Assembly (NCBI GenBank): GCA_003116995.1
Contig: BDSL01000004.1
Coordinates: 186,001 to 250,000 of the forward strand
Direction: 5' to 3'
From: Yamagishiella unicocca
Taxonomy: Eukaryota; Chlorophyta; Chlorophyceae; Chlamydomonadales; Volvocaceae
Length of the DNA: 64,000 nucleotides
The notes beneath the pieces were generated by a model, which had not been told where the DNA came from, ran no database searches, and saw only the letters and a list, made by a program, of their open reading frames with translations. Below, one piece after another: positions 1 to 64,000 of the stretch (within the stretch, counting starts at the first letter, position 1; each line of letters starts with the position of its first letter). The position numbers and the translations under genes are program-made.

Positions 1-1319
1 CGGCCCGGACCTGCGGGGGGGGGGGGGCAGCGGGGAGCCACAGCCGGTGGAGTTGGAGGTGGAGTTGGAGGTGAAGCCAGGAGCGGCGTGCAGGGTAGTG
101 GCCCCATAGTGGCAGCTGATGCCGCGTAGGCCCACGGAAGGACGCACTGACTGCCACCGACTCACTGGCAGGCCCCGCACCCCCTTCAAGACAAGCCACC
201 GCCCTCCCGCCGCCTGCTCCTCCGGTACCTCACCTCCGTGTAAGCATGGTGGCGGCAGTTGCTCCAGTCCAGGCCGCCAGCCCCACCACTGCTGCCCGGG
301 GGGGATATTGCTGCTGCGCTCGCGCCGCTGCCACCGGCCGGGCTGGCAGCAGCAGCAGCAGCAGCCCCGCCTCCGCTGGCCACAGCAGCCCCGCTTCCGC
401 TGGCCACGACACTGGCGGCGCCGCCCCCGCCTCCGTGGCGACAGTGGTCGTACGCGTGTATCAGCTCGTGCGCCATGGCGTTGAGCACCTCCCGGCGGGT
501 GTGCAGGCGGTTGTGGCACAAGATGACCTGCGGGGGGTGGTGGGGAGGAGGGGGGGAGGGAGGGGGGGAGGGAGGGAGGGTTGCGAGGAAAACCCGTGAG
601 GGAGAAAGGGGGCGGCGAATGGGGCAGCGGAGGGGCTGGCATGGGACGCAGTACCGGGCAGTCTGGGGCCAGGGAAGCAGGGGGAGGGTGGGGAGGCGGC
701 GTCCTGCTGCGGCGGACCCCGTTACTCACCCCGTGGTCTGGTGCGAAGCCGCCCCCCACCGCGGCGCTGCATCGCATCACGTGGAAGAAGCGCCGGTCCA
801 CGGGGCAGCCGGCCTGCGGGAGGCGGGGAGGAGGCGTGCTGTGGCCACTGCAAGGTATCCAATCGGCTTGCCAATGTGTGTTAAGGAAGGGTTGGTGATG
901 TGGGGCTGTGTAGGTTTTTGTCCCATGCAGCGGTATATGGGCGGGTTGGAGGTGGGCAGGGCTAAGAGGAGTGGCTGAAGCAGTTACAGTCGAGAGGGGT
1001 GAAGGAATTAAATCAATCTCAAAGCTCCACCCGGTGGTCGCCCGCCGTGCGCAATTGCACACGTTCATAGTCCCGGCATTTTTTCTCATCCACTCACTTC
1101 TGCCATTGCACTTAAGAGCGTTCGCACAGGTCTCCCGGCGGCCAAGCCGTAATCCACGACGTCCCCCACGTCGGCTCTGCTCATGGTCTCCAGCGCACTC
1201 GGCTCCTGAGTGGAATGCATAATCGGCTGGCTGCACTCTCGGCCTTTGTTACCGTTGCCCACATCGCTAAAGTGAGAGGCAGCGGCTCTGTAGCCTGGAA
1301 ACAGCATCAAAATTCGCAA
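1..1319 (-). CDS. ATP23: ATP23-type mitochondrial inner-membrane metalloprotease (peptidase M76), partial
   Basis: Coding exons in transcript order are about 1319-1098, 813-730, 527-234 and 10-1; the gene runs off the left edge, so the C-terminal third is missing. The exons join in phase to give LLSAMAEAGC, then a Cys-containing GGGFAPDHG block, VILCHNRLHTRREV, the zinc-protease motif HELIHAYDHCR, and DWSNCRHHAYTEVRA, matching ATP23 in order. In yeast, ATP23 processes the Fo subunit Atp6 and helps assemble Fo in the intermembrane space; that role is inferred here. A roughly 55-residue Gly/Ala/Ser insert lies between DHCR and LDWSNC, inside the catalytic domain, with no good intron borders to remove it. 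The start is uncertain: ATGs at 1319, 1220 and 1184 are all in frame. The next gene is divergent. Confidence 0.87.
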
Positions 1320-2388
1320 CTAAAAGTGCCAGGTGCTGGTATCAGTGCTGGCTTTGTTAAAAATAGGTTTTAAATTTACCTCTTAATTACAAGTGGATCA
1401 CGTATGCCTATCTGGTATTGTCCACATGATATCACATAACTTCCTCTTACCGGAATACTGTCCTGCAAACCTTCCTCATTTCAAAATCACTCTGTAAATG
1501 CTGTAAGGAATAAGCAAATTTCTGTTGCGTAGGCAGCATGAAACAGTCGCCACCAGCGACCCGTCGTACTTATCAATAACTGAGCAGCGTTGTGAGGAAG
1601 GAGACCCTAATTCCAAACTTTTATTACAGAGGTGTTCTCCCTATTACAATAGTAACTCTTCAATTTGTAGACTGGAGTTGCCTCCGTCGTAGCTGCCGCG
1701 TTTGAGAAGCCCTATTTTTCTGCTCCTTCGCCACAAGCCTTGCACCTGCGGCATTCCTAAGCTTTTTCCTGTGCACTTCTGAGATGTCCTTTTAGGAGCT
1801 TAGGTTACATCGCAGCGTGGAAGAGTTGGTTCCCGCAATCGCGCCCCCACACCACAAACAACGCGCCATACGAGGGTTGGCCGTCTTCTAGCGCATGGCA
1901 GCAGGAGCCATACTGCGAGGCCCCATACCGACAGGACTTCAAGATCTGCGACACCGCGCGCCGCGGTAAGGAACGTGTCAGGGTCAAGTCACGCCCACCC
2001 CCTCGGGCCCGCCTACAGCTAGCTCACACCCATTCCCTCTTTTAACTCATAGATGCAGCCTGTCTGTATGTAAGCCAGCCGTCGTCGGTTGCGTCCGCAA
2101 GCCCTGCGCCTCGGCTGTTTCAGGTACATCAGGGCGTGGGGGCGGCGGGAGACCTCGTCGTGGACGCGCCTTTGGGTTAGCTGAGCAATTGTCTCCAAAT
2201 CTAGGATGTATGGGTCGCAGGCACGGGTCGTCGCCTGCCTGACTCGGTTCTCGACGTCGGCGTGGCGAGGCTTGCGGACGAACGACCTTGGGACCGCGGA
2301 TCAGCTACGACGTCGGGCAGCGTTCCTTCGAATATCTATACCATACAGCACACATAATCCGATACTTTCCGACTCTGCTGCATCGCAG
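1320..2388. other. Divergent intergenic region between ATP23 and the translocase
   Basis: No convincing coding exon was found. It separates the 5' ends of a minus-strand and a plus-strand gene, so it probably holds both promoters and 5' UTRs. An upstream coding exon of the translocase may lie near 2050-2140, where a short ATG run meets possible GTAAGC or CAG/GTAC donors, but this could not be fixed. 1320-1700 is visibly AT-richer than the flanking exons. Confidence 0.45.
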
Positions 2389-5300
2389 ATGCCTCGCGGC
2401 GGCTGCTGCGACGTGACGCGCCGGCGCATGCCTCGTGCGGCCATGGCCCGCGCGGTGCGCTCCCAGGGGCATCCCCAGCACCAGGGCGTCACAGCCGGGT
2501 AGCTGTTGCCGCATCCGCGGTGGCGGCTGATGCAGGGGACGTAAGTCCCGAAGCTTCGGGCGGCCTGCTGGGCGAGGTGCAGGTGCGTCCCAGGAGGGAA
2601 GAGGAGCCACGGGAAGGAGCCGGCTGGGCGGATACCTACGGTTTGCTTGTGACCCATATGGCTTGTGACCCATATGGCTGGAGGGCTAGATCTCCAGGAA
2701 TATATGCAGGCCGGGTCAGGCCGCTGCCGGGGCCAAGGATCCAACCTTGGGACCTGCAGGACAGGACGGCTCGTAGACGCCATTTCAGAGCACGTTCCCC
2801 CCCGGCCTGGCGCCAACCGCTGCCCCCCCCCACCTGCACCCTCCACCACATCGGGACGCCCCTGCCCCTGCCTTCCACAACGTGCCAGCCGTCGCTGCTG
2901 CCGCTGAACCCCGCCACTGCCGCCCACTGACGTTGCTTCTGAGTAACTCGCCGTGCCCCCCACCCTCCCAGCGACTGGCCGGCGCGCTGTCCGACCAGGC
3001 CTCCCGCTTCTGGCGGCTGTCCGGTAAGTTCATGCCGATGGTGGGTCTGTTCTTCATGCTGGCCTTCGTCAACACCATCCTGGACAGCCTGAAGGACACG
3101 CTGGTCATCACCGCAGTGGGGGGCGGGGCACAGGTGGGAGGGCGGGGCACAGGTGGGGGGGCGGGGGGGCGGAGGCAGGGCGGGGGGGGGCCGGAGGCAG
3201 GGGGAGCGGGGGCTGGAGGCCACATTACCAAATTAAGATGGGGCGGGGGCCGGAGGCCGCATTGTCGAATCAGGACAGGGCGGGGCGACGTGAAATGCAA
3301 GCGGCTCTGCTGCACCTGCACTTGCAGCTGCCAGGACCCAGGCTGCCAGCTGTCCAGGTAGATCAGCCGCTCAGGCGACAACTCCTTCGCTCAATCGCTG
3401 AGGCGGCTGACGCAGCAACTGCTCCCTTCGAAAAGAGCGCGCACGGGGGCCGCTCCGCCGCTCCATGTGCCCACTTCGCGCCGCCTTGCTCCTCGGGCGC
3501 CTCCGCCCTCCGCCTGCTGCAGCTGCTGACACTGCGGGAGCTGCCCCTCCCCCTCCTCAGGTCATCCCCTACCTCACAGTCTACGCGGTGCTGCCCTCGT
3601 CGCTCATCTTCCTGCTGCTCTACTCGTACGCCTCGCAGCTCTTTAGGCGGCAGGTGGGAGGGGAGTAGCGGGAGGGGGGGCCGGAGGGCGGGGCAGGCAG
3701 CAGCAGCGAGGCAGGGGCCGCGGACGCGACTGGGGGTTCATGGGGAAGGCAGGGGAGATTGGTGTTGCTCCACACGGCATCCGCAGTACCCGCAGCACCC
3801 GCAGAAGCTCGTATGCACACACAGCACCTGCCAGCATACTTAAAACACAGCACCTGCAATCCCCACAGCACCTGCAGCAGCTCCCACGTCTGAAGCGCAA
3901 GTATGTGTATGCCGCCGCGCAACCCCCACCCCCCCGCCCACCCCATACGCGCGGCCCTCAGGCCCTCTTCAACGGCATCGTGACCGTGTTCATGGCCTTC
4001 TTCGTGTTCTTCGCCTACGTGCTCTACCCCAACCACCACCTGCTGCACCCCTCGGGGTGGGCGGACGGGGTGCTGGTGGGCCTCCCGCTGGGGCTGGACG
4101 GCGCCGTGGGCATGATCCGCAACTGGACCTTCACGCTGTTCTTCTGCATGTCGGAGCTGTGGGGCGACGTGTGCCTGGGCCTGCTGTTCTGGGGCCTGGC
4201 CAACGACACCACCAGCCTTGCGGACGCACCCACGCTGTATCCGCTGTTCGGACTGGGGGCTAACGTGGCGCAGGCGCTGGCGGGGTTCGTGCTCAAGGTG
4301 GGTCGGGGGGAGGGGCGTGTGGCGGGGGGGCGGCAATGGGGTGGCGGGCAGCTGCACCCTCTCTTGATGCTCGATGTCCGCACAGCACCAGCGGCACAGC
4401 ACCAGCGACACCCCACCTGCAGACCCTGCAGCCGCACGTCCCGTCCTGGCGGGGCACGACAGCTCCGTACTGCGCAACCCTGCCCTTCCTGACCCCACCC
4501 TTCTCCGCCGCGGTGGTGGTGATGGTGGTGGTGCTGCCGCAGTTCTTCTCGGGCCCGGCCGCCCACGGCGCCAGCTCCTTCACCAGCGAGGTGCAGTCGC
4601 TGATGGTGGTGGTGCTGGTGTTCGCGACTCTGGCGCTGGCGCTGCACCACGGCATTTCGCTGCGGGACAACCAGAGCAGGGTGGACCGCCGCATGACACG
4701 AAGGACGGAGCGGGCGGCGGCGGCGGCGGCAGTGGCAGTCACGGCGGCGGCGGAGGACGCTGACGGCAGCTTCTTCCGCACGCCGGAGAACCAGATGCAG
4801 CCCGCTGGCGCGGCCAGCACGTCTGGCGGCAGTGCCTCGGTGGCTCCCAGCAGTAGCGGCAGCAGCAGGGCGGCAGATCCAGGCAACCGCAGCAGGCGGA
4901 GGAAGGGCAAGCAGAACCTGCCGGACATTTACCGGTGAGCTGTGCAGGGTGGGGGGGGGGGGCAGCGCAGGTGGCCGGGCACCGAGCAGCTGGCTAGCCG
5001 CGGCGGTGGCTGGCGAGTCCATGACCCGCTGCTGCTGCTGCCGCGGCGGCACTCAGTGGGAGCAGCTCCTGTACGACGTAGCGCGAAGACGTAGGTTGCC
5101 GCAAGGCTGTCGGGATGCTGCGCCCCTCCCTGGCGCTTCCCGCCCGTCGCCGCCGCAACCTCGCCCCCCTGGACCCCCCCTGGACCTCCCTCTGATGGGT
5201 CTGATCCCCCCCTGGACCCCCCAGCACGCTGGCCTCCTCCGTCCCCATCCGCTGCCTGGTGGTCATGTCCATGGCGCAAGGCCTGTGCACCAACCTAATG

Positions 5301-7339
5301 GAGTTCGCCTGGAAGAGCCACATCCGGCTGCTCTACCCCACACCGGCGGAGTTCACGGCGTTCCTGGGGGACGTGTCCACCTGGCAGGGGATATTCACTG
5401 GTGCGTGGCTGGGTGGCGGGGGCGGGAGGGTGTCAGAGGAAGACCCGTGGGTCGGCACTGGACAGGAGGCGGATGAGGAAGCCGTTTGTTGCACACCGGG
5501 CTGGAGGGGGGATTACAATAATATACCCGGTAACGCGACTGGGGAAATGTAGCGTGTGCATAGCCTGGAGGGGCTGGAGGGGGGAGGGTTGGCGCAGGAG
5601 TGCGGCGGCGGCCGGGTGGCGGCCACCTGGTCGCAAAGACTGTCCACTCAGCCAGCGGCGGCGGCCGGCAGCAGCAGCCGCAGCAGCCGCGGTAAGAGGA
5701 GGAAAGTGGGTAAACGGCAGCGGCGTAGCTGGCCTGCCCGCCTTCACGAGCGGCCCCTGGGCCTGCTGCCAGGTCCCGCCCCACCCCCACGCACCTCACA
5801 CCCCCGCCCCCTACCCCGCCCCCTGCCTCCTGCAGGCATGCTCATGGTGCTGTCCCCCACCATGTTTAACCGGCTGGGCTGGGCGGGGGTGGCGGCAGCC
5901 ACACCGCAGATCCTCTTGTACGGCGGCGGCCTCTTCTTCGTGACAGCGATGACGTACCAGTTCGTGATCGCACCCAGTGAGTGACGCGGCGCCCATAGGG
6001 CCCGGGGGGGAGAGCGGAGGGAGCGGCAGCCGGGACCAGAGGAACGGGGGGAGGAATGGGAGCTAGCTGCCGTACGATGTCGTAACATTGTGTGCCCCGC
6101 AAACCCGCATACCCGCCCGCCCCCATCTCCCCAACCCACGAGCTCATAACCCTCCGCAAGTCGCCACCCAACCCGCTGCGACTCTCCATCTCCCTCCCCC
6201 CCCCTCCCCCCCTACTCTCCCCCCCCTCCGCCATCCGCCGCTCAGCCGCAGCTAGCGCCGCATCGGCCGCGGGGCTGGGCATGCTTCAGATCCTGGTGTA
6301 CGGCGGTGCGCTGCTGTACGTGTTCAGCAAGTCCGCCAAGTTCTCGCTGTTCAAGCCCGCGGAGGAGATGGTGTACATCTCGCTGGACGAGGAGGGGCGC
6401 ACCAAGGGGAAGGCGGCCATCGACGTGGTGGGCAGCCAGGCGGGCAAGAGCGGAGGGAGCGTGCTGCAGCAGGTGAGGGGGGGGCGCAGGGGGGAAGGCA
6501 GGGGGCAGGAAGGAACGGGTTGCAAAAAGGACCGGCAGGAAGAGGGGGGGATTCGAGGAAGAAGGGGGGGGGGAGGAGGACGAGACAACGCAGCGCGGGA
6601 CCAGAGGGAGGGACGAGGGACGGAGATGGGAATGCGGCGGCGCACGGACTCGATGGCACCCCTTCCCGACCCCGACCCCGGCCCCGAACCCCCCCTTCAG
6701 GTGCTTCTGTTGCTGTGCGGTGGCGCTATCGCCGGGCAGCTTCCCATGATGGTGGTGGTGTACCTGGCCATGAGCCAGTCCTGGCTCAAGGCGGTGGCGA
6801 CGCTGTCCAAGGTGAACAACTACGGCCACTCCAGCAGCGTGCACGAGAGCATGCAGAGCTCCATGGACGAGGTGCAGCTGGGGGAGGCGGGGGAGGCGGC
6901 GGTGGTGGGCGGCACCACCACCACCAACCTCTCGTCTAGCAGCAGCAGCGGCAGCAGCAGCGGCAGCAGTGGCGGTGGCGCTGACAGCGGTAACGGCCAT
7001 GGGAACGGACTTGCCAACGGGCGGGTTCAGCCGCATGCCGCAAGGGTCGCCGGCACTGGCGCCGCTGTGAGTGCACACATGGACGGACACGCTAGCGGTT
7101 ACACCAACGGGCACGCCAACGGACACGCCAATGGGCACTCGAACGGACACGCGGTCAACGGGAGCCATGCGAACGGCCATAACGGCCATAACGGCCATGC
7201 TGCCGACGGACTCGCCGGCTACAGCGGCCATGACCTGCCCGGCCGCACCGGCCAGCCAGGTGGGAGCGAGGGGGCCGCCAGCGCCAGCACCAGCGCCAGC
7301 TACGTGGCTGTGAGGGAGAGCCTGCCCGCAGCGGCGTGA
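2389..7339 (+). CDS. Plastid-type ATP/ADP translocase (NTT / TLC family)
   Basis: Exons that join in phase are about 2389-2540, 2972-3133, 3561-3653, 3962-4297, 4423-4934 (start could be 4432), 5225-5400, 5836-5976, 6246-6472 and 6701-7339 (TGA). Family blocks in order include LDSLKDTLVITA, VIPYLTVYAVLP, MSELWGDVCLGLLFWG, YPLFGLGANVA, NLMEFAWKSHIR, FSKSAKFSLFKPAEEMVYIS and KGKAAIDVVGSQAGKSGG. These keep the charged Lys and Glu positions known to matter in plant NTTs. It should exchange cytosolic ATP for stromal ADP plus phosphate across the inner plastid envelope with about 12 membrane helices. The N-terminal exon ends in an Ala/Val-rich stretch before a strong GTAAGT donor, like a transit peptide; the true start is unresolved. 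Low-complexity additions sit in the loop coded near 4680-4930 and in the Ser/Gly/Asn-Gly-His tail, giving about 810 residues against about 600 in plants. Confidence 0.9.
7075..7215 (+). repeat. Asn-Gly-His coding repeat in the translocase tail
   Basis: Degenerate 12-nt units encode repeated (T/A)NGH and GHNGH motifs near the C-terminus. The frame stays open through the array to the TGA at 7337-7339, so it is translated. It lies after the last predicted membrane helix. Confidence 0.75.
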
Positions 7340-8211
7340 AGGGTCCCAGTGGCGCACGTGAGGGGGGGGGGGCAGCGGCACACGTTGCGCCCCCCGCAGC
7401 CGGTGCTGTTCGGTGCGCAGATGCCACGAATGGCCTCGCCGCCCCTGCGTGAGCCTCCCAGAGGGGCGAGGGCGGGGGTGGGGTGCTGGCGAGTGCGGCC
7501 GGGTGGGTAGGGGGACGGCGGCCCACAGAGCCGCACCGCGGGTTACGACCTGGCCGCGAGGGGTAGCTGCCAGCAGTCCATCAGCGCGAACCCACACGCC
7601 CACCTGCCTGGCTGCGTGGCTGCCACCGGACCATGGCTGGCTGCCACTGGACAGCCCACGATCCGATGTCAACCGATCTAACTGAGTGACGATTGGGGTG
7701 ATGCCGGAGGGGAGGGCTGCACTCGGCGGAAGCGGGTGCGGCGCGCGTGCAGCCCTCCCCCCCCCGCGTACACGTTGCATGCATGGATGGGTGCAGCGTG
7801 TTTGAGACGTGGCGATAGTGGTTCTGGTCTGGTGCTGGTGGTTGCGAGGGACTGACAGAGCGGAGGCGGCATGAACCCGAGCGAGTTCGGCAGCGGCAGC
7901 AGCGAGGAGTCGACACGTGGTGTGGTGTATGGTGGCGATGACGAAGAAACAAAGCGGACAGGGAATGGTGCGCCATGATGTTAATGCAATGTGATGTGGT
8001 TTGTCGCATGTGGGGTGCTGGGGTGGGGACGGGGCCGGGGGTGGAGGCGGCGGTGGTGGTGGCTGGGATCGCAGTGAGGGAGCCTGGACGGGCAGGGGGC
8101 AGAGGACGCACGAGCGCCTGTTCAGGACATGTGACTCAGCAGTGGCGCTGAGCAGCTGCTGTGGCGGCCGTCCTGGCGTGTGCCGATGTGCTGACCGAGC
8201 ACGACGCTCCC

Positions 8212-8288
8212 AGGCAGGACAGGGCAGGGCAGGACAGGACAGGGGGCAGGACAGGGGCGGGACAGGACAGGGCAGGACAGGGCAGGGG
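8212..8288. repeat. GGACAG/GGGCAG microsatellite
   Basis: Interrupted 5-6-bp units made of GGACA, GGGCA and GGGGC permutations run through this segment. It lies outside any recognised gene. Confidence 0.8.
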
Positions 8289-10544
8289 GGGGGGCGCGGG
8301 CGGCACTCCTTCCTGGTCATAGGCCGTGACGGCTGACGAGGAGGAGGAGGAGGACGAGGACCGGCGGCGGAGTGCCCCGCCTGTCAAAGCCGTGGCGGCA
8401 AGCCAGCATGTCGGGCTGTGCGGGCAGGAGCTGGGAGCGGCGCTCCCCCGAGTGCTTCCGGATGACAGGGAACGGGACCGGGGTTGTGCTGCGAGTTGTT
8501 GCGGTTTACATGGATGGAGGCCGTTGTCGTTGTGGGCGGTTGTAGGCCGTGCTGGTATGTGCGCCCTGGTCGGCCTGCCGGCTGTGAGTCGGGGTTCCAG
8601 GAAAAAACCGGTTACTCGGGTCGCGGGGAGGGGGTTCAGCTGTGTCCCACGATGCGCGAGAGGAGTGGTGTGTTGGTGCGGAGGGAGTGCGTGCGCGGGG
8701 GCTTGCGTGGGACAGAGTAACTTGTACGCTGCCCGACACTGCCACTCCCTTCGTGTGTTGCTTCTTGAGGCGCAAGCGCATGCAAACCTATGTGCGCCGA
8801 TCCTGTTGTTCGCGGCAGCTAGCACTGCGGCTGGGACGCCCGGCGAGTGAGAGCCACAGCCGCCGAAGGGCCCTCCCGGCGCGAGGTGCCACGTGCTTAG
8901 CAGTTGGGGTGCTGTGGCGCATTTTCCACGAGTCCCACACACACGTCACTTCTGTGAGCCCGCCGTGGCTGTGTTGCCGCCTGCAGACGACACGCTACGC
9001 TACAATTTTGTTGTCGACCCTGATATGGGGCCAACCTCTTATATTTCCTGTGTGGCCTTTTAACGGCCACGCAGGAAACCGTCGTCGAACTGTCGTTTAA
9101 CTGTTCAACCTTGATCAGGCCTGTTGACAGCCGGGCGGCCGTGCGGGACAGCGACACCGCGCGCGGCTTAGCGGCAAATCCACACATAGGGCCCTGTGCA
9201 TACGCATACAAGGTAAATCTTCACACAGGGCCACATACTCGTCCAAATGCCTCTATACCAACCAAACTGAATGCAACTCCCCTCCCCCCCGACGCATCAT
9301 CTCAGTGCCGCCCTCGATGCAGTAAATCCACCTTCGTGCACCGATACTGCCCGGGGGCGTCCATTGCCCACAACCCAGGGACCGACCGCCAGCCTGGGCT
9401 CAGACGCGTTACGAGTCACACTCCGCTGGCCCCCACACAGGGCTCTAGCTGGTAATACGTTGGTCTCTCACCTCCCCGCCTGACCGACATGCGACACGCC
9501 TGTGCCCCGGCAGCTCGCTGTGTGCCCCTGCAGCACCTTGGTCAACTGAGCACCTGCCGCCCCGCCTCACACCCCCTGCCTCAAGCTAGCGCGCCGTGCG
9601 GGTCGGGCCGCAACCCTTGCCCCCCCTGCTCGCGCAGGGCCCCCACGCCCGCCCTCTCATCTTGTCCCTCGTCGCTCCGGAACCACATCAACCTGCGCAT
9701 CAACCAGGACAACAGCTGATCACACCCGAGTAAACGGCAGGCAAATGGTGCGGCAGCGGTAAGCTGCCGCCCCGCCAGAATCGAGAACCCCTCACAGGCC
9801 TGCGCTCTACGCCGGCAGGTGGCGTATTCATCCAAACACAGGCACCGGCCATCCAGCCGACCGATCACATAATACCGTGCTTTGACAGCCAACGACATGA
9901 AAAGCCCCACGCCGCCGCCGTTATGAACGTGCGTAAATCAGCGTGTTTTGAACCCTCCCCCCGGGCCCCTAGCACTGCAACGCAGCCAGCAGCTCATAGC
10001 GCACGGGACAGCCACACCGCCCCTCGCCCCCCCCTCCCGCAAAAACGCAGCAGGCGGAAGCGCAGCAGCCGGGAACCCTTTGCTATCACCCCGCGGCACC
10101 GCGTGTTCACCGCCGAGATGGCGTGCTCGACCCCCCACCTCCGGCGAGCTCCCCCGGGGGACCTCGCGAACCCCTGAGCCCCCCCAGGCCGCCCTTGCCA
10201 GGCCAGTCCCAACCAACATTGTGTGCTTGAGCCAGGGTTATTTGTGTGCGCGAGCGGCGCAGCACTTCCGCGCGAGCCGAGCAGCAGCAGGAGCGAGCGC
10301 GTGAGCCGGGGTTATTTATGTCGCGAGCTGAAGCACCCGGCAGCCAGCGCGCATGCACCCCCCAGTTCCGCCCCACCCGGATCCTCGGGTTCCTCCCTCT
10401 CTGCGCCCCGCCCCCCGCCAGTCTTTATCCCCCCACCACCACCCGGGCTCTCCTCGCCACCCCCCACCCGGGTGCCGGCTTCAGCCGCAGCGACGCGTCT
10501 GCAGGTGCTGGCAGCCGGGGCCCCCTTCCTCCGCCCGCCCCGGG

Positions 10545-10799
10545 ATGTACCGCAGCCGCGCCATTCACCACCGACACGCCGTGTCCGACGTCTCGCCGGG
10601 CAGCAGCCGCTACGGCTGGCGTCACAAATACGACAAACCTGAGTTTGAGTACAGCGCGCCTCCTCCTCATCATCGTTATCATCGGGAGGCACTGCCAGGA
10701 GGATTAGGTTTGTACGGGAACGCCGATGAAGGGAGCGCAACAAAATCAGATGCCAAGGCCAATTCAAAACGACCCATTATCGGTCAACCAATCCAGTAA
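10545..10799 (+). CDS. Possible small protein, unrecognised
   Basis: An ATG at 10545 opens 84 codons ending in TAA at 10797. The product is rich in His, Arg and Tyr in the first half (for example HKYDKPEFEYSA) and in Lys, Asn and Asp at the end (KSDAKANSKRPI). That makeup is less biased than the Pro/Ala-rich sequence upstream in the same frame. It overlaps the region expected to be the 3' UTR of the minus-strand kinase gene. No family is recognised and no intron support exists, so it may be chance. Confidence 0.2.
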   Translation: MYRSRAIHHRHAVSDVSPGSSRYGWRHKYDKPEFEYSAPPPHHRYHREALPGGLGLYGNADEGSATKSDAKANSKRPIIGQPIQ

Positions 10800-10995
10800 A
10801 TATTGCACAAGGAATTAGACGGTGCGCTGTGCTGCGCTTATTCTGCTCCTCTGCTTCTGAGCTCAGAGCAGGCATACATTAATTCAACACCGTCATCGTC
10901 ATCGTCGAGAGAGAGAGAGCAGGACCCGGTCGCACGCTGTGGTCTGAGGAGCGCCCCTCGTTCGATCCGTGGTGGCGGGGGGAACACGTCACCAA

Positions 10996-13900
10996 CTACC
11001 TGGGAGAGCCGGTCCCGCTGTTGCCGCCCGAGCTCGTCGAGAACAGTTTCTGCAGCTTCTTCTTCGCCCTCTGCAGCAGCGAAGCCTTGCCCTCGCGTCC
11101 CCCGGCTCCGCTGCCGCAGCTGCTGGCTCGCAGCATTCGCGTGCTGCTGGAGGCCGTGGAGGCCCCGCCGCCGCGAGCCTCGTCCCACACATCCTTCGCG
11201 CCCGAAGCCGATTTTAGCCCCCCTCGAATCTTGCCGCCGCCGCTGCTCGCCCGCACAGGGGGCTGCAACCGCTGCTGCAGCTGCTTCTGCTGCTGCAGGG
11301 CTGCCGCCACAGCTTGTGCGGCAACGGGCGCGCTGGCGTCCGCTACCGACGCGGAGCCGCTTGCGGACGCGGCGGCCGCCCCAGCCGCAGCATCGCAGCT
11401 GTCGGCGTCGCTGCTGCCCCGGCGCTCAGGCTGCTGCTGCTGCCGGTCCTGCCCCGCCGCCGCCGTCGCGGCCACGCATGCGGACTCGGCCACCATGCCC
11501 GCGGACGAGAGGCGCGAGGACTTCTGCGGCAGCGCACCGCGCGAGCTGCCCTGGAAGCGGGACATGCCGCTCGGGTCGCTGAAGCCGGGGGCGCCGCTGG
11601 CGGTGAGGGAGGGCAGCTGCGCCCCGGCGTCGCGGCCCCCATCAGGTGCCTCCCGCGGGGAGGTGCAGCCGGCATCCAAGGGGCAGCTCCCAGCCGCAGC
11701 CGCCGCTGGGTCCAGGTTGCCGCAGCCGCCGCAAGAGGGGTGGGTGGGTGCAGGCAGCTTGGCGCTGTGGGAGGCCGCCGTGGGCGCCCCCTGGCTAGGA
11801 CCGGCCCCGGCCCCGGCCCCGGCGCCCTCCATCAGACCCATGGACGCGGCCCTCGCGTGCGGAGCCAAGGCGGCGGCGGCGGCACCCGGCGTAAGGCCTA
11901 CCAGGCGCGCCGCGAAGGGATGACGGTGCGCGTGCTGGGCGGCGTTGCGGTGCAGTGACTCGTTGGTGCTGCTGCTGGGGCTGACGGGCGCCGTGCTGGA
12001 GCCTAGAGAGGTGTCCGGCGGCGTTGTACGGCGCCAGCCAGAGGCCGCGGCCGCCGCTGCATCCGCCGCCGTCAGTCCCGACGCCGTTCGGTGGTGGTGC
12101 GTTTTTCGGCTGCTGGCCGCCAGGTGGGACGCCACGACGTTGGCGGCGGTGATGGAGGCTGTGGGCGCGGAGGGGCCCACTCGCGGCGAGCCCGCGCTGG
12201 TCAACGTTTTTAGCGTGTAGGCTCCGTCGTCCATGGCGTGGCTGCTGAGGCCCGAGGGCGACCACACGCCCGAGGTGATGGAGCCGCTGGCGCTGAACAG
12301 GTTGCTGGCCAGGTGCACGGGGTGAAGCGGGCGGCGGTGCGGGTAGGCCATGCCGGTGCAGGACTGCAGCTGTGGGGCCCCGAGGGGAGTCACAACCTCC
12401 CCCAGCTCGCCCTGCGGAATCGGGCAGAAACGCGTGTTGGTCAAGGCCAACTGGCGATGGGGAGGCCAGGTAACTGACAGGCTAGCAGGAGGATTGCCTG
12501 GGACGCACGTCTAGATGTGCATGCAAGGGAGGTGGGTGGGCGGGGGGACGGGCAAGGGCAGAGCCGCAAACGAGGAACCAGAAAGCGCGGACGGGTGGCG
12601 GTGGCGGTGGCTCCGATGGGCGGAGGCGGCAGCGAAGCCGGGCTGCCGTACACCTGTCGCACACACCCAACCCTGCGCGAATGCACTTGCCAGGTAGGTG
12701 GTGCCTGACAGCCCCCCGAGGGAGCTGGTGTGGTCGCCCGTGGTCAGAAGGTCCACAGTCAGACCCGAGCCCGGCGCTGCAGCTGGCGGCTGCCCGGCCG
12801 CGTACTGCTCTACCGGCGCTGCGCCGCATAGGGACAAGCGGCCCGGCATTGGCTTGGCGCTCGTTGGCATGCTAGACAGCTGCCATCCCGGATTCCCGCC
12901 GATATTGCCGAAGCTGCCGCCCCCGGTCCGGCCAGCGGTGCCGCAGGGCATGGAGGGGCAGCGCCACGACTCGTTGTTCGCAGTCTCCAGACGCCGCACG
13001 GCGAGAGGTTTCGAGCCGGAGGAGCTGAAGCCCACCAGCGCCGGCACCCCAGTAGCCGGCACCGGCGGTGCGGCCTTGAACTCCACCTCCGCTCCCCGGG
13101 TTGCCGACCCTGGCGCGGCAGCAGCCTCCGGCCCTGCTGCGGCTGCCGTCTGCAGCTGCCTCCGCCGGGTAACCTCCGCCAGGCAGCGCTGCTCCTCCTG
13201 GTTCCCCGGACCCGAGTTGTACAACAGCTGCACGCTGCGGGACGGCGGCAACAGCGGCAGCGGCTGCAACACAGGCACCTCCATCGGCCGGGGGACACTG
13301 AGGTCCAGCACCCGGGGTGCGGGCCGCTGCTGCTGCAGGTCGACCCCTCCGTCCCAGGCGGTGGTGCGCGTGTCCTTGCCCTGCTCCCACCACTCCCCCG
13401 CCTCCAGCCGCTGCAGCTCCGCCTCGTTCTGCAGCACCCGCGCCTTCCGCTCCCCCTCCGGCAGCGGGGGCAGCGTGTACTGGGTCACACAGGGCTCCTC
13501 GTCGGGTGAGGCCAGGGACTTGGCCAGGGCCATGCAGGTGCGGAGCTGGCCCGCCGCGGCCGCCCAGCCCTGGAGCGATGGCTGGCTGCCGCACGTGGAC
13601 CCCCCCGCCGTGCCGCCTCCGGTCCCCCCCTCCGCCAGGAGCTGGGCCTCCGCCGCCGCGAACACCGCCGCCGCCGCGGCTCGCAGTGACGTGCTGCCCC
13701 TGCTGCTGCCGCTGGCCGCGGCGCCCAGGCTGCCGTTCATGATGGCGGCGAGGGCAGGGTCGCCCCCCGCCAGCAGCATCTCCGTGTAGTCGCGCCGTAC
13801 GATGGCGGAGAGGCTGGGCTCGGACGCCCCGGCGATGCCCCACTGAATGGAGGGCGGCCGCGTGCTGTGCTCCGGGCTCTGCTTCTCCTCCTGCTGCTGC

Positions 13901-16900
13901 TTCTCCTCCTGCTGCTGTGCCGTCTGCAGCTCCTCCCCCCCCACTTCCTCCGGCTCCTCGACCTGCTCGCCGGTCGCGTGCTGGTCCCCCTCGCGTTCCG
14001 CCTCCTCCGTGCAGTCGGGGCTGCTGACAGGCGGCAGCGACGAGGCGGTGACGGAGGGCGGCGCCGTGTTGTCCGGGGTGCCCGGGCTCATCGGGCTGCA
14101 GCTGACGGACTGCAGCAGGGCGCCGGCGGCCTGGAGGGACTTCGAGCCCTTGGCGGCAGTGGTGCTGCTGGAGGACGTACCCGCGGAGACTTGGGCGCCC
14201 CCGGATGCGGACGCGGCTTCCGCAGTCGCCACCGTCGCCGCCTCCTGCTGCCGCTGCTGCTGCTGCCGCTGCTGCTGCTGCCCCTGGTGGTGCGCAAGCG
14301 GCGCCGCCGCGGCTGCGGACGTGTCCACCCTGACCCCGACCCCGGCCCCGGACTGCGGCTGGGTCTGGGCAACTTCGCGCGCCTCCGTTGGCGGCGCAGT
14401 AGTGTCGTACTTGGCAGCTGCCGCCCCGCCGCCGCCAGCCGCCACCTTTGCCGTGGCAACAGCCACGTTGGCCTGGGGGCCGTTTTGGGTCCCGGAGGGT
14501 GCCGCGGCGGGGCGCCTGGCCGCCCCCCCCGCCGCCAGCTCCCGAGCCACCAGCTCCTCTAGCGGCGTCCCGGCGACGAGCTGCGGCACCTCGAAAAAGT
14601 ACGGCATTCTCAGCAGCTCGTCCGCCGTGGGACGAGTGAGTGGGTCGATCCGCATGCAGGCCTCCAGGAACTGGACCAGTCGCGGCCCAATGCTGTGCAG
14701 CCGGGCGGCGAGGGAGCGGCCCCGCGGGGGCACCCGCACCGAGGCCAGCCGTCCATCCACAGCCAGCCGTCCGGCCATGTAGGGCGGCAGCGGCCCAAAC
14801 ACCCGCATGATGCGCCACAGCTGGTCGGCGGTGGAGGTGCCTGCAAGGGTGGAGGCAGTGCAGGGCCGCAGCGGGGCAGGGCAGCGCAGGCAAGAGGAGT
14901 CGGGGGGCTGAGGGACGGGGCACTCTCGCGGCCACAGCCCCACCTACCGGGCATGAGCGGCTCGCCCACTGCAAGCTCGGCGACAGTACAGCCAAGCGCC
15001 CAGATGTCTGTTGCAGGCATGTGGGGGAACGGGGGCATCCAGGTTAGCAGCTGTGGATAGAGGAAGCGGACAAGAGGCCAGGTGGGGCTGCTTTCGACGG
15101 GTCACGAGCACCCGGGCGAGCGGGCGGCGGATCTGGGCCCATGCAGGGCGGCGGCAGTGGCACGCGGCCGGATGGTTGGGGGGCCAGCCGGGGGGAGGCC
15201 AGGGTAGCTGGGGAGGCCCTAGCAGCCCCCCCGCCGGGTGCTGCATCGTCCCCTCGGGGAGAGGCACTGGCAGTGGCGCCGCGGTGCAGTGCAGCACTGC
15301 CAGCGGCCTCCCTCTCCCCCAGCTTCCCCCCTCGCCGCCACCATCCCACACCCACCTGAAGCCGGACCGTACTCCATGCTGAGTAGTACCTCAGGAGCCC
15401 GGTACCTGGGAGTAGGCCCGGAGGGGGGCGAGAGGGGGGCGGGAGGGGGGAGTGCATGGGACGGCACTTCGCTCCGCAGACACCACCACCCCAGCGTGCG
15501 AGTAAGAGCCGAGTGCCCGGTGGCAGCCAGCCAGTGGCTGTTTGGGCTGTGCACCGAGTGCCTTGCGCGGTATGGTGGGTCCCATCACTGGCTGGAGAGG
15601 AGCAGTATGGTGGGTCCCATCACTGATGGAGGGGAGCCGCCAGGTGGCAGCTGCACCGGACTCACGCACGCGGCTGCAGCCCAGGACCTGCCTTACGAGC
15701 TGCTGGCGAAACCGTCTTCCATGTCCCCCATGCCCTCCATGTCCCCCATATCCTCCATGCCTTCCATGCCCTCCATGTCCTCCATGTCCCACTTCTGCCA
15801 CATGCCCAACATGTCCCCCCCCCCAAACACGCGCTGGCTGCCAGCAAGTGTGACGCAGTGTGGCAGAGGCAGCCGAGACGACCGTACCACCCACCAGCGA
15901 GTGACCACGTAGCTGGACAGCCGCTCGGCGTCCCGTGGGTCGGTACAGGAAGTGAACCTGGCGGCACAGGAAGGCAGGAGAGAAGGGAGTCCTCGCCCCG
16001 AGCAGCATTTGTCAGGCTCATGCAGTGCATGGGGTCCTCCACACGGCGAGCAGACAGCTGCCCTGGCTCCAGGAGGTGAGGGCCGCTGCTGGTGCGCCCA
16101 GCTGCGTCAGCTCCAGCTGCCTCCAGCTCCACCTCCCGGCGGCCACCTCAAGCACAGCCCACGCGCCCGCGGCTCCAGGGGGCCCCACCCACCTGGCAAA
16201 CCCGAAGTCGCACAACTTGACGACCTGGCTGTCGTTGTCGATTAGGATGTTGGACGGCTTCAGGTCTCGGTGCACGACCTGGCGGGGACGCCGAAGGGAG
16301 ACCGGGGCGGGCACCGCGTGCAGCCGGGTTCGGTTGAGCACCCAAAGGTCGCGGGCTGCGCCCCACGCTGGTGCACACCTAACCTCCCGGCCCCGGCGGT
16401 ACCCCTTAGTTCCCCCAGCTGCCCGCTTCCGGCCCCAGTGCCCCTCCTTAGCTTTCCGCCCAAAAAGGCCCACCCAATTCGGTGGAAGAACACTCCCCCG
16501 CCCGTCGAGTAACCGGTTCTTTTCTGTAACTTCCGTGCCCCACCATGCCGCTTCCCCCCTCCTTCGCTGCACGGTTTCCATGCCCCCTGTCCCGTCGCGT
16601 AAACCGGTTTTTACAAACCCCCTGCTGCCCACCTTTTCGCCGTGCAGGTAGCGCAGCGCCAGGCACAGCTGGAAGGCCATCAGCTTGAGCGACGTGGCCG
16701 GCAGCCCCATGCGGAACTTGCACAGCTCCTTGTACGCACACCCCTCAACGTACTCTGCAGGCCGAGGGGACAGGGGGGCTGTGGGCCACCACCCCGGCGG
16801 TCACCGCCGCACCTCGTGGCCTCCCCCAGAGGGTCGCTCCTCCTCGCCCCGTATATGCTTCCCCCGCGTGTGTGGGACGTATGGAACAGCAGGAACTGCT

Positions 16901-18064
16901 AATCGACGCCGCGACATGCAACCACGCCTGGTAGCGTATGTGCGACATGCAACCACGCCTGGTAGCGTATGTGGGACATGCAACCGCGCCTGGTAGCGTA
17001 TGTGGGACATGCAACCGTGCCTGGTAGCGTATGTGCGACATGCAGGGGCCGGTGTGGAGGACTCCGCCGCCTGCTCACCGAATATGAGGTAGACCTTGCC
17101 GCTCTTGCTTTTGAATGCGTCCAGCAGCCGGACGCAGTTGTCATGGCTGATTGCCTTGAGCACGCGCACCTCTCTCAGGGCAAGCCGCATGATCTAGTCG
17201 TGAGGGCGGCCAGATGGGCGCACGTCACATGGAAGGCGGGCAGGCGATAGACGTGCGGTAAGTGATGTGTGTGTGTGTTTTAGGGGGGTATACGGAGTCG
17301 TTTGTGGGATTGCCGACCGACCCCCGCCGTCGACTAGAAGAGCATGCCCCCCCTGGCCAGGCAAAACGTGCGGGCGTCATCAGAGGATCATGTCGTACCG
17401 TGTTGAAGTGCTTAATCGAGCATCACCGCGCTCGGTCTCAAATGGCTTCAAGCCATAAGAACCAAACACGCATCAATCACGCAGATTTGCGCTCTATCCA
17501 ACGAGTGACGTTGCGTACTGCTAAGGCGGCCGAGAAAAGCAACGCGGACGGAGCGATACCGACGATGTCTTTATTTGATGTATTATGTATATGCCTTTGT
17601 AACACGCGTCTAACTCCTGTGCGGCATATTAATTGCTTTCGGCGCCAACTGCAGGAAATTCTCCGCAGCTTAACCTACGTACCCTTACCTCTTTATCAGT
17701 GTGAGCTTGTCGGAAAACTTTGCACGCGACCAGCATTCCCTCCTGCAAGCCGTCAGTCGCCTCCTCTCCTTCTGGCAGAGGCCGCACCCGGCATACCCAA
17801 ACCTGTACAAAAAGGTTTACACAACAGTGTGGTAACCAGACTTGTTACAAGGCCTTGCGCGTTCACGCCTGCAGTCGAAAGGGTGTTCCCGAAAAAAGGA
17901 GATGGTCCCCTTGGCCATGCTCGACTACACAACTTGCCTGCCCATATGCACCAGAACCAGCTTGACCAATATATTCATACCGCTGCGAGCAGTCAAGAGA
18001 GGTTCAGGCGGTTAGTACTCGAATCATGGCCGCAAGTGGAAAGTCAATTTTGGCCCACCTCCAT
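10996..18064 (-). CDS. CDKL-like CMGC protein kinase with long low-complexity tail
   Basis: Eleven exons join in phase: 18064-18059, 17982-17938, 17802-17689, 17193-17079, 16754-16633, 16278-16193, 15957-15895, 15405-15356, 15007-14948, 14840-12654 and 12473-10996, about 1441 codons. The kinase core comes from the first ten exons. It shows the glycine loop GQAGSGAYGQV, catalytic Lys in VACKVF, alpha-C Glu in LREVRVL, VVHRDLKPSNIL, CDFGFAR, SSYVVTRWYRAPEVLL and DIWALGCTVAEL. DFGFAR plus TRWYRAPE places it near the CDKL branch of CMGC kinases. In this branch, algal members control flagellar length, but that role is only a possibility here. The TxY-like activation site reads SSY. The first coding exon is only 6 nt (Met-Glu), so another start is possible. 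Intron 2 appears to use a GC donor (CAG/GCAAGT). The last two exons encode a disordered Ser/Ala/Gln-rich tail of over 1,000 residues. Confidence 0.87.
15718..15830. repeat. TCCATG(T/C)CC simple repeat in kinase intron
   Basis: Imperfect 9-bp units of the TCCATGCCC/TCCATGTCC type are repeated within the intron between 15405 and 15895. A separate imperfect duplication containing GGTGGGTCCCATCACTG lies just before it, at about 15570-15630. Confidence 0.8.
16911..17045. repeat. 31-bp tandem repeat in kinase intron
   Basis: Four consecutive 31-bp units start at 16911, 16942, 16973 and 17004, followed by a partial fifth. They differ by only a few substitutions. The array sits inside the intron between exons ending at 17079 and starting at 16754 in the minus-strand kinase gene. 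Confidence 0.92.
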
Positions 18065-19929
18065 AGCGGAACCAAGCCCGTCAATAATAGCTTTCGCAAT
18101 GGGCTCCTTGCATTGCTGCGCAACTAGTGGCTGACTGACAACTCCGATACGGTATCGCGGTTCTGCCGCAACACTATATAAATAGTGATCACTACACAGG
18201 TATTGTAGTTGAGTTGTGCGAACGTGGACTTTGGCACAGTGCATAACGTACGATGCTATGTACAGCTACACTGACTCCAACAATACGACAACACCTTTCT
18301 ACCCTGCATATGAGGGCAGTAACCCATCCAAGGGTGGAAATTTCCTATGCCGTCGAGGATACCAAAATTATTAATTTGTAAAGGTTTCGCGTAAGCGTTT
18401 AGGTTTCGTATTGTATGCCATACGGCCATAGTTGTACTGAAGTATCATCCGTAGGATACAGGATGTGGTGCTATTCCTAATGTTAATAATTAAATGGTCT
18501 TGCAACCGTTAACAGCTGAAGCATTTTAACCAAGCGCTAGACGATGGCAAGTGGGGGCGGGCAGTACAGGAGTTCCTGGGTTCTTCTTTTTTCCGGGTCC
18601 CCGCCCTCTTGGGCACGGAGGGGTCCCTATTTTCCCCGTGTGCCTTTTCGGGCGCCTGCTGGCTGATAGCACAGGCGTATCGTACGGTGAGGCATCGGTA
18701 CGGGGCCCCCCGCTTGTCCGGGGTTAGCCCGGCGTCAACGTGCCTTTCGAGCCTTTACTGCGCCCTTCGGAGGTGCTGCTGGTTGAGCCCCCAGCTCTTA
18801 TATGGTGAGGCCATGGACATGGATCCCTATTCTTGAAATGGGTTTGCCCGGGCTTGAGGACAGGACTGTGTCGCGACACTCGTAACATCTGAATATTGGC
18901 TCGCAGCCAATGAACGCCACCCTCACAGGCAACGCAAAGAACCCAACCATTAACCAGCAACCAATAAACATGGCCGCAACCGCCCGCGGCGTCGAGCAAG
19001 GGTACGACGTAGCCATCGGCGTTGCCGGTGAGCGCCCACCCCCGCCAGTGCCTATCAGAGTGCCCGAAGCTACCCTGCCCGAAACGGAAAGACAGCCGAA
19101 GCGCTCTACCCCGCCCTGTTTGCGGGGAGAGGAGTGTGAGGGGGCTCTGTCCCCTCGCTCAGCCAACGTGTGCGCCTCCGCCGCGTGTGCCTTCACCGCT
19201 TGCCTCCGCCGTGCGCCTGCACTGGGCCCTCGTTGGGCATCTGCAGCTGATGGTTCCAATCCTGTGGGTATATGCAGAGTCCCCTACGCCTCCTGCCCCT
19301 GACTAGCTCGTTTGCCTCACCTCACAGACAGGTTCTGTGCAAGCAGGAGGATTTGCAGTATACAAGCTGACGGACAAGCAAGTTTCCCTCGTAATCTGAG
19401 AGCTGATTAGGAATATGGGCGCCCACGAAGATGTGGCAGCGTGCTAGGGTCAGGGAAGGATACCTGGGTTTGCGCCACACCAAGTTACCAACGGCACCGT
19501 CCTAGCTCTGCTTTGGGCCAGCCTTCAGGATTTAGCTGCTTCTGAGGCAAGCAAGGGGGTTGTACCTACCGTCCGAAACGGTAGGGTGCAGCCGGGTTGT
19601 TGTGGGGGTTGACCTAACCCGTATTCCCTCTTAGGAGTACATGTCCCTGCTGTGGGCATTGGCTCCGTATAATGTGCGTAGGTCATGAGCATGACCGCTG
19701 CAGCCCGATGCTCGCGGCGAATTTCCGTTTGGTTTGCGAGGCTGTCCTCAACCCCGCTTGCGACCGTGTTCATGTGCATTTACTGCCCTCATACGCGACT
19801 GCCATATAGCATGAGAGGCGGCTAGGCTAGCCTTGCGCTTCAGTAATACGAAGCAAATCCTCGGAACATTCTTCAAGAAAAATGACTGTTATTCGACCGG
19901 CGATTCGCGATTCGCGATTCGCGAAACTT

Positions 19930-20730
19930 TGTAATTGGCTCTGCCTTGCCGCGATTGGGCATCCTCATGTACCTCTACCGACGCTCCGGCCCTGGCGGCT
20001 CCCGTCTCGACCGCGTCAACATCGCGCTCAACATCGCGCGCAGCCACTTGCCGTACATGGCCCAGATGACGGTGGCCCTCCATAGCCCCACAATCCACTC
20101 GCGAGCTGCTCCTTTTCCCTGCACGGTTCCGTCCGGGGGCCTGGTTTGCGCCGCGTCCTCACCCACTTCCTGGCGCATGAGGCACTGCCGTACCAGCATG
20201 GAGCAGTGGCAGGATTCAGAACTCACCCAGCAACCCGCACCGCCAGCCCCTCGCGCGCTCCTTGCTTGGTGACCCCCGTTCAAGTGCCGCCTGTCTACGA
20301 CCGCGGCCTTCCTCAATCAGGCATCTCACTGTCGCCACGTCACCCCTGGGCCCCGTGCCCAGCCCGCCCGGCTGCCGCCCGTCATGCCCAACTAGCTACC
20401 GAAACTGCTCCCAGCCCTGCCGCCGACCCCCCAGCACAGTGGCTGCTAAGGCGGCCGTGGTTCTGGCGGAGCAAGCCGACACCACAGACGCGGCCCGCAC
20501 CTGCGGCATTAGCTGACTGCGCACTGGTGAACGTCCCAGCCCTGCGGCCGGTCGCGGCTGTCGTTCGTCCCCCCAGGGCCATCACAAGTGCGCCGGCGCT
20601 GCCCGACCCTGTATGCGGGCCGTCGGTTCACCGCCCCGGAGCAGCTGCCGCCCCTGGTGGAGGGCCCCTGGGATCCGGCCTGTCGCGCCCCTCCTGTCTC
20701 GCGCTGTCATTTACTAAAGAGCGGCTGTAA
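19930..20730. other. GC-rich, coding-like patch of unknown nature
   Basis: This patch is sharply richer in G+C than its flanks. Plus-strand reading gives a plausible protein fragment, with ILMYLYRRSG followed by RVNIALNIARSHLPYMAQM, then a long Pro/Ala-rich open stretch ending near 20730. The minus strand is also open in places. No family, start codon or paired splice sites could be assigned. It may be a gene relic, a partial transposed copy, or chance. Confidence 0.25.
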
Positions 20731-21401
20731 GGTTTAGGCAGGATCAGGCCACTGAACGTGTGTTCTCTCTGCCAACCTGGGACAACCCAAAGGCATTTGA
20801 CAGCATGCCACAAGTCTTGGCAGTCGGAGGCAACATGACATCGCAAACAGACGCACTGTGATAAATACTGCTACAACCGCGCGAGTCGGTCGTCGTCCCT
20901 GAAGCGCAGAAGACACAAGAACATGCGTCTTCCCGGGTCGAGCGGGTGAGGGCGCTTATCCTTTGGGAGCTGCACGCGTCTGCAACCGTGCCTGGCGGCA
21001 ATGCCTGGATTAACACTTCAGGGACCACGTCAGAGACATAACTGGCTTGTATGACTTCGACTTATGAAGTCATCATGGACCTTGCGTTTGCCTGTTGCTA
21101 AAGAACCCAAGGATTTAGATGCGTCGTAGGATTGGGCGGTGCCGCTTGTGGGCAGATGAGTTCGTAAGCAGAGGGCATAAAAGCTGACTGGGCAGCGAAT
21201 GGGTTCTGGCCACGTCCCGGGAGGTATTAATTCAGGCGTGGTTGCCATGCGCATACACCTAGGTGGATGACCAAATTTGGTAACTCATCTCGGCACTACG
21301 GTACCGTTCGGTATGCGGGACGGGCCGGGGCCGGGCTGGAGTGAGTCGCGCCAGAGGGTGGGAACCCCCCCTGGGTTAGTTTAGGCGTCGGTCACGGTGG
21401 T

Positions 21402-21665
21402 GGATTGGGATTGGCAACCTGAGGATTGGCAACCGGGCCCCGGCGGATTGGGATTGGCAACCTGACGATTGGAAACCGGGCCCCGGCGGATTAGGATTGG
21501 AAACCTGAGGATTGGCAACCGGGCCCCGGCGGATGTGGATTGCCGACCCGAGGACTGGGAGGCGGGCCCCGGCGGATTAGGATTGCTGAACTGAGGATTG
21601 GAACGGCGGCCCTGGCGGATTGGGATTGCTGACCTTAGGATTGGAAACCGCCCTTGGATTGGGAA
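21402..21665. repeat. 43-bp minisatellite
   Basis: About six degenerate copies of a 43-bp unit are present. Each unit contains two GGATTGG-type half-sites and ends in a GGGCCCCGGC block. Similarity decays toward the right end, where the last copies lose the GGGCCCC part. Confidence 0.88.
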
Positions 21666-22378
21666 ATAACTTATCCGCTGTGACCGCCGGATAGCTGCGA
21701 ATAGCATGATGTGCTCCGGGCTAAGGAGCGCGAATATGGACATCCAACTCGTCGGGCACGCTGCGAGCGCAGCCGCCTACGTCACGGCGTGTGAACTAGT
21801 GCCCGATGCCCACCCTCTGGTCGCGCCTTCCCATGATGGCCAACCAACATCACAAATTTAGTCAGCGTGGAACCCCAAACACGTCAAACAAACTTCCTCG
21901 CCAGCCACGTTCCCGCCGTTTTTCGCGCCGCACCGGCGGGCATAGTCCATAGATGCCAGGCTGTCCGCCCGAGTGCGCCGGCATGCGCGTCTCCCAGCGG
22001 AAGTCGCCAATATCCCACCACCACTGGCCTGGCGCCTTCTGACACGCGGACAAGGGGCAAATTGAGATGTTAGCTTTTATGGCCTTCACTGCCGCGTACA
22101 GAAGCTCAAAACAGATTGATGCATATGCTGAAATGCTCAACTGCATGAGGGCATCGCATGCTCAGCATGTTCCATTCATGTTGCAGTACGTAGGCGCGAA
22201 ATTTCTGAAACTCTGCATCGTTGCTCCGCATATGTTGAGGTTTGTGGACTGGTCCTGGTTACGTTACGCCTGATTCACATTAGTAAACGCGTATCCTTCA
22301 CGTTTCCGGTTTCGCCGCAGCGTTTCATTTATGGCGTCATAACTGCAGTTTCTAACGCTTTGCTAAACGTTGTAAGGA

Positions 22379-24776
22379 ATGTCGCAAGCTGATGCAGCTG
22401 TCGCGGTATCTGCCGAACAAGTTCGCAACGCGGTCTCCAACTTGGTGGATCGCGAAAAAAACATGTTGGCAGTGAGTATAAGCATACCTAGTATGGTTTT
22501 CGTGCTATATGCATACGCCGGGTGTTATACAGGAACTCCCATTTTTTTGCAGAATCTGGAAGCCGTATCATCTTCGGTTATGACCGCCGCGGACTACCTA
22601 TCAGTCCTGGGAGACAAAGAGAAGGTAAGAAGTCGTGTGCCAGGCTTGTGTCAAGCTGTGCTGTCAACCGTCTTCCTGCTGCTGCCAGGTAGCCACTTAC
22701 AAGGACCTTGTGTGCAACCTGGGCAAGCTCTCGCATGAGGTGCGGGCCCACCAGGAGGTGCTGGTGCAGCTCGGGCAGTCATACCAGGTGAGGGGTGGGG
22801 GGGTTGCTTACCATGTGTTTGCGTAAGCTTGTGGCATATAAGGCGACCCTCTCCCACGCCAGGACCTGGCCGTACCCCAGCAATGTTACCTGGGCTGGTT
22901 CTGACTGCTGCAAATAGGCACTTGGCGGGCTGGAACTGATACACGTGACATGCCTCAGGTTGCGCCCATTGGCTCCCCCCCACCTCTCAACCCGCTTGAA
23001 GGCGTCCCTGGACGACACCGACTTCAAGGCAGTGCTGGACCAGCGCCTGCAGGACCACCTACAACGCAGCCCGTGAGTGTCAGCACATCGGCCTAGGGTT
23101 TGAAGCGCAAAGCAAAGTTACAACTGCCCCGCCAGGGCTATGGAATGTGGGGGGATGTATACCTCCCTCCCTGGAGGCTACACCACGCAGCTTCTGCCCG
23201 ATGCTGGTTGCCGCACCGGCACTGCAGGTACGACCCGCGCTCGGACAGGCACCTGAAGGACTTCATGGAGATGGTGAACCCGGGCGGCGGCGTGGGGACG
23301 TCCGGCGCCGGGGGCGAGGGGGGCGACGACGACCTGGGCGACGACGACCTGGAGCTGTGCGACGGCGGGCGCTCCTGGGTCAATAACACGTGCCCTCTCA
23401 GCATGAAGAAGGTGCGCCGGGGGCGGAGGGGGGCGGGGCCGAGGGCGGAGGCGCGAGCGCCGGGGGCGGGGGGAGTTGTAAAAACCGTTTTACGCGACGG
23501 GACAGGATAGTTGGCGCATGGCCGTTGGACACTGATTTTGTGGGCGCATGCTGGAGCACTGGGACTGACTACCGGCAAACATGTGGAGGCGGCCTGTCGG
23601 AGCTTGTGAAAGATAAGAAAAAGGAAAAGCGCGGTGACGTGCAACGCGGGTGGGCGGAATTGGGCGCGGCGAGGCGAGTGGCGGTGCAGCCCGGCGCCCT
23701 GCCCGGATACCGACCGTTGTTACCGTAGCGGCGTGAGATGCCAGCAGCGAACGTCCTGGACCGTCCCGTGTCTTGGACCGCGCCGCCGTGCCGTTTGGGA
23801 AACCGCGGTGACAGCAAGGGTCGCAAACGCACACGCACAGCGGCAAAACAAAACTGACGAGACCAGCTCCAGCACCTGACGGCTGCTGCCTGGGGGCTCG
23901 GCCTGTGCGCGCGCCGAAGCCAAGTGGTGGTTGACGAGGTTGTTTAGACTCGTATGCGGACAGCAAGCCCCACCGCACTGCCAGCACCACGCGCCTACGG
24001 CGGCGCCAATGCCGGGCAGCGCAGCAGAGCGCGACATAGCGAGCACATGGCGTTGTGTCCCCCCGTTACTGACTTCCATTGCCAACACGAACTGCAGGTT
24101 CTGGATCTGGAAAGGCCGGTCAAGGACCTGTTGGGATACGTGTACGAGCACGCTAGCATCATGGACTACCTGCGGAGCATGCCGGGAGGGAGCAAGCACC
24201 CGGTGGCAGGTAGGAAGCGGGCGCAGGGCAACAAGCGGTGACAGGTAGGAAGCGGGCGCAGGGCAACAAGCGGTGACAGGTAGGAAGCGGGCGCACAGCA
24301 ACAAGCGGAGCCCCCTGTGTCCTGTCACTGCAGCAGGGCGCGCCGTGGACTGCGGCGTGGGAGCAGAGGGGGTCAGCGGGCGCGTTCAGCTCCCAGCTCT
24401 GCCGGGCGCTGCCTCGACACCACGGAACACGATGTTGTTGTACCACTGCTGCGTCCACCGGTCCATTATACCACTGCTGTGTCGTTGTACCACTGTCACT
24501 GTACACTGCCCTGCGCTCAGCCCCTGGTGCCCGTTGGCGCATTTTGCTGCTTGCGGCAAGCCCTGGTCCCTGCCTGGTATTGCCATCCTGCGGCGGTGGT
24601 GGTGGTCTGCAGGTGTGCCAGCGAACACGCTGCTGAGGGCAGCCGACTTGAAGCCGGCGGAGGATGTCATTCGGGCGAAGCGGCGACAGCGGCTGCTTGA
24701 TGCGGTGGGCGGTGGTGCAGCTGGTGGCAGCAACGCGGCAGGAAACGACCCGAACAAGGAGGTGATTGACGTATGA
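22379..24776 (+). CDS. NSE2/MMS21-like SMC5/6 subunit with degenerate SP-RING
   Basis: Seven exons join in phase: 22379-22471, 22553-22624, 22689-22787, 23002-23072, 23228-23411, 24098-24209 and 24613-24776, giving 264 residues. The N-terminal half is helical, as expected for the SMC5-binding region. An acidic Gly/Asp linker follows. The C-terminal half aligns with plant MMS21: NNTCPLS, an ERPVKDLLGYVYE segment where the family has PVRSMDCRHVYE, IMDYL, and HPVAGVPA where the family has CPVAGC. NSE2 normally acts as a SUMO E3 ligase of the SMC5/6 complex in DNA repair. Here all four zinc ligands (Cys-x-His and the two later Cys) are replaced, so ligase activity is doubtful while scaffold function may remain. 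The acceptor at 23001 is a plain AAG. Confidence 0.82.
24207..24308. repeat. 35-bp tandem repeat containing the exon 6 splice donor
   Basis: Three 35-bp units start at 24207, 24242 and 24277; the third is slightly diverged and truncated. Each begins CAGGTAGGAAGC, so the 5' splice site of the NSE2-like gene's sixth exon (border after 24209) is present three times in a row. Confidence 0.9.
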
Positions 24777-24861
24777 TGAGCAGGACGCGATTACCGTTGC
24801 TGCAGGGCCCATGCCGTCTCTTTACATTAAAAAGCAGGATGCGCGCTTCCTAAAATCAGAG

Positions 24862-24866
24862 TGTAA
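24862..24866 (+). terminator. Candidate TGTAA poly(A) signal of the NSE2-like gene
   Basis: TGTAA is the usual volvocalean polyadenylation signal. This copy lies 86 nt after the stop codon at 24776, a plausible 3' UTR length. Confidence 0.55.
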
Positions 24867-26173
24867 CCTGCTAGCCAGCGGTTAGGAGGGGTATGGCAGT
24901 TGTCGCGTCAAGTCGCGGCTTGATAGATCCATGGGAGGCGGACTGGAGGGATGTTGGCGCTTCAAAACGGCTGGACACCCAAGGACCGTCGCCGTTCGGT
25001 TGTCGAGCGCACACGCCGACAAGACGGGGGGGTCGGGCGACGGCTGTGCGTATACGTGTGCACAAAGCTCTCGGCAGACAGCCCAGTCCGGTACACAGCC
25101 CAGTCGGTAGACAGCTTATATCGTCGTTGAGGCGGACGGGCGGAGAGGTCGTGTTAAAAATGCCCGTAATATTTACAGGCTAGGCCGGCCTCTCATCATG
25201 TAACAAATGATTGCACCCCACACAACAGCTATCATCATCAGACCTGCTGTGGTCGTCTATAAGTAAGCATCCACGCCGCCCGTCCATGCACACACCACCG
25301 TCCGCGCTCGGCAGGGGGCCGCGCTCTGGAGGGCCACGGGACAAAGCATTTGTTGCATCAACCGGAGGCCTGCTGGCAATCCAGCACGTCCAGCCCGGCA
25401 GTTGGGCATCGTAATAAATTCATCATGTCAGACCACCGTCTGCTGACATGCCGTAAATTACCAAGGTTTTCGGCAAGGACTGCCGATTAACGCATCTAGG
25501 CGTACCATGTCTGGACAGAGCGGTCACATGGCTGGTGGCTTCGCCCAGAGAACGTTCGAGGGACGTTGGACAGGCGACCCTGCCGTGATGCCTACACAAA
25601 AACCACCTCCTCACGACTGCCGCCCCGCCCCCAAAAGAGCCAATCATAACCCAAACGATGCTGCTGGCCGCCACATTAGTACTATTCGCCGTACAACTTT
25701 TCACTCAAGGTTATACCTCTTGATGCGCTCTTTCAATTAAGGTATAAAGTTTCAGTTTCACACACAGCAGCCGCTACAGCAGCATCCCACACGCCGCACT
25801 GAGCCTTGCGGGCCTGGTGACGCCCGTGCCCATTCTCACGGTCATCAGCCCTCTTGGTGTGTTTCAACATCGGCCACCCACGTCGTGCGGGAGCCGACAC
25901 CCCCACCGCCTCAGCTTGCCGGGCGTGGAGGTGAGGGCAGGTGGCCCTTCATGCCGCCCCGCAAGGCACACAACGTCACAAGGCGGCACGACCAGGCGCA
26001 GGGCGCGTCATCACGAGGGGCCGCGGCACCTTGCAGCGCGCGCAGCTCGCGCCTCACTAGGTCCTCGCTCGTGCGCCACAGGGCTGGTAGCGCGGTAAGG
26101 CCGGAGCCGACCAGCAGCTCCTGGACACGCTGTGCTGAGACTCAAGCACCGGATGGACCTTGCCGCCGGCTGC
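24867..26173. other. Intergenic region between NSE2-like and BTB-SBP genes
   Basis: The two flanking genes converge on this stretch, so it should contain the 3' UTR of the minus-strand BTB-SBP gene. A TTACA (TGTAA on the minus strand) occurs at about 25170. No coding exon chain was recognised. Confidence 0.45.
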
Positions 26174-29100
26174 CTACTCGCCATCAGCCCCACCAGGGCC
26201 GCCGTCATCCGCCGCCGCGTCCTCGTTACTGTTGGCGTCCGCAGCAGCGGCGTCCGCGCCAACCGCATCCGCAGCACCGTCCCCTTCCGACCTCCCGCCC
26301 GCAGCCGCCTCGTCTCCGGAGCCGCCCGCCGCACCGCCCGTACCCGCGGCGGCCACCATCGCCTCGAGCGCTGCCATCGCATCGCTCTGCAGCGCGCTTC
26401 TGTTGCCGTTATCGTTGCTGGCGCCAGTCGGCGACGCCCCACCTGCTCCACCCTCCGGAGCCGGGGCGTCGCCGCCACCGCTGCTGTTGCCCAGCGCCTC
26501 CAGCAGGTTGCCCACCTGCACCCCCCCGCCGCCGCTGCCGCCACCTGCGCCGCCGTTGCTGGCGCGACCGAGCCCATCGATCAGATCGTTAAGCCGCCGT
26601 CCCGCCGGGGACGAAAGGAGCCCTCCGGCTGCAGCTCCAGCGCCGTTGCCCTGCAGCCCTGCCGCCTCCACCGCCGCCGCCACTGCGTCGGTGAGCGACA
26701 TGCCCTCAGCCATGCCGAGGCTCGCCAGCTGGTGCAGCTGCGCCTGGGCTTGCTGCTGCTGCGGGGTTTGCTGCTGCTGCTGCTGGCCCGCTGCCCCCAG
26801 GGATGCCATGGCCGCCGCCAGACCCGCCGGCCCCAGCTGCTGCATCAGCTTCGCGCCCAGGTCCGGAGCTCCCGCTGCTGCTGCGGCCGTCGCCGCATTG
26901 CCGCCGTCCTCCGCAATGGGGCTGCCGCCCTGGCCCATCTTCTTCGCGCGGCGCATGTTGTGGCGGGCAAGCCTGTTGACGGCGGCAGGCAGGGTTGGCA
27001 GGAACATCCACGAGTCGGCACGTAAGAGGAAAGCAAACCTAGTCGCGTAGTGCTTTGGGCAGCAAGGTGGGGTTGCGAGGAAGACCCATGGGTGTGAGGA
27101 AAAAACCCGTTTGGGGTGGGCTGTCACACCCCGCCGCTTCTCCACACCGCCCACGCTTCTTACATGGTGCGACACGAGCGGCGGTTGCCGTCGAACTCTG
27201 ACAGGTGGTGGAAGCGGCCGCACTGCTGGCAGAAGCGCTGCGGCACGCCGTCCTTGAGCACCGAGCTGACCTTCAGGTGGAACTCACCTGGGGATGTGTA
27301 GGGGAGGGCGGGGGCGGGGGGATGTGGACACGACAGAGGCGGGTGGGGGGAGCGCGGTGGGAGGGAGTGCGCCCCGCGAGGCTACCGGGTGCGGCAGGAG
27401 CGCCCTGCACGAGGACGACGTGCGCTTCTGAGGAGGTTGCTTGCCGGCGCGAAGATGTAGACGATGTACAGGACCGCGTCTCGTGCAAGAACAAGGGCTG
27501 TTCATGGGTGGTAGACGAAGGGGCTGCGTAGGCTAGTGCGGATCAGGGGGGCTGTGCGGCCCCCCGCCACCGACCCGCCTCGTGCGACGATGCTCCCGGC
27601 CGCTGACCGCCAGCCTCGCGGCACTCACATATCTTGTAGCGCAAGTGGTAGTCCCGGAGGCCCGTGAGGTCCGCGTAGCAGCCCTCCACGTGGCACACCC
27701 CCTTGACCTGCTGCGCGGGGGCAGAGGGAACAGAGGGGGGGGGGCAGAGGGGGTGCAAGGGGGCGGGGGGGTGACGGCAGTGAGCGAGGCGGCCGGTTGA
27801 GCACGCCCTGCCCCGGCAACTGCCTGGCGACTGGTCCCTGACCCGACCCATATAGACCGACCCGCAGCCATCTGGTGTGCCCACCTGACCCGCAGCCGCC
27901 CCGTGCACCCCGCTGGGGCCCACACCGTGCACTGGACCCGCACCCCGAGCCTCTGCTCCATTCCGCACCACATCACATCACCGAACAACCCTCGCGCAAC
28001 CCAGGCCCGCCCACCCCACTTGCCCGCCCACCCACCCCACCTGCGGTGTCCTGCGGTCTCGCTGCGGCGGGTCTGTGTATGGGGGCGTCTGCTGGGGCGG
28101 CGCCATGCCCATGCTGCCGCTCCCACCGAAGCCCCCGCGGCCCCCGCTCTGCGTCATCATGTCCTGGTCGCCCGACATGCCGCGGCCCAAGCTGCCCATA
28201 CTCTCTGCAGGCGGCAGGTGCGTGCCACGTCGGAGGGACAGTACGGCACCCACGTACGCCGACAAGCCCCCGTTGCAGCTGGGGCGGCCTATCCGAACAT
28301 CCCCGCCACCACCACCACCAACATCATCACAGCCGCACAATGTCGTTTCCGTTACTAGTCAATTAACGCAAGCGCACGTGCACGTGCGAGGTGGGTGGTG
28401 TTCCTCGCCCTCGACTTCCCGACGCGAGGTCGTGAGCCTGGCCCCCGCGGGTCGCAAGCCGCCTAGGCAGTCGCCGGCGGGATCCATGAGAGCACTCGCG
28501 GAGGGGTCCATGAGACCACCATGCGACCACCGCTCCCCAGCTCCAGAGACCACTCGAGGACAGACAGCACTCGCGGCCCTTACGACGGGCACGGGGACTG
28601 CGACTGGTAGGCGCTCCCTGCCTCGCGGCTGCAGGCCCCTGGCCGCCCACACCACCTACCGGGTTCCCAGCCGCTGCTGCGCCGGTGGTCGTCGGTCCGA
28701 GGCCGCTTGCCCCGGTTGGCCGCCGCTGCCGCCGCCAGTGCCCCCGCGAAGCCCTGCCCGCTCTCCTCCAGCTCCCGCCGCAGACCCGCCAGGTTGCCCA
28801 GCCGCTGCGCCAGTGCCGCGCTGCTGTCCACACCCCCCGGGCCCGCGCCGCCCTTGATGCCGCCGCCGTCGTCCTCCAGCAGGTTCCGTAGCGCCGCGCT
28901 GCCGCCCTTGCCCTGGCCCAGCAGGAGCTGAGCCGCAGCGCTGGCGCCGCCGCCCATACCCAGCTGCTGGAGCTGCCCCGGCGGCAGCAGCTGCAGCAGC
29001 GGCAAGGAGCTGATGGGTAACGACGAGTCCAGGGAGGGCGGCTCTCCCATGAGGGACACGGCCCCGCCGCCGCCGCCGTTGCCCCCGCCGCCCCCTGTGG

Positions 29101-32088
29101 TGGGGCTGTTCCCGCTGCTGCGCATGTACGTCTGCAGCATATCGGCAGAGATGCCTATCTGGTCCGCGAGCGCCGGCAGCAGGTGCGTGCGGCTGGGGCC
29201 GTTGGGCGAGCCCCGCAGCCAGGCGATGGCCACCTGGCGAGGGGACGACGGGGGCCGAGAGGGCGTGGATGCGGTGCAGGAAGGGGGGGAGAAGCGGGCA
29301 GCGGTGGACCCCCAGGTGGTGAGGTGGGAGGCGGGAGGCAGGGGGAACAGAGGAACAGGGTAGGCAGAAGGCCTCACGGCAAAACCGGCTAGGATGTGTT
29401 GCGTTGTTGAGGCTTCGGTGCAAGTGTGTATGCGGACCAGGACCAGGGCCAGGGGGCCGCGGCAGGAGCGAGGCCCCTCACCCCTGCCCCCACGTGCTGC
29501 TGCCGCTCACCTGCAGCGCCAGCTGTGGCGGGTGGCGGTTGTTGGCCACATCGGTGCAGATCTGCGCCACCACGTCCATGCTGGAAGCGCTGAACTCCAG
29601 GGTTGGGACAACGTCAGTAAGCCTACAGGGGCGGAGGCGCAGGGGCATACGCCAGGGTCGTCAGGGCGGCAAGTGGCGGGAGGTTCGGGTCAGAATGCGG
29701 TGCCATCCGCCCAGCAGCTCACACTACCGGTGCGCAGGCGTGAGCCCCGCTCCAAGTCCAAGGCTCTGGTCGCACACGCAGCCCAAGGACCTGCCCCGCC
29801 CGCTCGGTGCCTCTCTCTGCGCTCGTACCTCACATTGCCCTCCGGGCGGGTCTGAGGTGTGCGCATGCCGCCGTGCAGGCCCCCCTGACGACCCCCTCCC
29901 GCGCCGCCACCCCGCCGCGCCGCTCCGCTGGACCATCACCTTCACCCCCCTCGGTTTGTCGGCCGCGGATTCGCGGATTCTCTTATCAAACCCCCTACCT
30001 TGTGCGGATGAACTGCAGGCACACCTCCGCCAGCCGCCCCGTCTTGGTGTTCATGGCTCGGTCCAGCAGCAGGCAGGCGTTGCCGGGCGTCAAGCTTGCG
30101 CTCACGAACTGCTCCACCGCGCCCGGCAGGCCGTTTACCTGCGACCAATCAGCCAACCAGCCGCAGACCAGGATCAGGGCGAGTCAGGGAGCTGAGGCCG
30201 CGGCAAACGAAGTCGCCCTTCAAGCGGCTCGTCGGCGCCAGTGCAAGCCGTGGCGGCCCCCGTGCAGTGGGGCCCGTGTGGGTTTGCTGCCATGTAGCAA
30301 GCGCCGCTCCCCTTCCTGTATGGAGCTGCACACGCGGGCACCCAGCATCCGCACCTCGAGCTTCACGGCCGCATCGTATATGCTTGACGCGGTGGCCAGC
30401 GTCAGCGGGCACTCCCCCGTGTAGAACGAGTCGATCAGCGTGTCGAGCGCGTCGCTATCAACACCCTGGACCGGCAGCTTGGATCCGGTGAAGTCGCCTG
30501 AGGCGGCACGAGTTCGATTCCAGGGCGGGGTGTTGTGCTGTGCGGGACTGCGGGACCGCACCCGTCCAGGCCGCGTGCGCGCACCGTTTAGTGCGGTCCA
30601 TGGAGAGAGATGCACCTCCCAGCGCTGTGGAGAGACCACATCGGATATGGCTGGCCCGCTAGGCTTTGCAAAGGCTGGTGTGCCCGCCCCGCCAAGCCGG
30701 GGATAGGGGCTGCTCCCGATAGCCACTTCGCGGATTCTCTTATAAACCCCCCATCCGGCACAAGCCAGCTGGAGCAAGGGCGTCCCCGACCCACATCAAC
30801 CCCCGCTTCCTCGTTCGGCGTAACCCTCCTCTGTATGAGCTACAATCAGGTCCCCGACCCGCAGCCAGCCAGCTTTCCTACTTTCCCAGGACGCGCGGCT
30901 GTTGACCTGACGCGTGATTGGGGACAGCCCTTGCGAGACGCGAGCCCAGGATTTGCGTGGCGTGGTGGCGCCGAACTGGGTCATAGGAACTTATTCATAA
31001 GGACTGGGTCGTGGGCACTGGGTCACGGGAGCGCAGGTTCCGCCGACCGCATCGTGAAACATGTCTGCTCTTCCGTCGGAATTTTAGGAGTGCTACAGAA
31101 TCGTGAACAATCCTCGGACGACAGGATCCCGACCGCCACCGTGTTCCAAACGAGCTAAGCCTAAACGCAGACCGCACCCCCCGGACGTTTACACGCCCCA
31201 CCAAAAGTTTGACGCGAGAAGTCCTCCTGACGTCGTTCTGCCCCTCACCCCCGAAACCGCAGTCCGACCATACATGGCAGTGATAGATTGCATACGACAA
31301 CGCTATCCTGGAAGGGAGCCGTGTTTTCCTACGATTGCTGCAATCCAGACCGTAACCTCTTATTACGTGACGGTAAGACAGTAAGACAAGCCATATAGCA
31401 CAGCTGCAAGGGGAACACACTGTGCGCCATTATTGTGCCAGCACCGAAGGCCCTTAGGAGGCTTAGCCCCGGAACCACCCGCGTAACTGCCAGCGCACCT
31501 TGCTTGAGAACAGACGCAAGACGTTTGCTGGACGCCGCCAATATTACTTGGTGGCAACGCAGCTGGCGGCCGTCGGGACAGACAAGAGTGATGTCCGAAA
31601 ACGTCGGGTTATTGTAAAAGCTCCTGGTGCCCGTGACCAGCAACCGTGCCAGGTCAATGTAACATTGCGCTTGCTGCGGTCGACAATTTAGGGCACAGCC
31701 GGCAAGCCAGTTACTGGCCGTCCTGCGCCGCCCGCACCGAGCACTGCCCGGGCACGCGGCATATGCAGCGCAGCACAGGCAAATGCACTGCAGCTAGCAC
31801 ATGTTGTGACCGAACCGGGTGCAATACATCGCTGTACATCGTGGTCAACAGCGCGAGCCCTTAGCAGTACAAAAGCAATCCGAACCCAACACTTCGCGAC
31901 ACCAGCCCCTAATCCGCGTCCGACGATGCACATAAAGCATGCGCGTAATATCGACAATATGCTCTGTTCAATGCGACGGGCTGGTGGTCCCTGAAAGGCC
32001 GGTCTTGCAGGCCTCCATCGAGCACAGGGCCACCCACCTCGCCAGCCTGGGGTGCCAGCTGCAGCACCCCAGCCTTGGCAGAGCTCAT
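26174..32088 (-). CDS. BTB-BACK protein fused to an SBP-box DNA-binding domain
   Basis: Phase-compatible exons are 32088-32038 (tentative first exon), 31673-31499, 30497-30334 (donor uncertain), 30138-29999, 29622-29511, 29233-28660, 28204-28041, 27710-27629, 27287-27164 and 26972-26174, about 794 residues. The N-terminal part is a BTB/POZ domain: PTFSDITLVCPDG, CHQVILAASSKRL, GVDSDALDTLIDSFYTGE and AAVKLEV. A BACK domain follows: SLTPGNACLLLDRA, EVCLQFIR, and VAIAWLRGSP into ALADQIGIS. After a Gly/Leu/Gln-rich linker with GKRPR comes a complete SBP domain: CHVEGC, DYHLRYKICEFH, QRFCQQCGRFHHLSEFD and SCRTMLARHNMRRAKK, keeping the eight expected zinc ligands. The tail is Gln/Ala/Gly-rich. SBP proteins bind GTAC-core DNA; BTB-BACK proteins usually dimerise and recruit CUL3. 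One exon (29233-28660) carries both the end of BACK and the linker toward SBP, which supports a single gene. Confidence 0.8.
29912..29996 (+). repeat. Dispersed repeat family C, copy spanning a splice donor
   Basis: This 85-bp stretch matches 40589-40673 over nearly its whole length. Shared blocks are CTCCGCTGGACCA and GGATTCGCGGATTCTCTTAT. On the minus strand its end supplies most of the intron start just after the BTB-SBP exon that ends at 29999. Confidence 0.8.
30725..30752 (+). repeat. Dispersed repeat family C, short copy
   Basis: It contains TTCGCGGATTCTCTTATAAA followed by a run of C, matching the core of the longer copies at 29912 and 40589. It lies in the 1-kb intron between BTB-SBP exons starting at 31499 and 30497. 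Confidence 0.75.
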
Positions 32089-34072
32089 CCTCAACTGCTG
32101 CCGGCCGTATCAAGCCTGTGGCCCTGACCGGTACCGCCCAAAAGGTCGGACACCGTCAGGCGTCAAGCAAGCTGGAAGTCCGCCAGCTCCAGCCACCTCC
32201 CTGGCTAATGCGCAACCTAGTGGTGGGTGATTTACAAGCAGTACAGTTGTATCTCGTAATTTGTGGTCTCGTATTTTACAGCAACCTGTTGTAGCGCTCC
32301 ACACAATCCATGCTGTCTGTATGGTGAGAAGCACGACAAAGCTTCACGGCAAGGCTTCACGACCACTATGCTATTGCTTCCCCATAGCAGTATGGGACTC
32401 TGGGTAGCTGTTGTCCATCCGTACACATCGTACGAGGAGTACCTCTTCTCCTCCACTATTGCTTTGCTCATGCCCAAGTGCAGGGCGCTAAAACATATCG
32501 TGCATGGTCGAGGATTCTGATGAACAATACTGCAAAATGGCCTCCACTTGTTTGTTTTATACCGGGCCTTACTGCGGGCTCGTCTTGCGCATGGGCTCCC
32601 GTCCAGCGGCGTCTGCAGCACTGAGCTGTTTACGTCTGCAGGGAGCCATTATACTTCGCATCGGCAGTCATGGCGTGCCATATGTGTGGTACGATGTAGG
32701 CGACTCCCAACATAATTTAACGCTCTGCGCGCAAAGGGCACATTGCATGTATCTGCCCTTGTCTTAGGCGCATCCAAAATAATAAAGGCGCAGACCCTCG
32801 CATGACCGAATCCTGGGATCGGACCAAAACTCAGCCACACCACCAGCAGCAGCCCGCCGTTGCCTGCCTTGGACACGGCCACGCTTGCCGCGGCGCTCAG
32901 CCTGCGGTCTCCTGCCTATCGGGCACCTATCCATCGTAGGTAGCCACTGCGCGGCGACGAGCTCTATGCAAACTGCGCCAGGGCGCGCCACAGACCCTCT
33001 TCTTTGGTGCCTGGAAGGGTCGGGCTTGGGCAGCAACGGAACCGCCCACACAAGTTTGCGGTGCATTAATGTACGAAACGCAGTGGTGGTGTCACGGTTG
33101 GTGTCCCTGGTGCATACTGCGAGAGGATGTGTCTTCCACACTGCACCCACAGGGGTATGCGTTCTCTGACTTCTCGTGGATGCGGTAATTTAGGAAGGAT
33201 ATTGGATAGACGGATTGCTCCCGTTGCCTGGTAGCTCTGGTCATCCTGGACTTGAGTGACCGTTGCTACCCGTTGCATTTCCGTACGTGACCGAGGTTAC
33301 GGTTGGTTATTTCACGTTGGCACGGCACGGCTCAGCGGCATGCAGTCATGTGGCAACACACTCTGGTTGGCATCCGGCATATTCGTGCAATACACATCTC
33401 GATGCCGCGCCGTCACGTCCATCGGATATCGCTCGTCATCCCAGAACAGAAATCACGCGTTGCGCCAAGGCCCTCGCAGCACATTGGCGATTCGAGGGCA
33501 ATTTGCAATCAAGTAAAACTAAAACAAAAGCCACCTGTGTACGTGCATTCGGCGCGCCGGATGATGTCCTTAGCACTGTACCTTCACTTTCCATCTGGAG
33601 TTCCGGACCTTCCGTACGCAGCTTCGCTTCTCGTTGCGACCTGAAGCGGCCGCCGGACCCCGACGCACGCGTCAAGCACACGTGGAGCTAGCTTCCGGCC
33701 ACATGGCCGCATGTTATATCGCAACGCGGCCGGTGCGGGGACTAGCACTGGCGAGCCGCGGACCCTCAGTCGGCCCGTCCGTCGTCACACAGCTCAGCAC
33801 CAGTGGCTGCCCCAACCGCCACGAGCGCGCGGGGCGCGGGGCCGGTACCTTCGCACCCACCCAGCTGCAGGTGCTGCGCGTCCATCCCGGCCGAGCCCTC
33901 CCGCCAGCCCTTCCCCCTCACGCCACCACCAATATCGTAATTCACAAATACGCTCTGCCGCGCGCTGCTTCGATCAGTGAAGTCGCTGCGAAGTCCCGGT
34001 CCCAGCCTCTGGCCCGCGCAGCCGAGCGCCAGGGAGGCAGCAGCTAGCCCCGCATGCCGCCTCCGCTGCCGC
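32089..34072. other. Intergenic region upstream of BTB-SBP and downstream of FHIT
   Basis: This holds the promoter of the minus-strand BTB-SBP gene and the 3' UTR of the minus-strand FHIT gene. Base composition is mixed and codon-like bias is absent. No further gene or repeat family was recognised. Confidence 0.45.
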
Positions 34073-35649
34073 CTACAGCAGCAGCGCCCTTAACACGCTG
34101 GCCTCCTCCGCCATCTCGGCATCAGTCCGCACGCGCCGCGCCTTATCCAGGTCTAGCTTCTCCGCCTGGCCGGCGCTGCGGGTGGGGGAAGGGCGGTGGA
34201 GTGTAGCGGAGAGCGGTCGATGATATCGGGGAGACATGTGCGGCTAGTGGAGGGTGAGTTGCGGAAGGGCGGTTGTGGTTCAAGGCGGCTGCCGGGGAGC
34301 GTGAAAGACACGGTGAGCAGAGTTGCAGCGACCCGAAGCAGCCCGCACGTCACGGCCGGTGCCGATGCAGCGGTCTCAGTTCTCACCCATGTGCAGACGC
34401 CTTCACGTACTCGGCAGCTTCCCTGTCAATGGCGTCGTACACCTCGTCGTTCTTGGCGAAGTCCCCCGCTTTCCGCGGCAGCACGTGGATGTGTACATGG
34501 GGCACCGTCTGACCTGTGCCGCGACACAGCCAAGTGGTGAAGGCGGCGAGAGGAAGCACCGCACGACGAACTAAGTAGGGATCCAGGCTGGACATCCTTA
34601 GTTGATGGAAAACAAGGAGCGCGGTGCATAGCAGTACCGGCCGGGAGGCGACTCGCCATGAGGCTAGGAAGAGGCAGTGGAGGACCGGTCAGAAGACGGC
34701 AATAGCCATGGCACCAGCCCTCCCGCCCCGCCCCTATACTACGGCAATATCCGCGCGCAGTACTTCGTCATCAGCTGGTGAAGTAGAGGGCGAGCAGCTC
34801 CTGCCACCCCCGCCGCCCCTCCTGCCGCCCCTCCTGCCGCCCCTCCTGCCGCCCACCCGCCATGGCGCCGTCCTGGATGGCCAGCGTCAGCGACTGCGCG
34901 CCGTAGTGAGGCTCCACTGCTCGGCCGATGCGCTGAGCTAGCAACCTGGGCGGGGGGCCGCAGCGGGAGCGACCAACAGCGAGGCGCTCTCACCCTACCA
35001 GGCGTACGCATCAGTTATTTATCTGGGACAGGCCTACCCACAGTCGACTGGACTGCGGCCAGCTGCCGGTTCGTGCAATTAGCTACGGTGACGCCCAGAT
35101 CAAGGAGACTGCAATTTTCTTGGCTGACCCCCATCCCCACTGACTGACCCCCACGCACCACAAGTCCGCCACCTCTTGGGGAGTCAGGTCCATGAACCTC
35201 TGCACCAGGCGTTTGGGGCTGACAAGTACATGACCTGGGGGGGGGAAATCGGTTTTGGCTCCCAAGGCGGTGACCCCAGACGCGTCCAAGGAATCCTCTT
35301 CCCCCCCCCCCGGCCTCAGTGTACAGACGACCGCAATCGCTACCTGCAGAGCCCCTACTCACCCGGGACGACAGGCTTGAGGTTGACGAAACCAAAAGAG
35401 AGGTCCGTCAAGGCAAAGACATGAGAACCGGGGATGGGATGTGGCCCGAACTTGTACTACAACGCCGGACCGCGCGCGCAGGTAGGGCACGGAATTGTTA
35501 TCGCCGGCGAGAAGCTCGATGCCCCGCAGCATGTGGCTTACCGTAATCGAGTTATCCATTTTAGCACAGGCTGTCTGCGAGCGTCGTTGGTGCAAAGTCG
35601 GTGCGTGGAGCGCCGCTGCGCTGCGGAGCCGCGAGCCAACAGCCCGCAT
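34073..35649 (-). CDS. FHIT: FHIT-type diadenosine polyphosphate hydrolase (HIT family)
   Basis: Six exons join in phase: 35649-35542, 35456-35363, 35234-35159, 34945-34857, 34513-34387 and 34175-34073 (TAG). The product reads [69 protein letters not shown], and the HIT triad [14 protein letters not shown], then [10 protein letters not shown] and a short helical tail, like human FHIT throughout. It should cleave Ap3A/Ap4A-type dinucleotides; the histidine of the HxHxH motif is the nucleophile. Two starts are possible. ATG at 35649 adds a 30-residue Arg/Ala/Ser-rich leader resembling an organelle presequence. ATG at 35559 gives a 168-residue cytosolic form matching the usual FHIT start. A 12-bp repeat (34812-34857) abuts the splice donor of the fourth exon. 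Confidence 0.92.
34812..34857. repeat. 12-bp tandem repeat at an FHIT splice donor
   Basis: GCCGCCCCTCCT is repeated three times, starting at 34812, 34824 and 34836. A partial fourth copy merges into the minus-strand donor GTGGGC of the exon ending at 34857. Confidence 0.85.
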
Positions 35650-36830
35650 GGAAATGCTGTTTTTTACGTCAAAATCGCGAATATGTACTTTACAATCTGT
35701 GCATGGAGTCTCGGGCGAGAAACTTACGACGCTGTGCAGCCCGTACGATCGGCGCCTTGCGCTGTTTGCCTGGTTCTATGCGAGGTCCCTGGAGAGGTCC
35801 GGAGCCAGGTTCAGAAACGAGTATGTGCGGGAAAAACGCTAAACCGCGTTTTGGGTGAGACCCAAGACTGACGTCGAATGTTACTTTGATGGCTTGGACA
35901 CCCCACTGGGAGGCCGCACCGCCGCCCTGCGCCCTGCCGGTGGCCCCCGCGGCCCCAGCCCGTGAAGCCCCCTCCCTCGTCAGCCGCTACCAGTCGGCTG
36001 TCGGCAGCCACAAGGCCCGACCTTGCATGCACGAGGAATGCATGCCGCGCTGTGCACGATGCAATACACAGCTATCACGACCCAACACTGTCAGCGACCG
36101 GTTGAGCCCCCCCTTCCCCTCGCGACTTGAGACGGCACTCAGCTTCATACCTACGGAACACCTTGGCTGCCCGCCTCGTCCCGGCCAGGGGCACCCGGGG
36201 GCACCCGCCTACAGTGAAGACAGTTTGCAGTCTAAACCCCTTCCTAGAGAGCATCATACGTTCTAGCTCACGATCGTTCCTTAACGTCCTCGAGCCAGTC
36301 CTCGCTGCTTTGAGGCCGTTCTGAGCCCGTTTCGCGCAGGCAGGTCCCTTCCGGCGACCTGGCAGCACCGAGGCCGTGCGCCTCCCAACATGGCGCCCCC
36401 TAACATGCAACTATACAGACCAGCCGTCGACTCACAGGGCCGGGCTCGTCCCCGTCCCACGGGTCTCCGCTCATACCCCGTCCCGCCAGCACGCTTCCCC
36501 CCACCTTCACGGTCCTGCATTCGCGCATCTAGCCGCCCCACCCTCTCCAGGACCCGCGGCCACGTCCCCCGCGCCGGCATCCACGGGTCTCCCTCGAACC
36601 CCACGCCGGCAGCACTGCGCTTCCACAGGCCCGCTGCCCACAGCTCCCCGCTCCAACCGCCACAACAGACCGCGCCACAGACAGCATGCAGTGGCAGTGC
36701 AAAACCAGTACCTCCTATCTGTCGCAGTGCCCCCCTCCCGCCAGCCCCGCCTGCGCCCCCCCTCTCACGCATCTCGAAACGTCTTTTTTAAGCGGTTCTT
36801 CTCGCACCCACGGGCCTTCTCGACCCCCCC
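35650..36830. other. Intergenic region between FHIT and CCDC40
   Basis: It contains the FHIT promoter and the CCDC40 3' UTR. Two inverted copies of repeat family A lie here, at about 36577-36603 and 36777-36828. No coding exon chain was recognised; the long open frame around 36380-36980 is a GC-rich shadow with no family signature. Confidence 0.5.
36777..36828 (-). repeat. Dispersed repeat family A, copy just after the CCDC40 stop
   Basis: Read on the minus strand it carries GGTCGAGAAGGCCCGTGGGTG and a following AAGAACCG block, a diverged full-length family A copy. It begins 3 nt past the CCDC40 stop codon (36831-36833), inside the predicted 3' UTR. Confidence 0.7.
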
Positions 36831-39800
36831 TCACGCGTGCACGTCCGCCACGTGGCACAGCACCTTGTCCAGCTCCCCCGACAGGTGCGGGGCGCTGCTC
36901 TTGAGGCTCTCCAACAGAGCCACCACCCGGCCGAGCTTCTCCTGCGAGCGGGGGCCGGGGTCACGTACACGTCAGCACTGGAGGTAACGGACGCTGCCCG
37001 GAGCTGCCCGGCGCTGCAGACTAGCCGTGCTCGGCTGGCTGCCGCCGCCTTGGTGTACGCCTAAGTCGGGTCTTTGCAGGGCAAGGCAATGCAGTATGGT
37101 ATCACGATGCAGGGCAGTCCGTGTTCTTGTTCGGCTGGCAGCGGCCCCCCTGGTCCAGACCCACCTGGGCCTTGCCCAGCTCCGTAGCCACGAGCCCCGG
37201 CTCCTCCACAACGGGCCGGTAGCGCCCCGCCTCGAGGTCCTACGAACATAGTGAGGGGCGGTGGGAAAGGGGCCACGTCCGACAATCGCAGGGAGAAGCG
37301 CACCAGCCGGGACAAAATGAACCGCACAGGTTGCTGCATATATGCACGTGTGCGGACCGTGCCGAGCCACGAGGCGGTTGGGTCTCGTCTCGCGATTGAG
37401 GGCGCGCTTTCACCCGACGGCAGCGCCAGCTCTCGAGCTCTGGAAGTGCTTTGAAAGGAACCAACTGAGCCCCTCCCGTCCCCTCCCCGCACGTCAGCCC
37501 TTGCTCCCCCGCACCTCCAGCCGCTTCGTTGTCCTCTGGGCTCTCGCAGTGGCCAGCAGCAGGCCGTACCGGTTGTTGACCGCTGACACCGTCTCCAGCC
37601 GCAGAACCTCCTCCGCGCTGCGCAGCTGCTGGCAGGCCATGTCGGTGGCCGCCACCGCCTCCGAAACCGCCACCCGCTGCTGCTCCAGAGCCCTAACGCG
37701 CTGCTCCGTGGCGCCAATCTCTCGCTCCGTGTCCTGCCCGTCATGCGGGGCCCGGGGGAAAGGGGTTGGGGGTATAAAATAAATCCGCGAATCCACGGCC
37801 AACAAACCAAGGGGCTGGGCGTGGCATAAGGACCGGTTACACGACAGGGGTTGGGAGGAGGGGTGGTCAGGCCGCCGGGAAAGGGGTTCAGGCAATGAGG
37901 CGAGGAATGACCCCCAGTGCCGTACATGTGTCCGGGCCCTCGCCCTTGCACGTCGCTTGGTGCCGCTACCGCTGCGCTCCCGAGCGACACAAGCGAGCTA
38001 GTCCATGTACGTGGGCGCTTCTGGACCGGCAAGCACCCGCACAAACCCTAAACACCGTGCGTCAGGCAACACGGCCGGGTTCCCCTCCCTATGTCGAGTC
38101 ACCGGTTCTTTTCGGCAATCCCCCACCTTGATGGATCGCGCCAAGTCGGTTGTGGCCTTGTCCAGCTGGTTGCGTGTGAGGGCGGAAGCCACCGAGGAGG
38201 CGGGGGAGGCGCGGGAGCTCCCCACAGGCGGCGCCGTGGCCTTGGCCTTGGCCACTGTGGCGCGCCCCTTGACGGTGATGGTCTCTCGCTTCATCAGCGC
38301 CTTCTCCATGTCGGACACCAGCTTCTCCTGCGGGTTAGCGCGGCGCAGGGCGCAGCGTCGGGTTTCGAGGAAGTCCCGTGGGTCGGGGCGGTCGCTTCGA
38401 CGGCTAGGGGCGCGTGCCACTGGGCCCTGCTAGCGCTCCGCGGCGGGACGGAGCCTGTGTATCGCCCACACAAAGGGCTGGCTGCTGGCAAGCAGCCGCC
38501 GGTGTCCACGTGTCCCTCCCCCTCCTCCCTCGCGCACCTGCAGCCGCATCAGCTCGCCCAGCCGCAGCTGCATGCGGTGGATCTCCTTCTTCATCTCGCC
38601 CACCACGTCCTGCCCGATGTTGGGGTCCATCACCGCCGCCATCTCCTTCTCAAGCTGGATCTTGCGCTCCCATAGCATGATCTGCCGCTCGGCCTCCACG
38701 ATCTCAGCCAGCGTGTCGCGCTTGGTGGACCGGCCCTGAGGGGGGGTGGGCGGAGGCGTGGCGTGGAAACACGTACCCATTAACCACGAGGAGGAGGGGT
38801 GGCATATAGACCGGTTACGCGACATGGATAGGATAGCTGACGCATCGTCATTGATGGGGGTTACAATAAAAATTCGTCATGTTGAGCGGGAGGGGTTAGG
38901 ATTAAGAGCGGCAGACGCTGCCCAGTGGGGACAGTTACCAGAGGCCACATGCACGCTATCGTGCGTCACACCTCTCGTCCCCCGGCCATGCCCAACTGCC
39001 CCGACCGGCGCTTCGCGCACACCGGCGGGCGCCTCACCTCCTCGATCTGGCTGTTGATCCGTGCCGCCTCCTCCTCCATGGTCCTCAGGTCGTTCGTGAT
39101 GCGCCCCTCCAGGTTGAAGTTGTCCTCCGCCAGCGCCGCGCGGGCCGCGGAGTTGGTGGCGATGAGTCCGTTGACTCGCTGCAGCTCCACGTGCAGGCGG
39201 CCCATGCCCGAGTTGAGGCCCTTGATGGCCTTCTCCTGGCCCTCCAGCTGCTGCTCCAGCCGCCTAGGAGGGTGCAGGAGAGCAGACGCGAGGCGGAGGC
39301 GAGCATGAAGACCGGTTACACGACACGGATAGGACAGCAACACCTCACGAGGGGGATTTCGAGGAAGACCCGTGGATGCGAGGAAAAACCGTTCAGGACA
39401 GACGTTTCGAGATGCATGCTGGAGGAGGGGAGCCTGCCCTCGCGAGGGGGGGAGAGCCTAACCTCACAAGGGGGAGAGCCTATCCTCACGTTGGTGGCTG
39501 GGCGTCGATGCGAAAGGAGCGAAGCGGCGACTAGAGGCGTACCGGAGGCAAGTGTGGCAGGTGGTGGACTCCACCACAACCCCTTGCCCTCGGAGCCCCC
39601 ACCGTGCACCTCCCGCCCGGACACCTGGGAGCCCCCGCCCTCACCGCTTCTTCTGGAAGAGCACCGTGTGCTCGGCCCGCAGCCGCGCCAGCGTCTCCGT
39701 GAGGCCGCCGTTTTCGTTCTGCAGGCCCACCAGCTCCTGCAGCCGCACAGGTGGACACACACGCGGCCGCCGCCGGGTGGGTTTTAAAGGAGACCCGTGG

Positions 39801-42800
39801 ATGCCAGAAAAAACCGTTTAGAACAGACGCCAGGTGGGATGAAGGCCTTGCGGGTACGCTGCACAGAGCCCCAAGACGTGCCCGCGAGCCCAAACCAAAG
39901 GCACAGTGCGCAGCAGCTGAGGGGCTCGCAGCCACAGCCGAAGCCCAGGACTAGGAGCGACCCCCCACCGCGTCATCCTAGCCCGCTGCTGCCTCGCAGC
40001 CCTGCCCGCCGGCCCCCACCTGCTGGTAGTTGATCCACCGCCGCTGCAGCTCCTTGCTCTCTTGCGCCTTGGTGTCGATCTCCCGCTGCAGGTTCTTGAT
40101 GGTCGCCTCCAGCGGCCCGGTCTCCTCGCCGGTGCCGCGGGCGTCCAAGATGCGCTCGTACCTGCACCGAGAAGGGGTTCGAGGAAGACCCGTGGATGCC
40201 CGAGAAGGGGAGGGCGGCGAGGAGACCCGGTTACACGACATAGAGGAGAAGCCAGGAGACATGAGCCAGGGGGCCAGGCCCCCTTCAGGGGCTCCTGCAC
40301 CGCGGGGAACGGTCCCGACGCGCTGCTCACCTCCTGTTGAGGATGTCGATTTCGCGGGTCTTCTTTTCGATCTCGTCGTTCCGCCTCTTGATCTCCAGCT
40401 CGTACTTTTCGATGGTGCGGCCCTTGTCGCGCAGCTCCTCGTCTAGTAGGCTGAGGGTCTCGGCCAGCCGCGTGTTGTGAGCCTCGGTGTTCAGGACGTC
40501 CACCTGGGGCACGGCGACCGGACCGGGGGGCGCCGTCAGCATGATCCCCCCCTTGCTACCCCTCCACCTCCGTCTCCGCTCCGTCTCCTCGCCGCGCCTC
40601 TCCGCTGGACCACCACCTTCACCGCCCCCGGCTTTGCCGGCCGTGGATTCGCGGATTCTCTTATAAAACCCCTCATACCTCCGCACCGCCTTCCACGCCG
40701 AGCGAATCAACATCAACAACGCATCCGACACCCCCGCCTGGCCCCGATACCGGCCCCGGTACCGGCAAGACCGCACCCCTACCAAGCCCGGAAGCCAAGC
40801 CCCCGCCCGGGACACCCACCCCTCCGCTCCGAATCCCCCCTGCGCCGCACCTGCAGCTTCGCCAGCTCGTTCTCCGTCTCCACCACCGCCAGCTCCTCCG
40901 TGCGGATGCGTCTGCGCAAGTCGCCGGTGTCGGTGGCCGTCTTGGAGGTGGCCTTCTCGGCCGTGGTCTGGTCGGACAGCGCCGCCAGCATCTCCTCCTC
41001 TATGCTCCTGCTCTCAGCCGCCACCTTGGTAATGGCGCGGTCCACTGCGTCCGCCTCGCCCTGCAGCGCCACACACCAACACCGACAACGACATCGACAC
41101 CGGCGCCAGAGCAGCACAGTGAGGAGCACTTCTTTGGGGCAGGCCGCTTAGGCGGGTGTGGGTTTGCATCACATAGCCACGGCGGCACGGCTGCAGGTCC
41201 CTGGCAGCTGCGCGAGCCCCACCTGCAGCGCCTTCTTCTCGTTGTTGACCCGCGTGACCTCAGCCTCCGTGTGCTCCAGGGACTTGGCCAGCTTGGTCAG
41301 GATCTCTTGCAGCCGGGCCTGAGGTGGCGGAGGGGGGGGGGGGAGAGGACCCGGTTAACCTCGGAAGGCGGGGGGGAGGTCGTGAGGTGTGCGTTGGCCG
41401 AAGGAAAGCCGACATGCATGACCACGGGTCCGCCGCCGGTGCAGTTGGGCTCGACACCTGCCAGCCCAGTGCAGGCTGCAGCGCAGGAACTGGGAGCGCC
41501 AGGGACTGCGCACGGGCCCGTGAGAACCTGACACAAACGTCTACTGGTGTCCTTCTTACACCGCACGCGAAGCACGTGTATGGAATGTTGCAGCATTGAG
41601 TGCAGCAGGAGCAGCGCAGGCCGCGGCCCCACTCAGCCCTCCGGCTGTGTAGCAGCCCCCCAGCTGTATCCGGGGGTTCCGCACCTGCCGCTCCTGGGCA
41701 GCCTCAATCTGCTTCTGTACGAACACTGCGTCGCCCTCCACTTTCCGTACTACTGCAGTCAGCGCCTCGTGCTTGAGCTGCTCCTTGGTCACGTCCTGTG
41801 TAGCGACAGGGGGCGGGCGGGTAGGGAGGTGGGGGCACGGCAGAGTGAGGGTGGGCAGGAAGGTGGGGGCAAGGCAGAGTGAGGCGGGCAGGGAGGTGGG
41901 GGCAAGGCAGAGTGAGGGTGGGCAGGAAGGTGGGGGCAAGGCAGAGTGCGGGCAGGCTAGCAGGGGTCCCAACGCTGTCGAACCCATGCAAGACAGCCAG
42001 CAGAATGTGTGGGGACAAGACACCCGCAACAGCAGTCGCTGCAGCGGCGCGGGCGCTGCGGCCGCCCCCCCCCGGCGTGCCCCCACGCGCCTTCTTGTAG
42101 CCCTCGATCTCCAGCGACAGCGACAGCTCCTGCTGCTGCTGCTCCCGCATTCCGTCCTGGATGGCAGACAGCGCCTCGTCGCGCCTTCACAGGGGGAGCG
42201 CGAGGACAGGGAGGGCGAGGGCAGGGCAGGGAGGGGCGGGGCGGGGCGGGGGAGGGAGGGGAGGGGCGGGGGGAAGGTGTTTTGGGTCAGGACTACAGGA
42301 GCCGAAGGTCACGGGAAGCTACTCATGTGCAGCAAGCTCGGGGATCCCGCCCCGTGACAGGTGCTGGTTGCACCAATGCAAAGATCTGTCCGCTGCAGCG
42401 GTAGCGGTCCTCACTTTTGGATCGACAGCAGGCTGCTCTTCCACTGCGCCACCAGCTGCTTCTTCTCGAAGTGGACGTTCTCCATCTCGGCCTGCAAGCA
42501 GGACGAGGGCGCCCTCGCTAAGGGCCAAAGACACGCCGCCGCTCGACTCCCCCCAGTCACACGGTCACACAGGCACGAGTACCGCCCGAGGCCGGACTGC
42601 CTGCAGCGCCAGGTGCTCGGCCCCGCCTCCTCCCGGCTCGCACCTCCGCCTCCGCAAGGGTTTCGAGCGCCGCGCGCGTTTCCCGCTTCTGCGCCTCCAG
42701 CTGCGCGGAGACCAGGGACATCTGCTGCTGCGCGCTTTTGAGGTTCTCCTGGAGCGTGTCGATCCTGTGGGTGACGCGCGCGAGGGGGGCACCCGGGTGT

Positions 42801-45088
42801 CACTCAGGGTGGGTGCGGCGTCGGAGAAGGCCAGCCCCTGCCAACCAACCAGCGGCCACCGCGGCCAGCCACCATCGCACCGGACGGCACCGACGCCACC
42901 TGCAGCCACCTTCAGCCGAGCAGCTGGGGCGCCGACCCCGGCTGGCTAGTGCACCACGTCCGACCCATATAATGCACTCCCTCCCCGTCCCGCCACCGGC
43001 GCCAGCGGCAGCTCCATAGCGCGCCCTGCCCATCTGGCTGGCAGCCGCACCTGAAGTCCTGATCCATTTTCGACTTCTCCATCTTTTGGACCGCCTCCTC
43101 GGCGGCGTAGGCGGCGCGCCGCGTCACAGCAATCTCGCCCTGTTACGCCAGGACACGCCGCAAACACTGTTAGTGCGAGCCCCAGCCGCTGACCAGGGCT
43201 AACCATGAGGGGCAAACGAAGCCTGCCCGGCATGCATTTCGTTTTTCCCGGCCCCGAAACCCCCGACAGCTGATCCTGCTATCCTGCTAGTGCCCTGTCG
43301 CGGGCCTCGCGATGTGGCGCGCCCAGTGCTGCCGACTAGGCGCAGTCTGTGTGCTGCCACCCAGGCTCCGCTCCGGCGCCGTCCAGGGACTCGGCGCTGC
43401 GTCTCCGTGGCCTTTGCGCGCGCCACCACCAGCTGCCGCTCCGCCTCAAGCCGTTACCGGCGGCAGGCAGCTTCCGCCGCCACAGCTCCCCTTCCTTTCC
43501 CTTCCCTCCCCTCCCCCCCGCTCCCCTCCCCTCCCCTCCCCTCCCCTCCCCTCCGGCCCCCTCGCCTCCCCAGCCCATCTCGTCGTCCCCGATGCCCCCG
43601 GTGGTCTTGCCTTCCCCCCTCGCCCACGGGTTTTCCTCTCCCCCCTCCCGGCCCCACCCCGCCCCGCACCTTCATGGCCTCGTTGTACTCCTCCACCTGC
43701 TTCAGCGTGGCCCCGAGGCGGTCCAGCTCCAGCTGGAACTTCTCCACCTGCGCATTGCCGGAGAGGGGACGTGTCGGCTGTTAGCAACACCCGCACAATG
43801 ACGTGAGGGCGAGCGCCATCTGAGCTGTACGCCCCGCAGCCCGCCAGCGGGGCAGGGCTGGTGGTAGCGACGTCGCCGGTGCGGAACGTCGCTACCACCA
43901 ACCCTGCCAACCCTGACAGCAGACGCCAATACACATACCAAGGCTGCGTCACCCCCCGGGGTATCGACCCCCCGGCGTTCACCACCACACCGTGTACCCT
44001 GCCCACACCGTCTCGGCCCTGCCTCGCACGGCGCCCGTTACACTGGCGGACTGCTCATTCGCCAGACACGTCATCCCTTTCGCAGCCGCTGCCCCAACGC
44101 CCCCGCAGATCCACCCGCAGCATCCACACGAATCCCTCCGTCCCTCCTTCCCTCTCCCCGGGGCATACCTGCGGATACCTGCTAACCCGCCTCACGCGGC
44201 CCAGCCCACACTCACCCGAGTACGCTCTCCTTTCGTGTCCCCCTCCTCCACCGTCAGCTGCTGCCGCAGCTGCTGCAGCTGGTCCTCACACTGGCGCAGG
44301 TGAAGCCGCGAGCGTGGGGGAATTCCCAAGGGAAACAAGAGGGTAGTTACGTCATGCCAGCCGACTTTCAGAGAAATGAGCCCTCCCGAGCTGAAGCTCC
44401 CCGCTGAGGGCGTAGGGCTGGTGCGGGTGCTTGTGCATACACGGATACCGTGCGTCGCGGGGTGGCACAGGTCGCGGACATGCCCCACTCTGTGCGAGCC
44501 TGGCCGTTCCCCCATAGCCCGTTACTCTGTGCACGGCCATGCTTCCCCTCCTGGTGGAACCCCCCACCCTCCTTGCAACACGAATACACCTCGTAAATCC
44601 ACACCACGGTTACGCAAGACGACATATGCCCAAGACATGTTTGCCCAAACTGAAAGGACAATATCGGATGAGTTGTTGCTTACTTGCTGTCGCGCTCGGT
44701 TGATGACCTGGTAATTTTGGTGCGTTTGCTCAAGCGACAGCTGCAGCTTTGCCAGGTTTTGTTGAAACCCGTACAGCTCAACACCCAGAGCTTCTCGTTT
44801 CGATTTAGCTTGCTGTAGGAAGCAAACCAGAGGGGTTGCATTGACATGGCACCCTCAGACGCGGCTCCTGAACGCGTCTAGCACATCGATACTGCACACC
44901 TTCAGCGCATTGCCCTTTTCCCTCAGCTCCTCCTGCAGGCGCGACCGATTTGCCTCGAACTGCGACTTGAGTGCATCCTGAGCCCGGCGAAGCAGCGGGT
45001 GGTCAGGCCGTAGCCCTCCATCAGCTCCAAAAATCCGTCCATCTATGGAGTCGCTTGTGCTGGGCTGCTCGGGCGGAGGGTCCGCCAT
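36831..45088 (-). CDS. CCDC40: CCDC40 homologue (FAP172), axonemal 96-nm ruler coiled coil
   Basis: Twenty exons join in phase: 45088-44900, 44812-44684, 44290-44216, 43747-43670, 43139-43051, 42764-42644, 42491-42415, 42184-42091, 41795-41685, 41318-41223, 41060-40851, 40503-40331, 40161-40020, 39736-39645, 39263-39038, 38735-38538, 38327-38127, 37733-37515, 37239-37165 and 36941-36831 (TGA), 901 residues. It is coiled coil almost throughout. Diagnostic blocks are LGVELYGFQQNLAKLQ near the N-terminus, EAERQIMLWERKIQLEKEM, KKEIHRMQLRLGEL and ALMKRETITVKG, all matching CCDC40 in order. With CCDC39 it forms the ruler that sets the 96-nm repeat and docks inner arms and the nexin-dynein regulatory complex. 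The intron after 42091 has no GT donor in phase and seems to use GC (AAG/GCGCGT). An Ala/Ser/Pro insert follows the ETITVKG block. Introns carry many copies of repeat families A, B and C. Confidence 0.95.
38361..38390 (+). repeat. Dispersed repeat family A copy in CCDC40 intron
   Basis: Contains TTTCGAGGAAGTCCCGTGGG, one mismatch from the family core. It lies between CCDC40 exons at 38538 and 38327. Confidence 0.7.
38801..38846 (+). repeat. Dispersed repeat family B copy in CCDC40 intron
   Basis: Contains ACCGGTTACGCGACATGG followed by ATAGGATAGCTGACGCATC. Other copies lie at 16586-16624 (inverted), 23475-23518, 37823-37850, 39303-39338 and 40220-40246. It is in the intron between CCDC40 exons 39263-39038 and 38735-38538. 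Confidence 0.75.
39351..39404 (+). repeat. Dispersed repeat family A, best copy
   Basis: This 50-bp copy in a CCDC40 intron contains ATTTCGAGGAAGACCCGTGG, then ATGCGAGGAAAAACCGTTCA. It serves as the reference for the family; further copies are listed in the findings. A family B copy lies immediately upstream at 39303-39338. Confidence 0.8.
39780..39831 (+). repeat. Dispersed repeat family A copy in CCDC40 intron
   Basis: Contains GGAGACCCGTGGATGCCAG followed by an AAAAAACCGTTTAGAACAGA block, aligning with 39351-39404 across its length. It lies close to the splice border of the exon at 39736. Confidence 0.78.
40170..40246 (+). repeat. Adjacent family A and family B copies in CCDC40 intron
   Basis: GGTTCGAGGAAGACCCGTGG (family A) starts about 10 bp from the exon border at 40161. 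It is followed within 30 bp by GACCCGGTTACACGACATAG (family B). The two families also sit side by side at 39303-39404 in the opposite order. Confidence 0.75.
40589..40673 (+). repeat. Dispersed repeat family C, long copy in CCDC40 intron
   Basis: Near-identical over about 85 bp to 29912-29996, including CTCCGCTGGACCA and GGATTCGCGGATTCTCTTAT. An inverted partial copy lies at 37767-37800. All four copies are in introns. Confidence 0.8.
41824..41957. repeat. About 32-bp tandem repeat in CCDC40 intron
   Basis: Four G-rich units, each containing AGGTGGGGGCAAGGCAGAGT with small differences, lie in the intron between CCDC40 exons starting at 42184 and 41795. Confidence 0.82.
43497..43557. repeat. 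(CCCCT)n microsatellite in CCDC40 intron
   Basis: A run of CCCCT units lies between CCDC40 exons at 43670 and 43139. Confidence 0.85.
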
Positions 45089-45607
45089 GCTGGCCTCAAA
45101 GGTCCAGCGGTTTCAAGAGAGAACGTCCAACAGAGCGAATGCAAATGTACAAGGTTTCTTTATCTTCCTTCAATGCTGTAGCTACGAGATATGTCTTCAT
45201 AAACGTCTCTAGTGGAGGCCTTGAGAACTCGGCAGTTGTACGGGCAGCCTATACCAATTGCATGACCAAGTCGCAAGTTGCCATACACACATTCAACGGG
45301 TCTTGGAAAGGATTTTCTGTATTCTCCTCGTGAACCTCAAACCACCGCGACCCACGTCTAAATGCCAAACAAATCTAATGCGTCCGGGGGCCCTGAGGCG
45401 AAGTGCTGCCTAGGCGTAACGTACTTCAACAGGACTCTTGAGCGCACAGGCGATGCACCGGTGCGACGAAAGGTCAATGAAGAGTGTTAAGAGGCGAACC
45501 ACCCGTTTGGCCACCCATAGCCCATACACATTTCTTGATGGACCGCGCAGAGGTGCCTAGGTCTCGCCCAATTCAAGCAAGGGGAGCAGGAGAATGACGA
45601 CGTGAGG
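45089..45607. promoter_or_regulatory. Shared divergent promoter region of CCDC40 and the unknown gene
   Basis: The start codons of CCDC40 (minus, 45088) and of the gene at 45608 (plus) face away from each other across 519 bp. No coding exon lies between them. Individual promoter elements could not be assigned. Confidence 0.5.
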
Positions 45608-46996
45608 ATGCTGAGCGATGCAACGGCCGACTTCCAGGTAAGGCCTTGATTGCTTCATTTTCTACGCCGCGCTTTTCCTTCCTTGCGTGGCCAACCGGCC
45701 GCAATTTTGCGCTTCAACTGCTTCTTTGGATATAGCATTTGGGCCCGTTTTGCGAAGCATGTGACACGTCAGGCCACCCCGCGACTACAAAAATTTCCGC
45801 GTCCGGCGCGCGCTCCATCAAAGCGCATGTGAACCCTTGCTGGAGCCATATCACACTTCCTCAAGAACGATTTGCTTGAGTAGCCAATCCTACTTACGTG
45901 GCCGTCGCGTGGGGAACTTTGGTGTGAGCTAAACCTACCCTGGCCGCCTACAGCAACGTGCACTGGTGAAATGAGTCAGCCCCGTTTGCCTATTTTTTTG
46001 CAGTATTACTGCGTTGGCTACTCATCCCATCCGACTGACGCCAGACCGTCGGGTGAAGGACAGCCGACACCAATGCCGTTCTGCGAGGTATGATTGTTAT
46101 TCGACGTTGTGTGATGCGCCACACACTTTCGCTAATGGCTACATTGAAAATGCCGATGAACCTTCAGGGCGTGGAAATTGCCGTCACCGAGGAGCGCACG
46201 CCGGCAGCAGTACCAGCGGCAGGTGTGTATTCGGGCTCCGCGGGCTCTGAGCTCGCCAACAGCCATGGATCTAGGATTAGAGCGGTATCATAGGTTCTAA
46301 ATCATAAAAGGGAGTTTCCTGTGCCTGTTCACGGGACAAGGGAGGCAGGCGGCGGGTGGCAGGCGTTATGGTGTCGTTTGACCTGAACGCCACGTACGCA
46401 GGGCACGGATTCCTCTGGTGCTACGTACGCCGGATAAGCAAACGCCCGCACCTTGGATTCACTGCACCGCTCGTAGGCGCCGTTGCAGGGCCCCTCCTCC
46501 GCGACCGTCCTATGATACCGCACGACCACGGCGGCCATGGCCATAAGGAGCCCCTGCCCCCATCGGCAACAGGCCCGTCCGACGAGGATCGAAGTCTCAG
46601 ATCGCGCTTTCGCAAGCAGTTCAGCCGAAACGCGGACAGCCTCCTATCAGCGGTCACCGGAGAGAAGTTGCCGCAATTGCCAGTCCAGCTGCGGAAATAT
46701 GACACCGTGGCTGACGCGAAACAAATGTGAGTTGCGAACGCCTTTTCCAGGTTGCAGCAGGGACCTGACGCGAAACGAACCTGTGGTGTATACTGAGGTG
46801 CATCATGAGGCGGTGGGAGGTTGCTAGCGTGCCAAGTGATCTCATGCAACCTTGCTGCTGCCGTCGCAGGTTTTCCGAGACGGCTTCAACCAACCTGCTC
46901 AAAATGCGGGCCATGGCTGAGTTCATAAGCAATCGGACCCTGGACGCAGTAAAGCCGATCTGGGAGCGGTTCCGGTCTGAAGAGGAAACAGAGTAG
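45608..46996 (+). CDS. Unrecognised 177-residue protein, five exons
   Basis: Exons 45608-45637, 46004-46087, 46168-46222, 46489-46726 and 46870-46996 (TAG) join in phase with good donors (GTAAGG, GTATGA, GTGTGT, GTGAGT) and CAG acceptors. The product starts MLSDATADFQYYCVGYSSH, has PMPFCEGVEIAV, a His/Gly stretch (HDHGGHGH), a basic RSRFRKQFSR segment, and ends with an amphipathic helix-rich region including AVKPIWERFRSEEE. No signal peptide or membrane segment is evident. The exon structure and balanced composition argue for a real, conserved gene, but I do not recognise the family. It shares a divergent promoter region with the axonemal gene CCDC40, which by itself is weak evidence for a ciliary role. 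Confidence 0.72.
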
Positions 46997-48154
46997 CCAA
47001 GCTGCGTGGACCGTAGGAAGCAAACCTAAAAACACCTGGGGCGCATGCGGTGTCGTCCTGGCACTACACCGCTGCGGCCGCCTGGTCATTGAGGATTGCT
47101 GATGGCTAGTACAAGTTTTCAGTTTAAGTGGCGGGCATATTCATGGACTGATTTGGATCGCATTGGTGGATCGGAAATGCGTTTTTTGCGCGCGTTCCCG
47201 GCATGCTTGGAGTGGTCTGTTAGCATCACTGCAGACTGTAATGTGACGTCCTTTGGAGAGCCATTGACGGCGGGCATCATGAGGATGCTGATCGCATGCA
47301 AAGAGGAGCTGTTTAAAGATCATTTGACCACCATTTCATATGTCTTGTTACATCGTATGTTTCTCGAGGTGGAAAAGTGGCCACCTGCATTCGGCATGCG
47401 GTACGCAACGAGTTTTACACCCTCCATGTACAATGCGCGCAGTGTTTGGTGGCGTGTGAATCGTGGAGAGGTGCGGGTGTGTGGTTCGCCTTTAGTCCCC
47501 ACCGAGTGTTGAGTTGTGGGTTGGAGGTGGAGTGGCCGATATTGGGGTGGCTGGTAACTGGGAGTGAAGCATGCATTGCCGCAGCTGAAATGACTGGACG
47601 AGCGCGTGAAGAATCCGGGGTCGTGGCTCGTGAAGAATATGAAGTGCTTGCTACAAAGGAGTTGGTCATCCGTCGGCGCTCATCCTGGGCAGTTGTATTT
47701 ACCTATTCCTCTAGCACGTTTTGTGCTAAAGTTGCTCGATGTTCATGATGACAGCTATTTGCATGTCCCACGTTCTCATACCGTTGTAATTCCGTTATCA
47801 TGCCGTTGTTCAGTAACGATAGTGAAACGGCAAGCATTCACTTTCTTATATGTCGGCAAATAAATGTGCGCATCAAGCCTCAGAGCGCTGCGCCAGCTCC
47901 TCATCCTCGCGAAGTTTTGAACTCGAGCGGCAACGAATGCATATACGAACGCGATGCCTCTAGCTTATCCGGACAACAGATGTGCCTCCAGGTGACCCGG
48001 ACAGAGGTAAGTATAACCATCCATCAGAGGCTCGGATGATGGGGGGGCTGGGTAAAATCAGTAATAGCAGTGATGGAACTATAGGTACGGCGGCATCGAC
48101 TATTCTATCCAATAACTAAAATAAATCCTGTTGTATACATTGCTCCTTGTCAAT
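46997..48154. other. Intergenic region; contains an unsupported open frame
   Basis: It follows the unknown gene and precedes FolD, both plus strand. A TGTAA at about 47238 could end the upstream transcript. A 138-codon open frame at 47096-47512 has no family match, no intron and codon use unlike the neighbours, so it is not called as a gene. Confidence 0.45.
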
Positions 48155-51100
48155 ATGGCTTCTAACAGCCCAACCATTAGCACTGCGCCGGCCGCGCTGG
48201 CGCCAGCTTCGTTGCCTGCACCTGCGTCCGTACCAGCCTCTGTTTCTTCGCCCTTTATGAATGGGAATGTGATCGATGGTAAGGCTGTCGCCGCAAAGAT
48301 TAGGGAGGAGACGGCCGCAAAGGTGACAGAGCTCAAGGCCAAGTACAATCGGGTAGGCCTACTACAATTGCCAAATTACATTCAACACCACGCATTGCAG
48401 GTCATTCGGCTTCCATATCGTTTGAAGGGTGTTGATCTGGGGCTCACAAGCCTTCGCTCGCACCCTGTGCGATTTTGCATACTTCACTTCGTACGCCCCC
48501 ATTGCGCACATACTGTATCAAATTTGTCATCTAGCAACGCAATGGTCCCGTAGCTGATATGGGTTGCTGACGTAGTCCTTCAGTGTCCCGTTTCCCTGCC
48601 TTGATAATAACCGACAAGCAGTGCCACAACCATGTCCCCCTAGCCTAACCTCGGATGCCTTTCCACAAACTATCGCTAGGTACCTGGTCTAGCAGTGGTA
48701 ATTGTCGGCGAGCGCAAGGACAGCCAGACTTACGTGCGCATGAAGCGGAAGGTGAGCCGTTGAGAGGTTCAAGGGGTTAACATGATGCAGACAAGACCAA
48801 CAAGGTACGGCTGACGGTGTGCAAGGAAATGCAGGGGCACGGCGTTGGGGCGTTCCTGGCTTCTGTCAGGCTGGTTCGACTCACGAATGAGGGCCAAAAC
48901 GAATACACACTGGAGACGTCTGGCATTGCATCTTTTGGGCCCAGCCACCTGCCGCGGAGCGGCTTTGAAGGGCCGGGTCCTGAGAGCTTGTAGCTCCTTT
49001 TCGCCGCCGGTACCGCAACGGACACTCGCTGACAAGGATCGCGCGCCTTGTACGCCCGCCTGCCCTCTCCCCTCTACCTCTTAGGCATGTGAGGAGGTAG
49101 GCATCGCTTCCTTCGGCGCTGACCTGCACCTGCCAGACACGGCCACCCAGGTGCGGCCCAGTTTGTCTCCTGCCAGCTGCCCGCGCCTGTGCCGACCCAC
49201 GCCGTCCACCCGGGCCGCAAGCACTAATAGCGCCTACTTCTGAGGCCGCCTGCGCCCTCACCACCTCACCCGCGTGTACGTCACCACACGGCAATATTCA
49301 CGCCCACGCGCCTGCCCGCCCGCTGCGCCCTTGTCGGCCCTTTCCTGTCCCCGCTAGGAAGAGGTCCTGGCGGTGGTGCGCGCCTTCAACGACAACCCGG
49401 ACGTGCACGGCATCCTGGTCCAGCTGCCGCTGCCGAAGCACATCGACGAGCAGGTGTGTGCGCAACCGCGCCAATGGGTCTCTCGCTACTCCAGGCCCGC
49501 AGAGAAGCTTGGGGTGCAAGGAAGGTGACGGTTGCCAGCGCGCACACCTACGGGCGTTCAACGTCCTCCTCAGCCGTTATCGTAATGGGCGCGCCAGCGC
49601 CGCCGCCAGATCACCACAACCACAACCACAACCACCACAACCGCTACCATTGCCGCCGCTGCCTCTCCGCCGCCGCCGCCACCACCAGGCCGTCCTGAGC
49701 GCCATCAGCGTCGAAAAGGACGTTGACGGCTTCCATCCGCTCAACATCGGGCGCCTGGCCATGAAGGGGCGCGAGCCGCTTTTCGTGCCATGCACGCCGC
49801 TGGGCTGCATGGAGCTGCTGGAGAGGTGCGGCAGCGCGACTGATTGGCGCATTGGCTCCGGCGTGGGCTGGAAACACCGTGTCCATATAAGCTACCCCTC
49901 TGCTCCGGCCCCCTGCACACCAGGTGCGGCATCCCCACCAAGGGCAAGCGCGCCGTGGTGGTGGGTCGCTCCAACATCGTGGGCATGCCCGCGGCGATGC
50001 TGCTGAACAAGCGCGACGCCACCGTCACGATCTGCCACTCCGCAACCAAGGTGGGCTGGTACCGGTGGTGGGTTTAGAGGAAAGGCAGTGTAATAGGGAA
50101 TGGTGGTGGTTTAGGGTTACAGGGTTTTAGGACGAGGTTGGGAAACGTGCGTGTGGGAAACGGATTGCCCTAACGGCCTGGGCTTCTTCCTAGTATAACC
50201 ACGGGGTATGGCGGGGATGGCGGTGGCGGTCAGGTGGCACCTGATGGGCATAAGACGTGGTCACGTGCGTTCCGCGCAGGACATGGAGAGCATCATACGG
50301 CAGGCGGACATCATCATTGCCGCCGCTGGCCAGGCCCAGCTGATCCGCGGCAGCTGGGTCAAGCCAGGCGCCGCCATCATCGACGTCGGAACCAACCCGA
50401 TTGACGACCCGTCGAAGGTACGACGAAATAGCGTCCTTAGGTGTCGAACATGGGCCGCACCCTGGAAGCGTTCGAAGAGGCTAGGTCCTTGGGGCGCACG
50501 TCGCTGCGTGTATCATGTATCATGTACCATGTATCATATATCCACCTAATCCCAGAGCGATTCCGCGGGTTCATGACACTGGGACCGTCTCAAAATCCAG
50601 GCTGCTGGCTACCGCTTGGTGGGAGATGCGAACTTCGACGAGTGCAAGGCGGTGGCGGGCGCAATCACGCCCGTGCCCGGTGGGTCGCTCGCGGGGGCGG
50701 GTAACGGGATTAGCCGTCCTTGCCTCCATGAATCATCGTCGCCAGCGGGATCTAAAGCCCTTCGCGCCCCGACCACTCAACGCCCCCTCATGGCGCACTC
50801 TGCACTGTGCAGGCGGCGTGGGCCCTATGACCATCGCCATCCTCCTCAGGAACACAATGGAGAGCGGGGAGCGGTTCATCTCTGGAAAGCTGGAGGTACG
50901 TATGTCCTCTGGGTAGTGCGGATCTGGCTCGACGTTCTTCTGCCCTCGTAGCTGCAGGGTGTCATTCTGGCAACCAGATACCGGGTATGGCGACGCCTAC
51001 CTTGTCCGGGAAAGGTGGTCGGGATGCTGATAAACTTGACGGCAAATTGGCGGGTGATCTCTGTGCGTCCCTAATCGACTTGGGGAGTATGTTTCCACGA

Positions 51101-51434
51101 AAGTGCTCTCGGGACAGCCTGCGTTGCCTTATGGAAGACTCGCGATGACCAGTAAGGCTCTGGGGCGGTTTGCGAGGTCGTTGGTCAGGACACGGTGCGC
51201 AGCCACGAGCTCAACGGTATCCTTCCACGAGCCCCCTAACCACCACCTCCCTCGTTACGCACCCTGACGCAGTCGACAACGTCTCCTTCGAAGGCCGCCA
51301 AGAGTGGCAGGAAGGGCCCGCTTTCAAAGCTGCTTCCACAGAAAGATCAGCTGGGACCCTGGTCGGTGCTGGCGGCCGGCTCGCTCGTGGCGGGGATGGT
51401 GCTGCAGCGTGCGTTTGGTGGGAGGCGGCAGTAA
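48155..51434 (+). CDS. Methylenetetrahydrofolate dehydrogenase/cyclohydrolase (FolD type)
   Basis: Ten exons join in phase: 48155-48352, 48680-48751, 49085-49150, 49358-49453, 49689-49825, 49924-50050, 50280-50417, 50601-50679, 50813-50895 and 51273-51434 (TAA), 385 residues. It interconverts 5,10-methylene-, 5,10-methenyl- and 10-formyl-tetrahydrofolate with NADP. FolD signatures are present in order: YVRMKRKACEEVGI (catalytic Tyr and Lys), [31 protein letters not shown], the dinucleotide loop [31 protein letters not shown] and [16 protein letters not shown]. The N-terminus is Ala/Pro/Ser-rich and could be a targeting peptide. The last exon adds about 53 residues: a basic Lys/Ser segment and a hydrophobic [15 protein letters not shown] stretch ending GGRRQ, absent from usual FolD. 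Without that splice the protein would stop at 50916, close to the normal FolD end. Confidence 0.92.
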
Positions 51435-52428
51435 CACCACGGAGGACTAGGGCAAGGTGCTGTTCTGCCAGAACGCCTGGCGAAGGCGCAGGGGCGGCTA
51501 GGCGGGCTGGAAGGCACGGAGGCGAGGGGACCGGGTGAGTACCCAGGATCCTGGGGGCTTGGGAGGAGTGCGACGACTGGCTGGGCTTCGGATGTAGGGA
51601 CTCTTGGTGCAGCAAGACTCGTGATGCAGTGGCCAGCCAGTTGGTTGGGGCAGCGACTGACTCCAGCTGACTTGGCCATGATGGCGTCTGGAAGGCACGC
51701 GGACTTGTAACGATTATGCCAAGGGGTACACACGGTCAGAGGTTTGCACCTCGCGGTTCGTTGTTCCCCATCCAGAAGCTATGGACGTCAGGTTCCCCCT
51801 CCACGGGCTGGGGCATGGAAGCGCTGGTGCAGTCGTGTGCCCAGTAACACGTTGATGGGGTATTAAGTGGAACGGGCAATGGACGCTTTTATCCGCATAA
51901 AAACTGAATCCTCTCGAATCCCCCTCGTGCACGTCCGTGACGTCTCCACTAGGCCCCTGGCCAGCCAGGGGGAGGGCTCGGCATTCGTATATTATACTCA
52001 TACTAGTACCCGAAACTCCTCTAGGATCATACGCATCTAGGTCCTGAGGGAGTGCGCAGGTATGAGTGATCCTCCAAGCCGCACGACAAGTTGTACTACA
52101 AGCACACTGAAGTTATGAAGCGAACTTGCTTTCTGAGATATTCAGTAACCCGTCCTTAACAGGTCAACCTATCCGTAACGTGAAACCCTCAGCCCATATA
52201 CTTGGTATGAAAATAGGCATCGCACTCGGGTACTCGACGTAGAGCCGTAGACTCCTGTCATAGCATGACTTTTCAAGCAATCTCTTGATGTAACTGAGTA
52301 GTTAGTTGGATACTACGCCTGGCTTTCTGTTGCAGTCCTGCGATTACAGAGCCCCAAACTAAGTTCGGCTCTTGGTCAGGAGTAGTAATCCAGCGTGTAA
52401 CCCTATTCATTATAGCCGTGCCATCAAT
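51435..52428. other. Intergenic region between FolD and the DeSI-like gene
   Basis: A TGTAA at about 51706 is the likely FolD poly(A) signal. The remainder is mixed-composition sequence with no recognised feature and should contain the promoter of the next gene. Confidence 0.45.
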
Positions 52429-54338
52429 ATGGCCCCAGTAATGCTGAACATTTACGACCTGGCCCCGCAAAACAATTGGACCTACTGGTGCGGCGTCGGA
52501 ATATTTCACTCCGGTGTTGAGGTTTACGGCGTGGAGTATGCCTACGGAGGTGCGGACTAGTTCAGCTGAGGAGGGCTGAGGCGGCAGTTATGCTACGGGG
52601 CCGCGAACACCCCAGGAAGCCATCGGCGCCCTCACATGGTGCTGGCCTTTTGACAGGACACGACTATGACTACTCGGGAGTCTTTGCTACAAACCCGCGA
52701 GACGCTCCGGGGCAAGGTAGGGTGGGACTGATGTTGTTCGAAATACGCGCGGAAAAACGCGCCCGCATCAGCTGATTCGTGATATTGCGGCGAGCATATG
52801 CGGTGTATCGTTGCACGTCCCGGCGATGGCAGGTGACCTCCATCATCGTGCCTGTTCGCCTACCATCACTACACATAAGTGTGCACCCTGCTGTGCATAA
52901 TTGCCTGTCCTGTATTAGCGTCCGTGTCAGGCCTAAGTGCCGTCGGTGCTGCGCATGCTTTTCGTTTTTACGGCCTCTATGTTAGAACAAACACCTTACC
53001 AGCCGCGCCCGGCCCCCCTCCCACGCACCCGCACTCTGGTTCAAAATTTGGCTAATGGCTTACCGACGAAGTGATCTTCCGGGAGAGCGTTCCCATGGGG
53101 GACACCAATTTGAGCCAGCAGGAAATCCACCACCTGGTGCAGCGAATGGGCAGTGACTATAAGGGCAACAACTACCACCTGCTGCAGGTGGGGCGAATGG
53201 CAGTTGGGCAGGCCGCATCTGAAAGGGAAGGCGGCATTCGGGTTGGGGTGAACAGAGGTTGCCAGTGGGCAGGGGGCCGACGACAAGGATTATGGTAATG
53301 CCTCGCCGTGCTTGAATGTCAATAACCGTGCTTATTTCTCGCGGACCGAGTGCTATGTGTCACGTGCGGGATAGCAAGAGCGTGCATGTGTGCACAATTG
53401 GTTGCTAGGGCAACTGGGTTGTGGGCTCAAGCAGCAGGTCGCATGGAATATGGGTCGGCCTCACCTTCACGACTAAGGAACCCACTGCTCGGCAGGCACA
53501 CAGTCGGCACGTATGTCTTAAGCAGCAGCTGCTAACCAGTATGAAGCGCACAACCACCAGTTCGAAAGCATTGAACCCCTCATCTCGCCACATTTCCCTG
53601 GTGCCCTTGCATATTTCCCCCCTTCCGGACGGTCGCTTATAGCGCAACTGCAACCAGTAAGTCCCTAGGGCAGCACAGTAACGGCTTTGGTGCTCAGCAA
53701 CGCGTGCCCAAAGTTCTGGGGGTAGTCTTGCGCGGTATTATTGCGCGTTAGGCGAGCGTGCCATGCGATGGTGTCACGTTGGAGTCGGATTATTTGCAAT
53801 GCCAGGGATATCGGCCGCTGTTTTCTGCTGATGCGGGACTACCTGCATGATCGAGTAACGTAATTGCCCGTGTCGTTAATCTCGTGGGTCGATGCGATTA
53901 TACCTACTTTGCTTCTAATTCGCCCTGGCCCTCCGCCCTCAACGTTCACAGCTTTGCAAATGATCTCTGCCGGCAGCTGGTGGGGAGAGAGGCCCCAAGC
54001 TGGGTAAGCAACAGGGGGACCTGCAGTTGAATCCGCTTGTGGAATTAGGCGCCAACGAGTGCGGAAGAACACGCGTGACATGTATATGGTGGATCAAATC
54101 CCGCAAAACTCGTCCATTAAACCGACATAGCACTGGAATGCGCATGTTATATCGGCGTCCAAGCCGTACTACCCACAGGTATAGCTACTGGCAGGCGCCT
54201 TGACTTATCCCGGCTCCGCTCCGCATGCAGATCAACCGGCTGGCAGGGATAGCGGTCATGCTCCACTGCCTCATCCCCACGTCATGGGTTCCGCCACTAC
54301 AGACACCATCTGTTATCCCAATACTGGACAGTAAGTAG
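52429..54338 (+). CDS. PPPDE/DeSI-family cysteine isopeptidase
   Basis: Exons 52429-52549, 52657-52716, 53072-53187, 53643-53656, 53952-54003 and 54231-54338 join in phase to give 156 residues. The sequence follows the plant DeSI-like proteins: VMLNIYDLAPQNNWTYWCGV, GIFHSGVEVYGVEYAYGG (catalytic His), HDYDYSGVF, VIFRESVPMGDTNLS, YKGNNYHLL, RNCNHFANDLC (catalytic Cys), and APSWINRLAG. Such enzymes remove SUMO or ubiquitin from proteins; the substrate cannot be told. The catalytic Cys is coded by a 14-nt exon between a TAG acceptor and a GTAAGT donor. The 3' end is uncertain: the frame stops at 54336-54338, but a GTAAGT at 54331 could splice to sequence near 54664, whose other frame stays open to 54772. 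Confidence 0.82.
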
Positions 54339-56811
54339 CTGCTCCATGCATCCGTGTAGAACCGCGCCCGAATTTTCTGTGGACCAGTGCCACTCATCAC
54401 CCGCTTGCAAATTGCGCGTCGCTTGCGTCTTGCGGCGCGCTCACGACATCCTATGGAAGGGGAGAACGGGCCCTCGCGTCAGATAGCAGGTGTACGGTAC
54501 ACGAGAGAAGTCGCTTGCTTGTGGGTTTTGCCTTAACCAGGAGCACACATGGCGAAAAGCAGAAGCGTCAGTCGTCTTGCAATTGCCCTTGTTGCGCATG
54601 AACTCCTCCGAAGCGTTATGTTCCCGCTGTTGCGCGTCCGATAGGTACTCCAAGCCCTGCCAGGGATGAGGACAAGCTGCTGTTGAATCCGGCGGGGCAG
54701 CGCTCCGATGTTTATGGCGAGCGGCTGCAGCCATCGGCCATGCTGCCATCAGCAGGGGGGACGCGAATCTGATGCACCAGTTTGCACCTGACTGCTGTGA
54801 TTCACTGGCCCAGGGTTGCTCCCGTTACGTATCCAACGTCTTCGCTCAGAGAAATAATGTAGTTGGCAATCCGCCAGTTTATCGACCAGACATGCTTGTT
54901 GTGACTGCGCTCATAGGCGGTCATACCCAGTCCACTAAACGGTACTACCGGGATGCGTTCTGGGCCCGCCTTCTTGTTGATATGGGGTTGGTGTGCTGAG
55001 ACCTGCTGCGTCTGTCTGCGTTTGTCTGCAAGGTGCTTTAGCTTTTGTGATGGACTGGTTCTGTAGGTTTGTATGTTCGGCGAACAGAGGTGTCCTGGGA
55101 GCTGGGGGTGATGGCAACCTCGTAGTAGGCATACCGAGCGAATTCGAGAGGTACCAGACAGGGCCGTTCTGTGAAGCATCGTGTTAGTGGGTGCACGGAG
55201 GACAGCTCCACGTGGGTGCACTGGCGAGGTTTGCGTACATCGCACTCTGGCTCTGGTGATAATACTGGTTAGGAAGACCACTGTGCGTCCGGTGCATTCG
55301 ACGATGCGTCAGGGGTTGGCCAGCCAGGCCTGCTGGCGACATGGCAGCCACCGGATTGCATCTGGGAAGAGCTTGGCCTTACTCATAGGTAGGCACGTGC
55401 AATTGCTAGGGTGAGCTAGTTGATCGCGAACGCTGGCAGTCCCATTGGGTCGAGGGGCAGGGTATCGCGGTTGGCACTTGTGACGCTGGATTTGTGTGGT
55501 TAATAAAGGAAAGCCGCGAGGAGCCACGGGCGAACCACAAACCGAAGGGCAGAACATCCCCTGGAGAGTGGGTGTGGCATTGGGTCCTCAAGAACATCTG
55601 TACAGCATTGGGTTCATGGTCGGTTTGGAGTAAGAGGGCATTGTATCCCCCCTTGCATGTCTTGGTCTGTGAGGTGTGTCTTGTAGTTTCCGTTACAAGC
55701 AATGATTAATGCGTTCACTCCTTGATGCACAGTGGAATGGACGAGACGTGCCGTGCCGTGCGACTGCTGGCTGATGCTCCTATTGCGTCGTGGTATTATA
55801 AGTATCGTAAAATGAGTTGGTGGTCCCGTCATCCGTGTGGGTACCGAGGACCGCCACTTTGTGAGCAGGAGTTCTGGGCAAGTGGTAGCGACCGGTGGTG
55901 CTGCCATGCTGTTGCCTGACGCAGTTTTGGTGGGGGTGGTCAGATGGGCTCGCGTCTAACCGTTAACCGGCGCAGCACTACATCATCCGTGTCGTTTTCT
56001 TTGTTCATTTCCATGCAGTGCTCTGCAAGTGACATGGGGCCGTCGTCGCCGTTGGTAGTGACCCCCACGACACCCATATGGCTCCCATGAACCAAGTGAA
56101 CGCCAGGCCGAACGCTAAATCGGGTGAGCAGTAGCAGATTGAGGTGGTGACCAGCAGAAGTGACTCTTACGACAGATACCGGTACCGTAGTGTCCTACAC
56201 GCTTCATTCAAGTTTCAATTTGTGTGTTCGAAGGCAACGCACCGAAAAATTCAAAATGGCATCGTACCAGCAGCTTGGAGAAAGCTGGAGGCAGGCCCTT
56301 GTGGATACCAAGCCGCAGCGCCAAAGTATACGGTTGCGTCCTTCACACGACCATTACATTCCTCCTGTGTCCTATCTGACGTGAAGTTAAGCTTTCACTC
56401 CTTCAGCCTTTCTCTTCCGAAGAAAGGGCTGAAGGACCGCGGGTCGCGGTACGCCGCGTAGCTACAACGCCACCTACTTGGCTATATGAGGTAAGAAGCC
56501 TGAACTACGTGATTCCATGATGGTGACCAGCGCAAAAGCTGGCCAGGAGCTCAACCTAACATGGCCTCCTTTGGCAGAACGAGAAAATTAATATAACATA
56601 ATGGATATTGCAAAAGCAAACAAGGTAGAAAACAATGCCGAATAGGCATGAGGGTTGATAAATCAGTAGTCCCCAAACACTCCAGGGGTGGCCCCGAGCG
56701 AGGCATTTCATTGTCTCTGCAATAGCACGTGTACAAGCCCTACGAGAGCCATAACGGGCTCGAAGTAAATCACACCCGACTGATAGCGGGATAAGCGTGG
56801 GTAGGACCAGG
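54339..56811. other. Intergenic region upstream of ATP2
   Basis: AT-richer sequence with no supported gene, apart from a possible 3' exon of the DeSI-like gene near 54664-54772. It contains a hairpin at 56400-56435 and should contain the ATP2 promoter. Confidence 0.4.
56400..56435. other. Inverted repeat / hairpin
   Basis: CCTTCAGCCTTTCT is followed by a short loop and AGAAAGGGCTGAAGG, pairing over about 14 bp with one bulged base. It lies about 380 bp upstream of the ATP2 start codon. Confidence 0.6.
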
Positions 56812-60429
<3,618 letters not shown>

Positions 60430-61120
60430 GCGTCGTATGGCGTTATGGTCGACCTCATAGTGGACATTGCGACCGTCTAATGCTGTACGATTCGTGCGGA
60501 GAGATGCAGTCAGCACCACTAACGCGGCGATGGCGAGCGGCGTGTGCTGGCGAAGCTTGCGGCGGGTGCAATAGCGGCGGTTCAGTTCCGTGGACGACAA
60601 CAGCGGGGCCAGCCGAGGCATGCACCACGCATCCCTTGGTGCCTGGGGCCCTGGCTGAGTCCAGGTTGGTCCGGCCCGTCATTTCGGAACACGCACCAGG
60701 CAGGGCTGGTCGCGTCGAGGGGCTGTCGGGTGGGCAATGAGGTGCACGTGGATGAATTCGATGGAGCTCTTCCACGATGCTGCAGGCTTAGGAACCTGAC
60801 CGGATGAGCGGGGTAGCAGTAATGGATTCTTCTTGTGCCCAGAATGGCGCGCTCTGCAAGCTGCACCTGCGTTCTCAATACGGGAGGCGTGAAGCGTGAT
60901 GTTGTGCGGATGATGGTCATCACCAGCTAGCAGATAATGTTTGTAGGGCTGGGTTTGCGCCTTGGCAAGGGCTGCATCGAGATGGGCATCGGATTTAGGC
61001 AGAGTAACTCGGTTACAATGGCATGTAATTGTCGCATGCTTGAAGCCGAGTATCCGGATGAGAAAAATGGATCGTCTCCGTGCAGCAACACCATCGTGCT
61101 ACGGCAGATAGACCGCTCTG
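60430..61120. other. Convergent 3' UTR region of ATP2 and the OPR gene
   Basis: ATP2 (plus) and the OPR gene (minus) end toward each other here. No coding exon was recognised. The facing poly(A) signals near the right end are listed separately. Confidence 0.55.
61013..61028. terminator. Facing poly(A) signals of ATP2 and the OPR gene
   Basis: TTACA at 61013-61017 is TGTAA on the minus strand, about 104 nt after the OPR stop. TGTAA at 61024-61028 is on the plus strand, about 595 nt after the ATP2 stop. With cleavage a short distance past each signal, the two transcripts would overlap slightly at their tails. Confidence 0.5.
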
Positions 61121-63925
61121 TCATGGAGACTCCGACATCAGCTTTGCCACTTTCGACTGCAAATCCTCAGCGATGGTCCTCGCGTGCATTCCACCGGCAG
61201 CGTTCTCGCTAGTGGTAAACTGCTCTCCCTGCGTCACCGCAGCAGCGTCTGTGGCCACGAGGTTCCGCACAAAGGGTGGCAGCATGATACGCAACTGCTG
61301 AAAAGCCCAGGATAGCAGGCTCAGTTCCTGCGGGGTAAACTCCGTCTGCAACGCTGCACAGCGAGCGCTGAACAAGCTAACCCATTCAGGCGAGGGCTGG
61401 TACTGTAGTCGTGCCAGAGCCCAGGCAAGATCGCACAGAACGGGCGCCGTGAGGTCGGGAAGTGAAGGCTCGAGCGCTGCAGGCAGGGGCGAGGTGTACA
61501 TGTTGTGGAGAGCGAACAGCAGGCCAGGTCGTGGATAATACATGGGCCACGGTTACTACCGGCGCCAGGCGCTGTAGGGCTGTGTATGCAGGGCCCATAC
61601 CAATACAGGCACTGGAGGTGAGGATAGCCCGACAATTGAGGACACTGCCGTCACTCTCTGTACGCACCCACTAAAGCACCAGCCTGCAGGCCTGCCATAT
61701 AACGCACCCGCCAAGCATGACTCCATCCACTCAGGCCCAGGCCGAATTCGTAGCGCCACGAGGCTCAGCAGCACGGAAACAGTCTCCGCGCCGCCGAGTA
61801 GCCCCACAGCCGCCTCCGCCTGCCCGGGCTGCTGCAGCAGCGGCCCCCCGCCAGCCCCACCGGGGTAGGCTCCGTCATCCGGCAGCGCCGCCCGCAGCTG
61901 CGCCAGCAGAACGTTGACGTACTTGGGAGGCGGCTGGTGCACCTGCGGTTGACAGCAGCGGGTGCCTTCCGCACTCTCGTCTGATTGCACTGGTTCACCC
62001 CACACAGCAACAACACCCCGCAAGCAACATCATCCCCAGCCTTGGCACCCAAACCCCAGATCCGCCTTGAGAGCGCGCCCACTGCCCCCCTCGCCGCGCC
62101 ACATACGCCACGGTAAGTTCGGTAACCCCCCACGGGTTTCCCTCGAACCTCCCAAAACCTGCCAGCCAGCCCTCCTCCGCAGCGTGCCAACCCCGTTCTG
62201 GTGCACCCATCCACCACCACCCCGCACAGGCGCCTCTTCGCACCTGCAGCACAGCGAGCGCCTGCAGCGCGAGGACCAGCGATGGCGCGTTGGCGCTCGC
62301 CATCCTCCTCGCGGCGCACCGGTACCATGCGTCCAGGAAGGTCCTGTCCAGCCCCACCGCCATGGCCGCCACCGGCGCACCGACACCAGCCGCAGCACCA
62401 GCGGCTCCCGGTGTGCCGTGTGCTGCACCACGCCGCCCGTCGCCGCTGAGTGTAGCGGAGGCCGCCCCTCCATCCGCATGCGCTGGCCGCCCCATCGCCG
62501 CCGCCAGTGGCAGCGGCTGGGCTGTAGGCAGCATGCGCGACAGCGCCCACAGCAGCACCGCCAGCTCCCGAGCACTCAGGGAATCCAGGTACGGCCGCGC
62601 GCGGGCGATGAAGGCAGTGGTCCAGTTGAAGCTGGGGCGAATCTGCGGCGGGGCGGCAGTGCAGTGATGTCCTGTGTGCGGCAACCCCGGCAAGGGCGCT
62701 GTCAGCGGGGCAGCCCACTTGATGGGTAGAAGCTAGAAGGGCCGCAGCAGTGCAAGGCCAGCAGCCGCCCATGTTCTCACTACCCGGAACTGATGCCCTC
62801 CTGGCGGCCCCAACCAGATTCGTTCGCAAGTCGAGACGCACGGGCCCACCTGCAGCGAGGCCAGCGCGAACGCGAACTTGACCATGGCGGGAGACATCGG
62901 CGGCGCGGCGGGCAGCGCCATGGCCGCCCGGAAGCACTCCAGGCAGCGCTCCACCCAGGCGGCGCTAGGGGTGTACTGCAGGCGCGCAATGCCGTACATG
63001 ACGTTTGCCAGCTCCTGCCCATTGAAGCGGCCGAACCTGTGAACCCATGCAGGAGAGTGGAATGCAGGTGGGGTTGGAGGTGGAGGCTGGGTGCGCCAGG
63101 CGGCAGCTCGCAGCTGGGTGCACGCTATCCTCCCGAGTTGGGGCAGTGGAGATCGCCAATTTGCCACCCTCGCAATGCGGCCGGGTGACGGCAGATCTTC
63201 CTTACTACCCAGGTCACCTCACCCCACCTTCCCCTACCTCACCCCACCTCCCCCTACCTCACCCCACCTCCCTCCACCTACGCCGGTTCCACGGGTTTCC
63301 TCTGCTACCCCGCCTCCCTCTCTCCGCCCCACCTGGTGTACACCTCCAAGGCGAACCTGTCCAGCCAGCCGTCAGGAGGCCGGTGGCCCAGAGCTGCAAG
63401 CCCCGCCATGAGCGCTGACAGGCCGTCCGGGCCAAACAGGTTCAACTTGTCGTACACGTCCTCCACGACGTCCGACATGAGGTCTGGGTCGTACACACCC
63501 AGCCGGCCTAGCGCATAGGCGCCGCGCGCGTGGCTGAGCAGGTCGCAGTTGGGGACCTTCTGGCGCAGCAGCAGCACGCAGCGCCGCGTGGCGCGCGCCT
63601 GCGCTGCCAGCTGTTCGTCGGTCAACTTCTGGAAGGTCGCAAACGCCGCCAGACGCCCGAGGGCCATAGTGACCTGGGTGCCGCTGAACGCCAGGCCGTG
63701 GTCCTGGATGAGCCTCGCCAGCTGCAGGGGACCATTCGCGCTGTTGATCTCGGTTGTGAGACGGCCGCTGAAGCGCGGTGAGGTAGGGTCGAGCTCCAGG
63801 CCGCGCGGCTCGTCGCGGTATCGACGTTTGTTGCGCTGCGCTGGTGGGGCACTGCGTCGCTTGATGATCATGCGACGGTGGTCGGCCATGCATACAATCG
63901 GTGGCGGGTTGCTCCTGCATAGCAT
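61121..63925 (-). CDS. OPR-type (octotricopeptide repeat) organelle RNA-binding protein
   Basis: Exons 63925-63333, 63036-62850, 62642-62244, 61942-61708 and 61476-61121 (TGA) join in phase, about 589 residues. The product carries degenerate helical repeats of about 38 residues with the OPR pattern of Pro-x-x-x-Trp and Leu-Leu-Trp-Ala-Leu. Examples are YTPSAAWVERCL, LAVLLWALSRML, PSFNWTTAFI, RPGPEWMESCLA, DLAWALARLQYQPSPEWV and LSLLSWAFQQL. Chlorophyte OPR proteins are mostly nuclear-encoded factors for stability, splicing or translation of specific plastid or mitochondrial RNAs; the target is unknown. The N-terminus is basic (DHRRMIIKRR). A CAG acceptor borders 63985, so an upstream exon beyond the right edge may exist; ATG 63925 is only the first usable start in the window. 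A Pro/Ala/Gly-rich insert interrupts the third exon's repeat region. No C-terminal RAP domain was seen. Confidence 0.8.
62127..62152 (-). repeat. Dispersed repeat family A copy in OPR intron
   Basis: Read on the minus strand, it contains GGTTCGAGGGAAACCCGTGG, close to the family A core. It lies in the intron between exons at 62244 and 61942. A weaker copy lies at about 63287-63305 in the intron after the first exon. Confidence 0.6.
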
Positions 63926-64000
63926 GGCTCGGCTGCATGCGACAGTCGAGCGCGCGAACACCCCAGGATGCCGCGCGCCTCGGCTCTGCCCAAGGACACA

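What the first reader, a model, noticed from the sequence alone, without database searches (positions are those of the whole stretch)
26174..32088. BTB-BACK domain fused to an SBP-box DNA-binding domain
Seen: one minus-strand exon chain in consistent phase encodes BTB, then BACK, a linker with a basic GKRPR motif, then a complete SBP zinc domain with all eight expected ligands. Known: BTB-BACK proteins usually dimerise and act as CUL3 adaptors; SBP proteins are plant/algal transcription factors, in algae including the copper regulator CRR1. I know of no described BTB-BACK-SBP protein. Inference: a DNA-bound CUL3 adaptor, or a self-dimerising, self-degrading transcription factor.
Basis: partly seen in the sequence, partly recalled or inferred. 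Interest (0 to 1): 0.75.

Follow-up and report, generated by a model that had tools for sequence, protein, structure and literature searches.

The report
BTB-BACK domain fused to SBP DNA-binder
A green-alga gene joins a protein-pairing module (BTB-BACK) to a plant-type DNA-binding module (SBP) in one protein, a combination that occurs in several groups of green algae, that the papers we could search do not seem to describe, and that looks like the algal counterpart of animal BTB zinc-finger transcription factors.

Summary
Ten minus-strand exons (32088-26174, nine GT-AG introns, one terminal stop) encode BTB, BACK, a linker of about 205 aa, SBP and a low-complexity tail, 786 aa in all. Pfam finds BTB and SBP; BACK is below its cut-off but supported by a family profile and an ortholog's model. 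Pleodorina and two Volvox orthologs are collinear through the linker. Of 81 proteins from three searches, 24 carry both BTB and SBP, including Ostreobium and Bryopsis. This genome has at least three such genes. The BTB-BACK modules form one clade, 93/91; the SBP tree does not resolve one origin. CUL3 is present, but the window clade lacks the phi-x-[D/E] motif, which weakens the adaptor reading. The dimerisation Asp is kept in 17 of 17 rows. Best reading: a BTB-paired SBP transcription factor working like animal ZBTB proteins. A Chlamydomonas paralog shares its locus number with PIR3, a photosystem I gene published as bZIP. Seven paper searches aimed at the combination listed no description.

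The parts
32038..32088 (-). exon 1, start codon and residues 1-17 (MSSAKAGVLQLAPQAGE)
   Evidence: GT donor and in phase; 15 of 17 residues match Volvox orthologs P0002 and P0003
31499..31673 (-). exon 2, first half of the BTB domain, with Asp44 of the charged pocket
   Evidence: GT-AG, phase 0 to 1; BTB Pfam hit 37-137
30355..30497 (-). exon 3, second half of BTB; holds the shortened alpha3-beta4 loop (FTGSKLP)
29999..30138 (-). exon 4, end of BTB and start of BACK
   Evidence: profile match to KLHL3 BTB-BACK; AlphaFold helices in P0003
29511..29622 (-). exon 5, BACK helices
28660..29233 (-). exon 6, last BACK helices, then disordered linker with the basic GKRPR motif
   Evidence: linker 67-79% identical in three orthologs; low pLDDT in P0003
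28041..28204 (-). exon 7, rest of the linker
   Evidence: junctions on both sides read through in P0001, P0002 and P0003
27629..27707 (-). exon 8, SBP zinc site 1, first three Cys; acceptor could also be at 27710
   Evidence: orthologs read PQVKG or LQVKG
27164..27287 (-). exon 9, SBP zinc site 1 His and zinc site 2
   Evidence: PDB match SPL4 1ul4, E 5.4e-25
26174..26972 (-). exon 10, end of SBP basic tail, low-complexity Gln/Ala/Gly tail, stop codon
   Evidence: tail 55-63% identical in orthologs
32421..32442 (.). lead only: three GTAC cores 9 bp apart, 333-351 bp upstream of the ATG
   Evidence: the only triplet within 25 bp in the window; first-order shuffles give 0.15 per window, at most 3; 11 more triplets in 231,908 bases of other loci of this genome; GTAC as the SBP core is from a title in the reference list of PMC10796333

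Best explanation
One gene encodes a sequence-specific transcription factor of the SBP type that is held as a dimer by an N-terminal BTB domain. The SBP domain binds GTAC-core sites in nuclear promoters. The BTB pairs two such chains (with itself or with one of the paralogs), so that two SBP domains on long flexible linkers reach paired or clustered sites. The BACK domain and the disordered Gln/Gly-rich linker and tail carry partner contacts that activate or repress. This is the plan of animal BTB zinc-finger (ZBTB) proteins, reached with a plant-lineage DNA-binding domain. The fusion probably arose once, before Chlorophyceae and the ulvophytes Ostreobium and Bryopsis separated, and then duplicated. 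Shown: gene structure, domains, conservation, three paralogous loci. Inferred: dimerisation, DNA binding, target genes, single origin.
Against: No binding, dimer or expression data. The SBP tail of this clade reads RSCRTML...RRAKK, where SPL4 reads RSCRRRL...RRRK, so nuclear import or DNA affinity may differ. The SBP-domain tree (81 columns) does not resolve one origin: the label needs 2 changes. The BTB-BACK clade is not above the 95/80 mark and had few outgroups. The PIR3 link rests on a shared locus number, concerns a different paralog clade, and conflicts with the paper's bZIP label.
Confidence: 0.62

Rival explanations
1. DNA-bound CUL3 adaptor: the BTB-BACK module recruits CUL3-RBX1 to promoters, where it ubiquitinates partners or the factor itself, making a transcription factor with built-in turnover.
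Against: KLHL3 contacts CUL3 by M83-S84-E85, and E85A, A77E and M78V each made binding unmeasurable (PMC3616122, passages). In the profile alignment this loop is two residues shorter and the aligned residues of the window protein are not phi-x-[D/E]; by my reading none of the 18 rows (of 21) that hold the loop has it there. Some paralogs (P0006, P0007, P0010, P0018, P0022) have hydrophobic-Leu-[E/D] just before the loop; the window clade has Val-Leu-Lys. The residue aligned with KLHL3 M78 is Val.
Confidence: 0.2
2. Two neighbouring genes, a BTB-BACK gene and an SBP gene, joined falsely by the exon model.
For: Intron 28659-28205 has an in-frame stop 77 bases in, and exon 7 contains ATGs that could start an SBP gene. 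No transcript of this genome was at hand.
Against: Three orthologs from other species' annotations run across both junctions. 24 of 81 database proteins carry both domains, though most are themselves predictions. P0018, 979 aa (2,937 coding bases), lies on a contig of 4,678 bases. No TGTAA lies between the halves. Two more loci of this genome have the same order on one strand.
Confidence: 0.04
3. Cytosolic or co-regulator scaffold: the SBP domain serves protein or metal contacts, as in a copper or redox sensor, and the protein acts mainly through BTB-BACK partners, not on DNA.
For: The basic tail of SBP is weaker in this clade than in SPL4. SBP proteins include the copper regulator CRR1 (titles seen in a reference list).
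Against: All eight zinc ligands and 79 of 80 SBP residues are conserved with Pleodorina, as expected of a DNA-binding surface; the basic motif GKRPR in the linker is invariant in four proteins.
Confidence: 0.08

Closest known systems
BTB zinc-finger (ZBTB / POK) transcription factors of animals, such as BCL6 and PLZF
   Different: SBP domain in place of C2H2 fingers, a BACK domain after the BTB, and a long tail after the DNA-binding domain
SBP-box / SPL transcription factors, including Chlamydomonas CRR1
   Same: complete SBP domain with both zinc sites; PDB relatives SPL4, 5, 7, 12, 13A
   Different: the partner module is an N-terminal BTB-BACK; several trebouxiophyte SBP hits (such as P0038, P0042, P0043, P0046) carry PF26102, some with ankyrin repeats, instead
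BTB-BACK CUL3 adaptors (KLHL3, KBTBD2, plant POB1)
   Same: BTB-BACK fold over about 200 residues
   Different: SBP instead of a Kelch domain; no phi-x-[D/E] loop in the window clade
Chlamydomonas reinhardtii CHLRE_01g012200v5 (P0008; locus number of PIR3)
   Same: BTB, sub-threshold BACK (18.7 of 20.9 bits) and SBP
   Different: a different paralog clade, represented in this genome by C13:691.8-698.6k, not by the window gene; PMC10760936 calls PIR3 a predicted bZIP factor, and Pfam finds no bZIP in P0008 at E 1

Membership tests
SBP-box transcription factors | eight zinc ligands in C3H + C2HC spacing | tested here: met
   exact spacing at residue 459 on; Pfam SBP 105 bits, cut-off 27
SBP-box transcription factors | basic C-terminal nuclear localisation segment overlapping zinc site 2 | tested here: inconclusive
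   NRRSCRTMLARHNMRRAKK is basic but lacks the RRRL and RRRK runs of SPL4
SBP-box transcription factors | binding to GTAC-core DNA | not testable with these tools
   needs EMSA or DAP-seq
BTB domain proteins | BTB fold | tested here: met
BTB-BACK proteins | BACK domain after BTB (Pfam cut-off) | tested here: inconclusive
   no Pfam hit on the window protein at E 0.1, ortholog P0003 12.5 of 20.9 bits, other family members such as P0005, P0024 and P0029 above it
BTB-BACK proteins | BACK helices by profile and structure | tested here: met
   profile A2 to KLHL3 BTB-BACK E 1.2e-31; eight helices 144-247 in the model of P0003
CUL3 substrate adaptors | phi-x-[D/E] motif in the alpha3-beta4 loop | tested here: not met
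   window reads GDFTGSKLP; my reading of the 18 of 21 A2 rows that hold the loop finds none at the aligned place
CUL3 substrate adaptors | a CUL3 protein in the same organism | tested here: met
   C68 exon: 14 of 14 PDB matches are Cullin-3
CUL3 substrate adaptors | physical binding to CUL3 | not testable with these tools
   needs pull-down
BTB zinc-finger (ZBTB) proteins | C2H2 Krueppel-type fingers | tested here: not met
   Pfam finds only BTB and SBP; it works like a ZBTB but is not a member
BTB zinc-finger (ZBTB) proteins | charged-pocket Asp of the BTB dimer (PLZF D35) | tested here: met
   17 of 17 A2 rows that have the position, 4 rows have a gap there; Asp44 of the window aligned with it in A1

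The most novel reading that the evidence does not exclude
BTB-BACK-SBP proteins are an ancient class of transcription factor in core chlorophytes that combines DNA binding, BTB pairing between paralogs and CUL3-dependent turnover in one chain, so that each promoter-bound factor sets its own lifetime, and through the PIR3 paralog ties photosystem I supply to this switch.
Probability: 0.15. Interest if true: 0.8.

Novelty: new variant of a known kind. Interest (0 to 1): 0.55.

Why it matters
It suggests that the BTB plus zinc DNA-binder plan, best known from animals, was reached separately in green algae with a plant-lineage domain, and that it is old and multiplied there. If the locus number is right, one paralog already has a mutant phenotype (loss of photosystem I) that was published under a bZIP label. 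The class could therefore be tested at once in Chlamydomonas: dimer mutants, DAP-seq and CUL3 pull-down on a gene with a known phenotype.

Tried and rejected
Two-gene reading: rejected on ortholog collinearity and database architecture, though no cDNA was at hand. Pfam scan of a single raw frame found nothing, because the SBP domain is split by introns. SBP-domain tree for a single origin: unresolved; of nine SBP-only loci of this genome meant for that tree my motif caught one (L001), and P0014, P0015, P0030, P0032 and P0034 were not caught by the motif and so not in it. BTB-BACK tree: 19 of 24 database BTB-SBP proteins plus the window; P0002, P0013, P0020, P0044 and P0056 were left out (P0002 and P0056 have close kin in the tree; P0013, P0020 and P0044 have truncated or interrupted BTBs); outgroups were 8 own BTB loci and KLHL3 only. 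VIA-align rows cover mostly 25-139, so the BACK part rests on fewer matches. Own SBP loci: 25 matches in 22 places; upstream DNA read at 13 of 22, BTB-BACK at 3 of 13. The other 9 were judged only by whole-genome BTB-BACK searches, which list no match on those contigs, and by the BTB family search, which has matches on two of those contigs (C24, C108) but more than 50 kb from the SBP match. Three is therefore a lower bound. The two papers found by locus number (passages) do not mention SBP or BTB for that gene. A 2024 SPL survey of streptophyte algae holds no BTB, the BTB census of 17 eukaryotes no SBP, the 2026 plant BTB review no SBP, and the 2016 microalgal transcription factor survey no BTB. 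Of the ten paper searches, searches were aimed at other points; one search listed 15 of 46 papers and one search listed 20 of 124. GTAC cluster as autoregulation: kept as a lead only, found after the fact.

Full report
What is in the window. The window is bases 186001-250000 of contig 4 of a 133.4 Mb, 1415-contig assembly. Read on the minus strand, ten exons from 32088 to 26174 splice in one phase, with nine GT-AG introns of 191 to 1001 bases and a single stop at the end. The product is 787 aa, or 786 aa if the second AG of the CAGCAG acceptor at 27707 is used, which is what three orthologs read. GC at third codon positions is 0.82-0.96 in exons 3 to 9, and lower in exon 1 (0.76), exon 2 (0.64) and exon 10 (0.79).

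Is it one protein? Three proteins from other species (Pleodorina starrii P0001, Volvox africanus P0002, V. reticuliferus P0003) align over most of the length at 74-80% identity, through the linker and both critical junctions: BTB 97%, BACK 82-89%, linker 67-79%, SBP 96-99%, tail 55-63% over aligned positions. The Pleodorina model starts differently, and the two Volvox proteins have extra residues at the exon 6/7 junction. Across three database searches 81 distinct proteins were returned, and 24 of them carry both BTB and SBP by precomputed Pfam: from volvocine algae (Pleodorina, Volvox, Gonium), Chlamydomonas reinhardtii, C. schloesseri, C. eustigma, Chlamydomonas sp. UWO 241, Sanguina, Haematococcus, Scenedesmus and Raphidocelis among Chlorophyceae, the ulvophytes Ostreobium and Bryopsis, and unnamed records. 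Three more (P0011, P0014, P0015) begin inside the BTB and look like cut models. Hits named as trebouxiophytes (Trebouxia, Coccomyxa, Myrmecia, Symbiochloris and others) carry SBP without BTB; the searches see only proteins of similar length that share exact words, so absence there is not shown. Class names are recalled, not from a call.

Paralogs and origin. This genome has at least three such genes: the window; C3 around 2580.5-2585.9 kb, close to P0004; and C13 around 691.8-698.6 kb, close to P0008 and P0013. Ten other SBP loci with upstream DNA read show no BTB-BACK; nine further SBP places were not read. A fourth BTB-BACK locus of the same type at C14 shows no SBP in the 7 kb read. By my reading the window and C3 genes share intron positions: in the BTB loop (phase 1, also in C13), after KLE, after LQ, and inside the Cys codon of the SBP KIC. 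In a tree of BTB-BACK modules the 20 BTB-SBP rows form one side of a branch with support 93/91 and in 92% of 200 bootstrap trees, with the two ulvophytes and unnamed P0050 branching off from the other 17; the support is not above the 95/80 mark and outgroups were few. The 81-column SBP tree does not resolve the point: 2 changes, one origin neither shown nor rejected. The simplest reading is one fusion before Chlorophyceae and these ulvophytes parted, then duplication.

How it works. The BTB keeps the charged-pocket Asp in 17 of 17 alignment rows that have the position; the equivalent Asp is needed for efficient dimerisation of PLZF and of the plant nuclear BTB-BACK protein POB1 (PMC5249250, passages). 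Animal BTB zinc-finger factors have an N-terminal BTB, a linker of 100-375 residues and C-terminal fingers, with conservation largely restricted to the two ends (PMC1257465, passages); the present protein has the same plan with a linker of about 205 residues. I therefore commit to a BTB-paired SBP transcription factor (confidence 0.62). Dimerisation, DNA binding and targets are inferred.

CUL3. The genome encodes CUL3: an exon at C68 matches 14 PDB sequences, all named Cullin-3. The test motif is not met. KLHL3 contacts CUL3 by M83-S84-E85, and E85A, A77E and M78V each made binding unmeasurable (PMC3616122, passages). In the profile alignment the family loop is two residues shorter and the aligned residues are not phi-x-E; in the window clade the loop reads GDFTGSKLP or GGFTG[AS]KLP, and my reading of the 18 of 21 rows that hold the loop finds no phi-x-[D/E] there. 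Some other clades have hydrophobic-Leu-[Glu/Asp] just before the loop; the window clade has Val-Leu-Lys. A55 keeps nanomolar binding when its phi is replaced (PMC6484134, passages), so the adaptor reading is lowered, not excluded (0.2).

Function. P0008 is named CHLRE_01g012200v5. A 2023 Cell paper lists PIR3 (Cre01.g012200) among genes whose mutation depletes photosystem I, and describes it as having a predicted bZIP domain and as conserved to land plants (PMC10760936, passages). Pfam finds SBP, BTB and weak BACK in P0008 and no bZIP at E 1. If the locus numbers mean the same gene, one BTB-SBP paralog already has a photosynthesis phenotype and its published domain label needs correcting; if not, the link falls. 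The same locus number appears, without a family name, in a list of the sak1 singlet-oxygen paper (PMC4067076, passage). Neither says anything about the window clade itself.

What is in print. Seven full-text searches of the open PMC library aimed at the combination listed no paper that describes BTB plus SBP in one protein, judged by listings and, for some, by passages; phrase searches for BTB-SBP and like terms gave 0 papers. One search listed 15 of 46 papers. Subscription papers are mostly missing from that library. The architecture is therefore not new to databases, but seems undescribed.

Verdict.

Noticed in passing
C. reinhardtii P0008 (CHLRE_01g012200v5): Shares its locus number with PIR3, a gene needed for photosystem I that PMC10760936 describes as bZIP; Pfam finds BTB, weak BACK and SBP but no bZIP.
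   Followed up: partly
L050 (G000:C14:22401-29400), 65-1353: A fourth BTB-BACK gene of the same type, closest to P0022 and P0007, with no SBP found in the 7 kb read; possibly a paralog that lost its SBP.
   Followed up: partly
window 32421-32442: Three GTAC cores exactly 9 bp apart, 333-351 bp upstream of the ATG, the only such triplet in the window; the first kilobase upstream holds 7 GTAC against 184 in 64 kb; a possible autoregulatory site.
   Followed up: partly
window 29970-29986, 30727-30743, 40648-40664 (-): An exact 17-base repeat ATAAGAGAATCCGCGAA, two copies in introns of this gene and one 10 kb away; none in 100 shuffles; perhaps part of a dispersed element.
   Followed up: no
window 34383-34688 (-): Frame with the end of a HIT domain (PF01230, 21.8 bits), upstream of the BTB-SBP gene on the same strand.
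   Followed up: no
window 16021-16800 (-): Protein kinase match (PF00069, E 7.8e-15).
   Followed up: no
window 49101-50003 (+): Weak match to tetrahydrofolate dehydrogenase/cyclohydrolase (PF02882, 25.7 of 27 bits).
   Followed up: no
P0022 (1157 aa, EukProt): BTB-BACK-SBP protein with a further N-terminal PF05871 domain, which I recall as ESCRT-II VPS25; either a second fusion or two genes joined in a model.
   Followed up: no
P0035, P0037-P0043, P0046, P0048, P0075: These SBP proteins, those with names being trebouxiophytes, carry PF26102, some with ankyrin repeats: another recurrent SBP partner that differs from BTB.
   Followed up: no
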